64,000 bases of DNA from an uncultured delta proteobacterium. GTDB taxonomy: Bacteria; Desulfobacterota; Desulfobulbia; Desulfobulbales; Desulfurivibrionaceae. The position numbers and the translations under genes are program-made. How positions within the stretch are numbered: the stretch's first letter is position 1; every line of letters begins with the position of its first letter. Where the stretch lies: contig CAIPYE010000017.1 of NCBI GenBank assembly GCA_903869265.1, forward strand, positions 124,001 through 188,000. The letters are read 5' to 3'. Below, piece by piece: positions 1 through 64,000 of the stretch. The notes beneath the pieces were generated by a model. The model saw only the letters and a program-made list of their open reading frames with translations, ran no database searches and had not been told where the DNA came from.

Positions 1-110
1 GTTTTCTCATCTTCGTCGCCCGTCCCAGCAGCCGCAAACCGGTTGCCCGCTCAGAGAATTTCCCCTCGGTTGTCACCTTCAAGGAGCTGATCCCCGAGAC
101 AGTCGGCTGA
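1..110 (+). CDS. C-terminal end of an unrecognised protein (5' partial)
   Basis: Reading from base 3 there is an uninterrupted frame of 35 codons ending in TGA at 108-110. Its tail reads VVTFKELIPETVG. Codon use is GC-rich at third positions like the neighbouring genes, so it is probably the end of a real gene that begins outside the window. Nothing in the tail identifies a family. It lies 43 bases upstream of the HEAT-repeat gene on the same strand, so the two may be cotranscribed. Confidence 0.4.
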   Translation, partial: FLIFVARPSSRKPVARSENFPSVVTFKELIPETVG

Positions 111-153
111 CGTTTCGCGTTAGCCGCGAACCCGCGACGCCAAAGGAACACCC

Positions 154-543
154 ATGCACGAAAACGAGCAGGCGGAATTGATTACGGTTATCGGTGATTT
201 TCTGGAGATGGGCCATGTGGAGAACATCATGGCCATGTTCAAGCAGGATGCCTCGCTCTATGCCCTGAGCGGCGAGCTGTTGCGCGATGAGCGCTTCAGG
301 GTGCGCATGGGCATGGCGGTGCTGTTTGAAGAGCTGAAGGGTATCCGACCGCAAGAAGTGATCCTTGCCATCCCTGCCCTGCTTCCGGTGCTTGTTGAGA
401 CAACCCCGTGGATGCGTGGCGAGGCCGTGAATCTGCTGGCTATCATCGGCACCCCCGAGGCGGTGGGCCACATCAGGCTTCTGGCCGATGACCCGGATCC
501 GCAGATCCGGGAGATGGTGCAGGATATTTTAGCTTTAAGCTGA
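154..543 (+). CDS. Small HEAT-repeat protein
   Basis: A 129-residue, all-helical, acidic protein with no signal peptide or membrane segment. Residues 85-106 (around PWMRGEAVNLLAIIG) and 113-126 (DPDPQIREMVQDIL) have the spacing of HEAT / PBS-lyase type repeats, in which a Pro opens a helix and a following Arg and small hydrophobics pack the second helix. Such proteins are usually scaffolds for protein-protein contacts; the partner here is unknown. An AAGGA element lies just before the ATG. The gene converges on aspS, and the 28-base gap between them holds a palindromic repeat. The family assignment is reasonably secure, the function is not. Confidence 0.75.
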   Translation: MHENEQAELITVIGDFLEMGHVENIMAMFKQDASLYALSGELLRDERFRVRMGMAVLFEELKGIRPQEVILAIPALLPVLVETTPWMRGEAVNLLAIIGTPEAVGHIRLLADDPDPQIREMVQDILALS

Positions 544-568
544 TAGCTGCCAGCTTAAAGCTATCAGC
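531..568. repeat. Palindromic intergenic repeat, copy 1 (AGCTTTAAGCTG type)
   Basis: AGCTTTAAGCTG at 531-542 is the exact reverse complement of CAGCTTAAAGCT at 551-562, with an 8-base loop. A shifted alternative pairing, CTGATAGCT with AGCTATCAG, is also perfect. The element overlaps the last codons and stop of the HEAT gene and fills the gap to the convergent aspS, so it may serve both as a transcript end. Related copies lie at 6418-6467 and 9618-9656. Confidence 0.6.
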
Positions 569-571
569 AGC

Positions 572-2356
<1,785 letters not shown>

Positions 2357-2442
2357 AGGACTGCTCCTTTTTGGTAGTGAAAAATGAAGAGTGAAAAAAG
2401 TAGTTTTTTGTTTTGTGGGTTGCATCAAGACGACTTGGTGCA

Positions 2443-2525
2443 ACCCTTCGACAGGCTCAGGGTGAGCGGAAGTTCTGCTGTAATCATTAAGTTCTTTCCG
2501 TTCGTGGTGAGCCTGTCGAACCACT
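2443..2525. repeat. Inverted pair of TTCGACAGGCTCA-type intergenic repeats, copy 1
   Basis: CCCTTCGACAGGCTCAGGG begins at about 2444, and GGTGAGCCTGTCGAACCAC occurs in the opposite orientation at about 2506-2524, separated by roughly 45 bases. The arms form one large imperfect inverted repeat between hisS and aspS. Because it contains no stop codon in the aspS frame it falsely extends that reading frame. A second inverted pair of the same family lies at 11531-11613. Short palindromes with this core are widespread in intergenic DNA of many bacteria, often as inverted pairs. Confidence 0.8.
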
Positions 2526-2550
2526 AATAAAATTGTTGCAAGAGCCGCAG

Positions 2551-3837
2551 CTATTTTTCTCTTGTTGCGACCGCCGCAATCAGCGTCGCACACAAGGCCT
2601 CTTGCGTGCCCGCTAGCGGCAATTGCTGCTGTTCCTTGCTGCTCATGTCCCGCAGCACTGCTTCGCCCTTGGCAAGCTCTTCCTCGCCCAAAATGAGGAC
2701 AAAGCGGGCCTTGGCTCGGTCCGCCTGCTTCATCTGGCTTTTCAGGCTCTTGCCCTCAAGATCCATGGCCACCTGCACCCCTTTGCGTCTTAGGAGGTGC
2801 ACCAAGGGAAAGGCCCGGACTGCGGCCTCCTCGCCCAGGGCGGCGACAAAAAGGTCTGTGGTGGTCTCAGGGCAACCGTCTGCGTTTTGCTGGTTCAACA
2901 GGAGGACCAGCCGCTCCATGCCCATGGCAAAGCCGATGCCGGGCATGTTCTTGGCCCCGCCCAGTTGTTCCACCAGGCCGTCGTAGCGGCCTCCCGCCCC
3001 CACCGCGCTCTGGGCGCCCAGGGCGTCGGTGATCAACTCAAAGGTGGTGCGGGTGTAGTAATCCAGGCCGCGGACCATGAACGGGTTCACCGCGTAGGGA
3101 ACCGTCAGGAGATCAAGGCTTGCTTTCGTTTGCGTGAAATGCTCACCGCAGCCTGGGCAGAGATGGTCGATAATGGCAGGCGCGTCCACATACTGCTCCT
3201 GGCAATGGCTGCTCTTGCAGTCCAGCACCCTCAGCGGGTTCGTCTGGCTGCGCCGCTGGCAATCTTCGCAGATGTGCTCCTTGCGCGCAGCCAGGAAAGC
3301 CACCAGGGCCTCTTTATAGGCGGGGCGGCAGGCCGGGCAGCCCAGGGAGTTGATCTGCAGGCTTGTGGTCAGGCCAAGTTCTTCAAGAATCAGCCAGCCC
3401 ATGGCGATCAGTTCGGCATCCAACCGGGGATGATCCAACCCCAGCACCTCGACGCTCATCTGGTGGAACTGGCGCAACCGCCCTTTCTGGGGGCGTTCGT
3501 GCCGGAACATGGGGCCGATGGTATAGAGCCGCTGCACCGGAAGTTTGGCCTGGAGGCCATGCTCGATAAAGGCGCGCAGCACCGAGGCGGTGCCCTCCGG
3601 CCGCATGGTGATGGAGTCGCCGTTGCGGTCAGCAAAGGAGTACATCTCTTTTTCGACGATATCGGTTGCTTCGCCGATGGAACGGGCGAACAGCTCGGTC
3701 TTTTCCAGGATCGGCACCCGGATCTCGGTGAAGCCGAAGCGGTGGAAGATATCCCTGGCCGTAGCCTCGATATGCTGCCAGATCCCAACCTCATCGGGGA
3801 GAATATCCTTAAAGCCTTTCAGGGCCTGAATGCTCAT
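2551..3837 (-). CDS. hisS: Histidyl-tRNA synthetase
   Basis: Class II enzyme that charges tRNA-His, 428 residues, normal length. Visible motifs are motif 2 ([13 protein letters not shown] at 78-90, with [16 protein letters not shown]), the HisA loop RGLDYYTRT at 256-264 and GAGGRYDGL at 280-288. The insertion domain has four cysteine pairs at 167/170, 190/193, 207/212 and 227/230, suggesting bound metal; this pattern occurs in a subset of bacterial HisRS. The frame extends to 3951, but the ATG at 3837 is preceded by GGTGAGG and starts the conserved N-terminus ([16 protein letters not shown]). It is upstream of aspS, with a repeat-filled 194-base gap. Confidence 0.95.
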
Positions 3838-3929
3838 CGTTTGCCTCACCTGCACCGAAGATAAAAACACCCGCGCGGTTCCGCCGGGGAAAATGCGCCA
3901 ATCAGAGAAAAATGGCCAAAAAACAGGTA

Positions 3930-3958
3930 TTCTTATCCCACCTCTTCTCAAAAGTCAA
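3930..3958 (-). promoter_or_regulatory. Candidate sigma-70 promoter for hisS-aspS
   Basis: On the minus strand TTGACT (3953-3958) and TAAGAA (3930-3935) are 17 bases apart, about 95 bases upstream of the hisS ATG. The -35 matches 5 of 6 consensus bases. It lies in the gap between hisS and the Phd/PIN module, where no gene is seen. Prediction from sequence only. Confidence 0.45.
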
Positions 3959-4032
3959 GAGAGGCAGGAGAAAGGGAGTTGGCATCAAGAGGAAAAGAGT
4001 TTCAAAAGCTGGATAAAATCATGGGGAGGAAA

Positions 4033-4419
4033 TCACCAGAGGATGCTCACTCCATATTGGGGGATGGTCTGGTCCTTGGTGAGTATTGTGAGGTTGTTTT
4101 TCATCGCCTCGGCAATAAGCAGGCGATCAAAGGGGTCGCGGTGGATGAGCGGCAGGGTCGCGGCGGCAATGGCCGCAGTAAAGCCAATGGGAAGAGGGGT
4201 GATTCTCAATGCCTGCATTGCGGAAGGGACAAAGGCGCTTGGTGGTTCCGGGAGTTCGATCCGCCCCAGTTTCCAAAGCAGGGCGATTTCCCATCCACTG
4301 GCAGTGCTCAACAGCAGTTCGCATGATCCTTGTTCGACAGTTTTCCGCACGACAGGGGAGAGTTTCTCCGGTTCCGCAGCGAGCCAGAGGAAAACATGGG
4401 TATCCAGGAGGTAGGTCAT
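4033..4419 (-). CDS. VapC-like PIN-domain toxin (type II TA ribonuclease)
   Basis: A 128-residue PIN-domain protein, expected to be a metal-dependent RNase that cuts RNA when freed from its antitoxin. The first acidic residue is in LLDTHVFLWL near the N-terminus. The conserved Glu is in the SGWEIALL segment and the C-terminal acidic cluster is in HRDPFDRLLIAEA. Start chosen at 4419 because the ATG overlaps the antitoxin stop as ATGA; an upstream in-frame extension would run into the antitoxin gene. The PIN fold is clear; the RNA target is unknown. Confidence 0.85.
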   Translation of the reverse strand: MTYLLDTHVFLWLAAEPEKLSPVVRKTVEQGSCELLLSTASGWEIALLWKLGRIELPEPPSAFVPSAMQALRITPLPIGFTAAIAAATLPLIHRDPFDRLLIAEAMKNNLTILTKDQTIPQYGVSILW

Positions 4420-4664
4420 CCTTCCCTGCCCTGCTCTGGCCAAAAATCGTTTACGATCTCGACCGGTAATGGTGCCAGCAGGTCTCCATGGAGCTTCACC
4501 TTGCCGAGGTAAAGTCCCAGGGGCCGTGGGCCGCTTTTTTCAATGAAGGGTACAAGCCGGGCCACCGGCTTGCCGGCTTTGGTGATGATCACGTCTTCGC
4601 CGGTCTGGACTGCGGGGATCAGTTTTGAAAGATTGGTTTTTGCTTCATGAATGCCGACGCGCAT
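4416..4664 (-). CDS. Phd/YefM-family antitoxin paired with PIN toxin
   Basis: An 82-residue protein. The N-terminal part (HEAKTNLSKLIPAVQTGEDV, then IITKAGKPVARLVP) is the typical Phd/YefM DNA-binding fold, and the C-terminal part would bind and block the PIN toxin. Its TGA overlaps the toxin ATG, so translation is coupled. Antitoxins of this family usually repress their own operon; a perfect 8+8 base inverted repeat lies 23 bases upstream of the ATG and is the obvious operator. Confidence 0.88.
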   Translation of the reverse strand: MRVGIHEAKTNLSKLIPAVQTGEDVIITKAGKPVARLVPFIEKSGPRPLGLYLGKVKLHGDLLAPLPVEIVNDFWPEQGREG

Positions 4665-4686
4665 GGATTTTCTCCTTGTTGCCGTG

Positions 4687-4708
4687 GTTAGTTTACTTAC
4701 AAACTAAC
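4687..4708. promoter_or_regulatory. Palindromic operator upstream of Phd/PIN module
   Basis: GTTAGTTT and AAACTAAC form a perfect 8-base inverted repeat separated by 6 bases, immediately upstream of the antitoxin start. Autoregulated TA operons carry such a dyad over or beside the promoter. No strong -35/-10 pair could be fixed here. Confidence 0.55.
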
Positions 4709-4771
4709 ATAAGCCAAATTCAGAAATTTGTCAATCCAGCAGGGGTGGTGCGTAGCGGAAAGGGAGGGGTT

Positions 4772-4972
4772 TCAGGCAGCGAAGCGGAGGACTTCAACCT
4801 CGGCCAGGCGCAGCACATGGCTGGCAATGGCTTCAGATAGATAGTATTCGCCGCAAGTGGAACAAATATCGGCGGGAACCGTCTTGATGATTACGGCGGT
4901 GTCGCCACGATGAAGGACAACCGTGGTCAGGCCGCGGGCGGTGTCGCCGGTTTTGCAGACTGTGCAGTGCAT
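4772..4972 (-). CDS. YgiT-type zinc-finger antitoxin-like protein
   Basis: A 66-residue protein with two CxxC knuckles, CTVC at residues 3-6 and CSTC near residue 37, plus the segment ICSTCGEYYLSEAIASHVL. This is the N-terminal zinc-finger half of MqsA, found alone in YgiT-type proteins next to small toxins. It starts 1 base after the stop of the 78-residue gene upstream, so three small genes (5470 to 4772) form one operon. No DUF4258 or MqsR toxin is adjacent, so its partner is uncertain. Confidence 0.75.
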   Translation of the reverse strand: MHCTVCKTGDTARGLTTVVLHRGDTAVIIKTVPADICSTCGEYYLSEAIASHVLRLAEVEVLRFAA

Positions 4973-4973
4973 G

Positions 4974-5210
4974 TCAGGCGTGTTTCACCTTGTTTTTTGC
5001 CAACCGGATGAGGGAGCGAAGGGCATCATTGACCGCCTTTGTATCAGGGAAGATGGCGGAAACGTCATCATCAAGCTTGACGATATTCGCCCCCTGCCTG
5101 TAGCGGTCGGCGTATTTGCCACGGACCCCTCCAGGCATTGAAGCAAAATCATATTCCGGTCTCAAGTCATCGGATGCCTTAACAGTTTTCTTCATACTGA
5201 AGCACGGCAT
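4974..5210 (-). CDS. Small conserved TA-associated protein, function unknown
   Basis: A 78-residue protein (73 if started at the second Met, 5195). It contains DDLRPEYDF, GGVRGKYADRY and FPDTKAVNDALRSLI. I recognise this pattern as a common small protein encoded beside toxin genes, probably an antitoxin, but cannot name the family. It begins 2 bases after the DUF2442 stop and ends 1 base before the YgiT gene. No clear ribosome-binding site precedes either Met, consistent with translational coupling. Confidence 0.65.
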   Translation of the reverse strand: MPCFSMKKTVKASDDLRPEYDFASMPGGVRGKYADRYRQGANIVKLDDDVSAIFPDTKAVNDALRSLIRLAKNKVKHA

Positions 5211-5212
5211 CT

Positions 5213-5470
5213 TTATGCGCTGGGGTTGGTATCGTTGAGCGGGACTGAATCATCGTAGAGTGTTTCTGGGGCAATATCAATTTCCCCTGGCCAAACTACC
5301 GTGCCGTAATCAACGCGCGCGCGTTCAAACAATGCCGGCGTCGCAACACGATTCCAAGGCTTCATGGACAGCAGTGGCCGCATATCAAAACGACGACGCT
5401 CTCCATTTTGGAATTCAAGATCGAGTTGAAATTCTGGTTGAGGACGAACGGTTATGATGTCAAGCAACAT
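5213..5470 (-). CDS. DUF2442 domain protein
   Basis: An 85-residue protein with the DUF2442 pattern. It starts MLLDIITVRP, continues LDLEFQNGERRRFDMRPLL and ends near YGTVVWPGEIDIAPETLYDDS. DUF2442 proteins are DNA-binding-like and are often encoded next to DUF4160 toxins; no DUF4160 gene is present here. GAGG lies 8 bases upstream of the ATG. It heads the three-gene operon and lies just downstream of a broken ygiT copy. Confidence 0.8.
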   Translation of the reverse strand: MLLDIITVRPQPEFQLDLEFQNGERRRFDMRPLLSMKPWNRVATPALFERARVDYGTVVWPGEIDIAPETLYDDSVPLNDTNPSA

Positions 5471-5479
5471 GGGACAACC

Positions 5480-5554
5480 TCACTGAAGGGGAGCAATACG
5501 AAACGGGTCTTCGCCGCTGGCGGTGTCGCCGGTTTTGCAGACTATGCAGGGCAT
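5480..5554 (-). pseudogene. Truncated second copy of the ygiT 5' end
   Basis: A good ribosome-binding site (GAGGAG) and ATG at 5554 begin a 24-codon frame, MPCIVCKTGDTASG and so on, that stops at 5480. The first 40 bases are nearly identical to the start of the intact YgiT gene ending at 4972. The second zinc knuckle is missing. It looks like the remnant of a duplication or recombination at the head of the DUF2442 operon; a translated leader peptide is an alternative. Confidence 0.55.
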
Positions 5555-5659
5555 GGCTATCTCCTCGTTTGGTAGTCGGGTTGCCAAACCGTATCATCTG
5601 GATTGGACAGAGGAGGCATAGTGCCGGTTAGTGGTTCCCTTGCCGAAAAATGGAGGAAT

Positions 5660-6114
5660 TTAGCCTTGATGCGCCTTCAGCAGATCATCCAAAATCAGCA
5701 CTTTGATTTCTTTCACCTTTTTGAGTGTGATATCGTTGGTCAGGAAATAATCGGTGTTTGCCGCCAATGCCGTTGCAAGTTGAAGTGCATCCGGCGTTCG
5801 TAAACTGTGTTTGGCCCGCAAGTGTGCCGCTCTTTCCGATATCTGGTGGGTGATTTCAAGGGTGGTCAATCCTGCGGAGTCAAGCAGGATGGCTTTGTAT
5901 TGCTCGGCAACCTTTCGTTTGCCTTCTCTGAGGGGCAGGACAAGCACTTCAAGCAAGGTGATGGTGGAGGTGACGCCCTTGGCTTGGCTGCTGTCGATAG
6001 GGAGATGACCGGCTTAACGATCTGGTGATAGCGGCTGTTCTTCTCAATAAAGTAGATGAATGGGGCTGTGTCGATAAATACGGTCTTGCCTTTGAGCAGC
6101 CGTGTCAGTTCCAT
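5660..6114 (-). pseudogene. Frameshifted PIN-domain toxin
   Basis: Two overlapping frames together encode one PIN protein. The first begins at the ATG at 6114 with MELTRLLKGKTVFIDTAPF, supplying the first catalytic Asp. Near 5995-6003 the homology shifts into another frame, which continues TLLEVLVLPLREGKRK (Glu) and ends with TPDALQLATALAANTDYFL (C-terminal Asp residues). All catalytic acids are therefore present but split by a one-base frame change. This is either a real inactivating mutation or a base error in the assembly. Confidence 0.75.
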
Positions 6115-6338
6115 GCGTTACGCTCCGTCTGGATGTATTCCTCGACGTTTCCGCTCCAGGGCCCAGCCCCAAGCCCTTCCAGTTCAAGCAGGCTATGTTT
6201 TTGGATGCTGCTGGCGGACACAGTCTTTGTAAGAACAGAAGAAAGAACCTGAAGGAGGCCCAACTGCTCTTCTTGGGCAAGGAAGGGAACAGAGGCAACA
6301 ACTTCGTTATAGGTAAGATGTGATTTTTGTGCTGCCAT
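6105..6338 (-). CDS. Putative antitoxin partner of the frameshifted PIN gene
   Basis: A 77-residue protein beginning MAAQKSHLTYNEVVASVPFL. The start at 6338 is preceded by GAGGTG at suitable spacing; an upstream in-frame ATG at 6350 has no such site. Its stop overlaps the PIN ATG by 10 bases, the usual antitoxin-before-toxin arrangement. I do not recognise the fold. The C-terminus (NVEEYIQTERNAWN) is acidic and aromatic as in toxin-binding tails. The role is inferred from position. Confidence 0.6.
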   Translation of the reverse strand: MAAQKSHLTYNEVVASVPFLAQEEQLGLLQVLSSVLTKTVSASSIQKHSLLELEGLGAGPWSGNVEEYIQTERNAWN

Positions 6339-6417
6339 GGGGCACCTCAATACGATGAGTTAATATACATGAGCATGTCTTTTTTTACACCTTTTCAGGC
6401 GAAGTTGGAAGATAAAA

Positions 6418-6467
6418 GGCTGGTGGCTGGGAGCTGCCAGCTAAAAGCTGTCCGCTATCAGCCAGCC
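6418..6467. repeat. Palindromic intergenic repeat, copy 2
   Basis: GGCTGG and CCAGCC bracket a core containing AGCTGCCAGCTAAAAGCT. That core matches the core of copy 1 at 531-568 with one base changed, and GCTATCAGC follows in both. The element lies between the small antitoxin gene and the porin terminator. Confidence 0.5.
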
Positions 6468-6484
6468 ATCAGTGAAACAACAAC

Positions 6485-6518
6485 GAAAAAAGCCCTGCCG
6501 GAATTTCCGGCAGGGCTT
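6485..6518 (-). terminator. Rho-independent terminator of the porin gene
   Basis: On the minus strand AAGCCCTGCCGG pairs perfectly with CCGGCAGGGCTT across a short AAATT-type loop and is followed by a run of T. It lies 50 bases downstream of the porin stop codon. Confidence 0.85.
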
Positions 6519-6567
6519 GATGTGATCAGCTTCCAACTAAGGCGTTATGCGCAAGGCATACGAGGCA

Positions 6568-7902
6568 TTAGAAGGACATGGTCAGCGAGTGGGTCAGGAT
6601 GTAGATGTTCTGGGTATCATCCGTTGTGCCAGGAGCCGTCTTGAAGTAATCGCCGGTAGCGAGATAGCCGAAATGGGCCTCGTAGGTCAGGTTGTCGAGC
6701 AGTTTGTAAGCTGCGCCGATGTTGTACTCCCAGCCGTATGAGTCATCTTGACCAGTATATACACGGGCCTCGTCAGCCTTGGCCCAGCCAATGGCGCCGT
6801 GCAGAGTCAAGTCTTTGGAAACTGCGTAGTCGGCAGCGGCAACAATGGCATGCACGCCGGAGTTAACCATGTTCGTGTTGACAGCATAGATATCTGGATT
6901 CAGCATGCCGGTGTGACGACCGGTGAGGATGTACAGAGGTTCGAACTGATCACCTGTTCCCTTCACGCTAGAACCGGAGTTAAGGGCAGCCGTCATGTCG
7001 GTTGATGAATCCTGGCCTTCTGCGTAAAAGTACATGAGGTTGGCGGTCAGAGCGTCAAATTTGCCACCCACCTGCAACATGCCTGCCCAAGAATCATAAT
7101 CCACGCTCGTGGAAGGATCTGTTTCCGCGCTACCAAAGTAACGGTTTACCTCGGCATTAACAAAATAGTTGTCCATCTTGTATTTTGCGTAGGCGGTCAA
7201 CTGCTGCTGCCGATCATTTACGGCGACAGCGGACATGTTGTTCGTATACTGGTAATGTAAGCCGGAATCAAGATTTGTGTCGTTGTAGTACACGCGTGCT
7301 ACATAGGCGGTTTTGTCTTGATCGGAAGCGGTGGTGGCAGTGCCGACGCCATTAGCATTTTTATTGTTGTCAGTGCTCTTCTGGATGTAGAAGAGGGTGC
7401 TCACCGGTCCGCTTGCCAAGAAGGAGGGATAGAGCATGACCCGGTCGCCACGAAGATCGGAATCCATGAAGGAGGTGCCGTAGGTGCCAGCCGGGGTACG
7501 ACCAAAGCGCCATTTGCCGATTGGGGAGGCATAGTCCATGTACAACTGGTGGACGTAGACATCACCGGCGGTGCCGCCTACCTGTGATCCTGCAGAGTTT
7601 ACGTCACCATTGGCTTGGTTGCCCCAGAAGGAGTCATCGGCCAAGCGGATAACAGAGGTCATGGAAACCTTGTCGTTCACCACCATGGTGGGCTTGATCT
7701 CGAAGGTGTGCAGAAAGTAGGCATCTGAGTGATTGGGCAGGGCGGCGGTTTCGTTGGTGTCAACACCCAGGCCGGTGCTGTCGGACAGAGCCGCGCCCTC
7801 AACCAGGTACTTGCCGCTCATCTTGAACTCAACGGCGGAGGCAGTGGAGGCCAGTCCCGCGATCAGGCCCAGTGCTGCTACTGTGGATAATACTTTTTTC
7901 AT
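6568..7902 (-). CDS. Outer-membrane porin-like beta-barrel protein
   Basis: 444 residues. A classic signal peptide (MKKVLSTVAALGLIAGLASTASA, cut after Ala23) is followed by VEFKMSGKY, the usual first strand of deltaproteobacterial porins. Alternating hydrophobic and aromatic strands fill the rest, and the final residue is Phe (SLTMSF), the C-terminal signal for barrel insertion by BAM. It should form a general or selective diffusion pore; the substrate cannot be read. AAGGAGAT precedes the ATG. It has its own promoter and strong terminator, so it is monocistronic. It stands alone among TA modules, which is unusual company for a major envelope protein. Confidence 0.88.
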   Translation of the reverse strand: MKKVLSTVAALGLIAGLASTASAVEFKMSGKYLVEGAALSDSTGLGVDTNETAALPNHSDAYFLHTFEIKPTMVVNDKVSMTSVIRLADDSFWGNQANGDVNSAGSQVGGTAGDVYVHQLYMDYASPIGKWRFGRTPAGTYGTSFMDSDLRGDRVMLYPSFLASGPVSTLFYIQKSTDNNKNANGVGTATTASDQDKTAYVARVYYNDTNLDSGLHYQYTNNMSAVAVNDRQQQLTAYAKYKMDNYFVNAEVNRYFGSAETDPSTSVDYDSWAGMLQVGGKFDALTANLMYFYAEGQDSSTDMTAALNSGSSVKGTGDQFEPLYILTGRHTGMLNPDIYAVNTNMVNSGVHAIVAAADYAVSKDLTLHGAIGWAKADEARVYTGQDDSYGWEYNIGAAYKLLDNLTYEAHFGYLATGDYFKTAPGTTDDTQNIYILTHSLTMSF

Positions 7903-7950
7903 TTCTTATCTCCTTTGATAAGTCTTAATAAAAAAAACAACCTACCCTTC

Positions 7951-7979
7951 TTAAAGCAAATTTAGAACGGGACTGTCAA
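7951..7979 (-). promoter_or_regulatory. Candidate sigma-70 promoter of the porin gene
   Basis: TTGACA (7974-7979, minus strand) is separated by 17 bases from CTTTAA (7951-7956). The predicted start lies about 40 bases upstream of the porin ATG, in an AT-rich stretch with several A/T runs that would suit high expression. Confidence 0.5.
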
Positions 7980-8092
7980 GTTTTTTTTACCGTGGTGTAA
8001 TTTTCTTTACCGGAAGAGGAATGAACGGGTAGCCGGTAGTTATTAGCCATTAGGGTCTGTTCCATTGCGCGGATGCTCCATACTTTCTTGGA

Positions 8093-8127
8093 TTGACAGT
8101 CGTTGTGCGAGAGCATACAATGTGTGC
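8093..8127 (+). promoter_or_regulatory. Near-consensus promoter with overlapping dyad, ParDE module
   Basis: TTGACA at 8093-8098 and TACAAT at 8116-8121 are exactly 17 bases apart. The -10 lies inside the imperfect palindrome GCATACAATGTGTGC (8113-8127, one mismatch), which would let the RHH antitoxin block RNA polymerase. The antitoxin ATG follows at 8152. Confidence 0.7.
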
Positions 8128-8151
8128 AAACATATTACATGGAGGTTTATC

Positions 8152-8403
8152 ATGCTTAAAACTGCAAATGTGACAGTTCGCGTCAAGCCGGCCACTAAAA
8201 AACGTCTTGAGTCCTTGGCCAGCGCCACCAAACGTTCAAAATCCTACGTCATCGAAGAAGCATTGGAGCTGTATCTTGATGTGAATGAATGGCAGATCGC
8301 TGGTATTGCTCAAGCCTTAGCCGAAGCCGAGAAACCTGACGCGGTTTTTGTCGACCACGACGAGGTTCTTGCCAAATGGGAGACAAAAAAAGATGCGCAT
8401 TAA
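8152..8403 (+). CDS. ParD/CopG-type ribbon-helix-helix antitoxin
   Basis: An 83-residue protein. VTVRVKPATKKRLESLA is the DNA-contacting beta strand and first helix of the ribbon-helix-helix fold. SKSYVIEEALELYLDVNEW completes it, and the remainder is an acidic toxin-binding tail. GGAGGT lies 5 bases before the ATG. A start further upstream at 8065 is ruled out because the promoter lies inside it. The stop overlaps the ParE start by 11 bases. It should repress the promoter at 8093-8127 and neutralise the downstream toxin. Confidence 0.85.
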   Translation: MLKTANVTVRVKPATKKRLESLASATKRSKSYVIEEALELYLDVNEWQIAGIAQALAEAEKPDAVFVDHDEVLAKWETKKDAH

Positions 8404-8677
8404 ATGGCTTCGGGTGGCGCTTCTCGATCTTGACGAGATTGAAGCCTATATCGCCGAGGACAACTCTGCCGTGGCGGTGGATGTTGTCGTGAAAATCATC
8501 AAAGCGGTCTCGCTTTTGGGAGAGCAGCAGGGAATTGGCCGAGCCGGTCGTGTTCCCGGCACCAAAGAGTTGATCGTTCCCGGTTTGCCGTACATTGTTC
8601 CCTATCGTGTCAAAGATGAAGTGGTTCAGGTCTTGCGTGTCTACCATACATCGCGGAAATGGCCGAAGCGCCTATAG
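8393..8677 (+). CDS. ParE/RelE-superfamily toxin
   Basis: A 94-residue protein with the ParE pattern: LRVALLDLDEIEAYIAEDN at the N-terminus, RVPGTKELIVPGLPYIVPYRV in the middle and VLRVYHTSRKWP at the C-terminus. ParE-family toxins inhibit gyrase, while RelE relatives cleave mRNA; the LDEIEAYIAEDN helix and the HTSRKWP end fit the ParE side. The start at 8393 is used because the frame further upstream overlaps the antitoxin too deeply. The pair looks intact. Confidence 0.85.
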   Translation: MRIKWLRVALLDLDEIEAYIAEDNSAVAVDVVVKIIKAVSLLGEQQGIGRAGRVPGTKELIVPGLPYIVPYRVKDEVVQVLRVYHTSRKWPKRL

Positions 8678-8760
8678 TGCGATGGAAGGTGCGGTGGCGA
8701 ACCTGGGTTGAAATTCACTGTGAAGATTTGATGGCAGAATGGGAGCTGGCAACGACAGAC

Positions 8761-9021
8761 ATGAAAGAGGATGATTTCAAAATACTGACGGCCTCGGTCG
8801 AGGAGGCAGGGCGGATAAAGGCCGGAAAGATGGCATCCTCCAAAATTACAGAGATACAGCCGACTGAGGTTCAGGAAGTAGGAAGGAACGTCCATATTTC
8901 GCAAGAAGCCAGGGTTCCGAATGCGGAAACCGTTGCGGCAATGGGTGAGCTTGAAGAGGGGAAAGGAAAATCCTTTGGCAGCGTGGATGAATTACTGGTC
9001 GACCTCAGTACGGACGATTGA
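8761..9021 (+). CDS. Chimeric antitoxin-like protein (HigA-like N-terminus, RelB/DinJ-like C-terminus)
   Basis: An 86-residue frame from the ATG at 8761 (in-frame ATGs also at 8731 and 8659). The first third, MKEDDFKILTASVEEAGRIK, resembles the N-terminus of HTH antitoxins of HigA type, but the helix-turn-helix that should follow is absent. The last third, VPNAETVAAMGELEEGKGKS then FGSVDELLVDL, is the toxin-binding tail of RelB/DinJ antitoxins. No convincing ribosome-binding site is seen. It is followed at once by a stub of a YafQ-like toxin. A recombination product is the best explanation; whether it is expressed is unknown. Confidence 0.5.
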   Translation: MKEDDFKILTASVEEAGRIKAGKMASSKITEIQPTEVQEVGRNVHISQEARVPNAETVAAMGELEEGKGKSFGSVDELLVDLSTDD

Positions 9022-9056
9022 GCGTTCTTCCAAATTTATGCGGGGCTACAAGCGAC
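9008..9056 (+). pseudogene. Stub of a YafQ-type toxin (first about 17 codons)
   Basis: In a frame overlapping the end of the DinJ-like tail, codons from 9008 read RTIERSSKFMRGYKRL, the start of YafQ-family toxins. The first codon is GTA, so no start remains, and homology ends exactly where the oppositely oriented RelE gene ends (stop at 9057-9059). The overlap with the antitoxin end is the normal dinJ-yafQ arrangement. The rest of the toxin is gone, apparently replaced by the Phd/RelE module. Confidence 0.55.
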
Positions 9057-9311
9057 TCAATTTTCTGTACACATCGTCTCGTTGCGTTTGCCGATAACCG
9101 CGATTTTGACGGTTTCCTCTTCCAGCCGGTAAATAATTCGGTACTCGCCAATGTCGGCCCGCCGGTATGGGTATCCGGCAAGCGCTTGCGAGTCGTGGGG
9201 TTCCGGGTTGTCCATGAGGCTGAACACCTTATTGACAACTTGCCGGAATTGTTTCGGCGGTATTTTTTCAAGAAAGGCCATGGCCTTTCGGCTGAGGTCA
9301 AGCTTGAGCAT
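9057..9311 (-). CDS. RelE-family toxin
   Basis: An 84-residue protein with the RelE/ParE-superfamily pattern. It starts LDLSRKAMAFLEKIPPKQFR, has the central YRRADIGEYRIIYRLEE segment with the conserved Arg and Tyr, and the strand VKIAVIGKRNE. Proteins with GEYRIIY are typically ribosome-dependent mRNA interferases. It overlaps the Phd-type antitoxin upstream by 14 bases. Both genes look complete, so this module is likely functional, unlike its left-hand neighbours. Confidence 0.85.
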   Translation of the reverse strand: MLKLDLSRKAMAFLEKIPPKQFRQVVNKVFSLMDNPEPHDSQALAGYPYRRADIGEYRIIYRLEEETVKIAVIGKRNETMCTEN

Positions 9312-9546
9312 GCTTGTCTTTCAAAAAAGCCAAACTTTGCTCGGTCCCGACATATCCCTCCTGCTCGGCATCCGCCGCCTTCTTCCCCCAGTATGCGTCT
9401 TCCAGGGCGGTAAGCCGCTCATATTCGGCAAAGGAAAGTAGCACTGCGGTTTTCCGCCCGGTCTTGTCCACAATAACCGGCTCCACCTTGGCAACGTCAA
9501 GATACATGCCGAGTTTGTTTTTTAATTCCGTGGCTGTAACTTCCAT
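9298..9546 (-). CDS. Phd/YefM-family antitoxin paired with RelE
   Basis: 82 residues. MEVTATELKNKLGMYLDVAK, VIVDKTGRKTAVLLSFAEYE and RLTALED form the Phd/YefM DNA-binding fold, and the tail (GYVGTEQSLAFLKDKHAQA) is the toxin-binding part. AGGAGG lies 9 bases before the ATG. A perfect 16-base palindrome 29 bases upstream is the likely autoregulatory operator. Confidence 0.87.
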   Translation of the reverse strand: MEVTATELKNKLGMYLDVAKVEPVIVDKTGRKTAVLLSFAEYERLTALEDAYWGKKAADAEQEGYVGTEQSLAFLKDKHAQA

Positions 9547-9575
9547 AAGATGATCCTCCTGTCACAGAGAATAAC

Positions 9576-9591
9576 CGTTTTAGCTAAAACG
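9576..9591. promoter_or_regulatory. Perfect palindromic operator upstream of Phd/RelE
   Basis: CGTTTTAGCTAAAACG is an uninterrupted perfect palindrome placed between the antitoxin ribosome-binding site and the flanking repeat element. This position fits repression by the Phd-family antitoxin. Confidence 0.6.
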
Positions 9592-9617
9592 TGCAATTCG
9601 TTTTTTTGCCAAAAGAT

Positions 9618-9656
9618 AGTTTGTAACTGACGACTGATAGCTGTCAGCTACAAACT
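9618..9656. repeat. Palindromic intergenic repeat, copy 3
   Basis: AGTTTGTAACTGAC (9618-9631) and GTCAGCTACAAACT (9643-9656) are inverted with one mismatch. The loop region contains CTGATAGCTGTCAGCT, the same core as copies 1 and 2. It lies between the antitoxin operator and the end of the FG-GAP gene. Confidence 0.6.
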
Positions 9657-9669
9657 GACGGCCCTCGCT

Positions 9670-11358
9670 TCACTGCTCCTGCTTTTTGGTGAAATCCAAC
9701 TGATAGATGAGCATGGTGGAGGTCTGGTCGGAGAACATGTCAAGCGAGCCGCTGTTCAACACCAGGCCGACCAGCAGTTCCGCGCCCTTCTTGTCCGCGT
9801 TGGGGCGCAGGAGATAGTCCACGATATAGCCGTCGATCTTCTTGGTGCGCCACAGTTCGGACAGGGCGATGCCGTTCCAGGTCAGGGCGTGGATCTCGCC
9901 GGAGGGGTAGTTTTTCATGTTTTCAAAAAGACGCGACGAGGTGGACAGGTTCTTGTTGATGATAATGTCCAGTTGGCCATCGCCATTCACGTCATAGGCG
10001 ATGATCCGCGAGGGGATGTAGATGCGGGGTGAGGCCTCCTGGGCGCTGCCCTTGCCTGCGCCGAAAGCATCTGCGCCACCGATGAAGCGGGTGGTGCCGC
10101 CGTAAAAATCATCGCTTTTCCAGAGAACGGTGCCGCTGGCGCGCATTACCTTGAGCCGGTCGTACTGGTCGATGGCGATGATCTCCCGGCTGCCGTCGTT
10201 GTCCAGGTCGGCAATGGTGAATTCAAACAGATTGACGCTGTCCGGGACTTCCATGCGGCTGCCTGCTTTCAGGGCGGCATTGGCCACGTCGAGCCGGAAG
10301 ATGCCGGGGGCCACGATCTTGTCGACCTCAGCCCGCTGCCCGGCCAGCACCATGCCTTCTCCCGGCACGGGCATGGCCCGGATATACCACTTGGCATCCT
10401 GGAACAGATAGTTGGCCTTGTCCGCGCCCAGCCACTCAAAGGCAAAGGAGTTCGGCCCCTTGCTGTCCGCAGCGCTCACATATATTTCCGGCTTGCCGTT
10501 TTTGTTGAGATCCGCCACGGTGATGGCGTGGATTTTGTACCCGACCTTGCCGCGAATCTGGCCGACCTTGCTCAATCTATTTCCGTCGCGCTTGAAGATC
10601 TGGACCGAGTCGGTGTCGGCAAAAATGACCTCGTCCTGGCCATCGCCGTCAAGATCGGCTGTTTCCATGTACTGGAGGGAGAGCTTCATGTTCTGGGTTT
10701 TCTGGAACTCGCTGGTAATGCCCTTGGGGTAGATAAAGGGCGAGCCGCCTCCCGCGCCGGTGCGGCCGGCAAAGGTCCGGTCGGGATGGGCGGTGGCATA
10801 CTGCGGCTGGGCCTGGGCGGTTGGCTGTCCGGCAACCTGGGGCTGCACCAGGGCTGAGGCCGGACGTTTGTGGGCGAAGACTTTCTCGCTTATATCCCAG
10901 GCCAGGGAGTCGATGCTTTGAATAATCTCGCTCTCGTTCTTGGCCGTGGCATAAAAATTCCGAGGCTCACCCTTGGCCATATCAAAGACCTTGGCATCCA
11001 GCGAAAGACTGCTGCCCAAGGAGGTGAGACTGCCGACCACCAGAAAATCCGCCTGGAGGGATTTACCCAGCTTGAGAAACGCTTCATTTTGGGTGGGTGT
11101 TCCCCCGCTGGCCAGGGCTTTGTCCACCACGGATTTGTCGATTACGGTGAGGCCGATCTCCGAGGCAAGGCGGCTGGCCAGCATATCGCGGATGCCGCTG
11201 GTGAGATAGCTCATATCCTGGGGGGCGTTGGCCTTGAAGGGCAGGAAGGCGATGCGTCCGGATTGCGCTGCTCCGATTGTTGGCAGCGCAAGATGCATGG
11301 CGAAGAGCAGTGCGGCGAGCAGGGCCGGGAAGACTGTGCGCTTGATTTGTTTGAGCAT
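9670..11358 (-). CDS. Secreted FG-GAP/VCBS-repeat protein with TolB/CsgG-like N-terminal domain
   Basis: 562 residues. A signal peptide (about 1-32, ending GAAQ) is followed by a domain at about 35-165 that begins RIAFLPFKAN and contains a VIDKS strand and ADFLVVGSL. This is the layout of CsgG/FlgO-like periplasmic nucleoside-phosphate-like folds. A Gln/Ala/Pro linker (about 165-215) leads to four Ca-binding-type FG-GAP motifs: ADLDGDGQDEVIF, ADLNKNGKPEIYVS, ADLDNDGSREIIAI and DVNGDGQLDIIIN. The protein is probably periplasmic or surface-located and may form a beta-propeller. AAGGAA precedes the ATG. It has no operon partner and its function is unknown. Confidence 0.75.
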   Translation of the reverse strand: MLKQIKRTVFPALLAALLFAMHLALPTIGAAQSGRIAFLPFKANAPQDMSYLTSGIRDMLASRLASEIGLTVIDKSVVDKALASGGTPTQNEAFLKLGKSLQADFLVVGSLTSLGSSLSLDAKVFDMAKGEPRNFYATAKNESEIIQSIDSLAWDISEKVFAHKRPASALVQPQVAGQPTAQAQPQYATAHPDRTFAGRTGAGGGSPFIYPKGITSEFQKTQNMKLSLQYMETADLDGDGQDEVIFADTDSVQIFKRDGNRLSKVGQIRGKVGYKIHAITVADLNKNGKPEIYVSAADSKGPNSFAFEWLGADKANYLFQDAKWYIRAMPVPGEGMVLAGQRAEVDKIVAPGIFRLDVANAALKAGSRMEVPDSVNLFEFTIADLDNDGSREIIAIDQYDRLKVMRASGTVLWKSDDFYGGTTRFIGGADAFGAGKGSAQEASPRIYIPSRIIAYDVNGDGQLDIIINKNLSTSSRLFENMKNYPSGEIHALTWNGIALSELWRTKKIDGYIVDYLLRPNADKKGAELLVGLVLNSGSLDMFSDQTSTMLIYQLDFTKKQEQ

Positions 11359-11530
11359 GACCGGTTTCCTTATTGAAAAGAAGAGTGATTTTCCGTAGAG
11401 TTTAAAGCTTCAAGCTTACTCCGAAGAAACGCGGGAGGGCAAGAGTTTTTTACAGCGCTGGCTGGCTCCGAGGTTGCGGGTAACGGGTGGAATATCTGTT
11501 TTTAAGGCACGATAAGCCCTTGTTAAAAGC

Positions 11531-11613
11531 TTTGTGGTTCGACAGGCTCACCACGAGCGGCAAATTTAACGATTAGAGATAACAACCGTTAGCCCTGAGC
11601 TTGTCGAAGGGTG
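11531..11613. repeat. Inverted pair of TTCGACAGGCTCA-type repeats, copy 2
   Basis: GTGGTTCGACAGGCTCACC begins at 11531, and CCCTGAGCTTGTCGAAGGG lies in inverse orientation at about 11593-11612. This mirrors the arrangement at 2443-2525. The 283-base gap between the FG-GAP gene and the phosphatase gene holds this element and otherwise nothing recognisable. Confidence 0.75.
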
Positions 11614-11641
11614 TTTTCGGTGTCAGAGGGAAAGGGCAAAC

Positions 11642-12229
11642 ATGAAAACCACCATCTATCTTATCCGGCACGGCCTGACTCTAGCGAACAAGAACGATGT
11701 TTTTGCCGGGCGCACCCAGGAGCCCCTGCATCCGGAAGGCGCGGCTCAGCTGGTGGAGGTTGGGAAAAAATTGGCTGGGTGCGGCATTGCCAAGATTTTC
11801 TGCGGGCCCCTTGCGCGGACCAGACAGTCGGCTGGGGTTGTCGGCGAGCTGCTTGGCGCGCAGGTTGAAACGGAAGATGCCTTGACCGAGATCAGCATTT
11901 CCCATTGGGACGGGCTGACCAAGGAGGCGATCCGGGCGAGGTTTGGGTCTGAATATCCAACCTGGCTTGCCGATCCGGCAGGATTTCGTCTGCCGGGCTG
12001 CGAGACCATTGCCGAGGTGCAAAGGAGAGCGGTGGCTTTTGTTGAATCACTTTTTCAAGAGTATCCTGGCCAGAATCTGCTGGTGGTAAGCCATCTGATC
12101 GTGGTCCGGGCGTTGCTGCTATATTATTTGCTGCAGCCCATTGCGGATTTTCGGGCGATCAAGGTTGGGAATGCCCAGGTGACGACTTTGATTCGGGATG
12201 ATTTGGGAGGGACGGCGGTGGAGTTGTGA
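11642..12229 (+). CDS. Histidine phosphatase superfamily protein (CobC/GpmB-like)
   Basis: 195 residues. LIRHGLT holds the phospho-accepting His10, and VVSHLIVVRAL carries the second catalytic His. These enzymes use a phosphohistidine intermediate; substrates range from sugar phosphates to alpha-ribazole phosphate. No cobalamin or glycolysis gene is adjacent, so the substrate is open. The start at 11642 is the first ATG before the conserved strand, preceded by AGAGGGAAAGGG. Full length for the family. Confidence 0.85.
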   Translation: MKTTIYLIRHGLTLANKNDVFAGRTQEPLHPEGAAQLVEVGKKLAGCGIAKIFCGPLARTRQSAGVVGELLGAQVETEDALTEISISHWDGLTKEAIRARFGSEYPTWLADPAGFRLPGCETIAEVQRRAVAFVESLFQEYPGQNLLVVSHLIVVRALLLYYLLQPIADFRAIKVGNAQVTTLIRDDLGGTAVEL

Positions 12230-12231
12230 GG

Positions 12232-12430
12232 GGGGCTTTTCTTCTTTTGCGTGCCCAAAAGAAGAAACAAGAAAAAGGCACCCCGTGTCACTGGTCCCGC
12301 CGTTGGCGGGATGCCCTGTGCTCCTCGATGCTCCCGGGGCTTTGCAAACTCGGCTGCGCCTCAAACAGTGCAAACCCCTTTTTTCGGCAGCCTCTCCGGT
12401 GCTCGGCTGCGCGCCAATGGGGGAATACTG
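12232..12430. repeat. Hairpin-rich noncoding spacer, likely dispersed repeat
   Basis: The 218 bases between the phosphatase and pyrD are open in several frames but look noncoding. They contain TTTTCTTCTTTTG facing AAAAGAAGAAA across a 7-base loop, and the perfect stem CCCGCC-GTT-GGCGGG. The composition, with short GC stems and spurious translatability in all frames, is typical of dispersed structured repeats. The first hairpin could end transcription of the phosphatase gene. Assignment as a repeat is from memory of similar elements and is uncertain. Confidence 0.35.
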
Positions 12431-12447
12431 AGTGAACCCAATAAAAA

Positions 12448-13368
12448 TCAGGGGAGAATAAGCCCGCCAATTACCTCGCTGATCCCGTCAAGTCTGTTCT
12501 CCGTCACATAACGGGCAAGACCCTCGACTATTTCCTGGCTGGCACGGGGATTGACGAAGTTTGCGGTGCCGACTTCGATGGCCGTGGCGCCTGCCAGAAG
12601 AAATTCCAGGGCATCCTCCGTGGTGGTGATGCCGCCGATGCCGATCACCGGAATCTTCACCGCCTGGGCTACCTGCCAGACCATGCGCAGGGCGATGGGC
12701 TTGATCGCCGGGCCGGACAGCCCCCCCACGATATTGGCCAGCCTCGGCCTGCGGCTTTTCACATCAATGGCCATGCCCAGCAGGGTGTTGATCAGGGAGA
12801 CCGCCTGCGCCCCGCCCGCCTCAACACCCCTGGCGATCTGGGCTATGTCGTTGACATTGGGGGAGAGTTTGACGATCACCGGCAGGGACGTGTGCGCGCA
12901 CACAGCCCGGGTTACGGCCTCGGCCATTGTGGGATCGGTGCCAAAAGCAACCCCGCCCTTTTTCACATTGGGGCAGGAGATATTGACCTCAAGAGCGCTA
13001 ATCCCCTCAACCTCGCTGAGCCGTTGGCCCAGTTCCTGATATTCTTCCAGGCTGTCCCCCAGGATATTGACGATCACCCTGGTGCCGATCCCCCGCAGAT
13101 AGTCCATTTTCTCGGTAATGAAACGATCGAGCCCCACGTTTTCAAGGCCGATGGCGTTGAGCATCCCCCCGGCTGTTTCCACGATGCGTGGCGGGGGATT
13201 TCCCCGTCGCGGTTCCAGGGATATTCCCTTGACCACCACTCCGCCCAGATGGTGAAGGTTGACGTAGGGCGCGAATTCCTTTGCGTAGCCAAAGGTGCCG
13301 GAGGCTGTGAGCACGGGATTTTTGAAAACCAGGTCGCCGATGGTGACGCGCAGATTTGCTTCGATCAT
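12448..13368 (-). CDS. pyrD: Dihydroorotate dehydrogenase, catalytic subunit (class 1B)
   Basis: 306 residues. An FMN TIM barrel that oxidises dihydroorotate to orotate in pyrimidine synthesis. NISCPNVKKGG contains the active-site Cys of class 1 enzymes (class 2 uses Ser). PVIGIGGITTTEDALEFLLAGA is the phosphate-binding end of the barrel. The start at 13368 is fixed by an ATGA overlap with the pyrK stop. The adjacent pyrK, which supplies FAD and a 2Fe-2S cluster, places it in class 1B, which passes electrons to NAD+. Confidence 0.95.
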   Translation of the reverse strand: MIEANLRVTIGDLVFKNPVLTASGTFGYAKEFAPYVNLHHLGGVVVKGISLEPRRGNPPPRIVETAGGMLNAIGLENVGLDRFITEKMDYLRGIGTRVIVNILGDSLEEYQELGQRLSEVEGISALEVNISCPNVKKGGVAFGTDPTMAEAVTRAVCAHTSLPVIVKLSPNVNDIAQIARGVEAGGAQAVSLINTLLGMAIDVKSRRPRLANIVGGLSGPAIKPIALRMVWQVAQAVKIPVIGIGGITTTEDALEFLLAGATAIEVGTANFVNPRASQEIVEGLARYVTENRLDGISEVIGGLILP

Positions 13369-14159
13369 AGCCAGGCTACCTCTTCCGCCTTGAAAACCGG
13401 GCCGTCCTTGCAGACATGGAGATAGGGGCCGGACAGATCCGCTCGGGGGATCGCGCAGCCGAGGCAGGCGGAAATCCCGCAGGCCATCATGGTTTCCAGG
13501 GAAACCTGACATTCCCAGCCTTGTGCCCGACATTGGCTGACCACACCCTTCATCATGGGGTGCGGGCCACAGGTGCACACGGTCCACTGGTGGCCGGGGC
13601 CGAGGTGCTGCGGGAGAAGCTCGGCCACAAAGCCATGATGGCCAAGGCTTCCGTCGTCGGTGGCAATATGGGTTTCCGTCGCGCCGATATCCATGAAATC
13701 CCGGGGTAGGGAGCCAAGTTCTGAGGTTGTCCGGGCGCCCAGCAGAACGATACATTTCGGCGGGGTTGTTGCGCGCAGGATCTCTCTGGCCAGAAAATAG
13801 AGGGGTGCAATGCCCATCCCTCCGCCAACCAGGCAGATCGCTTGCTTGCCTGCGAGATCAAAGCCGTGACCCAGCGGCCCGGTCAGGTTCAACTTCTGGC
13901 CGGGAGGTAACGCAGCGAGTATCCGGGTGCCCTTGCCCGCAACCTTATAGAGGAGCTGCACCTGCTCGTTGCCGATGGTCTGATGAATGGACAAGGGCCG
14001 CCGGAGAAGCGGGTCGTAGCAGGGCGTGGTCTGCACCATGACGAACTGGCCGGGCCTGGCATTGCTTGCGATTTGCGGGGCCTTCAAGGTCAGGCGGAAT
14101 ATTTCCGGCGCGAGTTGTTCCTGGCGGACAATCTCACCCTGTTCTTCACATTGATTCAT
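13365..14159 (-). CDS. pyrK: Dihydroorotate dehydrogenase, electron-transfer subunit
   Basis: 264 residues. A ferredoxin-reductase-like protein with an FAD-binding barrel (RRPLSIH, KVAGKGTRIL), an NAD-binding fold (CLVGGGMGIAPLYFLA) and a C-terminal 2Fe-2S site (MACGISACLGC plus a later Cys in HVCKDGPVF). It takes electrons from PyrD-bound FMN and reduces NAD+. It starts only 24 bases after the parB stop, so pyrKD is probably cotranscribed with parAB. Confidence 0.94.
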   Translation of the reverse strand: MNQCEEQGEIVRQEQLAPEIFRLTLKAPQIASNARPGQFVMVQTTPCYDPLLRRPLSIHQTIGNEQVQLLYKVAGKGTRILAALPPGQKLNLTGPLGHGFDLAGKQAICLVGGGMGIAPLYFLAREILRATTPPKCIVLLGARTTSELGSLPRDFMDIGATETHIATDDGSLGHHGFVAELLPQHLGPGHQWTVCTCGPHPMMKGVVSQCRAQGWECQVSLETMMACGISACLGCAIPRADLSGPYLHVCKDGPVFKAEEVAWL

Positions 14160-14183
14160 GGGATAACTGTTTTGAAATAAAGA

Positions 14184-15080
14184 TTATTTAGTTTTTTGTC
14201 CTGGCAGGATGAGCGATAATACCCGCTCGAGATCATCGTGGGAATAGTATTCGATTTCCAATTTCCCCCGGGTGCCGCTCTGGATGATCCGTGCTTTTGT
14301 GTCCAGGTAATTGATCAGCCCGTTGGCCAGTGACTTGCAATAGGATTCCGGCAATTCATTCGCCGACTTCCGGGGCTGGCGTTTTGCCCCGGTGCCTGGC
14401 GCAGCCACTTTCTTCTTATATTTTTGGGCCAAGGCCTCTGCCTGTCGCACCGTAAGCCCCTGCTCGACAATCTCATTTCTGACTTCGCGCATGGACGATT
14501 CGTCGCCAACGCTGAGCAGTACCCGCGCATGCCCCATGCTCAAGGCGCCGCGAACCAGGTCCTCCTTGGCATAATCGGGAAGTTGGTTGATCCGCAGAGC
14601 ATTGGCCACGGTTGACCGCTCCTTGCCAACCCGTTTCGCGACCTCCTCCTGAGTCAGATGAAATTCCTTCACCAGGCGAAGGTATGCTTCTGCCTCTTCC
14701 AGGGGGTTCAGATCCTGGCGCTGGATGTTTTCGATGAGCGCCAGTTCAAGGCGGTCAAGGGGGGTGACGTCTTTGACCAGAACAGGCACCTCGTCAAGCC
14801 CCGCCATTTTAGCGGCCCGCCACCGCCGTTCTCCGGCGATGATCTGGTACCGGCCCTCGGCGCCATGCTCGCAAACAACCAGGGGCAGCAAGACGCCTTT
14901 TTCAAGGATCGAGGCTGAAAGTTGAGCCAGAGCGGTATCATTGATATCCTTCCGAGGCTGATCCGGGTTTGCCTCGATGAAGTCGATGGGGCACAAAAAG
15001 TATTCCCGGCCATCGGAGCCGCTGGAAGGCAACAGGGCGTCAAGACCCTTGCCGAGGGCTGAGGCTGTTTTTTTGATCAT
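14184..15080 (-). CDS. parB: Chromosome-partitioning protein ParB
   Basis: 298 residues. A CTP-dependent DNA clamp that loads at parS. The N-terminal CTPase domain has NPDQPRK and the signature GERRWRA; ENIQRQDLNPLEEAEAY and the central helix-turn-helix (EEVAKRVGKERSTVANALR) recognise parS, and a C-terminal dimerisation domain follows. Its ATG overlaps the parA stop. A perfect parS lies about 200 bases upstream of parA. Confidence 0.95.
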   Translation of the reverse strand: MIKKTASALGKGLDALLPSSGSDGREYFLCPIDFIEANPDQPRKDINDTALAQLSASILEKGVLLPLVVCEHGAEGRYQIIAGERRWRAAKMAGLDEVPVLVKDVTPLDRLELALIENIQRQDLNPLEEAEAYLRLVKEFHLTQEEVAKRVGKERSTVANALRINQLPDYAKEDLVRGALSMGHARVLLSVGDESSMREVRNEIVEQGLTVRQAEALAQKYKKKVAAPGTGAKRQPRKSANELPESYCKSLANGLINYLDTKARIIQSGTRGKLEIEYYSHDDLERVLSLILPGQKTK

Positions 15081-15883
15081 GATTTTACCCCCTCTTGTAC
15101 CGCAACTTTTGGTTGCTTGCGCAGAAACTCTTTTCCGAGCTGTAGATAACTGAGCGCCCCGGTTGAGCGTTTGTCGTAGACGATTGCCGCCTGTCCGTGG
15201 CTGGGCGCCTCGCTAAGACGAATATTGCGTGGAATCACCGTGCTATACACCCGGCCTTGAAAATGATTTTTCACCTCGGTGACCACTTGGTGGGTCAGCT
15301 TGTTTCGCCCATCGTACATGGTCAGAAGGAGGCCTTCTATGGCAAGGGTCCGGTTGTAGGAATTTTTTACCAGGCGGATGGTTCGGACCAGTTGACTCAA
15401 GCCTTCAAGGGCAAAATATTCGCATTGCAGGGGGATGAGAACCGTGTCGGCGGCGGTGAGGGCGTTAATGGTCAGGAGTCCAAGGGAGGGAGGGCAGTCG
15501 ATAAAAATGTAGTCGTATTGCCCACGGACGGTGGAGAGGACATTGGCCAGGTAGCGCTCGCGTTTCACCGCAGTCATCAGCTCAACCTCGACCCCGATCA
15601 GGTCGATATGCGTGGGAAGAATAGAGAGCTTTTTTAATCCTGGGACCGGCTGCACAACCTCCGGGGTTTCGGCTTCCCCCATATAGCAATGATAGAGATG
15701 GGTGCCGCCGTTGGCGCGGCTGACGCCCAGGCCGCTGGAAGTATTTCCCTGGGGGTCGGAATCCACCACCAGAACCTTTTTGCCCAGCAACGATACCGAA
15801 GCGGCCAGATTTATCGCGGTGGTCGTCTTTCCCACGCCACCCTTTTGGTTTGCCAGGGCCACAATTTTTGCGCCATCTCCCAT
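15077..15883 (-). CDS. parA: Chromosome-partitioning ATPase ParA (Soj)
   Basis: 268 residues as called. A deviant Walker A ATPase (QKGGVGKTTTAINLA) with VVDSDPQGN and FIDCPPSLGLL. It binds DNA nonspecifically as an ATP dimer and drives ParB-parS movement. The frame extends upstream to 16087 (MFHVKQ and so on) but that part translates parS itself. The ATG at 15883, preceded by GGAGG, begins the conserved domain (MGDGAKIVALANQ). It heads a probable parA-parB-pyrK-pyrD unit. Confidence 0.95.
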   Translation of the reverse strand: MGDGAKIVALANQKGGVGKTTTAINLAASVSLLGKKVLVVDSDPQGNTSSGLGVSRANGGTHLYHCYMGEAETPEVVQPVPGLKKLSILPTHIDLIGVEVELMTAVKRERYLANVLSTVRGQYDYIFIDCPPSLGLLTINALTAADTVLIPLQCEYFALEGLSQLVRTIRLVKNSYNRTLAIEGLLLTMYDGRNKLTHQVVTEVKNHFQGRVYSTVIPRNIRLSEAPSHGQAAIVYDKRSTGALSYLQLGKEFLRKQPKVAVQEGVKS

Positions 15884-16070
15884 ACTTGAAAAACCTCCAC
15901 CGGGTGCGGGTTTCTGGCCGGGTCTCGCCAGATTTTTCATCGCGGGCCATGCTGTGGTGGGCCAAGAGAATGCCACCACTTTTGGGTCCATAGTAACACA
16001 CTCGGTGTGGAGAGACCTCTTAATTTTGCACGGCTTCTTTTTTTGCGTGGTGCGCAGGCGGACGGCTATT

Positions 16071-16086
16071 TGTTTCACGTGAAACA
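16071..16086. promoter_or_regulatory. parS: parS centromere site
   Basis: TGTTTCACGTGAAACA is an uninterrupted perfect match to the bacterial parS consensus bound by ParB. It lies between the M20 peptidase stop and parA, in the parA upstream region, so ParB spreading could also affect parAB transcription. No other perfect copy was noticed in the window. Confidence 0.93.
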
Positions 16087-16101
16087 AATAGTATTTTTTC
16101 T

Positions 16102-17256
16102 TTAATTCAGGTGAGTTAGCATGTCGGCGATCAGTTCGGCAGTCCGGCGCATATCCCGCAGATCAATGGATTCTTCGGTGCTGTGCACATGATCCATGCC
16201 GATTCCGATGATGGCGGTTTGCAACCCTTTTTCGGTGAAGATGTTGGCGTCGCTGCCTCCACCCGCCCGTTCGTAGCGGATTTCCCGTTGGAGGCGCGAG
16301 GCGGCCTTGCCAACCCGTTGCAGGATGGGGGCGTTGTGGTCAATGTGCATGGAGGGATATTCCTGGGTGAGATGAAAGTCAAGGCGGGGTCGGATGCCTG
16401 CTCCGAGCTGCGCGCCAGGGCCTGGAGACCAGTTGTCGATGGCGGCTTGGACTGTGTCCTTGATCTGTTGGGAAAAGGCGGCGAGTTTTTCCGGAGAATG
16501 ACTCCGGACCTCTCCTTCCGCCAGAACGCTCTCGGGGATAATATTTGTCGCTGTGCCTCCGGTGATGCGGCCGATATTGGCGGTGCTTTCGTCATCAAGA
16601 CGGCCAAGCGGCAGGTCGGCAAGGCAACGGGCTGCAAGCTGGATGGCGTTGATCCCGCGTTCCGGGTGCAGTCCGGCGTGGGCGGCCGCGCCGGTGACGG
16701 TGAAGCGAAAATGATTGGCCGCCGGGGCACCGATGATGAGCAGGTCCACGCCGCTGCTGTCCAGAGCATAGCCTTCCCTGGCGTGGAGCAGGGAGGTGTC
16801 CAGAGCCTTGGCCCCACGCAGGCCGATCTCCTCGCAGGTAGTGAAAACGAGATCAAAGGGGAGATGCGGGATGGCTGCCTCTTTGATGGCGCGGATGGAT
16901 TCAATGAGGATGGCTATGCCCCCCTTGTCGTCCCCGCCGAGGATGGTGTCGCCGGCGCTGGAAAACCGGGTGCCGTCACGGACCACCTTCACCCCCCGGG
17001 CAGGTTCCACCGTGTCCAGGTGGCAATTGAAAAAAATCGGTTCTCCGAGCAGGTCGCCGGGGAAGTGGATAACCAGATTGTTGGCGTCGGAACCGGTGAT
17101 ACTGGCAGAGTCATCCTCGGCAATGAGGGCTTCAGGAAATTCCCGCGTGAAGATATCCTTGAGAAACCGCGCCAACTCGGCTTCTTCGCCGGAGGGGCTG
17201 TCAATGGTACACATGGCGGTAAAAACCTGGGCAAGTCGTTCGCTGTTTATATTCAT
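16102..17256 (-). CDS. M20-family metallopeptidase (PepT-like)
   Basis: 384 residues. A di-zinc amino- or tripeptidase of the M20 family. The metal and catalytic residues are visible: His79 in FNCHLDTVEP, Asp109/110 in LGGDDKGG, the Glu142-Glu143 pair in TTCEEIG, Asp166 in ALDSS and the last His in MDHVHSTEE. A dimerisation (lid) domain of about 110 residues interrupts the catalytic domain. No signal peptide, so cytoplasmic. It belongs to the PepT-like branch that cleaves small peptides; exact substrate uncertain. It precedes parS and parA on the same strand. Confidence 0.85.
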   Translation of the reverse strand: MNINSERLAQVFTAMCTIDSPSGEEAELARFLKDIFTREFPEALIAEDDSASITGSDANNLVIHFPGDLLGEPIFFNCHLDTVEPARGVKVVRDGTRFSSAGDTILGGDDKGGIAILIESIRAIKEAAIPHLPFDLVFTTCEEIGLRGAKALDTSLLHAREGYALDSSGVDLLIIGAPAANHFRFTVTGAAAHAGLHPERGINAIQLAARCLADLPLGRLDDESTANIGRITGGTATNIIPESVLAEGEVRSHSPEKLAAFSQQIKDTVQAAIDNWSPGPGAQLGAGIRPRLDFHLTQEYPSMHIDHNAPILQRVGKAASRLQREIRYERAGGGSDANIFTEKGLQTAIIGIGMDHVHSTEESIDLRDMRRTAELIADMLTHLN

Positions 17257-17277
17257 GCGCGGACCTCAATTTTAGGG

Positions 17278-17322
17278 TTGCATTGGATGAGGAAACAACA
17301 CTATATTAGGAATAATTCCTAA
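17278..17322 (+). promoter_or_regulatory. Candidate promoter and dyad upstream of the Cys-rich mini-protein
   Basis: TTGCAT (17278-17283) and TATATT (17302-17307) are 18 bases apart. The -10 runs into the perfect inverted repeat TTAGGAAT-A-ATTCCTAA (17306-17322), a likely operator. It lies in the 232-base divergent gap between the peptidase and the mini-protein gene. Confidence 0.4.
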
Positions 17323-17488
17323 AAGTTTAAAGCGGATACAGTCCATAAGGATTATACGCTTGATGGGGAAGAATAATGCACCTGTCGCCACCAGGCGAGA
17401 AAATTATCAGGGGAGGCCCAAGGGCAGGCGTGGCATTGCTCAAGGCCAACTCAAAAATCAAACAACACAAGGGACACGAGGTGACATC

Positions 17489-17638
17489 ATGGCCATATTC
17501 AAATGTGAAAAATGCGGGGCAAGCAAAGAAGGCAGGTGCAAACCCAAGAAATGCGCCGATTGCGGCGGCAGCGACTGCATGATCAAAAAAGAGGAGAAAG
17601 CCTCGGGATGCGGGTGCGGCTGCAAGGCTAAAAAATAA
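17489..17638 (+). CDS. Cys-rich rubredoxin-like mini-protein
   Basis: 49 residues, nine cysteines. Two knuckles, CEKC near residue 6 and CADC near residue 22, are joined by the basic stretch KEGRCKPKK, and a C-terminal GCGCGCK tail follows. The spacing suggests a rubredoxin-like or zinc-ribbon metal site, with the tail possibly holding a second metal. Similar RCKPKKC mini-proteins occur in sulfate reducers and their relatives. GAGGTG precedes the ATG at 17489; the longer frame from 17360 lacks such a site and has atypical composition. A terminator follows immediately, so it is a single-gene transcript. Confidence 0.7.
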   Translation: MAIFKCEKCGASKEGRCKPKKCADCGGSDCMIKKEEKASGCGCGCKAKK

Positions 17639-17663
17639 CCATCCCGCAAGGCTGTTTTAAGAA

Positions 17664-17703
17664 AAGGCTTCCGCGCCACGCATGGCAGGGGAGCCTTTTT
17701 TTT
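17664..17703 (+). terminator. Rho-independent terminator after the Cys-rich gene
   Basis: AAGGCTTCC pairs with GGGGAGCCTT across a 15-base loop and is followed by eight or more T residues, 26 bases after the stop codon. Confidence 0.75.
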
Positions 17704-17848
17704 ATCAAAAATTGAGACCAGGAAGTGACATGAGAAAAGGATCATTGCGGGAATCCGTGCCTCCGTTATAAGATAGGAGGAAATCAGGCGCAACAGAGGT
17801 GCGTGCGCCGCAGGCAGGGCAATCTGGTCAGGCAAAAAGGGCAGGGAA

Positions 17849-19837
17849 ATGAACGAACCAGACACTCAGGCGACCTACGCCATTGTTTTTGAGCCCAGCG
17901 GCCGCAAGGTACAGGCCGGGATAGGCATGTCGATCATCAAGGCAGCCCGGGAGGCTGGCATTCATATCAATGCCTCCTGTGGTGGCAGCGGGGTGTGCGG
18001 CAAGTGCAAGGTCATTATTGAAAAAGGCGAGGTTGACGGGGGGCTGAGCGAAAAATTCAGCAGCCAAGAGAGAGAGACCGGCTACCGCCAGGCCTGTACG
18101 GCAACGATTACCGGTGCTGCCGTCATCCGGGTGCCGGAATCATCCGGCCTGAAAAGTGGTGGGTTGGGAACCTCTGTACCGCTTAGGCACCGCGCGCGGA
18201 TGCATGTGTACGATATCGAGGCGCTTCGAGAGCAGGGTATTTTTGTCCCGCCGGTGGTGAAAATTTGTCTACAGATTCCTCCGCCAACGGCGAAGGACAA
18301 CATGGCCGATGCCGGGCGGGTTATTCATCTGCTCAGCAGCCAGCACAACGAACACCGGGTGGTGTTCAATCTGGCGGTTTTACGCAAGCTGCGCAAGGCC
18401 CTGCGGGAAGACGATTTTCGGATAACCGTTACCTGCGCTCGTCCGGTAAATGTTTCGGGTAAATCCTATCTCACCAACATCCAGGGCGGCGATTGGTCCC
18501 AGCGCAGTTTCGGTCTTGCCTTTGACATCGGCACCACCTCGGTCTACGGGGTGCTGGTGGATCTTAATTCCGGCAAGGTTCTGGCCCGGGCGGGGGAATA
18601 TAACGGTCAGCTGGGCTATGGCGAGGATGTGATTTCCCGGATCATCGTTGCGGAAAAAAAGGAAGGGTTGGTCAAGATGCAGGAATTGGTGGCAGCCACT
18701 ATCAACAGCATTCTTGATACCTTGCTGTCCATGGCCAGGCCTGCGGACAAAGACGAAAAAGGCAGCATCACCCGCGAGGAGATTACCTCCATCACCCTGG
18801 CGGGCAATACCACCATGACCCATCTGCTCCTGGGTTTAGAGCCGGACAACATCCGTCGCGCTCCTTATGTGCCGGTTACCACTTTTCTGCCGCCCATTCG
18901 GGCTACCGACCTGGGGATCAATCTGCCGCACTCCGCTGTGGCCCTGGTTTATCCGTCCATCTCCAGCTATGTGGGGGGCGATATTGTCGCCGGGGTCATG
19001 GGCTCGGGCATGTACCGCACCGAACTGGTCACCCTCTACATCGATATCGGCACCAACGCGGAGATTGTCGTGGGCAACCGGGAATGGCTGGTGTGCGCGG
19101 CCTGTTCCGCTGGTCCGGCCTTTGAGGGCGGCGGTATTACCCATGGGATGCGGGCGGCCATCGGCGCCATCGAGGATTTCAGCATCAACCCCCAGACCCT
19201 TGAGCCGATGAATATCACTCTGGGCAACAAACCGCCGGTGGGGATCTGCGGCTCAGGGTTGCTGGCCATCATCGCCACTCTTTTTGAACATGGGGTGGTC
19301 GGCAGAAGCGGGAAATTCCGGCGGGATCTTGGCACGGAGCGGATTCGGGAAGGGCGCAGCGGCTATGAGTATGTCCTGGTCTGGAAGGAGGAGGCGGGCA
19401 CGGAACACGATATCGTTATCAACGAGGTGGATATCGAAAATTTCATCCGGGCCAAGGCGGCGATCTATGCAGGGATCACGACCCTGGTTGAGCAGGTGGG
19501 GCTGGCCATCACCGATATCGAGCAGGTGATTCTGGCCGGAGCCTTTGGCAGCTATATCGATCTGGATTCGGCCATGACCGTGGGGCTGCTACCCCAGGTG
19601 GACGCCAATCGGGTGCTCTATGTGGGGAACGGTTCGCTCATGGGCGCCTGGATGAGCGAGATGAGCAACCATATCAGGCAGGATGTGGTGGAGGTGGTGC
19701 GGAAGATGACCAGCTTCGAGCTTTCGGAAATGGCGTATTTTCAGGAGCAGTACATTGCTTCCCACTTCCTGCCCCACACGGACATCGGCCTCTTCCCAAG
19801 GGTGGCGGGAAGGCTGGCTGAGATTCGCGGGGACTAA
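17849..19837 (+). CDS. RACo-like reductive activator of corrinoid proteins (2Fe-2S plus ASKHA ATPase)
   Basis: 662 residues. An N-terminal plant-type ferredoxin domain with Cys44, Cys50, Cys53 and Cys83 is followed by a linker domain and an ASKHA-fold ATPase with phosphate loops AFDIGTTSVYG and YIDIGTNAEIVVG, then GICGSGLLA and LAGAFGSYIDL. Proteins of this family use ATP to drive electron transfer to inactive Co(II) corrinoid proteins. No corrinoid protein or methyltransferase is in the window, so the client is unknown. Its stop overlaps the stop of a convergent NIL-ferredoxin gene by 4 bases. Confidence 0.85.
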   Translation: MNEPDTQATYAIVFEPSGRKVQAGIGMSIIKAAREAGIHINASCGGSGVCGKCKVIIEKGEVDGGLSEKFSSQERETGYRQACTATITGAAVIRVPESSGLKSGGLGTSVPLRHRARMHVYDIEALREQGIFVPPVVKICLQIPPPTAKDNMADAGRVIHLLSSQHNEHRVVFNLAVLRKLRKALREDDFRITVTCARPVNVSGKSYLTNIQGGDWSQRSFGLAFDIGTTSVYGVLVDLNSGKVLARAGEYNGQLGYGEDVISRIIVAEKKEGLVKMQELVAATINSILDTLLSMARPADKDEKGSITREEITSITLAGNTTMTHLLLGLEPDNIRRAPYVPVTTFLPPIRATDLGINLPHSAVALVYPSISSYVGGDIVAGVMGSGMYRTELVTLYIDIGTNAEIVVGNREWLVCAACSAGPAFEGGGITHGMRAAIGAIEDFSINPQTLEPMNITLGNKPPVGICGSGLLAIIATLFEHGVVGRSGKFRRDLGTERIREGRSGYEYVLVWKEEAGTEHDIVINEVDIENFIRAKAAIYAGITTLVEQVGLAITDIEQVILAGAFGSYIDLDSAMTVGLLPQVDANRVLYVGNGSLMGAWMSEMSNHIRQDVVEVVRKMTSFELSEMAYFQEQYIASHFLPHTDIGLFPRVAGRLAEIRGD

Positions 19838-20268
19838 GCGGCCAGTTCCGCCACGCTGCCGTTGAGGGAAACCTCCATGGCCCTGGCCGGGCATACGGAA
19901 ACGCACAGGCCGCAGGCCGTGCATTTTTCTTCGTCGAAGAGCACCGCCATGTCGGGCCGGTGTAGCGAGAGGGCTCCGGTGGGGCAGACGCCGGTGCAGG
20001 CCCCGCACTGGTAGCATTTTTCATCGTCGCGGCGGATGTTGCCCGCCATGCTTTTGACCGTAACCCCCATCTCGTTGAGATAGGCGATGCCTTTTTTGAC
20101 ATTGGCCTTGTGACCAATGAATTCGAGCACCATGACCCCTTCCTGTTGAAGGAGGATCGTGGCCTTGAGGATGTTGAACTCAAGATCGTATTTTTTTACC
20201 AGGTTGCTGATGATCGGCTGGTCGATGACTTCCTTAGGGAACTTCAGGACATAGATTCTGGTATTCAT
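19834..20268 (-). CDS. NIL-domain protein with two 4Fe-4S clusters
   Basis: 144 residues. Residues 1-75 are an ACT-like NIL domain (IYVLKFPKEVIDQPIISNLV), known from MetN and from ferredoxins of methanogens and sulfate reducers. Two CxxCxxCxxxCP motifs (Cys85/88/91/95 and 116/119/122/126) ligate 4Fe-4S clusters. NIL-ferredoxins of this type are linked to homocysteine synthesis or sulfur transfer in anaerobes, or act as electron carriers. It is the third gene of an operon with the kinase and APH-like genes (ATGA overlap), and it converges on the RACo-like gene. Electron donation to RACo is an attractive but untested idea. Confidence 0.85.
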   Translation of the reverse strand: MNTRIYVLKFPKEVIDQPIISNLVKKYDLEFNILKATILLQQEGVMVLEFIGHKANVKKGIAYLNEMGVTVKSMAGNIRRDDEKCYQCGACTGVCPTGALSLHRPDMAVLFDEEKCTACGLCVSVCPARAMEVSLNGSVAELAA

Positions 20269-20831
20269 GGCTGCGTCTCCAGATGGGTGGAAAGTTGCTG
20301 CAATACAGCCTCCACCGGCAGATAGGTTGACAGGGTGATGAGCTGGTCCGGGGCAAGTTCCGTGGGGGGGTCGAACCGCTCTTTTTGTTTCAGATAGATT
20401 TCCCAGCGTCCATCGGACACCGCCTGTGGGTCAAGAGCCCTTTTGGCCATGCGGCGTTTCATTTCCTCTTCCGGACAGACACAGAGAACACAGTATAGCC
20501 GAACACCCAGACGCTGCGCAAGCATCCGCACCCGGTCGCGGTCGGTTTTTCGCTGGTACGAGGCGTCAAGCACCACGCCGTGGCCCTGGGTCAGATTTTC
20601 TTCAGCCCGCTCAAGCAGGGCTGCATAGGTTTTGGCGGTGAACTCGCTGGTATAGATTCCCTGGTCCGCAGTTTCCCGCTGGTGGGTTTGGGGTGAGAGT
20701 CCGGCCAGCTCCTTGCGCACCACATCGGAGTTGTAATAGCGAAGATTTTGGCGCTCGGCCCAGGCCTGGGCCACGGTACTCTTGCCCGTGGCGATCAGAC
20801 CGAAAAAGATAAACAGATCAGGCTGCGGCAT
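20265..20831 (-). CDS. P-loop kinase (AAA-family ATPase, second half of an APH-kinase pair)
   Basis: 188 residues. Walker A GLIATGKST at 11-19; the following NSDVVRKEL segment and the LDASYQRKTDRDRV strand and helix are typical of small-molecule kinases related to gluconate and chloramphenicol kinases. In many bacteria this domain is fused to the C-terminus of an aminoglycoside-phosphotransferase-like protein (COG2187 plus COG0645). Here the two are separate genes with a 14-base overlap. The start at 20831 begins the conserved strand; the frame upstream only shadows the APH gene. Substrate unknown. Confidence 0.75.
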   Translation of the reverse strand: MPQPDLFIFFGLIATGKSTVAQAWAERQNLRYYNSDVVRKELAGLSPQTHQRETADQGIYTSEFTAKTYAALLERAEENLTQGHGVVLDASYQRKTDRDRVRMLAQRLGVRLYCVLCVCPEEEMKRRMAKRALDPQAVSDGRWEIYLKQKERFDPPTELAPDQLITLSTYLPVEAVLQQLSTHLETQP

Positions 20832-21831
20832 AGCGTTCAGCCAGGGCGAAATATTTTTTAGCCAGAGCCAGGCAGTTCTCGGCGGTGGCTGGATCAACCT
20901 CCGGAGCATGGGCGGTGAAAAGGCCGATCTTGCCGCGCACATAGGCCCGGTAGCATTTATAGAAGTTGAGCATGGGCAGCAGGGTGGTGTCGCCTGCTGC
21001 CTTGCAGAATTGGTCGATAAAATAGATAGAAAGCTCGGGCAGGCCATGGAAATCCAGGTCCATGGCCAGAAAAGCCACGTCGCTTGCCACATCGCAATAC
21101 CGGAAGCGCTGGTTGAACTCGATGCAGTCGTAGATGTAGATCTCGTCGGCCAGACAGATATTGGCGGAATAGAGATCGCCATGGCAGTCGCGAACCCTAC
21201 CTGCGGCGATGCGTCCGGCAAAAAGTTTTTCGTTGGCGAGGAAGGAGCGGGCGTAGCCGCTGATCGCCTCGAACTGCGTTTGGCTTAGAGCCGCGCAGCC
21301 GATGAAGCCTTTGGTTTGCTCAAAATTTTCCAGCACATTGACGCTCACACCCTGGGCGGTGCCGAATTTTTCGATGGCAGGCCCGGCCTCGGCCTTGGCG
21401 TAAAAGGGGACCAGGATACCGATGATCCGGTCGAGGATCTCTTTGCTGAGCTCGCCCTTGGCGATGACCTTGGCCATCATCCGCTCTTCCGGCATCCGCG
21501 CCATCTTCACCGCATATTCCACCGGGTTTCCGGCGCCGTCCAGGGAAAAACCCCCGTCCTGCTCGGTGACCGCCACCAGGCCAAGATACAGGGAGGGGCA
21601 CAGCCGTCGGTTCAGAAGCAGTTCCTCTTCGCAGAAATGCTTACGTTTTTCCAGGGTGGTGAAGTTGAGAAAGCCGAAATCCACGGGCTTCTTGATCTTG
21701 TAGACAAAGTCCCCGGCCAGGAGCACATAGGAAATATGGGTTTGTACCAGGGTTATTTCCGGCGCGGGGTGCGGGTATGTTTCAGGCTTAAGCAGTGCCT
21801 GGATAAAGGGCGGCAGGGTTGAATCAGCCAT
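20818..21831 (-). CDS. Aminoglycoside-phosphotransferase-like kinase
   Basis: 337 residues from the ATG at 21831, which has GGAGG 5 bases upstream; an in-frame TTG at 21861 is less likely. HISYVLLAGDFVYKIKKPV is the nucleotide-binding lobe with its Lys, RDCHGDLYSANI is the catalytic loop, and YIYDCIEFN carries the metal-binding Asp. This is the COG2187 type, not a drug-resistance enzyme by any visible criterion. It heads the APH / P-loop kinase / NIL-ferredoxin operon. Confidence 0.8.
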   Translation of the reverse strand: MADSTLPPFIQALLKPETYPHPAPEITLVQTHISYVLLAGDFVYKIKKPVDFGFLNFTTLEKRKHFCEEELLLNRRLCPSLYLGLVAVTEQDGGFSLDGAGNPVEYAVKMARMPEERMMAKVIAKGELSKEILDRIIGILVPFYAKAEAGPAIEKFGTAQGVSVNVLENFEQTKGFIGCAALSQTQFEAISGYARSFLANEKLFAGRIAAGRVRDCHGDLYSANICLADEIYIYDCIEFNQRFRYCDVASDVAFLAMDLDFHGLPELSIYFIDQFCKAAGDTTLLPMLNFYKCYRAYVRGKIGLFTAHAPEVDPATAENCLALAKKYFALAERYAAA

Positions 21832-21885
21832 GAAAGCCTCCGGGGTAGGTTTGTCGATCAAACAGCCAGCATAGTAAAAGGGCTG

Positions 21886-21914
21886 ATCATAACAGAATCA
21901 TTTCTTTTGGTAAA
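21886..21914 (-). promoter_or_regulatory. Candidate promoter of the APH-kinase-ferredoxin operon
   Basis: On the minus strand TTTACC (21909-21914) and TATGAT (21886-21891) are 17 bases apart, with a TG extending the -10. Located 55 bases upstream of the first gene, in the gap divergent to cheY. Confidence 0.45.
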
Positions 21915-22030
21915 CCATGGCGGGTCTGCATGGGCGACTTCCTGAAAATACGCTTCATATTTTTCCCAGGCAATGCCGAGAAGATAAGTGAAAGCATCCT
22001 GCAATCACTCAGCCTACAGGGGAGGGAGAC

Positions 22031-22408
22031 ATGGCACAGGCGAACAGAGAGATTCTCATCGTGGACGATATGGCGGTGCTCCGCAATATCATGAAGATGC
22101 AGCTCCAGCGGATGGGGTTTGATCGAATCCATGAAGCCCAGGACGGCAGTGCGGCCATGAAAATCCTGCACGCCCAGCGGATAGACCTTGTCATCTCCGA
22201 CTGGAACATGCCGGTGATGAACGGTTTTGAGCTGTTGCGGGAAATCCGCGCCGAGGAGGTGTTAAAAGACATCCCCTTCATCATGGTGACGGCCGAGGCC
22301 ACCGAGGCCAGGATCAGCATGGCCTTGCAGCTCAAGGTGGACGAGTTGATTTTAAAACCCTTTACACTGGAGATTCTCGAACGAAAAATCATTCGGGTCA
22401 TTCAATGA
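22031..22408 (+). CDS. Single-domain CheY-like response regulator
   Basis: 125 residues, a receiver domain only. The acidic pocket is Asp12-Asp13, the phospho-acceptor is Asp57 (VISDWNMPVMNG), Thr87 and Lys109 (LILKPF) complete the switch. All functional residues are present. NMPVMNGFELLREIR is close to chemotaxis CheY. It is monocistronic, with GGGGAGGG before the ATG, and converges on the DUF309 gene with a 7-base overlap. No kinase is adjacent; cheX at 40.3 kb encodes a possible phosphatase. Confidence 0.9.
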   Translation: MAQANREILIVDDMAVLRNIMKMQLQRMGFDRIHEAQDGSAAMKILHAQRIDLVISDWNMPVMNGFELLREIRAEEVLKDIPFIMVTAEATEARISMALQLKVDELILKPFTLEILERKIIRVIQ

Positions 22409-22950
22409 GCCAAGCCCTGCGGCAAGAGTTTGGGCGGGACCGGGTCCAGATTTTGCAAGCTTTCTAAAAGCGTTTCCAGCGCAAAACCGGTGCAGTTCTG
22501 CCGGTTTTTTTCCAGGGCAGCCACGGCTCTGCCAGCCATTTTTGCTCCTGCCTCGAAATAGCCGTATTCCCCCTTGATGTAAAAGCCTGCCGCCCGGATC
22601 AGGGCCTGGAGAATCTCTTTTTCCGCGCCCCGCGCCCCATGCCAGGCCTGCTCCAGAATTTCGTGGACCTCGAAGAAAAGCTCCAGATCCCAAAATACCA
22701 GCGCCCGAGACAGGGCATCCTTTGCCTCAGTGCGGGCGATCAAGGCAAGGGCCTTGGCGTATCCTGCCAGTCGCGCCTCGATATAGGCGACATAGGGAGC
22801 AGCCAAACTTTGTTGCAGATACCATTCGGCAACGTCCCGGACCGGAGCAAGATCATTCGTGGCCAGCGCCAGCGGCAGGGCTGCGGAAAGCTCATTTCTG
22901 ATGTCGCGGCTCAGGCGGTCCTGGAACGGTTCAAAACGAGGGGTGGTCAT
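22402..22950 (-). CDS. DUF309 domain protein
   Basis: 182 residues, helical. The segment FWDLELFFEVHEILEQAWHG then EKEILQALIRAAGFYIKGEY is the DUF309 signature, with conserved His and Glu residues that suggest a metal or active site. An N-terminal extension of about 85 residues is helical and unassigned. It ends inside the convergent cheY and starts 6 bases after the end of the membrane-protein gene upstream, so the two form an operon. Function unknown. Confidence 0.75.
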   Translation of the reverse strand: MTTPRFEPFQDRLSRDIRNELSAALPLALATNDLAPVRDVAEWYLQQSLAAPYVAYIEARLAGYAKALALIARTEAKDALSRALVFWDLELFFEVHEILEQAWHGARGAEKEILQALIRAAGFYIKGEYGYFEAGAKMAGRAVAALEKNRQNCTGFALETLLESLQNLDPVPPKLLPQGLAH

Positions 22951-22956
22951 GGGCAG

Positions 22957-23478
22957 CTATTTATAGAGATCCGGGTAGAGCTTTTTCAGGCAATCCGGGC
23001 AGATGCTGTGGGTGAAATCGGCTGAGGTCTTGGCGGAGATGAATTTTTCAACCGTACTCCACGAGGCCGGGTCATGGGGGTCGCCATTTGCGCTACGGAT
23101 TTTTTTGCAGGAGGAGCAGATGGGCAACAGGCCGTGTAGGGTATTTTTTATTTCAAGCAGCATTCTGGTTTGGATGTGAAGGCCAAGGAGGACGAAGAGG
23201 GCGCCAAGGAGAAAGACCAGGCCAACGAGGAGTTCGCCGACAAAGGAAAAACGAAGGGAAAAGACACCTGCCACCACGCAGTAACCCAAGAGAAAAAAGA
23301 ACATCATGCCGCGATGTAGGCCGAGGGAGCGGATGATCGTTGATCGGCTTCGCTCGGGGATGAAGGGGGTGAGAACATGCAAATCCTTGGCCTTAAAAAG
23401 GTTGAAGAGCATGACAACTGCTCCGGTCAAGATCATGGCGATGCTCAGGATGTGCTGCATGGCGAGGGGGCCTCTCAT
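22957..23478 (-). CDS. Small membrane protein with CxxC-pair cytoplasmic tail
   Basis: 173 residues (167 if started at the second Met, 23460, which has AGAGG upstream). Three hydrophobic helices lie at about 10-27, 58-78 and 82-103. The tail LLPICSSCKKIR, then WSTVEKFISAKTSADFTHS and ICPDCLKKLYP is a zinc-knuckle-like element that is common at the C-terminus of histidine kinases and GGDEF proteins in deltaproteobacteria, where it follows a PAS domain. Here it stands alone behind a membrane anchor. Function unknown; probably cotranscribed with DUF309. Confidence 0.7.
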   Translation of the reverse strand: MRGPLAMQHILSIAMILTGAVVMLFNLFKAKDLHVLTPFIPERSRSTIIRSLGLHRGMMFFFLLGYCVVAGVFSLRFSFVGELLVGLVFLLGALFVLLGLHIQTRMLLEIKNTLHGLLPICSSCKKIRSANGDPHDPASWSTVEKFISAKTSADFTHSICPDCLKKLYPDLYK

Positions 23479-23495
23479 GATTCATGATAATGCGT

Positions 23496-23519
23496 ACAAA
23501 AAGTATAGGTACTTTTTGT
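23496..23519. promoter_or_regulatory. AT-rich perfect hairpin after the U32 gene
   Basis: ACAAAAAGTA and TACTTTTTGT form a perfect 10-base stem with a 4-base loop, directly adjacent to the U32 stop codon and upstream of the membrane-protein gene. There is no T-run, so it may mark a transcript 3' end or be an operator for the downstream gene. Confidence 0.4.
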
Positions 23520-24740
23520 TTAGGAGGCCATTTTTTTTCTGAAGAGGCCGTTGTTTTCACAGGCTACGGGAGCGGGCTCAAGGCTGAGGGTGATGAGGCT
23601 GTTTGGGTTTGCGTGGGCGAGCGGGGTTCCGTCCTGGGCGGTCAGGCAGAGCACGGTGTGGTCGGTGTTGTTGAGACCGCGGCCCAGGTATTCGAGGCGG
23701 TCGCCCTTCGCGATGGGGTTGCGGGTTTCAATAATCGGCTGGTGGCCGGCCTGGCGGACAATACCCACAGGCGCATAGTCGTAGCTGATCAGCGGTCCGT
23801 TGTAGAGCATGTCGGCTGCGGTGGGCGGTTGGTCGAAAAAATTTTCCGTGTAGCCCCGCGAACCTATCTTCAGTAGCTCTTCCCGGAAGGACTCCGGCAG
23901 GGGGGCATCAAGCCCCTGTGCCGCCCAGTGATCAAGGGCGGCCCGGTAGAGGCGGGTTATGGCCCCCACATAGTACACGCTCTTCATCCTCCCCTCGATC
24001 TTGAGGCTGTCCACCCCGGCCCGGATCAACTCGGGTAGCCGGTTGAGCAGGCAGAGATCCTTGGCATTGAAGATATAGGTGCCGCGGCTGTCTTCCTCCA
24101 CCGGGAAGAACTGGCCCGGTCGTTTTTCCTCTTCCAGACGGTAGTGGTAGCGGCAGGGATGGGCGCAGTTGCCCTGGTTGGCGTCGCGGCCGGTCAGATA
24201 CAAACTAAGCAGGCAACGGCCCGAGTAGGAGATGCACAATGCCCCGTGCACGAAGATTTCCAGCTCTGTTTCTGTGGCCTGTCGGATTTGCGTGATCTCG
24301 GCCAGGGAGAGCTCCCGGGCCAGATTGAGCCGTTTGACCCCCTGGTTTGCCCAGAAACGGACGGATTCGAGGTTGGTGACATTGGCCTGGGTGCTGAGAT
24401 GGATCGGCAACTCCGGCACCACCCGTTTGGCAACGGCGAGGATGCCTGGGTCGGAGATGATCAGCCCGTCCACCTTCGCCTCGCGTAAACTGGCAAGATA
24501 ATCTGGCAGATGGGCAAGATCGTCATTGTGGGCAAAGATGTTGAGGGTGGTGTATACTTGAACACCGTGCTCATGGGCATAGGCCACGGCCTGTCCGATT
24601 TCCTCTTCGGAAAAATTGGTGGCATGGGCCCGGAGGCTGAATTTTTTGCCGCCAAGATAGACACCATCCGCGCCGTAGTGGATGGCGGTCTGCATTTTTT
24701 CAAAATTGCCCGCTGGGGCAAGAAGTTCCGGGAGTTTCAT
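23520..24740 (-). CDS. Peptidase U32 family protein (TrhP/YegQ-like tRNA hydroxylation candidate)
   Basis: 406 residues. LLAPAGNFEKMQTAIHYGAD at the N-terminus, EIFVHGALCISYSGRCLLS (the U32 signature) near 160-180 and a four-Cys set (GNCAHPCRYHY and neighbours). YegQ/TrhP members install 5-hydroxyuridine at tRNA position 34 from prephenate; others in U32 act on 23S rRNA or ubiquinone. Length and the C-terminal DYAPVGIVRQAG fit the TrhP side. The frame stays open antisense across mnmA to 26450, but the ATG at 24740 starts the conserved domain. It is divergent from mnmA, which also modifies U34, with only 30 bases between the starts. Confidence 0.82.
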   Translation of the reverse strand: MKLPELLAPAGNFEKMQTAIHYGADGVYLGGKKFSLRAHATNFSEEEIGQAVAYAHEHGVQVYTTLNIFAHNDDLAHLPDYLASLREAKVDGLIISDPGILAVAKRVVPELPIHLSTQANVTNLESVRFWANQGVKRLNLARELSLAEITQIRQATETELEIFVHGALCISYSGRCLLSLYLTGRDANQGNCAHPCRYHYRLEEEKRPGQFFPVEEDSRGTYIFNAKDLCLLNRLPELIRAGVDSLKIEGRMKSVYYVGAITRLYRAALDHWAAQGLDAPLPESFREELLKIGSRGYTENFFDQPPTAADMLYNGPLISYDYAPVGIVRQAGHQPIIETRNPIAKGDRLEYLGRGLNNTDHTVLCLTAQDGTPLAHANPNSLITLSLEPAPVACENNGLFRKKMAS

Positions 24741-24770
24741 CGACAAAAGCCTTTTTGTGCTGGGGATCGG

Positions 24771-25838
24771 ATGGCGGAAAATATCGACACTATACAACAA
24801 AAAAAAATTGTTGTCGCCATGAGCGGCGGGGTGGATTCCTCGGTGGCCGCTGCCCTGTTGCAAAGGCAGGGGGCGCGGGTGCAGGGCGTTTTCATGGCCC
24901 TGGCCCAGCCCGATTTGGCGGAGCAATTGCACCGGGTCCGGGCGGTGGCCGATTTCTTGAAGATTCCCCTGACCGTGGTGGATCTGTCCGAACCCTTCCG
25001 GCGCGAGGTTGTCGACTATTTCTGCGCCAGCTATTTTGCCGGGAAAACCCCCAACCCCTGCGTGCGCTGTAATCGGCTCATCAAGTGCGGCCGTTTGCTG
25101 GATGAGGCGCGGGAGACTCTCGGGGCGGAGCTGCTGGCCACCGGCCATTATGCCCGGATCAGCGGGGATAAGGGTACCGGATACCGGTTGCTGAAAGGAA
25201 CAGATCCTAAAAAGGATCAGTCCTATTTTCTCGGACTGCTCGCTCAGGAGCAGCTGGCGTGCCTCTGTTTTCCCTTGGGGGGGGTGCGGAAAGAGGAAGT
25301 CTACGACCTTGCCGCCGAGTTTGGTCTGGCTTTCCGGGATACGGCGGAGAGCCAGGATATCTGTTTTCTGAAACACCAGTCGGTGGCGGAGTTTCTCTCC
25401 AGCCATTCTCCTGGGCAAGGGCGGCCCGGCCCCATGCTGAGCTTGCAGGGAGAGGAACTCGGGCTCCATGCGGGCATCCATCAGTATACCATCGGCCAGC
25501 GCCGGGGGTTGGGGTTGCCGGACGCCACCCCCTGGTATGTGGTGGGGCTGGATCCGGAGCGTAACGCAGTGCTGGTCGGCAAGGACGAGGATCTCCGGCA
25601 GCAGGAGGTAGTGTTGTCTGCCGTGCATTGGCTGAGCGGCCAGCCCCCATTTTTGCCCCATGTGTGCGAGGTGAAAATCCGCTCCCGGCATCCAGCCTGC
25701 CAGGCAGAAATCACCCATCAGGAAAAGGGTGGGGTGCGGCTGACCTTTTCCCAATCCCAACGCGCCGTGACCCCTGGTCAGTTTGCGGTTTTTTATGATG
25801 GCGAGGAGGTTCTTGGCTGCGGCGAGATTGCCAAATGA
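24771..25838 (+). CDS. mnmA: tRNA-specific 2-thiouridylase MnmA
   Basis: 355 residues. It adenylates and thiolates U34 of Lys, Glu and Gln tRNAs. PP-loop SGGVDSS at 18-24, catalytic Cys97 (NPCVRCNRLIK), persulfide-forming Cys198 (SQDICFL), ATGHYARI, and the C-terminal beta-barrel (GIHQYTIGQRRGLG). The ATG at 24771 is used; the longer frame from 24510 only shadows the U32 gene. It is divergent from the U32 gene. Confidence 0.95.
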   Translation: MAENIDTIQQKKIVVAMSGGVDSSVAAALLQRQGARVQGVFMALAQPDLAEQLHRVRAVADFLKIPLTVVDLSEPFRREVVDYFCASYFAGKTPNPCVRCNRLIKCGRLLDEARETLGAELLATGHYARISGDKGTGYRLLKGTDPKKDQSYFLGLLAQEQLACLCFPLGGVRKEEVYDLAAEFGLAFRDTAESQDICFLKHQSVAEFLSSHSPGQGRPGPMLSLQGEELGLHAGIHQYTIGQRRGLGLPDATPWYVVGLDPERNAVLVGKDEDLRQQEVVLSAVHWLSGQPPFLPHVCEVKIRSRHPACQAEITHQEKGGVRLTFSQSQRAVTPGQFAVFYDGEEVLGCGEIAK

Positions 25839-25965
25839 CGTGAAATTTGTGTTTGGCAGATGCGGCGGAAAAACGATACACTGGTCGTGATGCCGTGTTT
25901 GTCCAGCCCTCGCTTTCCGAGGCCAGCAAACATCACTGATCACCTGGAAACCGCCGAGGAGCATT

Positions 25966-27402
25966 ATGAACCCTTTCATCTCCAAGACCAAGATTGTGGC
26001 CACCATAGGGCCAGCCTCTTTTTCGGCTTCCGTGCAACGTCGTCTTATGGGTGCCGGGGTTGATGGCTTTCGTCTGAATCTTTCCCACGGAGATTTTAAG
26101 GAACATGCCGCAGTGATCGCCAGTCTGCGGAAAATCAGTGCGGAAACAGGTCGGCCGGTGGCCATTATCGTCGATTTGCCCGGGCCGAAGATGCGTTTGG
26201 GCAAGGTGCCCAAGCCGATCACCGTGCGAAGGGGGGCCAAGGTTCGTTTTGTCCCGGAAGGGGTATCCCGCCCGGGTCCGGGCATTTTTCTGCCCCATGA
26301 GATTTCTGGTCTGGCCCAAGGGCTGCGGCCAGGCTCCATCATCTTTGTCGGCGACGGCATGATGCAGTTCAAGGTCAAGTCCATCCAGGGCGAGATTGTG
26401 GAAACCGAAGCCCTGGTGGCAGGGGTGGTTCGGTCCAACAAAGGGGTCAATATTCCCGGTTATAATACCCCTGCTGGGGTACTCACCGAGGAGGACAAGC
26501 GCGGCATCGCCTTTGCCATCACGCACCAGGCCGATGTGATCTGCATCTCCTTTGTCGGTGGGCCGGAGGACATGCTGGCCGCCCGGGCTCTTTTGCCGAA
26601 ATCAGGGAAGTACCACCCCTGTCTGCTGGCCAAGATCGAACGGCGGCAGGCCGTGGCCCATCTTGACGGGATTCTGGCGGTGGCCGATGCGGTGATGGTG
26701 GCCCGGGGCGATCTCGGCATCGAGTTGCCCATTGAGGAGATTCCTGGCCTCCAGAAAGACATCATTCATCGGGCCAACCTGGCGGCAAAGCCGGTGATCG
26801 TGGCCACCCAGATGCTGCTCTCCATGGTGGACAATGCTCGGCCCACCCGGGCAGAGGTCACCGACGTGGCCAACGCCATTCTCGATGGGGCAGACGCCAT
26901 TATGTTTTCAGAGGAGACCGCCATCGGCCATGATCCTGCGGCGGTGGTTCGCATTGCCAAAAGAATTGCCCACCAGACCGAACGCCGCCTGGTCAAGAGC
27001 GGAGCCATTGCCTTGGAGGTCCGGGCTGCCATCCGCTCCGAAGACAGCATCGACGATCTGGTCAGCAGCGCTGCCTGCGATGTTCTGGAAAATCGCACGG
27101 TGGATTTGGCCATAACTCCCACCGCCACCGGAACCACGGCCCGGCGCATCGCCCGGCTGCGGCCACGGCCCTGGATCGTGGCGATCACCGACAATCCGAC
27201 GGCCCGCAATATTCTTGCTCTTTCTGCCGGGGTCTTTCCTTTGGGGGTACCTTCCGTGGACTTGTCTAACCTCGAATTGGCCGATTTGCTGAAGGGCGCC
27301 GGTCTGCTCCGGCCGGGGACGCGGCGGCTGGTGATTACCGCCGGCACTCTGACCGGGGTGGCGGGAACCACCAATAGTCTGAAGATTATCGATGTTTCCT
27401 GA
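25966..27402 (+). CDS. pyk: Pyruvate kinase
   Basis: 478 residues. It converts phosphoenolpyruvate and ADP to pyruvate and ATP. KTKIVATIGPAS opens the barrel, RLNLSHGDF holds the ATP-binding Arg and Asn, MVARGDLGIELP carries the catalytic acids, and VIVATQMLLSM completes the site. The usual DTKGPEIR segment reads VDLPGPKMRLG, a variant found in a subset of bacterial and archaeal-type enzymes. The C-terminal allosteric domain is complete. GAGGAG precedes the ATG. It is followed 57 bases later by mtaB. Confidence 0.93.
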   Translation: MNPFISKTKIVATIGPASFSASVQRRLMGAGVDGFRLNLSHGDFKEHAAVIASLRKISAETGRPVAIIVDLPGPKMRLGKVPKPITVRRGAKVRFVPEGVSRPGPGIFLPHEISGLAQGLRPGSIIFVGDGMMQFKVKSIQGEIVETEALVAGVVRSNKGVNIPGYNTPAGVLTEEDKRGIAFAITHQADVICISFVGGPEDMLAARALLPKSGKYHPCLLAKIERRQAVAHLDGILAVADAVMVARGDLGIELPIEEIPGLQKDIIHRANLAAKPVIVATQMLLSMVDNARPTRAEVTDVANAILDGADAIMFSEETAIGHDPAAVVRIAKRIAHQTERRLVKSGAIALEVRAAIRSEDSIDDLVSSAACDVLENRTVDLAITPTATGTTARRIARLRPRPWIVAITDNPTARNILALSAGVFPLGVPSVDLSNLELADLLKGAGLLRPGTRRLVITAGTLTGVAGTTNSLKIIDVS

Positions 27403-27459
27403 GCAGCAGAAATTGGGCTTGTTGTTGCAAATCCGGAATGAAAACAGTATGGCACTGGC

Positions 27460-28782
27460 ATGAACATCACGGGGCAGAGCAAAAAAAAGATTGCCGTCAC
27501 CACCCTCGGCTGCAAAGTCAACCAGTTTGAGTCGGCCGCCTTCCTTTCGGAGCTTGCCCTGCGGGAGGTGGAACTGGTCCCTTTTTCCAGCCCGGCGGAA
27601 GTCTACATCATCAATACCTGCGCGGTGACGGCCAGGGCTGGGGCCCAGTCGCGCCAACTGATCCGGCAGGCATTGCGCACCAATCCCGAGGCCCGGCTGA
27701 TCGTGACCGGCTGCTATGCGCAGATTGCCGCGCAGGATATCCTCGATATCGCCGACAGCCCCATCTGCATCGTGGGCAACAGCTGCAAGCACCGTCTGGT
27801 GGACGTGGCCCTGGCTGACCGGCACTGTGATCTCGAAATGCACCTCGGCGATATCGCCGGGCACAAGGAGATTTGCCCCCTCGCCGTTACCAGCTTCGGG
27901 GCGCGGACCAGGGCCTATCTCAAGGTGCAGGATGGCTGCAACAGCTTCTGTTCCTACTGCATCGTGCCCTATGCCCGGGGGCGCAGCCGGAGCCTCGCCC
28001 CGGACAAGGTTGTGGCCCAGGCCGCAATCTTTGCCGAACAAGGGTACAAGGAACAGGTGCTCACCGGCATCCATCTCGGCCAGTATGGTCAGGACCTCGA
28101 CCCCAGAACCAGCCTGCGCGAATTGCTGGCCCAGATTTTGACCCGGAATCTGCCGGTGCGTTACCGCTTGAGCTCGTTGGAGCCCACCGAGATTACGGAT
28201 GAGATTCTGAGTCTCATGGCCGAATCGCCGGCAATCATGCCCTATCTGCATATTCCCTTGCAGAGCGGCGATGATCAGATCTTGCAGAGGATGAACCGCC
28301 GCTATTCCGCCGCCACCTTTGCCAAGGTCGTGGAAGACAGTGTGGCCCGTCTGCCCGATGCGGCCATCGGCGTCGATGTGTTGGTTGGGTTTCCCGGCGA
28401 GGACGAGGGGGCCTTCCGTAACACCTACAGCCTGATCGAGTCGCTGCCGGTGAGCTATCTCCATGTGTTTCCCTATTCGCGCAGACCGGGAACCCCGGCC
28501 GCCAGCATGGCTGATCAGGTTGCCAAGGCGGACAAGGACGAAAGGGTTGCGCTCCTGAGGGATTTGGATCATAAAAAACGGACCGGCTTTTACCAAAGCC
28601 ATCTGGGCAGCATCCGGCAGATCCTGGTGGAAAGGCGCAAAAAAGGATGTCTGCTGCGGGGCTACACCGGAAATTATATCCCGGTCTCCTTTGAGGGGGA
28701 CAACGCTCTGGTGAACCAGCTGGTTACGGTGCGTCTTGAAGAACTCATCGCTGACGGGGTGTTGGGCCGGGTTGTGACCTGA
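27460..28782 (+). CDS. mtaB: tRNA t6A37 methylthiotransferase MtaB
   Basis: 440 residues. A radical-SAM methylthiotransferase converting t6A37 to ms2t6A37 in ANN-decoding tRNAs. The N-terminal UPF0004 domain has Cys18 (TLGCKVNQFES), Cys54 and Cys85 for one 4Fe-4S cluster. CNSFCSYC (Cys160/164/167) holds the SAM cluster, followed by the radical-SAM barrel and a TRAM domain. TLGCKVNQFE is the MtaB rather than the MiaB/RimO variant. The ribosome-binding site is weak. Confidence 0.9.
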   Translation: MNITGQSKKKIAVTTLGCKVNQFESAAFLSELALREVELVPFSSPAEVYIINTCAVTARAGAQSRQLIRQALRTNPEARLIVTGCYAQIAAQDILDIADSPICIVGNSCKHRLVDVALADRHCDLEMHLGDIAGHKEICPLAVTSFGARTRAYLKVQDGCNSFCSYCIVPYARGRSRSLAPDKVVAQAAIFAEQGYKEQVLTGIHLGQYGQDLDPRTSLRELLAQILTRNLPVRYRLSSLEPTEITDEILSLMAESPAIMPYLHIPLQSGDDQILQRMNRRYSAATFAKVVEDSVARLPDAAIGVDVLVGFPGEDEGAFRNTYSLIESLPVSYLHVFPYSRRPGTPAASMADQVAKADKDERVALLRDLDHKKRTGFYQSHLGSIRQILVERRKKGCLLRGYTGNYIPVSFEGDNALVNQLVTVRLEELIADGVLGRVVT

Positions 28783-28819
28783 TTGACACGTTTTTAAAAT
28801 CAAATAATTCGTAATTGAT

Positions 28820-28828
28820 TGGTATAAT
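28820..28828 (+). promoter_or_regulatory. Extended -10 promoter upstream of cinA
   Basis: TGGTATAAT is a perfect extended -10 element in an AT-rich gap after mtaB. No good -35 lies 17 bases upstream; a TTGACA at 28783 is too far to pair with it. It would give a leader of about 95 bases before the cinA ATG. Confidence 0.45.
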
Positions 28829-28930
28829 TGTGGAAATCGCAAAAAACCGAGATTACAACGGTTGTCGCGTCGTAACTCTTTTAATTTGTGTTACGGACAT
28901 GTGGGTTTTTTCCTTTTTTACGAGACCATT

Positions 28931-30223
28931 ATGATTGGGGAAATAATTGCCATCGGCGATGAGCTCACCTCCGGGAGTGTACTGAACACCACCAGCTATT
29001 TTGCGGCAAGCCATCTTTTTGCCGCAGGCCACGAGGTTCTGGCCATGACCACCATCGGAGATGATCCGGAGGTCATTGGCCGCACCCTGCAACGGGCTTT
29101 GCAACGGGCTGATTTTGTTATTGTCACCGGGGGTCTTGGCCCAACCACCGATGATCTGACCAATGCCGCAGTTTCCTCGGCCCTTGACCGGCCTGCCACT
29201 TTTTATCCGGAAATATTCAAGAAGATCCAGGCGTATGGCACAAATCTACCGACCGGCCAGCAGATCTCCCTTGAGAAACTGGCCTGGTTGCCGGCGGGCG
29301 CCCATGCTCTGAACACGGAAGCAAAGATGGCCGGGTATTTCTTGGTCCAGGACGGCAAACCCATCTTCTTTCTGCCGGGCGTGCCGCAGGAGATGAAGGA
29401 TTTGCTCTTGGAAACGGTGCTCACCCGGCTTGCTGTCTGGGAAGGCGAAGAGGTCCGCCAGGTGCGTCAGAAGGTGTACAAGGTGGTGGGGTTGGCCGAG
29501 TCCGAGATCAACCGTAAACTTGCCCATCTGGAGGGCCGCGACCCCCGGGTTCGGATCGGCTATTATCCCGTGTTTCCTGAGGTGCATGTCAGCCTCACCG
29601 TCACCGGGGCCTCAAGCCAGGAGGCCGAGACGGCCTTTAAAAAATATGACGGCCAGATGACGGCTTTGCTTGGCGATTGCTGCTACGGTTCCGGGACCGA
29701 CACCCTGGAGTCCGTGGTGGGGAGCCTGCTTGCCGGGCGCGGCCAGACGGTGGCCGTGGCGGAATCCTGCACCGGCGGGCTCATCGGCCACACCCTGACC
29801 AAGATCGCCGGGAGTTCCGCCTATTTTCTCGGAGGGGTGGTGGCCTACAGCGATGCCCTGAAGGAGCGGTTGCTCGGAGTCAACCGGGAGATCATCCTGC
29901 GTTCCGGCGCGGTGAGCGCGGACTGTGCCAGGGCCATGGCAGAAGGGATGCGGCGGGTGACCCCTGTTGACCATGCCCTTGCTGTCACCGGCATTGCCGG
30001 ACCCACCGGCGGCAGCGAAGACAAACCGGTGGGCACGGTCTATTTCGGCCTGGCCAGCCCGGACAAGACCCAGACCTTTCTTTTCCATTTTTCCGGAGAC
30101 CGCAGGCAGGTGCAGGCCCTGGCCAGCCAGACGGCGCTTGATCTTTTGCGCCGACACCTGCTTGGTCTTAATAGCTTGGTCTTGATAATGGATGGCGGAC
30201 AGTGTAAAACGAACCGACTATAA
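28931..30223 (+). CDS. cinA: CinA-family protein (nicotinamide-nucleotide amidase / competence-damage inducible)
   Basis: 430 residues, two domains. The N-terminal MoCF/COG1058 domain (IIAIGDELTSGSV; VTGGLGPTTDDLT) is an ADP-ribose pyrophosphatase in characterised members. The C-terminal CinA domain (VAVAESCTGGLIGHTLT; VTGIAGPTGG) deamidates nicotinamide mononucleotide in NAD recycling. The start at 28931 begins the conserved strand; the frame from 28862 has atypical composition. It is 27 bases upstream of recA, the classic cinA-recA arrangement. Confidence 0.93.
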   Translation: MIGEIIAIGDELTSGSVLNTTSYFAASHLFAAGHEVLAMTTIGDDPEVIGRTLQRALQRADFVIVTGGLGPTTDDLTNAAVSSALDRPATFYPEIFKKIQAYGTNLPTGQQISLEKLAWLPAGAHALNTEAKMAGYFLVQDGKPIFFLPGVPQEMKDLLLETVLTRLAVWEGEEVRQVRQKVYKVVGLAESEINRKLAHLEGRDPRVRIGYYPVFPEVHVSLTVTGASSQEAETAFKKYDGQMTALLGDCCYGSGTDTLESVVGSLLAGRGQTVAVAESCTGGLIGHTLTKIAGSSAYFLGGVVAYSDALKERLLGVNREIILRSGAVSADCARAMAEGMRRVTPVDHALAVTGIAGPTGGSEDKPVGTVYFGLASPDKTQTFLFHFSGDRRQVQALASQTALDLLRRHLLGLNSLVLIMDGGQCKTNRL

Positions 30224-30250
30224 ATTCCTCATACCTTGGGAGACTGAATT

Positions 30251-31291
<1,041 letters not shown>

Positions 31292-31321
31292 TCTGATTTA
31301 GGCAGGAAATATCATTATTAT

Positions 31322-31349
31322 GAAGCGGGATGCGAAGGCATTCCGCTTC
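31322..31349 (+). promoter_or_regulatory. Strong hairpin in the recA-alaS gap
   Basis: GAAGCGGGATGC pairs with GCATTCCGCTTC (12 pairs, one G-U) around a GAAG tetraloop, midway between recA and alaS. No T-run follows, so it may stabilise the recA 3' end or affect alaS expression rather than terminate. Confidence 0.55.
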
Positions 31350-31371
31350 TGTAATTTGAAGGAATGTCCCA

Positions 31372-34029
31372 ATGACCGGAAACGACATACGCAAGCGATT
31401 TTTGACCTACTTTGCCGACAAGGGCCATACGGTGGTGGAAAGCTCACCCCTGGTGCCCCATGACGATCCGACCCTGTTGTTTGTTAATGCCGGGATGGTC
31501 CAGTTCAAGCGGGTTTTCATGGGCGAGGACAAGCGGAGCTATGTTCGCGCGGCGACCAGCCAGCGCTGCGTGCGGGCTGGCGGCAAGCACAACGATCTGG
31601 AAAACGTGGGCTACACCGCGCGTCACCATACCTTTTTCGAGATGCTCGGCAATTTTTCCTTTGGCGATTATTTCAAAAAAGACGCCATCCACTATGCCTG
31701 GGATTTTCTCACCAAGGAGGTCGGGCTGGATCCGGAAAAGCTTTGGGTCTCGGTATTTGAAGACGATGACGAGGCCTTTGGGCTTTGGGAAAAGGTCAAG
31801 GATCTGCCCCAGGGCCGCATTGTCCGGATGGGGGAAAAGGACAATTTTTGGGCCATGGGCGATACCGGTCCCTGCGGGCCCTGCTCGGAGATTCACATCG
31901 ACCAGGGTGCGGCGGCGGGCTGCGGCAGGCCCGATTGCAAGCTCGGCTGCGATTGTGACCGGTTTCTGGAGATCTGGAACCTGGTGTTCATGCAGTTCAA
32001 TCGGAGCGAGGACGGCAGCATGACCCCGCTGCCCAAGCCGAGCATCGACACCGGCATGGGGCTGGAGCGCATTGCCGCTGTTACCCAGGGGAAATTCACC
32101 AACTACGATTCCGATCTCTTTGCCGGGATCATCGCGGCCATCGCCGATGCCGCCGGGGTAAAATACGGCGAGGATGCTGCGATCAACACGGCCCTGCGGG
32201 TTATCGCCGACCACAGCCGGGCCACCACCTTTCTGGTGGCCGACGGGGTGTTGCCCTCCAACGAGGGACGGGGCTACGTGCTCCGTCGCATCATGCGCAG
32301 AGCCATCCGGTTCGGCCGCTCGCTGGGGCTGAAAAAGCCCTTTCTGGCAGGGATCACCGAGGCGGTTATCGCGGAGATGGGCGAACCCTATCCCCATCTC
32401 CATGGGGCGCGGGAGCTTCTGGCCAAGGTGGTGTATAACGAGGAGGTGCGTTTCCTGGAAACCTTGGACCATGGCCTGGCCATGCTCCATCAGGAGATGA
32501 AGCGTTTGCAGGAGGCGGGAGAGAAGGTAGTGGAAGGGGAGTTTATCTTCAAGCTCTATGACACCTACGGTTTTCCCGTGGATATCGTCAAGGATATCGC
32601 CATTGAAAAGGGCATGCTGGCGGACGAGGCCGGATTCAACACGGCCATGGAGGTGCAGCGCAATCAATCCAAAAAATCATGGAAAGCCACTTCCCTTGCC
32701 GAAATGGGCCCGGGGATTCGCGCTTTGCTTGATAAGGGTCTGCGCACCCGGTTTGTCGGCTATGAGACCAGGCACCACCGTGGGGCTATCTGCGGGCTGG
32801 TGAGTGCTGGCGGCGCAAGCCTTGAGCAGGCCGGCACCGGGGAGCATATCTCCCTGGTCTGCCCGGAAACCCCGTTTTACGCCGAGTCCGGCGGGCAGAG
32901 CGGCGATCGGGGCATGATCATCGGGCCGCAGGGTAAGGCTAAGGTGGAAAATACCGTGGCCGTGGGGGATGGGCTTATCCTCCATCAGGCCGAGGTTATG
33001 GAAGGCAGCCTCTCCCTTGGCGAGACCGTCGAGCTCAAGGTGGCGGAAGGCAAGCGCCAACGCACGGCCAATAATCATACCGCCACCCATCTCTTGCAGG
33101 CCGCTTTGCGCGAGGTGTTGGGCGAGCATGTGAAGCAGTCCGGCTCCCTGGTCAATCCGGAGCGGCTCCGTTTTGATTTCATCCATTTCTCCCCCCTCAC
33201 CCGTGAGGAGCTTGGCCGGGTGGAAAAAATTGTCAATGAGGGTATCCGGGCCAATGCCCAGGTGGCCACGGCGGTGCTTGACAGGGAGGAGGCGATTAAA
33301 GGCGGAGCCACGGCTCTGTTTGGCGAGAAATACGAGACAAAAGTCCGGGTGGTTTCCGTGGGGGAGATCAGCAAGGAGCTGTGCGGCGGAACCCATGTGG
33401 GTGCGACCGGGGAGATAGGCCTGTTCAAGATTCTGAGCGAAAGCGGCATAGCCGCCGGGGTACGCCGGATCGAGGCGGTCACAGGCCCCGGGGCCATGGA
33501 GCGCTTCCAGCAGATTGAGACGCAGTTGGGAATGCTTGCGGCCAAACTTAAGTCTTCGCCGGAAGAACTGGCGGGGAAACTGGAAAAAATCCTGGCCCGC
33601 CAGAAAGAATTGGAGCGTGAGGTAAGTCGGTTGACGGCGAATCTTTCCGTCAACGATCTCGACTCCATGCTCGGCAAGGCCCAGGAGGTCGCCGGGGTGA
33701 AGGTGGTTATAGCCCAGATCGCCATGGATTCGGCGAAAACCATGCGGGAGGTCGGAGATAAGGTGCGGGACGGATTAGGCAGCGGCATCGCTGTTTTAGG
33801 CGGCGTTTTTGAGGGAAAAGTGAGCCTGCTGGTCATGGTCACCAAGGATTTGAACACCCGGTTCCATGCCGGTCAGATCGTGAAAGAGGTGGCTGCCATG
33901 GTGGGCGGCAGCGGGGGCGGGCGAGCGGACATGGCCCAGGCGGGGGGAACCATGGCGGATAAATTGCCGGAGGCGCTCTCGGCGGTTCCGGGCATCATCG
34001 TCCGGCAGGGAGCAAACTCCTCCTCTTAA
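31372..34029 (+). CDS. alaS: Alanyl-tRNA synthetase
   Basis: 885 residues, full length. The class II core has FVNAGMVQFKRVFMG, TSQRCVRAGGKHNDLENVG and the GMGLERI motif 3. The editing domain has NHTATHLLQ and CGGTHVGATG, which bind zinc and clear Ser/Gly-tRNA-Ala, followed by a coiled coil and the C-Ala domain (MVGGSGGGRADMAQAGG). An insertion CGRPDCKLGCDCDRF at about 182-196 adds cysteines that could bind metal, as in some anaerobe AlaRS. Confidence 0.97.
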   Translation: MTGNDIRKRFLTYFADKGHTVVESSPLVPHDDPTLLFVNAGMVQFKRVFMGEDKRSYVRAATSQRCVRAGGKHNDLENVGYTARHHTFFEMLGNFSFGDYFKKDAIHYAWDFLTKEVGLDPEKLWVSVFEDDDEAFGLWEKVKDLPQGRIVRMGEKDNFWAMGDTGPCGPCSEIHIDQGAAAGCGRPDCKLGCDCDRFLEIWNLVFMQFNRSEDGSMTPLPKPSIDTGMGLERIAAVTQGKFTNYDSDLFAGIIAAIADAAGVKYGEDAAINTALRVIADHSRATTFLVADGVLPSNEGRGYVLRRIMRRAIRFGRSLGLKKPFLAGITEAVIAEMGEPYPHLHGARELLAKVVYNEEVRFLETLDHGLAMLHQEMKRLQEAGEKVVEGEFIFKLYDTYGFPVDIVKDIAIEKGMLADEAGFNTAMEVQRNQSKKSWKATSLAEMGPGIRALLDKGLRTRFVGYETRHHRGAICGLVSAGGASLEQAGTGEHISLVCPETPFYAESGGQSGDRGMIIGPQGKAKVENTVAVGDGLILHQAEVMEGSLSLGETVELKVAEGKRQRTANNHTATHLLQAALREVLGEHVKQSGSLVNPERLRFDFIHFSPLTREELGRVEKIVNEGIRANAQVATAVLDREEAIKGGATALFGEKYETKVRVVSVGEISKELCGGTHVGATGEIGLFKILSESGIAAGVRRIEAVTGPGAMERFQQIETQLGMLAAKLKSSPEELAGKLEKILARQKELEREVSRLTANLSVNDLDSMLGKAQEVAGVKVVIAQIAMDSAKTMREVGDKVRDGLGSGIAVLGGVFEGKVSLLVMVTKDLNTRFHAGQIVKEVAAMVGGSGGGRADMAQAGGTMADKLPEALSAVPGIIVRQGANSSS

Positions 34030-34053
34030 CATTTAATACCAACAACCTGTTGG

Positions 34054-34078
34054 GTTCTACTCCTGTAGAAATACCCAG
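34054..34078 (+). terminator. Weak hairpin after alaS
   Basis: GGG-TTCTAC-TCCT-GTAGAA-ATA-CCC folds into a short stem 24 bases after the alaS stop. No T-run follows, so termination is uncertain. Confidence 0.35.
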
Positions 34079-34113
34079 GGGAAAAATTGGAAAAAAAGCA
34101 ACGGGAAAATGTA

Positions 34114-34142
34114 TTGACAGGTAAAATAAATTCGATTAGAAC
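34114..34142 (+). promoter_or_regulatory. Candidate promoter of the atp operon
   Basis: TTGACA (34114-34119) and TAGAAC (34137-34142) are exactly 17 bases apart in an AT-rich stretch, about 85 bases before the first atp gene. Confidence 0.5.
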
Positions 34143-34232
34143 CGTTCAATTGTTAATGAACAGGCATTCATTTCATCCGCACATACCAAGATTTTTTCAT
34201 ATATTAATTGTAAAGAAAAACGGGGGCCAGTA

Positions 34233-34658
34233 ATGATTACCATCGACCTGACCATGCTCATTCAGATTGCCAATATGCTCTTGCTTATTGTCGTCCTGAA
34301 TGCAGTCTTGTACAAACCGATCCGCTCGATTCTTGAAGAGCGGCAGAAGAAGATCGGTGGCCTTGATGAGGGCATTGATCAATTCAAAAAGAACACGGTG
34401 CTGCGGCTTGATGAGTTTGGTCAGAAAATGAAGGATGCCAGAATCAGGGCTAAAAAAGAGTACGAGGCTGCCAGAAATGCTGCCCTTACCGAAAGCTCGG
34501 AAAAATTGGCTGGTATTCGCAAGGAGGTTGACGTGCAGAAAACCGGGCAGCTTGCCGAAATAGAAAAGCAGTTTGCCGCAGCCCAGTCAGAGCTGCAGGG
34601 CCAGATCTCTGGTTTTGCCAGTGAGATGGCGGGCAAGGTTTTGGGGAGGGCTCTGTAA
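34233..34658 (+). CDS. ATP synthase F0 subunit b'
   Basis: 141 residues. One membrane helix (about 7-27, LIQIANMLLLIVVLNAVLY) followed by YKPIRSILEERQKKI and a long charged coiled coil; this is half of the peripheral stalk. The divergent second b copy (b', atpX/atpG2 type) is typical of deltaproteobacteria, cyanobacteria and alphaproteobacteria. The start is the ATG preceded by GGGGG. It ends exactly where atpF begins. Confidence 0.85.
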   Translation: MITIDLTMLIQIANMLLLIVVLNAVLYKPIRSILEERQKKIGGLDEGIDQFKKNTVLRLDEFGQKMKDARIRAKKEYEAARNAALTESSEKLAGIRKEVDVQKTGQLAEIEKQFAAAQSELQGQISGFASEMAGKVLGRAL

Positions 34659-35261
34659 ATGAAAAACAAGAACTGGAAAAAAGCCGGAGCCGTTGCCGGA
34701 GCGCTACTGATGCTGTTGGCGTGCGTCGCTGTTGCCTATGCCTCTGGTGAGGCTGGCGGACACGAGGCGGGCATTCCCAGAGCAAAATGGATGGACCTTT
34801 TGTACCGGGCGTTAAATTTCGCCGGGCTGGCCTTTATTTTGGTGTTTTTTCTGAAAAAACCTTTTTCTGAAGGTTTGAGCAGTCGGCGGGAAGGGATCAA
34901 GGATCAGTTGGAGGCCCTGGAGTCCCGCAAGGCCGAAGCAGAGCAGATGTACAAAGAAGCCGAAGCCAAACTTGCCAGGCTTGATGAGGAAGTGAACGCC
35001 ATTATTACTGAGGCGGTCAAGCAGGGTGAGGCAGAGAAGGCAAAGATTATTGCCGATGCCGAGCGCAATGCCGGTGACATCAAGCGGCAGGCGGAGATGG
35101 CCGTGGCCCACGAACTTGCCGAGGCCAAGACCAGACTGAAGGGTGAGATTGCCGAGCAAGCCGTGCTGTTGGCGGAAGAGTTGGTCAAAAAGAATATTCA
35201 GCCTGCGGATCAGAGCAGGATGGTTGAACTGTCTCTTGATAAGGTGGGAGGTATTCAGTGA
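34659..35261 (+). CDS. atpF: ATP synthase F0 subunit b, with signal-like N-terminus
   Basis: 200 residues. It has two hydrophobic segments: residues 9-28 resemble a signal peptide (GALLMLLACVAVAYASG), and 48-66 is the membrane anchor (ALNFAGLAFILVFFLKKPF), followed by the long stalk helix. The extra N-terminal segment is a feature of deltaproteobacterial b subunits. Its stop overlaps the GTG start of atpH (GTGA). Confidence 0.9.
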   Translation: MKNKNWKKAGAVAGALLMLLACVAVAYASGEAGGHEAGIPRAKWMDLLYRALNFAGLAFILVFFLKKPFSEGLSSRREGIKDQLEALESRKAEAEQMYKEAEAKLARLDEEVNAIITEAVKQGEAEKAKIIADAERNAGDIKRQAEMAVAHELAEAKTRLKGEIAEQAVLLAEELVKKNIQPADQSRMVELSLDKVGGIQ

Positions 35262-35803
35262 AGAATACAGTAATAGCCAAACGATATGCCAAGGCGCTGT
35301 TTGCGGTTGGCAAGGAAGGCAATGCCTTCGCGGATTTCACCAAGACCCTCAATGCCATGGCCGAGCTCTTTGTCGGGATGCCTGAGGTGGCCGATGCCCT
35401 GACCAACCCGCTCTATCCGGTTGAGGCGAGGGAAAAGGTCATGGAGCATCTTCTCCTCTCCATGCAGGTTTCTCAGGTTCTGGGCAATTTTTTCAAGCTG
35501 CTGGTGCAGAAAAAACGTGCGAATATCCTCCCCGACATCGCGGCGGTATTTCAGGCGATGGTCGATGCGGATAACAATATGTGTCAGGGGACGGTGGTTT
35601 CAGCCATGGAGCTGACCCCCGAACTCAGCGCAAAGGTTAAGGCAACATTGGAAAAAATAACCGGCAAGCAGGTCGTCCTTACGGCCCGGGTCGATCCGTC
35701 CATCATCGGCGGCATTGTGGCCAAGGTCGGTGATCTGGTGCTCGATGGAAGCATCAAATCACAGCTGGCTGGTTTAAAAGAATCCATTAAGGGGAGTGAA
35801 TAA
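35258..35803 (+). CDS. atpH: ATP synthase F1 subunit delta
   Basis: 181 residues; joins the b/b' stalk to the top of F1. [19 protein letters not shown] at the N-terminus and [20 protein letters not shown] at the C-terminus are the family signatures. It starts with GTG, overlapping the atpF stop, so it is translationally coupled. Confidence 0.93.
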
Positions 35804-35808
35804 GACAA

Positions 35809-37332
35809 ATGCAGATCAAAGCCGAAGAGATCAGTCAAATTATCAAGGGGCAGATCAAGGATTACGAAAGTAAAGTTGATCTGAGTGAAACCGGCACCGT
35901 AATCTCCGTTGGTGACGGTATCGCTCGTGTGTACGGGGTTGAGAAGTGCATGGCCATGGAGTTGCTGGAGTTTCCCAGTGGAGTCTTGGGCATCGCCTTG
36001 AACCTTGAGGCGGACAACGTTGGCTGTGCGCTTCTTGGTGACGTGCGGAAGATCAAGGAAGGCGACACCGTAAAACGGACCGGTCGTATTGCCGAGGTTC
36101 CTGTCGGCCCCGAGATGGAAGGCCGCGTCGTTGACGGCGTGGGCTCCCCCATCGACGGCCAGGGCCCGCTCAATGCCAAGCACAGCTCCAAGATCGAGGT
36201 GCTGGCTCCCGGTGTTATCGCCAGAAAGTCCGTGCATGAGCCCTGCTACACCGGCGCCAAGGCAGTTGACGCCATGACCCCGGTTGGCCGCGGCCAGCGC
36301 GAGCTGGTCATCGGCGACCGTCAGATCGGCAAGACCGCTCTCTGCGTTGATGCGATCATCGCCCAGAAATACACCGATGTCCACTGCGTCTATGTGGCCA
36401 TCGGCCAAAAGAAATCCACCGTTGCCCTGGTAGTTGAGGCGCTCCGTAAGCATGGCGCCATGGAGTACACCACCGTGGTAGCAGCCTGCGCCTCCGATCC
36501 GGCGCCCATGCAGTATGTCGCCGCCTTTGCCGGTTGCGCCATGGGCGAGTACTTCCGTGACAATGGCCAGCACGCCCTGATCATCTATGACGATCTTTCC
36601 AAGCAGGCGGTTTCTTACCGTGAGTTGTCCCTGCTCCTTCGTCGTCCGCCCGGACGTGAAGCCTACCCCGGCGACATTTTCTTCAACCACTCCCGGTTGC
36701 TGGAGCGGTCCTGCAAGGTAAACGATGCACTGGGCGCCGGTTCTCTTACCGCTTTGCCCATCATCGAGACCCAGGCCGGTGACGTTTCCGCCTTCATCCC
36801 CACCAACGTTATCTCCATCACCGACGGTCAGGTATACCTTGAGCCCAACCTCTTCTTCGCCGGTGTTCGTCCGGCGATCAACGTCGGCCTTTCCGTATCC
36901 CGCGTTGGTGGCGCTGCTCAGGTAAAAGCCATGAAACAGGTTGCCGGTACCCTTCGTCTGGATCTGGCCCAGTATCGTGAGCTCGCCGCCTTTGCCGGTT
37001 TTGGTTCCGATCTGGATGCCGCCACCCAGGCCCAGTTGACCCGTGGCGCCCGGCTGGTTGAGATTCTGAAGCAGCCCCAGTATCAGCCGCTGCCCATGGA
37101 AAAACAAATCTGCATCCTTTTTGCCGGTACCCGCGGCTATCTCGACACCCTGCCCATTGATAGCCTGGCTGAATATGAGCAACAGCTCTATGCCCATATC
37201 GAGAAAAACCAGCCGAGCATCTATGATGACCTGAAAGAAAAGCTAGCCATTGATGCCACTCTGGAAGAGAAAATCAGGACCACTCTGCAGGCTTTCGGGG
37301 AATCTTTCAAGGCTGCCAAGGGCCTCAAATAA
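35809..37332 (+). CDS. atpA: ATP synthase F1 subunit alpha
   Basis: 507 residues; the noncatalytic nucleotide-binding subunit. Walker [16 protein letters not shown] near 170, YDDLSKQA (Walker B), and the C-terminal [17 protein letters not shown] signature. Codon use is unusually biased toward a few codons (many GTT, CGT, ATC), as expected for a highly expressed gene. Confidence 0.97.
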
Positions 37333-37347
37333 GGGGGGTAAGGTCTC

Positions 37348-38220
37348 ATGCCGAGCCTAAAAGATGTAAAAACGAAGATTGGTGGGGTGAAGAAAACTGC
37401 CCAGATCACCAAGGCCATGAACATGGTTGCTGCGGCCAAGCTACGCGGGGCGCAGCAGAAGATGGAAGATTTTCGCTCCTATGCCGAGAAGTTCAACGCG
37501 GCCATGGGCAATCTGTCATCGGCCATGGATTCCGGCGCTTTTCCGCTCATGGAAAAGCGTGAGGTCAAGACCGTTGAGATCCTGGTGGTCACCTCGGATC
37601 GTGGCCTGTGCGGCAGTTTTAACGCCCATATCATGAAGATGACCGACAAGCTTATTGCCGGTCTGGAGGCCGAGGGCAAGAAGGTTACCTTGGTGTGCGT
37701 CGGCAAGAAGTGCATCAGTTATTTTAGGAAAACTGGAAAGGTTCGGCAGCGGTATGCCGACCTGATGGGCACCTTCCAGATGTACAATGCCAGGACCATT
37801 GCCCAGGATATTGCCGGGAACTTTCTCGCCGGGGACAGCGATGAAGTGCGTATTGTCTACGGGAAATTCAAGAGCGTTGCCGTGCAGCGTCCGGCGGAGC
37901 AGATGTTCCTGCCTATCCAGCCGGATGCCGTTGTGGCCGCCGAGGCAAAGGCCTCTTCGGCCGGTTCCTATATCTATGAGCCGAGCACCGAGGAAATCAT
38001 GGAAGTGCTTCTGCCGTTGTACATGAATGTCATGGTCTATCATGCCATGCTTGAAGTCAGCGCCAGCGAACATGCCGCCCGGATGAGCGCCATGGATAAC
38101 GCCACCACCGCCTGTAAGGATATCATCCACAGCCTGACCCTGATTTACAACAAGGCGCGGCAGGCTGGCATCACCGCAGAATTGATGGATATTGTCGGTG
38201 GCGCCGAGGCATTGAAGTAA
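37348..38220 (+). CDS. atpG: ATP synthase F1 subunit gamma
   Basis: 290 residues. The rotating central shaft, with N-terminal (KTKIGGVKKTAQITKAMNMV) and C-terminal (ARMSAMDNATTACKDIIHSL) helices forming the coiled coil. Standard length. A 73-base gap before atpD contains a GCTGAAT-C-ATTCAGC hairpin (38235-38249). Confidence 0.95.
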   Translation: MPSLKDVKTKIGGVKKTAQITKAMNMVAAAKLRGAQQKMEDFRSYAEKFNAAMGNLSSAMDSGAFPLMEKREVKTVEILVVTSDRGLCGSFNAHIMKMTDKLIAGLEAEGKKVTLVCVGKKCISYFRKTGKVRQRYADLMGTFQMYNARTIAQDIAGNFLAGDSDEVRIVYGKFKSVAVQRPAEQMFLPIQPDAVVAAEAKASSAGSYIYEPSTEEIMEVLLPLYMNVMVYHAMLEVSASEHAARMSAMDNATTACKDIIHSLTLIYNKARQAGITAELMDIVGGAEALK

Positions 38221-38281
38221 CCAGGTGAAATCAGGCTGAATCATTCAGCTGTCATAGATTGTCAATGTAAGTACTAGCTGA

Positions 38282-39715
<1,434 letters not shown>

Positions 39716-39772
39716 GGAATTGACTGACTTGCCGTGCCCTATACGGGCTCGGCGGGGACTTGAGGATTACCC

Positions 39773-40195
39773 ATGGCTGAAAAATTAAAGTTGGAAGTGG
39801 TAACTCCCAAAGGGGCTGTAGTGAGTCAGGAGGTTGACATTGTCACCGCTCCTGGCTACGGCGGTGAATTTGGAGTTCTTGCCAATCACGCGCCTTTTCT
39901 GAGTACAATCAAGACAGGCGTCTTGACCTACAAAACAGGAACTCAAGAAGAAACCCTGATGGTGAGTGGCGGGTTTTGCGAAGTGTCCAATAATAAGCTG
40001 ACCTTTCTTGTTGAATCGGCGGAGCGTGGGGCAGACATTGATGTCGAGCGCGCGATGCGGGCCAAAGAACGGGCGGAAAAAAGGCTGGCGGAAGCGCAGG
40101 CCCAGAAAGAAAAATTTGATCGAACCAGGGCCGAGGCTGCTTTGCAGAGAGCTTTAAGTCGTCTTAGGGTTGCCGAGAGACGCAAGGCTTCCTGA
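39773..40195 (+). CDS. atpC: ATP synthase F1 subunit epsilon
   Basis: 140 residues. An N-terminal beta sandwich ([39 protein letters not shown]) and a C-terminal helical hairpin that can inhibit hydrolysis. Last gene of the operon; a strong terminator follows. Confidence 0.95.
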
Positions 40196-40218
40196 GAATA
40201 AGAGGGACAATGGTAATG

Positions 40219-40250
40219 AAAAAGCCGCTCGGCAACGAGCGGCTTTTTTT
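40219..40250. terminator. Bidirectional terminator between atpC and cheX
   Basis: AAAGCCGCTCG and CGAGCGGCTTT form a perfect 11-base stem around GCAA, with a T-run on the plus strand and an A-run on the other side. It can end both the atp operon and the convergent cheX transcript. Confidence 0.9.
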
Positions 40251-40271
40251 GTCTGGCGATGGGGAGGAAAT

Positions 40272-40745
40272 TCACTTCTTTTCGCTGAGATTCGCCTCAA
40301 CAACAAAAGAACCATTTGCGGTTTCAAAGGGGATGACAATGGTTGGTGCTTTGGAATAATAGGAGATTTCCACGCCCTTGCCAACGATCATGTTGGGGGT
40401 GGCAAGGGCGAACTTGTGATCGAGCTTGGCCAGTTGGGCCTTGGCGCCGCCACAGATCATATTGGTCAACTCGCCCACCGCGTCAACGACCTCATCGTCA
40501 ATTTTTTCTTTGGGCTCTTCCATCAGCATGTTGGCGACAATTTTCAGGATGCATTTTTCTGTAAAACTCACGATCATGGAGCCGGTGATCTCCTCGGAGG
40601 TCATGCCGATGATGCCGGTGACCTCGCCATACGAGGTGGTGCCGTCTTTTAACCTGGGTTTTTGCGGCGTTACCTGGGTCTGCGCCATTGTTTCCAGAAC
40701 ATTTTTCGCGGCAGTTAAAAATGGGTTAATGAATTCTGCTTTCAT
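40272..40745 (-). CDS. cheX: CheX-type CheY-P phosphatase
   Basis: 157 residues. The catalytic helix DEVVDAVGELTNMICGGAKA has the conserved Glu and Asn pair of CheC/CheX/FliY phosphatases. MIVSFTEKCILKIVANMLM is the preceding conserved strand and helix. It dephosphorylates CheY-P in chemotaxis or other receiver pathways. No chemotaxis cluster is adjacent; the lone CheY at 22.0 kb and the HD-GYP regulator at 42.6 kb are the receivers in the window. Confidence 0.85.
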   Translation of the reverse strand: MKAEFINPFLTAAKNVLETMAQTQVTPQKPRLKDGTTSYGEVTGIIGMTSEEITGSMIVSFTEKCILKIVANMLMEEPKEKIDDEVVDAVGELTNMICGGAKAQLAKLDHKFALATPNMIVGKGVEISYYSKAPTIVIPFETANGSFVVEANLSEKK

Positions 40746-40987
40746 GAATGCTCGCTCACGTTTTCTCCGCTGATTGTTGAAAGAGTATTTGCTCTAGCTT
40801 GCGGGATATCCCGTGAATTGTCAAGGGTCATTTGGCGCGGAGAGGGCCAACTGGCCGTGTATTTCTACACTTCGGAAAAAGGGGTGGGTGAAGGCATTAG
40901 GCTGGAAAGAAAATTTATGCATGAAATGGGTTTGAAAACAGATTAAAATATCAAATTATAGTCTAACCAGTCGTTATTACGATAAAT

Positions 40988-41005
40988 ATCGGTACTTGTA
41001 CCGAT
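40988..41005. promoter_or_regulatory. Perfect palindrome upstream of the GltD-like gene
   Basis: ATCGGTAC-TT-GTACCGAT is a perfect 8+8 dyad, 29 bases before the start codon. The surrounding 285-base gap is AT-rich and otherwise empty. It is a likely operator for a dimeric regulator. Confidence 0.5.
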
Positions 41006-41034
41006 GGTTTCAATTTTTCGGGTAGGAGGCAATG

Positions 41035-42441
41035 ATGGAGACAAAAGAAAGGATGAACATTTCCCGTCAATTTCCACGGGAATTGCCAGCTGCTGGGCGG
41101 ATCACGAATTTTGACGAGGTTGTTTCCGGCTATGAGGCCAAGGTTGCCCAGCTTGAGGCGGAGCGGTGCCTGCAATGCAAAAAACCAAAATGCCGGGAGG
41201 GCTGCCCTATCCACAACGATATTCCCGGCTTTATCAGGCTGTTGCGGGAAGGCAAGATCGAGGAGGCGTACTGGAAAGATCGTGAAACCAACTCGCTTCC
41301 CGCCATTTGTTCGCGGGTCTGTCCCCATGAATTCCAGTGCGAGGGGCACTGCATCCGGGGCAAAAAAGGGGAGCCGGTGGCCATCGGCATGCTCGAGCGC
41401 TATATCGTCGACTGGATGGTGGCCAACAATAAGAATCTGCTCCAGCCCTGCGCCCTACCCAAGGATAAAAAAGTGGCCATTGTCGGTTCAGGTCCGGCCG
41501 GGATGTCGGCGGCCTATTATCTTGCCCATGAAGGCTACCATTGCACGATTTTTGAATCCCTTCCCGTTTTTGGCGGCATGCTGGCTGTGGGCATCCCGGC
41601 CTATCGTCTGCCGCGTCAGGTCATTGCTGCGGAATGCGAGGCCTTAAAAAGCTGCGGCGTGACCCTGGTGCATGGGGTGACCATTGGCAAGGATAAAACC
41701 CTGCGTGATCTGCGGGAGGAGGGTTTTTCCGCTGTGCTTCTAGGGCCGGGCGCGCATTTGAGCCGGAAGTTGGGGGTGGAAGGAGAAGATCTGCACGGGG
41801 TCGTGCACGGGGTCGATTACCTGCGCAAGGTCAATGTGGGCGAAACCCTGAATCTCGGGAAAAATGTGGTGGTGGTGGGCGGCGGGAATGTGGCTATTGA
41901 CTGCGCCAGGACAGCCCTGCGCACCGGCTCTGATAATGTTTTTATCCTCTATAGGCGCAGCAAGGCGGAGATGCCTGCCTCCCAGGCCGAGATCCATCAT
42001 CTGGAGGAAGAAGGGGTGCGTATCGAAATGCTGGCGGCCCCGGTTGCGATTCATGGCGAGAATGGCAGGCTGAGCAAGATCGAATGCATCCGCATGGAGC
42101 TTGGCGCTTGTGACGCCTCGGGCCGGTGTCGGCCTGTACCCAAGGAAGGCTCTAACTTTATGCTCGACGCTGATGCCATTATCCCGGCGATCAGCCAGGA
42201 TGTTGATGTGACAGCTGGGTCTGGTCTTGATCTGGCCTTGAGCCGTTGGGGAACCTATGTGGTGGATGAGGTGACCATGCAGACCTCAGAGGAGTGGGTC
42301 TTTGCGGCAGGTGACGCGGTGCTGGGGCCTCAGACCGTGGCCAAGGCCGTGTATCAGGCCAAGGAGGCGGCCGAGTCCATAAAGCGGTATCTGGAGGGCA
42401 AGGACCTCAAGGAAGGGCGACAACCATTTTCCCTCGAATAA
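41035..42441 (+). CDS. GltD/NfnB-like NAD(P)-dependent flavoprotein with Fe-S clusters
   Basis: 468 residues. The N-terminal domain has two Cys groups (RCLQCKKPKCREGCPIHNDIP region and CSRVCPHEFQCEGHC) for 4Fe-4S clusters, followed by the FAD fold VGSGPAGMSAAYYLA and the NADPH fold VVVGGGNVAIDCARTA, closing with FAAGDAVLGPQTVAKAVYQA. It resembles the small subunit of glutamate synthase and the large subunit of the NfnAB transhydrogenase. No glutamate synthase large subunit or NfnA is adjacent, so the partner is unknown. AGGAGG suits the ATG at 41035 (spacing 5) better than the one at 41032. Confidence 0.85.
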   Translation: METKERMNISRQFPRELPAAGRITNFDEVVSGYEAKVAQLEAERCLQCKKPKCREGCPIHNDIPGFIRLLREGKIEEAYWKDRETNSLPAICSRVCPHEFQCEGHCIRGKKGEPVAIGMLERYIVDWMVANNKNLLQPCALPKDKKVAIVGSGPAGMSAAYYLAHEGYHCTIFESLPVFGGMLAVGIPAYRLPRQVIAAECEALKSCGVTLVHGVTIGKDKTLRDLREEGFSAVLLGPGAHLSRKLGVEGEDLHGVVHGVDYLRKVNVGETLNLGKNVVVVGGGNVAIDCARTALRTGSDNVFILYRRSKAEMPASQAEIHHLEEEGVRIEMLAAPVAIHGENGRLSKIECIRMELGACDASGRCRPVPKEGSNFMLDADAIIPAISQDVDVTAGSGLDLALSRWGTYVVDEVTMQTSEEWVFAAGDAVLGPQTVAKAVYQAKEAAESIKRYLEGKDLKEGRQPFSLE

Positions 42442-42465
42442 TAGTTTGTCTGCAAAGAAGCGAAG

Positions 42466-42504
42466 CAAAAGCCCCGCCGGTGGAAAACCGGAGGGGCTTT
42501 TTTT
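42466..42504 (+). terminator. Rho-independent terminator after the GltD-like gene
   Basis: AAAGCCCCGCCGG pairs with CCGGAGGGGCTTT (one mismatch) around a TGGAAAA loop, followed by T residues, 25 bases after the stop. Confidence 0.85.
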
Positions 42505-42570
42505 GTGCAGTGGCAAATTCGCGACGGATGCAGAATATTCCTAGGAGGTATGGCGTCGGGGAATCAATGA

Positions 42571-42600
42571 TTGCATTTTTGAGAATGGATATCATACAAT
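42571..42600 (+). promoter_or_regulatory. Candidate promoter of the HD-GYP regulator gene
   Basis: TTGCAT (42571-42576) and TACAAT (42595-42600) are 18 bases apart, 40 bases before the ATG. A CATAC/GTATG dyad overlaps the -10. Confidence 0.5.
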
Positions 42601-42640
42601 ATTAAATCGTATGTTTTAGTGAAATCCAGCGAGGGAAAAC

Positions 42641-43702
42641 ATGACCGCAAGCCTGATCTGCAATGTTGCTTGGAACAACAATAAAAAGGTCCTGATTGTC
42701 GAAGATGAAGCTCTGCAACGCCATTTGTTGCGTGAGGATCTCTGCAAGGCGGGTTACGAGGTGGTTGAGGCGCTGGATGGCAGGGAGGCTCTGGAGAAAT
42801 TAGCCATTGACCCGGAGATCCGGTTGGTGATTACCGATCTGAAAATGCCGCGACTGGATGGCTTTGAACTGATCTCCGAGATCAGGAAAAGACAGCTCCA
42901 TTATATCTATATCTTGGTTCAAACGCACTGCGAGGATGAGGACTCCCTGGAAAAAGCCCTTTCCTTGGGCGCGGATGATTTTCTGAAAAAACCGATGCGC
43001 CCGGTGGAGCTTTGTCTGCGGGTTGCAGGCGGATTCAGGGTACTCAAGCTGGAAAAATTCGAGGAGCTTATTTTTTTTCTTACGAAGCTTGCGGGGTTAC
43101 AGAGTAAGGAGACAGGGAGTCATCTGGATCGGATATATCATTTTACCAGGGTTCTTGCCAGGGATCTTGCCGCCAATTTTCCGGAACTCGGACTCACCAT
43201 CGCCGTGGCGGAAGAGATAGCCAAGGTCAGCCCGCTGCATGATCTGGGAAAGGTTGGCATTTCGGTGGAACTTCTGCACAAGTCGGAAAAATTGAATCAT
43301 ACGGAGGTGTGCTCCCTTCAGGACCACGCCCTGGTGGGCGGCGGCCTTATTCAGGAGGTCTACGCGCAGACCGAATCGGAATATCTCTTTCTGGCCCAGG
43401 AAATAGCTTTGCTGCATCATGAACGCTGGGACGGCAAGGGCTACCCCCACGGTCTGGCGGGCGAGAAGATTCCTCTCTGTGCCCGCATTGTTGCCCTGGC
43501 CGACGCCTATGACGCCATGACCAGCAAGCGGAGCTATAGTGTTGGCTTGAGTCACGAGGAGGCGAAACAGGAGATTTGCCGAAACATTGGCAAGCAGTTC
43601 GATCCCAAGGTTGTCGCGGCCTTTCTGCGGCAGGAATCAGAGTTTGTCAGAATAAAAGAAGAGTTTCTGGATACGGATTCTCCTTTATATAGAGAAATGT
43701 AG
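42641..43702 (+). CDS. Response regulator with HD-GYP output (cyclic-di-GMP phosphodiesterase)
   Basis: 353 residues. A receiver domain (about 15-135) with IVEDEA, phospho-acceptor Asp in VITDLKMPRLDG and Lys in FLKKPM. The HD-GYP domain (about 145-340) has SPLHDLGKVGIS (the HD metal site), HHERWDGKGYPHGLAG (with GYP) and ALADAYDAMTSKRSY. All catalytic residues are present, so it should hydrolyse c-di-GMP under control of an unlinked kinase. GCGAGGG precedes the ATG. It converges on the amidase gene. Confidence 0.9.
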   Translation: MTASLICNVAWNNNKKVLIVEDEALQRHLLREDLCKAGYEVVEALDGREALEKLAIDPEIRLVITDLKMPRLDGFELISEIRKRQLHYIYILVQTHCEDEDSLEKALSLGADDFLKKPMRPVELCLRVAGGFRVLKLEKFEELIFFLTKLAGLQSKETGSHLDRIYHFTRVLARDLAANFPELGLTIAVAEEIAKVSPLHDLGKVGISVELLHKSEKLNHTEVCSLQDHALVGGGLIQEVYAQTESEYLFLAQEIALLHHERWDGKGYPHGLAGEKIPLCARIVALADAYDAMTSKRSYSVGLSHEEAKQEICRNIGKQFDPKVVAAFLRQESEFVRIKEEFLDTDSPLYREM

Positions 43703-43711
43703 AGGTCCGGT

Positions 43712-45511
43712 TCAGCGGTGGAAATTGCTGGCCAGGCTCATGCTTTCAACATATTGGGCGACGCCGCCGGAGATGTGATTGGCAACGCTGGCAAGGTAGG
43801 CATCATCTTTAAGCCGTTTTTCTTCATCTGGGTTGCTCAAAAATGCGATTTCGGTGAGAATAGCAGGCATCTGGGCGCCAATGAGCACCACAAACGGCGC
43901 CTTCTTGACCCCAAGATTGTTGACAGTGTTGAATTTTTTATTCAGACCGCTCACCATTTCCTCCTGTACCAATCCGGCCAGTTTCAGAGATTCATTTATT
44001 TTTGAATTCTGCATGAGATCCAGAAGGATGGATTGCAGGTCGCTGATTTGTTTGGCCGAAGTGGCGTTTTCCATGGCTGCCAGCCGCATGGCGTCTTTGT
44101 TGCTGGCCAGGTCAAGGACATAGGTCTCGATCCCTCGGGCTTCATGGTTCGGGGCGGCATTCACATGGATGGAAAGGAACAGGTCGGCTTCCTTGGCATT
44201 GGCGATGGCCGTTCGTTCTTCCAGGGGGACGAAGACATCGCGGTCACGGGTGAGGATAACCTCGTAGCCAAGCTTTTCCTTGAGGATTTTGGCTACTTTA
44301 AGGGCAACATCGAGGACGATATCTTTTTCCTTGAGGCCGCTTGGGCTACAGGTGCCGGGATCTTTGCCGCCGTGCCCCGGATCGATGACGATTTTTTTTA
44401 TGCCCAGTCCCAACTGCCGTGCCAGGGTTGGAGGGTCTCCCTTGCTTGCGGAACGGCTCGTTTTCCCCTTGCCTGCGGCTGTATCTTTGCCGCCATGCTT
44501 TTCAGCTTTGTCTCCGGCGGCAGAACTCATCACATCGATCACCACTCGGAATGGGTCGGCAAGGGTGAAAACCTTGTAGTCAGAAATATTGGTTTGGGTG
44601 TCAAGGACAACCCGCACTGTTGTTGGGTCGAACTGGGCATTTCTGACCCGACGCAGCAGACCGTCCTCAATGGGGATGGTGCTGACTGTTTCGGGGCTGA
44701 GACGGCAGTTATGCAGGTCGATGTAAATTCGGCGCGGGGAAGCCTCGTTTCCGGTGAGGGTCTGGTGTTTGAAGGTTACCGGGCCGGTGGTCTCGACAAC
44801 CAGGCGGGTGTAGCGGTTGTTGGACCAGTGGTGGATGGGCAGCACCGTGGCCAGCCCGTTTTTGGCAGCAGGATCTTTTTGCGGCGGGTCACTGGCAATT
44901 TGCGGGGTAACGCATTTTTCCCCGATTTCCTCCTTCACCGGGACCGGGTCTGTCTTGGTTGTTACGTGTTTGATTTGCAAGAGCTGTTCCTGGGCTGCTG
45001 CGGCCATGTCGCCTTCGGGATAGATGGCGATGATCTTGGCATAGGCCCGCGCCGCTTTGCCCGGATCCTTTTTGTCGGCAAGATAGATGGTGCCCAGAAT
45101 AAAAAAGGCGTCATCGGCCAGGGCATTTCCCGCATACTTCGAACTCAGCTCTTCGTAGGCAGCAATGGCTTGGTCAAGATCCTTGGTCTTGCCGGATTGC
45201 TTGTACATGGCCTGGTATATTTGCCCCAGCATGTAGAGGGATTTCGGCGCAACCTGATGGTCGGGCGCGGCCTTGTATATGCTGCGGAAGGCAGTGACGG
45301 AGGTGAGCCAGTTGTTTCGGTTCTTACCCTTGTCGCTGGTGGCCAGTTCCTGGTAATAGGCTTTGGCCTGCCCGTATTGTCGGGTGATGTCGTCCTGCTC
45401 CGGGTCCGGCCCGGCCCAGGCCAAGGTGGCCAGCAGGCACAGCACGGCAAGCAAAAGCGGCACGCGGAAAAAACGCTTAGGTCTTGCGCCTTGTGTAAAA
45501 TTACTCCGCAT
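43712..45511 (-). CDS. N-acetylmuramoyl-L-alanine amidase with TPR and AMIN domains
   Basis: 599 residues. A signal peptide (about 1-33), TPR-like helices (about 40-180), an AMIN domain (about 225-330, YTRLVVETTGPVTF and RVVIDV) that targets the septum or outer envelope, then Amidase_3 (about 372-590). The zinc ligands are His in VIDPGHGGKDPG, Glu in LKEKDIVLDVALK and His in LSIHVNA; the catalytic Glu is in ILTEIAFLSNP. It cleaves the glycan-peptide bond at cell separation. The TPR block before AMIN is not present in E. coli AmiC. It overlaps the mutS stop by 11 bases. Confidence 0.9.
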   Translation of the reverse strand: MRSNFTQGARPKRFFRVPLLLAVLCLLATLAWAGPDPEQDDITRQYGQAKAYYQELATSDKGKNRNNWLTSVTAFRSIYKAAPDHQVAPKSLYMLGQIYQAMYKQSGKTKDLDQAIAAYEELSSKYAGNALADDAFFILGTIYLADKKDPGKAARAYAKIIAIYPEGDMAAAAQEQLLQIKHVTTKTDPVPVKEEIGEKCVTPQIASDPPQKDPAAKNGLATVLPIHHWSNNRYTRLVVETTGPVTFKHQTLTGNEASPRRIYIDLHNCRLSPETVSTIPIEDGLLRRVRNAQFDPTTVRVVLDTQTNISDYKVFTLADPFRVVIDVMSSAAGDKAEKHGGKDTAAGKGKTSRSASKGDPPTLARQLGLGIKKIVIDPGHGGKDPGTCSPSGLKEKDIVLDVALKVAKILKEKLGYEVILTRDRDVFVPLEERTAIANAKEADLFLSIHVNAAPNHEARGIETYVLDLASNKDAMRLAAMENATSAKQISDLQSILLDLMQNSKINESLKLAGLVQEEMVSGLNKKFNTVNNLGVKKAPFVVLIGAQMPAILTEIAFLSNPDEEKRLKDDAYLASVANHISGGVAQYVESMSLASNFHR

Positions 45512-48146
45512 CGGTCAGCCTTTTGAGTTCATAGAGCAAATCCAGGGCCTCGCGGGGCGACAGGCCATCGGGATTGATATCCCGCAATCTGCGCGTAGCC
45601 TGTGACTCTCCTCCGCCAAAGAGGGAGAGTTGGCCTGCGTGCAGGGGCTTTTTTTTTCTGGGCGAGGTGGCGATGCGCGGCTCTCCCTGGCGGTTGAATT
45701 CCCCCTGTTCGATATTATGCAATAATTCCTTGGCTCTGGCAACCACCTTGGCCGGAACTCCGGCCAGGGCGGCAACCTGAATGCCGTAGCTGCGGTTGGT
45801 TCCGCCCGGCAGGAGCTTGTGCAGAAAGATGATGGTGTCGTTCCACTCCCGCACCGCGATGTTGTAGTTCTTGACTCTGGGGTTGGTGGCGGCCAGCTCG
45901 GTCAGCTCATGGTAATGGGTGGCGAAGATGGTCTTGACTCCACGGCCGTTCTTGTTGACCAGCTCCTCGGCCACGGCCCAGGCAATGGAGAGGCCGTCAA
46001 AGGTGGAGGTGCCCCGGCCTATTTCATCGAGGATCACCAGGCTCCGCTGGGTGGCGTTGTTGAGGATGTTGGCGGTTTCGTTCATTTCCACCATGAAGGT
46101 GGATTGGCCGCGGCGCAGGTTGTCCGAGGCCCCGACTCGGGTGAAGATGCGGTCCACCACCCCGATCTCCGCCGATGCCGCAGGCACGAAGCTGCCCATC
46201 TGGGCCATGAGGGTGATGAGCGCGGTCTGCCGCAGCACCGTGGATTTCCCGGCCATGTTGGGGCCGGTGATGATCAGAACCTCTTCACTCTCCTGGTCGA
46301 GATGGATATCGTTGGGCACAAAGCGGCCCGGCGGCAGGGCGCGTTCGATCACGGGATGGCGGCCTTCCTTAATGATGATCGATTCGCCTGCGGTGATCAC
46401 CGGTTTGGTGTAGCGGTATTTTTGGGCAGTCTCGGCCAGGCAGCAGAAAAAATCCATCTGGGCCAGACGCGCGGCGGCATGGAGAATCCGGGAGGATGCC
46501 TCGGCCACCGTGGCCCGGATCGCACCAAAAAGCCGGTATTCCAGCTCCAGCCGCTTGTCCTGGGCCCCGGTGACCTTTTCTTCAAACTCCTTGAGCTCCG
46601 GGGTGATGAAGCGCTCGGCATTGACCAGGGTCTGCTTGCGGATGAAGTCCTTGGGCACATGGGCCAGCTGGCCGCGGCTGATCTCGATAAAATAGCCAAA
46701 GACCTTGTTGAAGCCGACTTTGAGGTTGTTGATGCCGGTGCGCGTCCGTTCACGGGACTCAAGGCCCAGGATCAGCGCCTTGCCGTCGCGCAGCAGACTG
46801 ACCAGCTCGTCAAGCTCTGCGTTGTAGCCGGGCTTGATGAGGTTGCCTTCTCGCAGGGTCACCGGAGCATCCTCGCGGACTCCGGCCTCCAGCAGGGCAC
46901 GGAGTTCGGCCAGCTCGTCGAGGTTTGCGCCAAGATCGGCCAGCAGGCCGTTGGCCCCGGCCAGCTTCTCTTTGAGTTCGGGCAGCTGGGCCAGGGAACA
47001 CTTCAGGGCCGTGAGATCGCGCCCATTGGCCGTGCCCAGCACCACCCGGCCATTGAGGCGTTCCAGGTCGTAGACCTTGGCCAGTAACAGGCGGAGATCC
47101 TCCCGCAGGCGAGGAGCGAGGTAGAGTTGTTCCACCGTGTCCAACCGTTGCCGGATGGCTGCAATCTCCTGCAGGGGGAACAGCAGGCTCTTCTTAAGTA
47201 ATCTTGCCCCCATGGGGGTTTCGCAGAGATCCAGGGTGTCCAGCAGCGAGCCCTCCCGGACGCCGCCGGTGATGGTCTGAGTAAGCTCCAGATTGCGGCG
47301 GGAGGACTCGTCCATGAGCAGGATGTGGTCGAATTCGATGGGGGTGAGCCGTTCGATATGGTCCAGAGTGGTCTTCTGGGTTTCTTGCAGATAGAGGAGC
47401 AGGGCGCCCGCTGCACCAATTCCTGGCTTCATCTCCTCGCAGCCGAATCCGGCCAAATTGACCACCCGGAAATGCTCCAGCAGCCTCTGCCGTGCCGTTT
47501 CCGGATAAAAACCGGCGTTTGGGCGTCTGGTCAGGCAGCTCTGGGGCAGATAGGCCAGCAGTTCGTTGGCCAGGCTTGCATCCTCTCCGAACTCTTCGGG
47601 CAGCAGGATTTCCGAGGGAGCCAGGCGACCGAGTTCATCCAGCAGGGCAGCAAGGTTCTCCCGCTCGCTCACCAGAAATTCGCCGGTGGAGAGATCGAGC
47701 AGGCTTAAGCCCCATTCCTTGCCCTTCTGGCAGATGGCGGCCAGATACCGGTTGTCCTTGCCATCAAGGAGCTGTTCGTCGGTGACCAGGCCAGGAGTGA
47801 CCACCCGGACCACCTCGCGCCGGACTACCCCTTTGGCCTCTTTCGGGTCTTCCACCTGCTCGCAGATCGCCACCTTGAAACCTGCCCTGATCATCTTGGC
47901 AAGATAGGATGAGACCGCGTGGTACGGTATTCCGCAGAGCGGCACCCGGTTCTCGTCATCCTTGCTGTTGCGGGAGGTGAGGGTGATGCCCAGCACCTTG
48001 GAGGCGGTTACGGTATCGTCAAAGAACATCTCGTAGAAATCGCCCAACCGGTAAAAAAGAATGGCATCCTGATGCTGCGCCTTGATTTCAAGGTACTGCT
48101 GCATCATGGGGGTGATTTTTACGGAGGCAGGTGTGGTGTTGGTCAT
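45501..48146 (-). CDS. mutS: DNA mismatch repair protein MutS
   Basis: 881 residues. The mismatch-reading motif is in FYRLGDFYEMFFDD near residue 36, and the ATPase has TGPNMAGKSTVLRQ and FVLDEIGRGTSTFDG-like Walker B (ILDEIGRGTSTFDGLSIAW). The C-terminus carries a short LLYELKRLTDAE dimerisation tail. The ATG at 48146 follows a weak ribosome-binding site. It is upstream of the amidase gene with a short overlap, so the two are cotranscribed. Confidence 0.97.
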   Translation of the reverse strand: MTNTTPASVKITPMMQQYLEIKAQHQDAILFYRLGDFYEMFFDDTVTASKVLGITLTSRNSKDDENRVPLCGIPYHAVSSYLAKMIRAGFKVAICEQVEDPKEAKGVVRREVVRVVTPGLVTDEQLLDGKDNRYLAAICQKGKEWGLSLLDLSTGEFLVSERENLAALLDELGRLAPSEILLPEEFGEDASLANELLAYLPQSCLTRRPNAGFYPETARQRLLEHFRVVNLAGFGCEEMKPGIGAAGALLLYLQETQKTTLDHIERLTPIEFDHILLMDESSRRNLELTQTITGGVREGSLLDTLDLCETPMGARLLKKSLLFPLQEIAAIRQRLDTVEQLYLAPRLREDLRLLLAKVYDLERLNGRVVLGTANGRDLTALKCSLAQLPELKEKLAGANGLLADLGANLDELAELRALLEAGVREDAPVTLREGNLIKPGYNAELDELVSLLRDGKALILGLESRERTRTGINNLKVGFNKVFGYFIEISRGQLAHVPKDFIRKQTLVNAERFITPELKEFEEKVTGAQDKRLELEYRLFGAIRATVAEASSRILHAAARLAQMDFFCCLAETAQKYRYTKPVITAGESIIIKEGRHPVIERALPPGRFVPNDIHLDQESEEVLIITGPNMAGKSTVLRQTALITLMAQMGSFVPAASAEIGVVDRIFTRVGASDNLRRGQSTFMVEMNETANILNNATQRSLVILDEIGRGTSTFDGLSIAWAVAEELVNKNGRGVKTIFATHYHELTELAATNPRVKNYNIAVREWNDTIIFLHKLLPGGTNRSYGIQVAALAGVPAKVVARAKELLHNIEQGEFNRQGEPRIATSPRKKKPLHAGQLSLFGGGESQATRRLRDINPDGLSPREALDLLYELKRLTDAE

Positions 48147-48348
48147 GGGTTTTTCAGTGAAGATTACCGCAGGGGAGCAAAGGAAAACAGGAAGGGTAAA
48201 AGCGGTAAAAAAACTCTGCGCCCTTGCGCCTTTGCGTTGCGGGTTAGCGATCCTTCACCGATTGATAGGTGTTTTTGCGGGAAATGTCAAGAAAAGCTCA
48301 TGCCGACTGCGGGTTTGTGGGGTCTTGTCCAGAGGGATTCCCAGAGAA

Positions 48349-48834
48349 TCAGCGCGGCTGAAAGTCCGGGAGCAGCCTGGCAAAGGTGTTGTTGATGTGT
48401 TCCGGGATGGTGCGCACCTCGGCCAGCACGGTCATGTAGTTGTGGTCTCCATGCCAGCGCGGCACGATATGCCAGTGCAGATGGGAGGCTACCCCTGCGC
48501 CGGCCACCTCGCCCAGGTTCAAGCCGATATTGAAGCCGTCCGGCTGGAGATGGCGGCGCAGAATCCCGGTGCAGCGGGTGAGCATGGCGGCCAGGGCATT
48601 GCTTTCCTCGGCGGTCAGTTCGCCGATATCCGCCACATGCCGGGCCGGAGCCACCAGGAGATGGCCGTTGGCGTAAGGAAAGCGATTCATGAGCACGACC
48701 AGCAGCTGATCCCGGTAAAGAATAAGGTCTTCGGCGGAATAGGCCAAGTCCGGGGCGGCGCAGAAAAAGCAGCTCTTGCCGCTTGCCTTGTTGTTGATAT
48801 AGTCCATGCGCCATGGCGTCCAGAGAGTTTTCAT
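48349..48834 (-). CDS. HIT-family hydrolase/phosphorylase (AP4A phosphorylase-like)
   Basis: 161 residues. ASHLHWHIVPRW is the histidine triad with the nucleophilic His. WTPWRMDYI at the N-terminus and CFFC are typical of the branch that includes mycobacterial AP4A phosphorylase. It hydrolyses or phosphorolyses dinucleoside polyphosphates or nucleotide conjugates. The start overlaps the phosphodiesterase stop (ATGA). The gap to mutS (202 bases) holds only a degenerate GCGCCCTTGCGCCTTTGCG tract. Confidence 0.88.
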   Translation of the reverse strand: MKTLWTPWRMDYINNKASGKSCFFCAAPDLAYSAEDLILYRDQLLVVLMNRFPYANGHLLVAPARHVADIGELTAEESNALAAMLTRCTGILRRHLQPDGFNIGLNLGEVAGAGVASHLHWHIVPRWHGDHNYMTVLAEVRTIPEHINNTFARLLPDFQPR

Positions 48835-49331
48835 CGCTTGGCCTGAATCTGATAGATTTGACCTTGCAGGGTTTCTCCAACCTCAAGGATGGCAAAGGTG
48901 CCGCCTGCTCCAGAATAGCCTGTGCCGGTAAAACTGCCGGGATTGATGTAGAGAACTCCGCCGAGGCGGTGGCAGACGGGTTTGTGGGTGTGGCCGTAAA
49001 CAATGCAGTCCGCCTCCGGGAAGATGTCGAGGAGGCGTTCTTCAAAATCATAGCTGTTGCCGGCTCGATGGATCAGGCCGATGGTAAAGCCGCCTACCTG
49101 TATTTCCTTGTGGGTTGGCAGGTGCTGGCAGGCCAGGGCCGAGCACATATTGCCGTGCACCGCATGCACCTCCTTGCCGGGGAATACCGTAAGTATTGCC
49201 GGATCGGTGAGGTCTCCGGCATGGAGGATCATGTCCGCGTCATGGAAGCAGGCCTCCGCGATCTTTTTGAAGGTCTCGGTGGGCCGGGCAAGATGCGTAT
49301 CGGAAAGGATGCCAATCTTCACAGGATTCAT
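48831..49331 (-). CDS. YfcE-family metallophosphoesterase
   Basis: 166 residues from the ATG at 49331; a TTG at 49349 is an alternative and neither has a clear ribosome-binding site. The metal-binding motifs are GILSDTHL, LHAGDLTD, VHGNMCS and VYGHTHKP. YfcE-type enzymes hydrolyse phosphodiesters; the physiological substrate is unknown. It is cotranscribed with the HIT gene. Confidence 0.85.
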   Translation of the reverse strand: MNPVKIGILSDTHLARPTETFKKIAEACFHDADMILHAGDLTDPAILTVFPGKEVHAVHGNMCSALACQHLPTHKEIQVGGFTIGLIHRAGNSYDFEERLLDIFPEADCIVYGHTHKPVCHRLGGVLYINPGSFTGTGYSGAGGTFAILEVGETLQGQIYQIQAKR

Positions 49332-49454
49332 AGTCTGCGCGTTGCACAAGAGGAATCGTCAGGGACTTCGAATATCTTAGTGTAGCCGAGATGGGGTATA
49401 AATCTCAAGAAGAGAAAAAAAAGAGGCTTGGTCGGCAGGCAGCCCGGGAAAAGC

Positions 49455-49778
49455 CTACCGGGCAAGGAGGGGAAGCAGGACTACCTCGGCCTGGGCCGTC
49501 GAGATTCCTGTAAGAACAAGGCGTTTGTCGCGGCTGGTTTCGCCGCTGGCAAGGGTCACGGCCGCCTTGGGAATTTTGAAGAGTTTGGCAAAAAACTCGA
49601 TCACCGCTGCGTTTGCCTTGCCATCCACCGGGGGAGAAGTGATGCAGAGCTTGAGCGCATCGCCGTGGAGACCGGCGATGCGGGTGCGGGATGCTTTGGG
49701 CTGCACATGGACGGACAGGCTGACCGAGGTGCCGTCACCCTGCTCCCGCAGATAGGTCCTATCAGAGGGGGGATTCAT
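49455..49778 (-). CDS. DUF167/YggU family protein
   Basis: 107 residues from the ATG at 49778. VHVQPKASRTRIAGLHGDAL and SPPVDGKANAAVIEFFAKL form the DUF167 fold. Function unknown; in many bacteria it lies next to yggT, as here. It overlaps the divIVA stop by 17 bases. A GCCCGG/CCGGGC stem at its very end, followed on the minus strand by a run of T at about 49412-49422, may terminate the operon. Confidence 0.88.
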   Translation of the reverse strand: MNPPSDRTYLREQGDGTSVSLSVHVQPKASRTRIAGLHGDALKLCITSPPVDGKANAAVIEFFAKLFKIPKAAVTLASGETSRDKRLVLTGISTAQAEVVLLPLLAR

Positions 49779-50670
49779 CGGGGTTGAAACGCTCCGCCTT
49801 TTTTTTCTTGGCGCTATCCAGGCTTCCGGCGAAAGAGACCGCCGGTTCGTGGGTTTCCAAGGGGTCTTCAAGGCTGAAGGCCATGTCGCCGTCAAGGTCG
49901 GGGAGAATGGGGTCTGCTTCTTCGTCCTCATCCATGATCAGCATGTCTTTTCTGGCGGCAAGAGATGACGGCAGGGCAATGTCCTGGGGGACAAAGTCGT
50001 CGTCCGCGTCCATGCTTCCCGTCTCGCTGTCCGGGATGTCGATCTTGACGTAGAGGTCGGCCAGGTCTGCTTCCTCGGAGGCGGCAGGACTGCTGCCCTG
50101 CCGCTGCCGCCCGGTTTCCGGCTCGGCCATGGCGGGAGTCCGTGGGGTAGAGCCATAGATCCTGCCGCGCTGGGGTTCCTGCTGGCGGGATGAGGAGCTG
50201 AAATGCTCCGTTGCCCTGGCATTGTCGGCGGGTTCTGTCTCCAGCATGTGCAGGTAGGATTTCAGCTGTTGGCGCAGATCATCCCTGGCCTGTTCCCTCA
50301 GCGATTTCAGGGCCTCGATTTTTCCTTTCAGTTCGGCAATTTCGTGATCGGCATCTTCCCGGCGCAGGTGGGCTTCTTCTTTGGCCTCGGCCACGATGGA
50401 GTCAGCCTCTTCCCGGCTTTTTTCCTTCATCCCGTCGGCGACATTCTGGGCTGCGATGATGGCGCTCTGGAAGGATTTCTGCTGATTCTGGTAGGTGGCC
50501 AGATCCTTTTCCATGGTTTCCAGACGGCCCTTGAGTTTCTGGTTTTCTTCGGAAACCGTCTGGAAGGCTCCGGCGATTTTTTCCAGAAAATCGTCCACCT
50601 CTTCAACATCAAAACCGCGAAAACGGACATGGAACTGCTGGGACTGGATGTCTTGCGCTGTGAGTATCAT
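49762..50670 (-). CDS. DivIVA-domain coiled-coil protein
   Basis: 302 residues. LTAQDIQSQQFHVRFRGFD then VEEVDDFLEKIAGAF is the membrane-curvature-binding DivIVA N-terminus. A coiled coil runs to about residue 145, followed by a low-complexity acidic tail (many Asp and Glu) and a basic KKKKAERF near the end. Best known in Gram-positive septum and pole organisation, but also widespread in deltaproteobacteria. It is in an operon with yggT and yggU, the same grouping as in Firmicutes. Confidence 0.88.
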   Translation of the reverse strand: MILTAQDIQSQQFHVRFRGFDVEEVDDFLEKIAGAFQTVSEENQKLKGRLETMEKDLATYQNQQKSFQSAIIAAQNVADGMKEKSREEADSIVAEAKEEAHLRREDADHEIAELKGKIEALKSLREQARDDLRQQLKSYLHMLETEPADNARATEHFSSSSRQQEPQRGRIYGSTPRTPAMAEPETGRQRQGSSPAASEEADLADLYVKIDIPDSETGSMDADDDFVPQDIALPSSLAARKDMLIMDEDEEADPILPDLDGDMAFSLEDPLETHEPAVSFAGSLDSAKKKKAERFNPDESPL

Positions 50671-50704
50671 GTCGGCTCCTTATGTGTGCCTCAAAACGTC
50701 TGGG

Positions 50705-51004
50705 TTACCCCATGGTGCTTGCCAGGTGCTGCAAGGTGGGGACCAGAAAGCTCCGCAAAAAGATCAGGGCGAGAATAAGCAGCATGGGAGAAAGATCGAG
50801 CCCGCCGCCAAAAATAGGAACCACCCGGCGGATGCGGGAGAGCGCCGGTTCGGTGATTTCGTAGAGAAAACGGACAATGGGATTGTATGGGTCGGCGTTC
50901 ACCCAGGAAATGATGGCCCTGCCAATGATGACCCACATGTAGGCGCTCAAGGCAAAGTCCAGCAGGGTGGCCAGGGCGCTTAAAAAATTACCGATGACAA
51001 ACAT
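50705..51004 (-). CDS. YggT family membrane protein
   Basis: 99 residues from the ATG at 51004, preceded by AGAGGAG. Two hydrophobic segments flank the loop WVNADPYNPIVRFLYEITEP, the YggT signature. Family members have been linked to osmotic adaptation and to cell shape; the mechanism is unknown. First of the yggT-divIVA-yggU set. Confidence 0.88.
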   Translation of the reverse strand: MFVIGNFLSALATLLDFALSAYMWVIIGRAIISWVNADPYNPIVRFLYEITEPALSRIRRVVPIFGGGLDLSPMLLILALIFLRSFLVPTLQHLASTMG

Positions 51005-51071
51005 AACACTCCTCTTTGCTGAAAAAAATAGTGAACCGGGATTGCGCCGTCGCGCAGAAAACCCGGGCAGG

Positions 51072-51830
51072 TTACAGATTGATGATGCGCTCAGCCACGG
51101 CGATAATCTCCAGGCTGGCTTTGCTCTCCGGCGCGCCCAACAAAAAAGGCCGCTGCTGGCGGATGGCCATGGAGACACTTTTGTCCTGGGGCATGGCGCC
51201 CAAAGACAAGGGGGTGATTTTCAGAAAGCGTCCCAGCACCATGCTCATATTGGCAAAAACATCCTGGCCTTCTTTTTTAGATTGTACACTGTTTATCAAC
51301 AGGTGAAAGCGCTTTCTATCGTGGCGGGAGTTGAGCACCTTGATCAGGGCGTAGGCGTCGGTGAGCGAGGTTGGGTCCGGGGTCAGGATGACGATATTCT
51401 CCTGGCTCCAGGTGTTGAACCAGAGCACTGAATCCCCGATTCCGGCCGCGGTGTCGATGAGGACAAAGTCGAAACGGTCTATGATCTCTTCCAGACTACT
51501 GGTGAGAAAGGCCTGTTCCTCGTAGGAGAGGTTGGCCATTTCCGGCACGCCCGAGCTGGCAGGCAGAACCTGAAATTTCGGGTTGATCTCCACCAGGGAG
51601 CTTGCCAGATCGCGGCCCTCTTCGATGGTTTCCCGGATGGTGTGGCGAACGTTGAGTCCTAGTACCACATCGACGTTGGCCAGACCCAGGTCGCCGTCGA
51701 TGAGGAGGACGGATTTGCCTTTTTGGGAAAGAGCGGTGGCCACGTTGACCGAAAAGGAGGTCTTGCCGACCCCGCCTTTGCCGCTGCTGATACAGATGAT
51801 TTTCGGAGAGCGCTTGTTTTTCGCGGTCAT
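51072..51830 (-). CDS. MinD/FlhG-like ATPase
   Basis: 252 residues. The deviant Walker A SSGKGGVGKTSFSVN, VLLIDGDLGLANVDVVLGL and FVLIDTAAGIGDSVLWF match the FlhG (YlxH) branch of MinD/ParA proteins, which position or number flagella and polar machinery. The C-terminal helix SLEIIAVAERIINL could be a weak membrane-targeting helix. No flagellar gene is in the window. It lies between yggT and the degenerate GGDEF gene. Confidence 0.82.
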   Translation of the reverse strand: MTAKNKRSPKIICISSGKGGVGKTSFSVNVATALSQKGKSVLLIDGDLGLANVDVVLGLNVRHTIRETIEEGRDLASSLVEINPKFQVLPASSGVPEMANLSYEEQAFLTSSLEEIIDRFDFVLIDTAAGIGDSVLWFNTWSQENIVILTPDPTSLTDAYALIKVLNSRHDRKRFHLLINSVQSKKEGQDVFANMSMVLGRFLKITPLSLGAMPQDKSVSMAIRQQRPFLLGAPESKASLEIIAVAERIINL

Positions 51831-51905
51831 GGACGATTTTCCCCTGCAAAAAGCTGTAAGTGTGACGGACGTCTCAACAGGAGGTCCGTTAAAATAGACA
51901 ACAAA

Positions 51906-52667
51906 TTATGCAGCCATTCCCGCCGCGCGCGAGGCCTTTCGGGGCTGCATCCACAGTTGGGCACGTTCTTCCACTGTTACCTGACAGGAATCCTCGGAGC
52001 GGACAGCAGCGTTTTGGCAGATGGTGTCGTGCCCCATCGTGGCGGCGCGGGTCAGCTCGGCTTCGGCCAGAGCCAGAAGCTGCTCCGCAGCCATGGTATC
52101 GTAAGCATGGCAGACGGCGATGCCCAGGGACAGGCTTGGGGTAACGGCTCCGGTTCCCTTGGCGAAAGCGGTATTGCGCAGGGTGGCCCGCATTTCCTCC
52201 GCCCGTTTTCTGGCCTTGCCCACCGTGGTGCCCGGCATGATCAGGGCCAGGCCGTCTTTCTGGAATCCGGAGAGCAGATCCCCCGGATGCAGGCAGGGGG
52301 CAAGCGCTCTTGCCCCCTGTTCGGCCAGGGGACTGGCCCCGGAAAGCGTGATCAGGAGAAGGGCACAGGGCAATCTGGTCTGCCGGACCCGGTCCATTTC
52401 CACTGCCAGTTGCTGGCGGAGCCAAGCCTGGTCAGGCAGTTTTTCGTCGTTTTTTTCGACCGAAGCCGTCCGGGGCTGGTCGGTAAAACGCAGGCCTGCC
52501 AGAACGGAAGCCATTTCCGAAGCGGGAATGGTATCGTCGATGAGCAACAACCCCAGAGGCTCTGGCCCTTTTCCGGTGAGCCTGATGGCGCGGACAGGGT
52601 GCTGCCGGGCCTGTTCTTCAAGGCTACGATAGAGCAGAGCAGTATCCGAGGGGACCTTCCGGTTCAT
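51906..52667 (-). CDS. Degenerate GGDEF-like protein
   Basis: 253 residues. The C-terminal half has the secondary-structure pattern of a GGDEF domain: PCALLLITLSG (first strand), LHPGDLLSGFQKDGLALIMPG, and GAVTPSLSLGIAVCH (the SxGIA strand). The signature loop reads SGFQKDG in place of GGDEF, so cyclase activity is very unlikely. The N-terminal part (1-90) resembles nothing I know. Its start overlaps the metG stop (ATGA), so it is cotranscribed. It may bind a nucleotide or act as a protein partner of the next gene, a MinD-like ATPase. Confidence 0.65.
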   Translation of the reverse strand: MNRKVPSDTALLYRSLEEQARQHPVRAIRLTGKGPEPLGLLLIDDTIPASEMASVLAGLRFTDQPRTASVEKNDEKLPDQAWLRQQLAVEMDRVRQTRLPCALLLITLSGASPLAEQGARALAPCLHPGDLLSGFQKDGLALIMPGTTVGKARKRAEEMRATLRNTAFAKGTGAVTPSLSLGIAVCHAYDTMAAEQLLALAEAELTRAATMGHDTICQNAAVRSEDSCQVTVEERAQLWMQPRKASRAAGMAA

Positions 52668-54589
52668 GCCACCCTGCTGCCGGGAGCGACCGGGCCGGAA
52701 AGCGCGGAAAGGATCAGCCGGTCTCCGTCCTTGGCGGCCAGGACCATGCCGTGGGAAGCCACGCCCATCAATTTTGCCGGCTTGAGGTTGGCGACAATGA
52801 TCACCTGACGCCCCACCAGCTCTTCCGGCTGGTAATGCTGGGCAATGCCCGCGACAATGGTGCGTTCTTCCGGAGCCTTGACCGTCAGCTTGAGGAGGCG
52901 GTCGGATTTGGCGATCTTTTCGGCAGCGATGATCTCCGCCACCCGCAATTCCAGGTTTTGGAAGGCGTCAAAGGTGACAAGACCATCGGCCTCCGGTGCG
53001 GGGGCTTCTTCGGTGCTCGGTTCTTTCATGGCTTTGGTTTTTTGTGGTTGTGGTTTGTCTTTTGCTTCCTGTTGCAGCCGGGGGAAAAGCTGCGCTCCAG
53101 GGGTGATTGCTTTGCCCGGCATGAGCCGGCCCCACATCCCGCAGTCGGTCAGGTTGTTTTCGCCTGTTACGCCAAGGGCTTCGGCCATTTTTGCAGCGGT
53201 TTCCGGCATGATGGGGTGCAGGGTCAGGGTGATGAGTCTCAGCGTCTCCAGCAGGGTGTACAGCACCGTGCTCAGTTGGGTAGCCTGTTGCGGGTCCTTG
53301 GCCAGCTCCCAGGGCTGGGTGCTGACGATGTATTTGTTGGCCCGGCTGATCACCTCCCACACCGCAGCCAGGGCCCGGTGGAAGGCGAAATGGTCCAGGT
53401 GTTCGCGGTACTGGGTCAGCATGGCCAGGGCCGCGTCAGCCAGTTCCCGATCCTGAGCCGAGGGCGTGCCTGGCTGCGGCACAACGCTTGCCGCGAAGTT
53501 TTTCACCATGGTCAGCGAGCGGGAAAAGAGGTTGCCCAGGTCGTTGGTCAGGTCGGAGTTGTGCCGGGCCATCAGGGCTTCTTTTGAAAATCCCGCATCC
53601 AAGCCAAAAGACATCTCGCGGAGCAGGAAGTAGCGCACCGAATCCGCGCCGAATTCCGTTACCAGCTCGCCGGGCCGCACCACGTTGCCCAGGCTCTTGG
53701 ACATCTTGGTCTCGTTCATGTTCCAGTAACCGTGGACATGCAGCCGCTTGTAAGGTTCAAGCCCCATGGCCTTGAGCATGGTGGGCCAGTAGATGGCGTG
53801 GGGCTTGAGGATATCCTTGGCGATGACATGCTCGGCCACGGGCCAGTAGCGGGCAAAATTCTCCCCTGCCGGGTAGCCCAGGCCGGAGAGGTAGTTGATC
53901 AGGGCGTCGAACCAGACATAGGTGACAAAGCGGCTGTCAAAGGGCAGCGGGATGCCCCAGGTGAGCCGGGTGGTGGGCCGGGAAATGCAGAGATCCTCCA
54001 AGGGTTCCTTGAGGAAGGAGAGCGCCTCGTTGCGGTAACGCTCCGGGGTGATGAATTCCGGGTGGTTGGTGATATGGTCGATGAGCCACTCCTGGTACTT
54101 GCTCATCCGGAAAAAATAATTCTGTTCGCTGATCCGTTCCGGTTCGGTGAGGTGATCCGGGCACTTTCCGTCCTTCAGCTCCTTTTCGGTGAGGAACTGC
54201 TCGCACCCCTTGCAGTAGAGGCCGGTGTACTCGCTGAAATAGATGTCGCCCCGGTCGTAGACCTGTTGGAGAATCCCCTGCACCACTCCCATGTGCGCCG
54301 GGTCCGTGGTGCGGACAAAGGTATCCGGCACAATGGAGAGTACCGGCCAGGCTGCCTTGAACATGGCGCTGATCTTGTCCACATACTCCTTTACGGAAAC
54401 CTCGGCGTCCGCCGCGGCCTGGACGATCTTGTCGCCGTGCTCGTCGGTGCCGGTTTGGAAGCGCACATCCTTGCCCAGCAACCTCTGGTAGCGGCAGACG
54501 GCATCTGCCACCACGGCGGAGTAAGCATGACCCAGATGGGGCTGGGCGTTGACGTAAAAAATAGGGGTGGTGAGGTAATACGCGGTCAT
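52664..54589 (-). CDS. metG: Methionyl-tRNA synthetase
   Basis: 641 residues. Class I motifs HLGHAYSAVV (HIGH) near residue 18 and KMSKS, with a single zinc knuckle (YCKGCEQFLTEKELKDGKCP). A linker precedes the C-terminal EMAP-II/OB tRNA-binding domain (about 540-641, TFDAFQNLELRVAEIIAAEK), which also mediates dimerisation. Its ATG overlaps the ricT stop. Confidence 0.96.
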   Translation of the reverse strand: MTAYYLTTPIFYVNAQPHLGHAYSAVVADAVCRYQRLLGKDVRFQTGTDEHGDKIVQAAADAEVSVKEYVDKISAMFKAAWPVLSIVPDTFVRTTDPAHMGVVQGILQQVYDRGDIYFSEYTGLYCKGCEQFLTEKELKDGKCPDHLTEPERISEQNYFFRMSKYQEWLIDHITNHPEFITPERYRNEALSFLKEPLEDLCISRPTTRLTWGIPLPFDSRFVTYVWFDALINYLSGLGYPAGENFARYWPVAEHVIAKDILKPHAIYWPTMLKAMGLEPYKRLHVHGYWNMNETKMSKSLGNVVRPGELVTEFGADSVRYFLLREMSFGLDAGFSKEALMARHNSDLTNDLGNLFSRSLTMVKNFAASVVPQPGTPSAQDRELADAALAMLTQYREHLDHFAFHRALAAVWEVISRANKYIVSTQPWELAKDPQQATQLSTVLYTLLETLRLITLTLHPIMPETAAKMAEALGVTGENNLTDCGMWGRLMPGKAITPGAQLFPRLQQEAKDKPQPQKTKAMKEPSTEEAPAPEADGLVTFDAFQNLELRVAEIIAAEKIAKSDRLLKLTVKAPEERTIVAGIAQHYQPEELVGRQVIIVANLKPAKLMGVASHGMVLAAKDGDRLILSALSGPVAPGSRVA

Positions 54590-55578
54590 TGCTTCGGCCC
54601 TTCCGGGGCTTTGTGATGCTTGGGCTTTTTCCTTCTGGGCGGGGCCTCTGACTCAGGGGTTTGGGCCTGGGGCTGGGCCGGGGTCTGAGCTTGGACGGGT
54701 TGCGTCGCTCTGGCCTGGCTCCATTCGTCCTTGGTGAGAATGATATTTCTTTCATGGCCGTCCACCCAGGAGACCTCGAGGGTTTCCTCCAGGGGGTTTA
54801 CCTTGATAATCTTGTAATTTTTTTCGCCCACGGTGATGGCCTTGCCCGGTTTGGGCATCGTCTTCCTGATGGCGTGGTAGGTGTCGTACTCGTAGGTGAG
54901 GCAGCAGAGCAGCCGGTTGCAGATTCCGGAAATTTTGGCCGGATTGAGCGGCAGACCCTGCTCCTTGGCCATCTTGATGGAGACCGGAGCAAAGTTTTTG
55001 AGATACGACGAGCAGCAAAGTTCCCGGCCGCAGCAGCCCAGGCCGCCGATCATCTTGGTTTCGTGACGGACACCGACCTGGCGGATCTCCACCCTGGTGC
55101 GGAATTCCTGAACCAGATCCTTGACCAGCTCGCGAAAGTCAACCCTGGTGTCGGCGGTGAAATAAAAGATGATCTTGCTGCCGTTTAAAAAACGCTCCAC
55201 CTTGATGAGCTTCATGGGCAACCCATGGGTGGAGATGAAGCGGGTGCAGACATCAAAGGCTTCTTTTTCGCGTTCAAGGAGGCGGGCGAATTTTTCTGTT
55301 TCGTCCCGGGTTCCCCTCCGGACGATGAGGTGGCTGCCCAATCCTTCCGGCGTGGTCTTCCCCGGGCAGGGCAAGGTTCGGGCGTGGACCGTGGCCGGCT
55401 CCATGCCGTGTTCGGTCTGGGCCATGACCAGCTCGTTGACCTTGAGGTTCTGGATGCGGGAGACGGCGGAGAAAAATTGGTCTCCTGGCCGAAACTGAAT
55501 GGTGTAGCAAGTTTCCGGCGCATTGTGCTGGTCTTCGTGCACCAGCTCTTCTGGGGGTGTTTCCGAGGTTTCGTTCAT
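54586..55578 (-). CDS. ricT: PSP1-domain regulatory protein RicT
   Basis: 330 residues. A PSP1 core with KIIFYFTADTRVDFRELVKD and the Cys-rich RELCCSSYLKNF and ICNRLLCCLTYE segments. RicT (YaaT) of Bacillus forms a 4Fe-4S protein complex with YlbF and YmcA that controls RNase Y maturation of mRNAs. Basic low-complexity C-terminus (PPRRKKPKHHK). The gene order holB-ricT-metG matches that of Firmicutes. Partners YlbF and YmcA are not in the window. Confidence 0.88.
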   Translation of the reverse strand: MNETSETPPEELVHEDQHNAPETCYTIQFRPGDQFFSAVSRIQNLKVNELVMAQTEHGMEPATVHARTLPCPGKTTPEGLGSHLIVRRGTRDETEKFARLLEREKEAFDVCTRFISTHGLPMKLIKVERFLNGSKIIFYFTADTRVDFRELVKDLVQEFRTRVEIRQVGVRHETKMIGGLGCCGRELCCSSYLKNFAPVSIKMAKEQGLPLNPAKISGICNRLLCCLTYEYDTYHAIRKTMPKPGKAITVGEKNYKIIKVNPLEETLEVSWVDGHERNIILTKDEWSQARATQPVQAQTPAQPQAQTPESEAPPRRKKPKHHKAPEGPKQ

Positions 55579-55672
55579 GTATCACACTCAAACAGCCAAT
55601 TGGCTGAAAATTAGGTGGTGTTCAGGGTCGGTAATCGTAGGTCTTAACCATGTTAAGAAGGCGATCATACCA

Positions 55673-56680
55673 TTAAAGCAGACCAAAGAAAAGTACTTCG
55701 CATACGGCGGTGGGGTTGCAGTTGCGGGCCAGTTGTTTCCGAGCCATATCCATCAACCGTAACTTTTCGGAGAGCTGGCTGTCGGACCAGCGGCGGCGGG
55801 CGGTCGGGAAGGTGGGACTCAGATCGTGGTTGATGATTGCGCCCGGCGCGCCATGGCCGAAAAGGAGCAAGTCATGGAGCCAGGTGGCGAGCAGCTCCAG
55901 GAGTTCGCTCAAGTCCTCCTTGAGCTTGGCGGCTGTTTCGGCAAGTTCACCCAGGGCCTGGATCGCTACCGGGGTGTTCGGCTCAAGCCGCAAGAGGTGG
56001 TCGATAATCTCCCTCCGCAACCCCAGCAGATCTTTAGCCAGGATTAGTCTGGCCCGTCCCAGGCTGCCTTCGGCCATGGCCGCCAGGGTGGTCGCGCTCT
56101 CCGGTTCTATGCCGGATTCTTGCGTCAGGATTTTTGCCACTTCTGTCTGGGGAAGCGGAAAAAAAGGCACGGTCTGGCAACGGGAGAGGATGGTGGGCAG
56201 AATACTGCCCGCCTCATCGGCGGTGAGGATCAGCATGGTTTGGGCGGGCGGTTCTTCCAGGGTTTTGAGCAGGCTGTTGGCCGCCTCCCGCCGCATGGTG
56301 TGGATATCGCAGAGCAGCGCCACCCGAATCCTCGCCTCCAGGGGAGGGAAGGCCAGAACTTTTTTGAGTTCACGCACCTGATTGATTTTTATCGCCGCCC
56401 CTTCGGGCTCGATGACGATGAAATCAGGGTGGCTGCCGGAGCGGAACTTGACGCAGGAAGGGCATTGGCCGCAGGGTTCGTGACCCTGAGGGTTTTGGCA
56501 GTTAAGGAGGGCGGCAAAGGTTTTGGCAAAGGTCTTTTTGCCAACCCCCATGGGACCTTTGAAGAGAAAGGCATGGGCCAGCCGGTTTTGCTCCACGGCG
56601 CGGCGCAGCAGTTTTTTCGCCTTGTCCTGCCCGATGATTCCGGCAAAACAAAGGGGCTTGGTTTCCTGGGGTTGTTTCAT
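55673..56680 (-). CDS. holB: DNA polymerase III delta' subunit
   Basis: 335 residues from the ATG at 56680 (a TTG at 56701 is less likely). The clamp-loader AAA+ domain has FKGPMGVGKKTFAKTF, a zinc module CGQCPSCVKF, a weak sensor 1 region and the ILSRCQTVPF SRC motif. Unlike E. coli HolB it keeps a P-loop-like GPMGVGKKT. It precedes ricT and metG. Confidence 0.88.
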   Translation of the reverse strand: MKQPQETKPLCFAGIIGQDKAKKLLRRAVEQNRLAHAFLFKGPMGVGKKTFAKTFAALLNCQNPQGHEPCGQCPSCVKFRSGSHPDFIVIEPEGAAIKINQVRELKKVLAFPPLEARIRVALLCDIHTMRREAANSLLKTLEEPPAQTMLILTADEAGSILPTILSRCQTVPFFPLPQTEVAKILTQESGIEPESATTLAAMAEGSLGRARLILAKDLLGLRREIIDHLLRLEPNTPVAIQALGELAETAAKLKEDLSELLELLATWLHDLLLFGHGAPGAIINHDLSPTFPTARRRWSDSQLSEKLRLMDMARKQLARNCNPTAVCEVLFFGLL

Positions 56681-56692
56681 GCCCGTATCATA

Positions 56693-56727
56693 AAGGCGCA
56701 AGGTGAAAGGCGCAAGGTGAAAGGCGC
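56693..56727. repeat. Short tandem repeat, 14-base unit
   Basis: AAGGCGCAAGGTGA is repeated in tandem about 2.4 times between holB and the channel gene. It overlaps the possible upstream leader of holB. Confidence 0.6.
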
Positions 56728-56757
56728 GGGTCGCACACGGGGGGAACAGGGCCTTTT

Positions 56758-58101
56758 TCAGGCGGTCGGGTCGGGGCGATTCCTGATGACCAGCTGGACC
56801 GCCTCAATAATCTCGGAAGATTCCGGACCCTTGCGGATCACCAGATCGGCACCGGCGTCCAAGGCTTGTTGCTGGACTTCCGGGCGCTCATCCGCGGTGA
56901 ACAGCAGGAGCTTCACCTCGGCGCAATCCGGGTGGCTCCGGATTGCCTTGCAGATTTCAATGCCGGAGAGCAGCGGCAGGATGTAGTCAATCACCGCTAC
57001 CGCTGGTTTCTCGGCAAGGATCAGAGCCAATCCTTCCTGGCCGTTGGTCGCGGGCAGGGGGAGGAACCCGGCTTTTTGCAGGAGACGGCTGTAAAGCCTT
57101 AAGATAACAGGGTTGTCATCGACGATCACAACCTTGTGCGGGGCAATGGTTTCGCCTGCGGTTTGCGGTTCGCTGAAGTCTTGGAGAACCAGAAGTTGAT
57201 CCCCCTGGCGCAAAGAAATTTCCGGGCCGGGAAAGATGGTGTCCTGCCCACTGCGGCGCAAGCCGAAGATGCGGGTGCCCATTTGCCGGGAAACCTCTTC
57301 GATGGTGATTCCTGCCATGCTCGATCCTTCCTGCACCTCGATCCACTGGCTGGCAAGGGATTCCTTGCCAGCCTGCCTACCGGTGGCAACGAGGAGGGCT
57401 TCGGCAATGCGGATTCCGGCCGAGGCAAAGGGAGAAATGACATTGTCGGCGCCTGCCCGGAGAATCTTGTGCTCCGAGGTGAGGTCTTCGGCGCGGGAGA
57501 TGATGTGCAGGGTGGGGTTGAGTTCCCGGGCGGACAAGACAATAAAGAGGTTGTCCGGGTCTTTGTTGAGCAGGGCGATCAGGCCGGTGGCCGATTTGAT
57601 TCCGGCCGCCCGCAGCGTTTCTTCATGGGTGGCATCGCCGTGGATGTGGAGATGGCCCTGTTCCGCGATGTGCTGGCAGTGTTCCGCCGAATTTTCAATG
57701 ATTACGAAATCAACCTGATTGGCCTTGAAATGTTCCGCTGCCGCTGCGCCCACCCGTCCATAGCCGCAGAGGATGAAATGTGACTTGAGCTGGGCAATCT
57801 TCTTGTTCATTTTTTTTCTCTCCTTACCCCCGGTCCAGACCGTTTCCATGACGGAGCCGACCAGGGCGTGGCTGGCAAAGGCCAGGCCGCTGAATCCCAT
57901 GACAATGTAGCCTGTGGTGAAAAGTCGCCCTGTGTCGGACAGCGGGTGCACCTCCCCAAAACCAACCGAGGTCAGGGTGATGACCGACATGTACAGGGCC
58001 TCGATAAAGGTGAAGCCTTCAATCCCCATGTAGCCCAGGATGCCCACCAGGATGAGGGCGAGAATGGCTGCCAGGGTCCAGATGATCCGATGGGGTTTCA
58101 C
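56758..58101 (-). CDS. Two-TM potassium-channel / RCK (TrkA-N, TrkA-C) / receiver-domain fusion
   Basis: 447 residues. Two membrane helices (about 8-28 and 62-84) flank a pore loop with TLTSVGFGEVHPL, a variant of TVGYGD. An RCK Rossmann domain follows (about 105-220, HFILCGYGRVGAAAAEHF), then a TrkA-C domain (about 240-315), and a complete receiver domain (about 325-447) with IVDDNPVILRLYS, phospho-acceptor Asp in AVIDYILPLLSG, LLFTAD and VIRKG. This would be an MthK-like K+ channel gated by a cytoplasmic ligand, with a phosphorylation input added. No kinase is adjacent. The Tyr-to-Phe and Asp-to-Glu changes in the filter (GFGE) occur in some prokaryotic channels. Confidence 0.85.
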   Translation of the reverse strand: MKPHRIIWTLAAILALILVGILGYMGIEGFTFIEALYMSVITLTSVGFGEVHPLSDTGRLFTTGYIVMGFSGLAFASHALVGSVMETVWTGGKERKKMNKKIAQLKSHFILCGYGRVGAAAAEHFKANQVDFVIIENSAEHCQHIAEQGHLHIHGDATHEETLRAAGIKSATGLIALLNKDPDNLFIVLSARELNPTLHIISRAEDLTSEHKILRAGADNVISPFASAGIRIAEALLVATGRQAGKESLASQWIEVQEGSSMAGITIEEVSRQMGTRIFGLRRSGQDTIFPGPEISLRQGDQLLVLQDFSEPQTAGETIAPHKVVIVDDNPVILRLYSRLLQKAGFLPLPATNGQEGLALILAEKPAVAVIDYILPLLSGIEICKAIRSHPDCAEVKLLLFTADERPEVQQQALDAGADLVIRKGPESSEIIEAVQLVIRNRPDPTA

Positions 58102-58354
58102 GGGCGGATGCAGGGGGGAGGGATGATCACCGCCGGGGCCGGGCCGGGCAGTGTTGTTTGTGGAGCGGTTGAATTCATGAAATTCTTGTACCGTGCCTTG
58201 CCAGGTTCGTCAAGCAGCAGAAGGAGATTTGAGTAAAAAGGTCTTTTTGTCGGAAAAACGCAATTTCCTGCGGAAAAAAGTGTGGTTTAATGATAGGTTG
58301 ATGGCTTATTTATTTTTGCTGCGACTTGTGCATACACACTTTTAGGATAAGACC

Positions 58355-61300
58355 ATGGGAACGACAGTCCGCCAGCTGTACCGCGCCATTGATGGCATTC
58401 GCGAATACTGTTTCAATATCGAAAGCACCGCCCCCCTGACCGTGCAGGAGCTGAGCAATCTCAAACTGCTCCTGGCGGACGGCTTTCTTGCCGAAACCGT
58501 CGCCGAGACCCCAACTCTTGCCGGGAAACGGGTGGTGGAACTGGGGCCGCGGCTCAATTTCGCCACAGCCTGGTCTTCGAACCTGGTTTCCATCTGCCGG
58601 GCCATCGGCCTTGATTCGGTCACCCGGGTGGAGCGTTCCCGTCGCTTTCTGGTGGATGCGGGTGATGATCTCCCCACCTTTGTCGCGGCCAACCACGACC
58701 GAATGACCGAGTGCCTCTACCCCGCGCCCCTCACCACCTTTGAAACCGGGGTCACCCCGGAGCCGGTGTATGCCATCGACCTCATCAGCCAGGGGCCGGA
58801 CGGGCTGCTGGCCATCCCCGGCATCTCCATGGACGAGTGGGACCGGAATTTCTACTACGACTATTTTGTCACCAAGCATAAGCGCAACCCCACCATTGTC
58901 GAGATCATGGATCTCAACAACGCCAACTCCGAGCATTCCCGGCACGGGTTTTTCCGGGGCAGGCAGATCATCGACGGTGAGGAGCAGAAGAGCAATCTGT
59001 TCCAGCTGGTCACCGACACCCTTACCGCCCATCCCAAGGGCAGCGTCATCGCCTTTAAAGATAATTCCAGCGCGGTGGAGGGCCACAGGCTCACTACCCT
59101 CATCCCGGACGAGCCCGGGGCACCGTCTTCCCTTTCCGCCCAGGAGGTGGTCTACCATGTGCTGCTCACCGCTGAGACCCATAACTTCCCCACCGGGGTT
59201 GCCCCGTTTCCAGGTGCCGAAACCGGCACCGGCGGTCGAATCCGCGACGTGCAGGGCACCGGCAAGGGCGGCTTTGTCATGGCCGGAACTGCGGGCTACT
59301 GTGTGGCCAATCTCCATATCCCCGGCTATGACCTGCCTTGGGAAAATCATTACCCCTGCCCGGACAACCTGGCCAGTGCGCTTACCATCGAGATCGAGGC
59401 CAGTAACGGCGCCTCCGACTACGGCAATAAATTCGGCGAGCCCCTGATCCTGGGCTTCACCCGCTCCTTTGACCTGCGGCTTGACAGCGGCGAGCGCTGG
59501 GGCTTTTTAAAGCCGATTATGTTCACCGCGGGGGTGGGCCAGATCGATGCCCGCCATACCGCCAAGGCCAAGGAAGAAAAGGGCATGCTCATCGTCCAGG
59601 TGGGCGGCCCGGCCTATCGGGTCGGTTTTGGCGGTGGGGCCGCGTCCAGCATGCTCCAGGGCGAGAATGTTTCCGAGCTCGATTTTGACGCGGTGCAGCG
59701 CGGCGATGCCGAGATGGAGCAGAAGATGAACCGGGTGATCCGGGCCTGCAACGAGATGGGCGACAAGACCCTGATCGACGTGATCCACGACCAGGGCGCG
59801 GGCGGCCCGGCCAATGTCTTGAAGGAGTTGGTGGAGAAATCCGGCGGCCGCATCGAGATCCGCAAGATCCGGGTGGGTGACCCCACCATGAGCGTGCTGG
59901 AGATCTATGTGGCCGAGTACCAGGAGCGTAACGGCTTTCTGATTCGGCCTGAGAATATCGCGAGATTCCAGGGTATCTGTGAACGGGAAAAGGTGGCCTG
60001 CGAGGTGCTGGGCGAGGTGACCGGTGATCTCCGTTTTGTGGTGCATGACGAGCGCGATGGCTCCACCCCGGTGGATATCGAGCTCAATGAGCTGCTGGGC
60101 AATGTGCCGATCAAAACTTTTACCGACAACCGGCGTGCGCCGGGACTCAAACCCCTGGTGGTGGAAAATCTCAGCGTAAAGGATGCCCTGCACAATGTCC
60201 TGCGGTTGGTTTCCGTGGGGTCCAAGCGGTTTCTCACCAACAAGGTGGATCGGGCTGTAACCGGCCTGATCGTGCGCCAGCAATGTTGCGGCCCGCTGCA
60301 GCTGCCGGTGAGCGATGTGGCTGTGCTGGCTCAGAGCCATTTTGCCAAATCCGGGGTGGCCACGGCCATAGGCGAGCAGCCCATCAAGATGCTGGTCAAC
60401 CCTGCGGCCGGAGCGCGGATGGCCGTGGGCGAGGCGTTGACCAATCTGGTTTGGGCCAAGGTGGTAGAGCTTGCGCAGGTGAAATGCTCGGCCAACTGGA
60501 TGTGGGCTCCCAAGCTCGAAGGTGAGGGCGCGGCCATGTACGATGCGGCCCTGGCCATGCGCGAGGCCATGATCGGGGTGGGCATTGCCGTGGACGGCGG
60601 CAAGGACAGCCTCTCCATGGCCACCAAGGTGGGCAGCGAAACGGTCAAGTCGCCCCGCGAACTGGTGATCTCGGTGTACGGCGCCGTGGCGGATATCACC
60701 AAGGTGGTAAGCCCGGATATCAAACAACCCGGCTCCACTCTGCTGTTTATCGATCTAGCTGGCGGCAAGAACCGGCTTGGCGGCACAGCCCTGGCGCAGA
60801 CCATGGGCCAACTCGGCAACGAGTCGCCGGATATGGACAACCCGGCCCAGGTCAAACAAGCCTTCTGCGCGGTGCAGGAGCTGATCGACAAGGGGCTGAT
60901 CGCCGCAGGCCACGATCGCAGCGACGGCGGGCTCATCACCACGGTGCTGGAGATGGTCTTTTCCGGCAACTGCGGACTGGAAATGTCCATGACCGGCACG
61001 GCTACGGCCATTGAAGCCCTGTTTTGCGAAGAGCTTGGGATGGTGTTGGAATGTGTGGCTGGTCAGGAAGAAGCGGTGAAAAAGATTCTGGCCGGCTACG
61101 GGGTGCCCTGTGCAGTGCTCGGCACAACCACCACGACCAAGGATATTCGGATCAGTTATAACGGCGCAATGGTGCTTAGCGAGGACATGCGGGTTTTGCG
61201 CCAATGGTGGGAGGAAACCAGCTACCAGCTGGAGCGGCTCCAGGTCAAGCCCGCCTGTGCCGACGAAGAGAAGAAAAATATCTACGACCGTAAGGGGCCG

Positions 61301-62161
61301 ACCTATGTGCTGCCCTTTACCCCCAAGGCCACCGCGCCTGCGATTCTCGCTGCCTCGGCCAAGCCCAAGGTTGCCATCCTGCGCGACGAGGGCTCCAACT
61401 CCGACCGGGAGATGAGTTCGGCCTTTTATGCCGCAGGGTTTGAGCCCTGGGACGTGACCATGACCGACCTGCTGGCCGGGCGCATCGATCTGAATGGGCT
61501 GGACGGCTTCCGGGGTCTGGCTGCGGTGGGTGGGTTTTCTTACGCCGACGTGCCCGAGTCCGCCAAGGGCTGGGCTGCCACCATCCTTTTTAACGACCGG
61601 CTCAAAGCTATGTTTCAGGCCTTTTACGACCGGCCCGACACCTTCACCCTGGGCATCTGCAATGGCTGCCAGCTCTTCGGCTTGCTTGGGTTGGTGCCCT
61701 GGCAGGGACTTTCTGCCCAGCAGCAGCCCCGCTTTATCCACAATGTCTCCGGCCGGTTCGAATCGCGCTGGGTCACGGCCAAGGTGCTGAAAAGTCCGGC
61801 CATGATGCTCAAAGGCATGGAGGATTTGACTTTCGGCATCCACGTGGACCATGGCGAAGGCTTCCTCCATTTCCCTGATCCTGCCGTCAAGGCGCAGGTG
61901 CTGGCCGACAACCTTGCCACCGTGGTTTATGTGGACGACGCGGGCCAGCCCACCGAGGCCTATCCTCTGAACCCTAACGGTTCGCCCGGCGGGCTTACCG
62001 GCCTCTGCTCGCCGGATGGCAGGCACTTGGCCATGATGCCGCACCCGGAACGGGCTTTCTTGCCATGGCAATGCCACTGGCTGCCCGAGGAAATGAAGCA
62101 GCTTGAGGTTTCGCCCTGGTTGCGGATGTTCCAGAATGCCTATGATTGGTGTGTGAAGTAG
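58355..62161 (+). CDS. purL: Phosphoribosylformylglycinamidine synthase, single-chain form
   Basis: 1268 residues. It amidates FGAR to FGAM in purine synthesis. The N-terminal PurS-like part and linker (up to about 200), two AIR-synthase-like halves (TAETHNFPTGVAPFPGAETG; GGKDSLSMATKV) and a C-terminal class I glutaminase (from about residue 1005, with nucleophile in LGICNGCQLFG and His in MMPHPERAF) are all present. This is the large form; many bacteria use separate PurS, PurQ and PurL. The ATG at 58355 has a weak ribosome-binding site and a 253-base upstream gap with no clear promoter. It converges on the YhaM-like gene with 10 bases between stops. Confidence 0.95.
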   Translation: MGTTVRQLYRAIDGIREYCFNIESTAPLTVQELSNLKLLLADGFLAETVAETPTLAGKRVVELGPRLNFATAWSSNLVSICRAIGLDSVTRVERSRRFLVDAGDDLPTFVAANHDRMTECLYPAPLTTFETGVTPEPVYAIDLISQGPDGLLAIPGISMDEWDRNFYYDYFVTKHKRNPTIVEIMDLNNANSEHSRHGFFRGRQIIDGEEQKSNLFQLVTDTLTAHPKGSVIAFKDNSSAVEGHRLTTLIPDEPGAPSSLSAQEVVYHVLLTAETHNFPTGVAPFPGAETGTGGRIRDVQGTGKGGFVMAGTAGYCVANLHIPGYDLPWENHYPCPDNLASALTIEIEASNGASDYGNKFGEPLILGFTRSFDLRLDSGERWGFLKPIMFTAGVGQIDARHTAKAKEEKGMLIVQVGGPAYRVGFGGGAASSMLQGENVSELDFDAVQRGDAEMEQKMNRVIRACNEMGDKTLIDVIHDQGAGGPANVLKELVEKSGGRIEIRKIRVGDPTMSVLEIYVAEYQERNGFLIRPENIARFQGICEREKVACEVLGEVTGDLRFVVHDERDGSTPVDIELNELLGNVPIKTFTDNRRAPGLKPLVVENLSVKDALHNVLRLVSVGSKRFLTNKVDRAVTGLIVRQQCCGPLQLPVSDVAVLAQSHFAKSGVATAIGEQPIKMLVNPAAGARMAVGEALTNLVWAKVVELAQVKCSANWMWAPKLEGEGAAMYDAALAMREAMIGVGIAVDGGKDSLSMATKVGSETVKSPRELVISVYGAVADITKVVSPDIKQPGSTLLFIDLAGGKNRLGGTALAQTMGQLGNESPDMDNPAQVKQAFCAVQELIDKGLIAAGHDRSDGGLITTVLEMVFSGNCGLEMSMTGTATAIEALFCEELGMVLECVAGQEEAVKKILAGYGVPCAVLGTTTTTKDIRISYNGAMVLSEDMRVLRQWWEETSYQLERLQVKPACADEEKKNIYDRKGPTYVLPFTPKATAPAILAASAKPKVAILRDEGSNSDREMSSAFYAAGFEPWDVTMTDLLAGRIDLNGLDGFRGLAAVGGFSYADVPESAKGWAATILFNDRLKAMFQAFYDRPDTFTLGICNGCQLFGLLGLVPWQGLSAQQQPRFIHNVSGRFESRWVTAKVLKSPAMMLKGMEDLTFGIHVDHGEGFLHFPDPAVKAQVLADNLATVVYVDDAGQPTEAYPLNPNGSPGGLTGLCSPDGRHLAMMPHPERAFLPWQCHWLPEEMKQLEVSPWLRMFQNAYDWCVK

Positions 62162-62171
62162 GGAGCTGGCA

Positions 62172-63218
62172 CTACAAGCCAAACAGCGTCCGCTGGCGGG
62201 GGTCCACCCCGTTATCCGAACCTTGGTTCAAGGGAGCCGAGCCATCATCATCCTGATGGCCCTTGACAAAGAGGAACCGTTCCAGGTTGCGCTGGAATTC
62301 CGTCCATTGATACCCTTCGCCTTTTACCTGTCCGGACAGGCGATCCAGGTAGTTGATCTTGGCGTCGAGGTCGTCGAGAAAGTTCAGGGCAAAGGCCTCC
62401 TGCATCATGGGCAGGGAGGGCGAGCCGAACTCATACCGGCCATGATGGCTCAGGATCAGATGCTTGAGCCGGTCACCCAAGTCTTCCGGAAACCCGGAGA
62501 TCCCATTGATTTTTTCCTGGATCATCTCTATCCCCAGAACCATGTGCCCCACCAGACGGCCCCGATCCGAGTATTCAAAGGGGAAGGAGTCGAAGCTGAA
62601 TTCTTTCAGCTTGCCGATGTCGTGGAGAAGCGCCCCGGCCATGAGCAGGGAGCGGTCCAGGCTCGGGTAGAGGGAGCTGATGCTGTCCGCCAACCGGGCC
62701 ACACCCAGGGTGTGCTCCAGCAACCCGCCCACATAGGCGTGGTGCATCGCCTTGGCGGCTGGCGCTTTTTTAAACGACTGCATGAGTCGCCGTTCCCCGA
62801 ACAGGGCTAGGAGCAGCTCTTTGAGAAAGGGGTTCTCCACGCTGCCTGCCAGTTTGAGCAATTCTTTGGCCATGAGACCCACGTTGCCCTGGACGCTGGG
62901 AACAAACTGGGCCAGGTCAACCTCGCTCTCCGCAATTCGGGAGAGGTGGTCGATTCTAAGCTGGAGGATGCCTTTGTAGGCCTGGGCCTGACCAATAACG
63001 GAAACAACGGCTCCGGTGGGGCATTCGCCCATGAGCTGTTCGGCATTCTCCCAGACCCGCCCGGAGATTTCGCCGGAGGCGTCCATTAGAACGAGGCTCA
63101 GATAAGGCTTGCCCGCTTTGGTCTCGCCCCGGCTCATTTCCCGGACCAGGAAAAGGTCTTGGATTGACTGGCCGTCTGTAATCTCTTTTATCTGGATGGT
63201 TTTGTTGGCTGTTGTCAT
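62172..63218 (-). CDS. YhaM-like 3'-5' exoribonuclease (OB plus HD domains)
   Basis: 348 residues from the ATG at 63218. An N-terminal OB fold (about 10-110, RETKAGKPYL-like and SLVLMDASGEISGRVW) binds nucleic acid, and an HD domain (about 160-300, ALLHDIGKLKEF; HLILSHHGRYEFG) supplies the metal-dependent nuclease. YhaM-type enzymes trim RNA and single-stranded DNA 3' ends. An in-frame extension to 63323 lacks conservation. Confidence 0.87.
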   Translation of the reverse strand: MTTANKTIQIKEITDGQSIQDLFLVREMSRGETKAGKPYLSLVLMDASGEISGRVWENAEQLMGECPTGAVVSVIGQAQAYKGILQLRIDHLSRIAESEVDLAQFVPSVQGNVGLMAKELLKLAGSVENPFLKELLLALFGERRLMQSFKKAPAAKAMHHAYVGGLLEHTLGVARLADSISSLYPSLDRSLLMAGALLHDIGKLKEFSFDSFPFEYSDRGRLVGHMVLGIEMIQEKINGISGFPEDLGDRLKHLILSHHGRYEFGSPSLPMMQEAFALNFLDDLDAKINYLDRLSGQVKGEGYQWTEFQRNLERFLFVKGHQDDDGSAPLNQGSDNGVDPRQRTLFGL

Positions 63219-63328
63219 GGGGCTCGGGAATGGGTGGGGGAATCTCATGTTGCTGTTGCGTGTTGAGGCACTATACCAGAGTGAAAAAAATTGGGACACC
63301 CTTTCTCTGCGGAAGGCCGACAACCGCT

Positions 63329-64000
63329 CTATCGTGGCAGGAGCATCATGGCTGCTCGAAAAATCTCATCCGAGGTAATTTTTTTCATGCATTCAGCGTT
63401 ACGTTGGCATTTTTGCGTGTAGCCGAATTTGGTGCAGGGTGAGCAGGGCAGGTTGTGGTTGAGTACGCGATGGTTCGGTCCGCGTGGTGCCCATTTTTTG
63501 GCAATACCGGGGCCGAAGAGCGAAACCGTGGGGGTGCCGAGACCAACCCCAAGATGGAGCACCCCGGAATCACCACTGATGAGCAGTGCCGCGCGTTCGA
63601 TGAGTGCTGCGGTCTCGGCCAGAGAGGTCTGTCCGGCGAGATTGAGAGTAACGACGGAGTTAATGATTGCTGCCCCGGTTGCGGCATCATCCTTGCCGCC
63701 GATCACCACGATATTATAGCCTTGCTCTGCGAGACGAACCGCCACCTGGCGAAAACGCTCGGCCCCCCAGCGTCGTTCCGGGATGCTGGCGCCGGGGAAG
63801 AGGGCGATAAAGGGGCGATCGGACAGGGGGGCGAGCAATTGGGTTGCCAGGATGTGTGCCGCGGCGGGGACTGACAGGAAGGGGGTATCAATCGAGGTCG
63901 GTGGGGTGATGCCGAGCGGGGCCAGCAACCGGAAGAAGCTGTCGGCTTCGTAGTCGTCGTGGGAATAAGGAACGGCATGGTGGAAAAGCCGCGCTCGCTC
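63329..64000 (-). CDS. GT9 family heptosyltransferase, C-terminal part (runs off the window)
   Basis: Open from the window edge to the stop at 63329, about 223 residues. FPGASIPERRWGAERF and VVIGGKDD, then LISGDSGVLHLGVGLGTPTV and LFGPG are the nucleotide-sugar binding motifs of WaaC/WaaF/RfaQ heptosyltransferases. A Cys-rich segment (NLPCSPCTKFGYTQKCQRNAECM) near the end is typical of deltaproteobacterial members. It acts on the cytoplasmic face to build the LPS core. The N-terminal acceptor domain lies beyond 64000. Confidence 0.88.
   Translation of the reverse strand, partial: ERARLFHHAVPYSHDDYEADSFFRLLAPLGITPPTSIDTPFLSVPAAAHILATQLLAPLSDRPFIALFPGASIPERRWGAERFRQVAVRLAEQGYNIVVIGGKDDAATGAAIINSVVTLNLAGQTSLAETAALIERAALLISGDSGVLHLGVGLGTPTVSLFGPGIAKKWAPRGPNHRVLNHNLPCSPCTKFGYTQKCQRNAECMKKITSDEIFRAAMMLLPR

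Follow-up and report, generated by a model that had tools for sequence, protein, structure and literature searches.

A family of MthK-type potassium channels with a conserved receiver domain on the channel chain and a predicted soluble RCK-receiver subunit

The channel-RCK-receiver gene

The gene described here lies in a 64,000-nucleotide stretch of DNA that was analysed as a whole and is referred to below as the window. It forms a single open frame without internal stops (Table 1), and its Pfam matches for Ion_trans_2, TrkA_N, TrkA_C and Response_reg each score above the curated cut-off. The order of pore, RCK Rossmann domain, TrkA-C domain and receiver given in the original prediction is thus borne out on the 447-aa ORF, and the pore string quoted there, TLTSVGFGEVHPL, agrees with the sequence. 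An Ion_trans_2 pore with a GxG filter is present, as in MthK-type two-helix K+ channels, and TrkA_N and TrkA_C follow the inner helix, as in the RCK part of such channels. Judged from its sequence, the gene product is an MthK-type K+ channel with a receiver on its own chain. No NCBIfam model spans the complete channel-RCK-receiver architecture.

Table 1. Positions of the channel gene, its domains and key residues in the window, and of the Hpt-bearing channel genes of three relatives (locus coordinates)
Feature	Position	Strand	Details
Channel-RCK-REC gene	56758..58101	(-)	447 aa, GTG start
Two-transmembrane K+ channel pore, Ion_trans_2, residues 13-79	57865..58065	(-)	Pfam 1.9e-13
Selectivity filter TSVGFGE, residues 44-50	57952..57972	(-)	second filter Gly in 33/35 fused relatives listed
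Internal Shine-Dalgarno AAGGAG	57820..57825	(-)	9 nt before internal ATG; dG -9.2 vs anti-SD
Internal ATG (Met98)	57808..57810	(-)	14 residues ahead of RCK CG motif, the MthK Met107 position
RCK Rossmann domain, TrkA_N, residues 109-224	57430..57777	(-)	Pfam 2.2e-34
RCK C-lobe, TrkA_C, residues 253-306	57184..57345	(-)	Pfam 2.8e-8
Receiver domain, residues 323-440	56782..57135	(-)	Response_reg, Pfam 2.1e-19 over 324-436; model fold
Phosphoacceptor Asp372 (predicted)	56986..56988	(-)	invariant in 35/35 fused relatives listed
Conserved receiver Lys424	56830..56832	(-)	in 34/34 readable fused relatives listed
Channel-RCK-REC-Hpt gene	L022:1402-3270		Hpt C-terminal to receiver, Pfam 1.1e-9
Channel-RCK-REC-Hpt gene	L036:9866-11854		Hpt C-terminal to receiver, Pfam 7.4e-11
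Channel-RCK-REC-Hpt gene	L038:8960-10840		Hpt C-terminal to receiver, Pfam 4.5e-13

A same-strand gene for DNA polymerase III delta' (DNA_pol3_delta2) lies downstream across a gap of 56 bases and is followed by a gene for a PSP1-domain protein (Pfam). The next ORF we take, from its letters, to be methionyl-tRNA synthetase, and the divergent upstream ORF to be purL; these neighbours point to no function for the channel. A GGDEF-like protein (51906-52667, minus strand; partial Pfam match, 1.2e-8) is encoded with a 4-base overlap with the end of the presumed methionyl-tRNA synthetase ORF.

The pore aligns with the MthK and NaK chains, and a fold search with the channel-RCK part returned MthK, as the top matches, and GsuK. 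Gating by Ca2+ in the manner of MthK was considered and rejected: the residues that we take to be the MthK Ca2+ ligands, Asp184, Glu210 and Glu212, align with Leu177, Arg203 and Glu205 here, so that the first two are not conserved, and Leu177 and Arg203 are themselves kept as such within the family. Mutants of MthK at D184 and E212 are named in PDB titles among the structure-search matches. The RCK Rossmann domain is of the nucleotide type, with a GYGRVG loop and Glu136; across the family the GxGxxG loop is kept, and the second strand ends in an acidic residue, Glu136 here and Glu or Asp in all members. With two of the Ca2+ ligands replaced and these features retained, a nucleotide appears the likelier RCK ligand, by analogy with GsuK, which is activated by ADP and NAD+ (PMC3510474). 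GsuK of Geobacter sulfurreducens (PDB 4gx0) is the best sequence match and its RCK is also of the nucleotide type, but it has two tandem RCKs per chain and no receiver (PMC3510474). The Ca2+-gated MthK of Methanothermobacter (PDB 1lnq, 6oly) shares the two-helix pore and the single RCK per chain, and its internal start lies at the position of the one predicted here; it, too, has no receiver.

Fused relatives and their distribution

A profile scan covering some 85,000 species genomes yielded at least 21 fused loci, or at least 35 with those found earlier. At least 25 remain after removal of redundancy at 80%, and identity ranges down to 43%. On the family profile the fused proteins score at least 560 bits, against at most 305 bits for the 63 unfused MthK-like channels listed. 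Within the genus, 5 of 17 genomes, counting the one studied here, have the full-length fused gene, the relatives being 89–94% identical; outside the genus identity is 43–57%, with 46–57% for further families belonging to the same order and phylum. The possibility that a sequencing or assembly error had joined two adjacent genes, named in the original prediction as a ground for refutation, is ruled out to near certainty by these full-length relatives within the genus and beyond, the same fusion being found in at least 35 loci from many assemblies. The domain order had also been called unusual; the architecture is real, but with at least 35 loci it marks a broadly distributed family and is no isolated curiosity. 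No description of channel-RCK-receiver proteins came out of literature searches, which mostly covered journals open without subscription, and the architecture may already stand as an uncommented entry in domain databases.

In a tree built on the channel-RCK part only, the fused loci listed form one clade (SH-aLRT 99) apart from the 63 unfused channels listed. This single clade, together with a single change between the fused and unfused states on the tree, points to one old fusion. The members listed belong mostly to the Desulfobulbales and to other Thermodesulfobacteriota; the fused locus L039, from Desulfogranum mediterraneum DSM 13871, is identical in sequence to L017, a locus from the order of the window's organism, and this places that organism in the Desulfobulbales. 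Copies in MAGs labelled Bacteroidota, Chloroflexota and Calditrichota are also among the fused loci. Both the Bacteroidota copies (L031, L034) and the Chloroflexota copies (L033, L036) come as MAG pairs from different projects, which suggests horizontal spread of the fused gene, with wrong binning as the alternative. The viral contigs searched held no relative. An apparent giant fusion, a 2928-aa ORF in L044, proved to be a masked run of N.

The unfused bacterial MthK-like channels, such as L002 from the same genome, are about 34–42% identical over pore and RCK and share the internal-start signature described below, but they stop after TrkA_C. In the genome studied here, the unfused channel-RCK genes L002 and L003 lie about 2 kb apart on contig C3, and a similar close pair is seen in L089.

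Fused and unfused channels differ in the selectivity filter as well. Ser in place of the usual Thr is confined to this genus among the fused members listed, and the remaining ones have TVGFGE or TVGYGE, except for L029 (TVGFSE) and L032 (TVGFAE). The second filter Gly is canonical in 33 of the 35 fused loci listed, whereas 37 of the 63 unfused relatives listed have lost it, and this better retention suggests that conduction matters in the fused clade. Where an unfused filter lacks the second Gly, its place is taken by Arg, Lys or Ser, or by some other residue (TVGFRE, TVGYKE, TVGFSE), for example in L046, L047, L050, L057 and L058.

An internal start and a predicted soluble subunit

In the MthK gating ring, four RCK domains are tethered and four are soluble, the soluble ones being translated from an internal start at Met107 (PMC9440719, PMC2920069). 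An alignment places Met107 14 residues before the RCK CG motif, and Met98 of the protein described here at identical spacing. The Met98 codon follows a strong Shine-Dalgarno (SD) sequence (GGTAAGGAGAGAAAAAAA-ATG; duplex energy -9.2), and the GTG start of the full-length chain has none (dG +2.2). This probable internal translation start had escaped the original prediction; it is supported by the SD sequence and the conserved start codon.

The codon at the site is ATG in 33 of the 35 fused loci listed, and ATG, TTG or GTG in 46 of the 55 non-redundant unfused loci listed. The following P values treat loci as independent and are optimistic, since the loci are not fully so: the non-redundant fused loci have a mean SD energy of -5.07, whereas shuffling synonymous codons within the same genes gives -3.39 (Wilcoxon p 8e-4) and other internal ATGs give -2.85; that of the unfused relatives is -7.6, against -3.78 after synonymous shuffling (p 3e-10); where the unfused proteins have Leu at the site, TTG encodes it 16 times out of 18, when 2.6 such codons would be expected from those genes (P 4e-13); and where the fused proteins have Glu four residues before the start, the codons read xxG-GAG, which yields GGAG, in 15 of 18 cases, against 2.4 expected (P 2e-12). 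Val at the site in unfused channels is always encoded by GTG. These preferences indicate that start codon and SD sequence are selected at the DNA level across the fused and unfused families. On this ground a 350-aa soluble RCK-REC subunit is predicted, and the gene probably yields a separate soluble RCK-REC copy from the second start inside it; the signature for this predicted product is present at Met98 and under selection.

SD-like runs have also been proposed to slow ribosomes, and the stretch before Met98 lies shortly after the second transmembrane helix, so that it might act as a translational pause for membrane insertion instead of a start. We regard this as very improbable, because a start codon stands at the appropriate distance with the frequencies given above, down to the choice of TTG for Leu, and because MthK starts at the identical position. 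Even in L033 and L036, the two fused loci where ATG is missing from the site, another ATG lies five codons upstream behind a GGAG of its own. SD sequences are rarely used in Bacteroidota, which fits their absence from the internal start of the Bacteroidota copies (L031, L034). In the subclade of L040, L041, L042 and L044, the internal SD is weak or absent, and this counts against the explanation that we prefer.

If the selection has the meaning proposed, soluble RCK subunits may be the rule in bacterial MthK-like channels. A mixed ring of tethered and soluble RCK domains, kept by selection at the mRNA level, is suggested as a general feature of these channels, and the internal start would have practical consequences for heterologous expression or recoding of their genes. 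Among the 63 unfused channels listed (L002, L003, L018, L019, L045-L103), an SD of GGGAGG type is widespread, with ATG, TTG or GTG following it where MthK has Met107.

The receiver and its probable link to phosphorelays

The C-terminal domain had been described as a full receiver with an Asp acceptor and a Lys, and it holds up on both residues and fold. D328/D329, the acceptor D372, T402 and K424 are all present; D328, D329 and D372 are invariant in the 35 fused relatives listed, and T402 and K424 in the 34 that are readable there. In an AlphaFold2 model, residues 323–440 adopt a (beta-alpha)5 fold, in which five strands and the helices between them mostly exceed a pLDDT of 90, and the preceding residues 309–318 form a low-confidence linker. 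The monomer model of the whole chain has a pTM of 0.44, so that it does not predict where the receiver sits with respect to the ring, a point that counts against our preferred explanation. All catalytic residues and the fold are shared with receivers of the CheY/DivK/PhoB type; these, however, have a DNA-binding output or are free proteins, whereas the predicted output here is a channel gating ring. Receivers usually act on transcription, enzymes or motility. As an intact receiver has been conserved over an old clade, its most likely use is phosphorylation by a histidine kinase, and such a kinase may therefore have direct control over the opening or closing of an ion channel.

The original prediction had noted no adjacent kinase, and this extends to the whole window, which contains no HATPase_c match; on the contig, the closest one lies about 18 kb away, and genome-wide there are 78 HATPase_c matches and 5 Hpt domains. 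A motif scan of the flanks of relatives found one kinase-like ORF (L035, about 1.8 kb away) and none near the others, and the relatives examined have no conserved real gene neighbour, which counts against the preferred explanation. The kinase would thus be unlinked. Large neighbour clusters in the relatives turned out to be antisense frames of the channel gene. Three relatives (L022, L036, L038) are channel-RCK-REC-Hpt proteins of about 620–660 aa, and their REC-Hpt tails speak for a link between the receiver and phosphorelays.

The explanation that we prefer, and consider probable, is an MthK-type channel with an octameric RCK-REC ring, in which phosphorylation of Asp372 shifts gating on top of a nucleotide-type ligand. 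Four full-length chains would form the pore, and, on the pattern of MthK, four soluble RCK-REC chains from the Met98 ATG would complete the octameric RCK gating ring. Below the C-lobe of every ring subunit a receiver would be attached by a flexible linker, giving up to eight RECs per channel if the MthK ring arrangement holds. A histidine kinase or kinase-Hpt relay encoded elsewhere would phosphorylate Asp372, which would alter receiver pairing or the contact between receiver and ring and so shift the open probability, in addition to the effect of a nucleotide-type ligand in the RCK fold. The sequences themselves show which domains are present, that the catalytic residues are intact, that the fusion is conserved and that the internal start is under selection; we infer the octamer assembly, the phosphorylation, the direction and size of the conductance effect, and the identity of ligand and kinase. 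That phosphorylation would set the conductance, as originally proposed, we infer likewise. A broader proposal, in which a two-component phosphorelay directly gates the channel family through an eight-receiver ring, half of it contributed by soluble RCK-REC, and the Hpt-bearing channels are relay stations, is advanced tentatively, at slightly less than even chances.

Signals might also flow in the reverse direction, the RCK ring sensing a nucleotide, the flux of K+ or the state of the membrane, and the receiver being a phosphate acceptor, sink or relay stage through which the channel would report to a phosphorelay. This rival has to be taken seriously, above all for members with an Hpt, whose REC-Hpt tails are laid out like the phosphate-passing second half of a relay. 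The Amt5-type ammonium transporter-histidine kinase fusion likewise combines membrane transport and a two-component domain on one chain; its transport domain is the sensor of the kinase, an example of sensing by a membrane transport domain (PMC5764959), whereas in the channels it is a receiver that is attached. Most members listed, including this one, end at the receiver without an Hpt, however, and the better-kept K+ filter Gly speaks for conduction, so that we judge reverse flow unlikely overall. It is improbable that the receiver serves chiefly for structure or dimerisation, with little part for phosphorylation in gating. Such a role would agree with the unlinked kinase, and receiver folds that are not phosphorylated (pseudo-receivers) exist (PMC12632262), but the catalytic residues are all invariant over a deep clade, and a scaffold needs none of them.

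If direct gating by phosphorylation is true, the gating-ring receiver would give bacteria direct, fast and reversible control of a membrane conductance, and how a phospho-signal moves a well-understood gate would become testable. The Hpt-bearing loci occupy three separate places on the channel-RCK tree, indicating that the Hpt was gained or lost more than once. L033 is probably a fourth Hpt-bearing relative, with its contig ending at that point.
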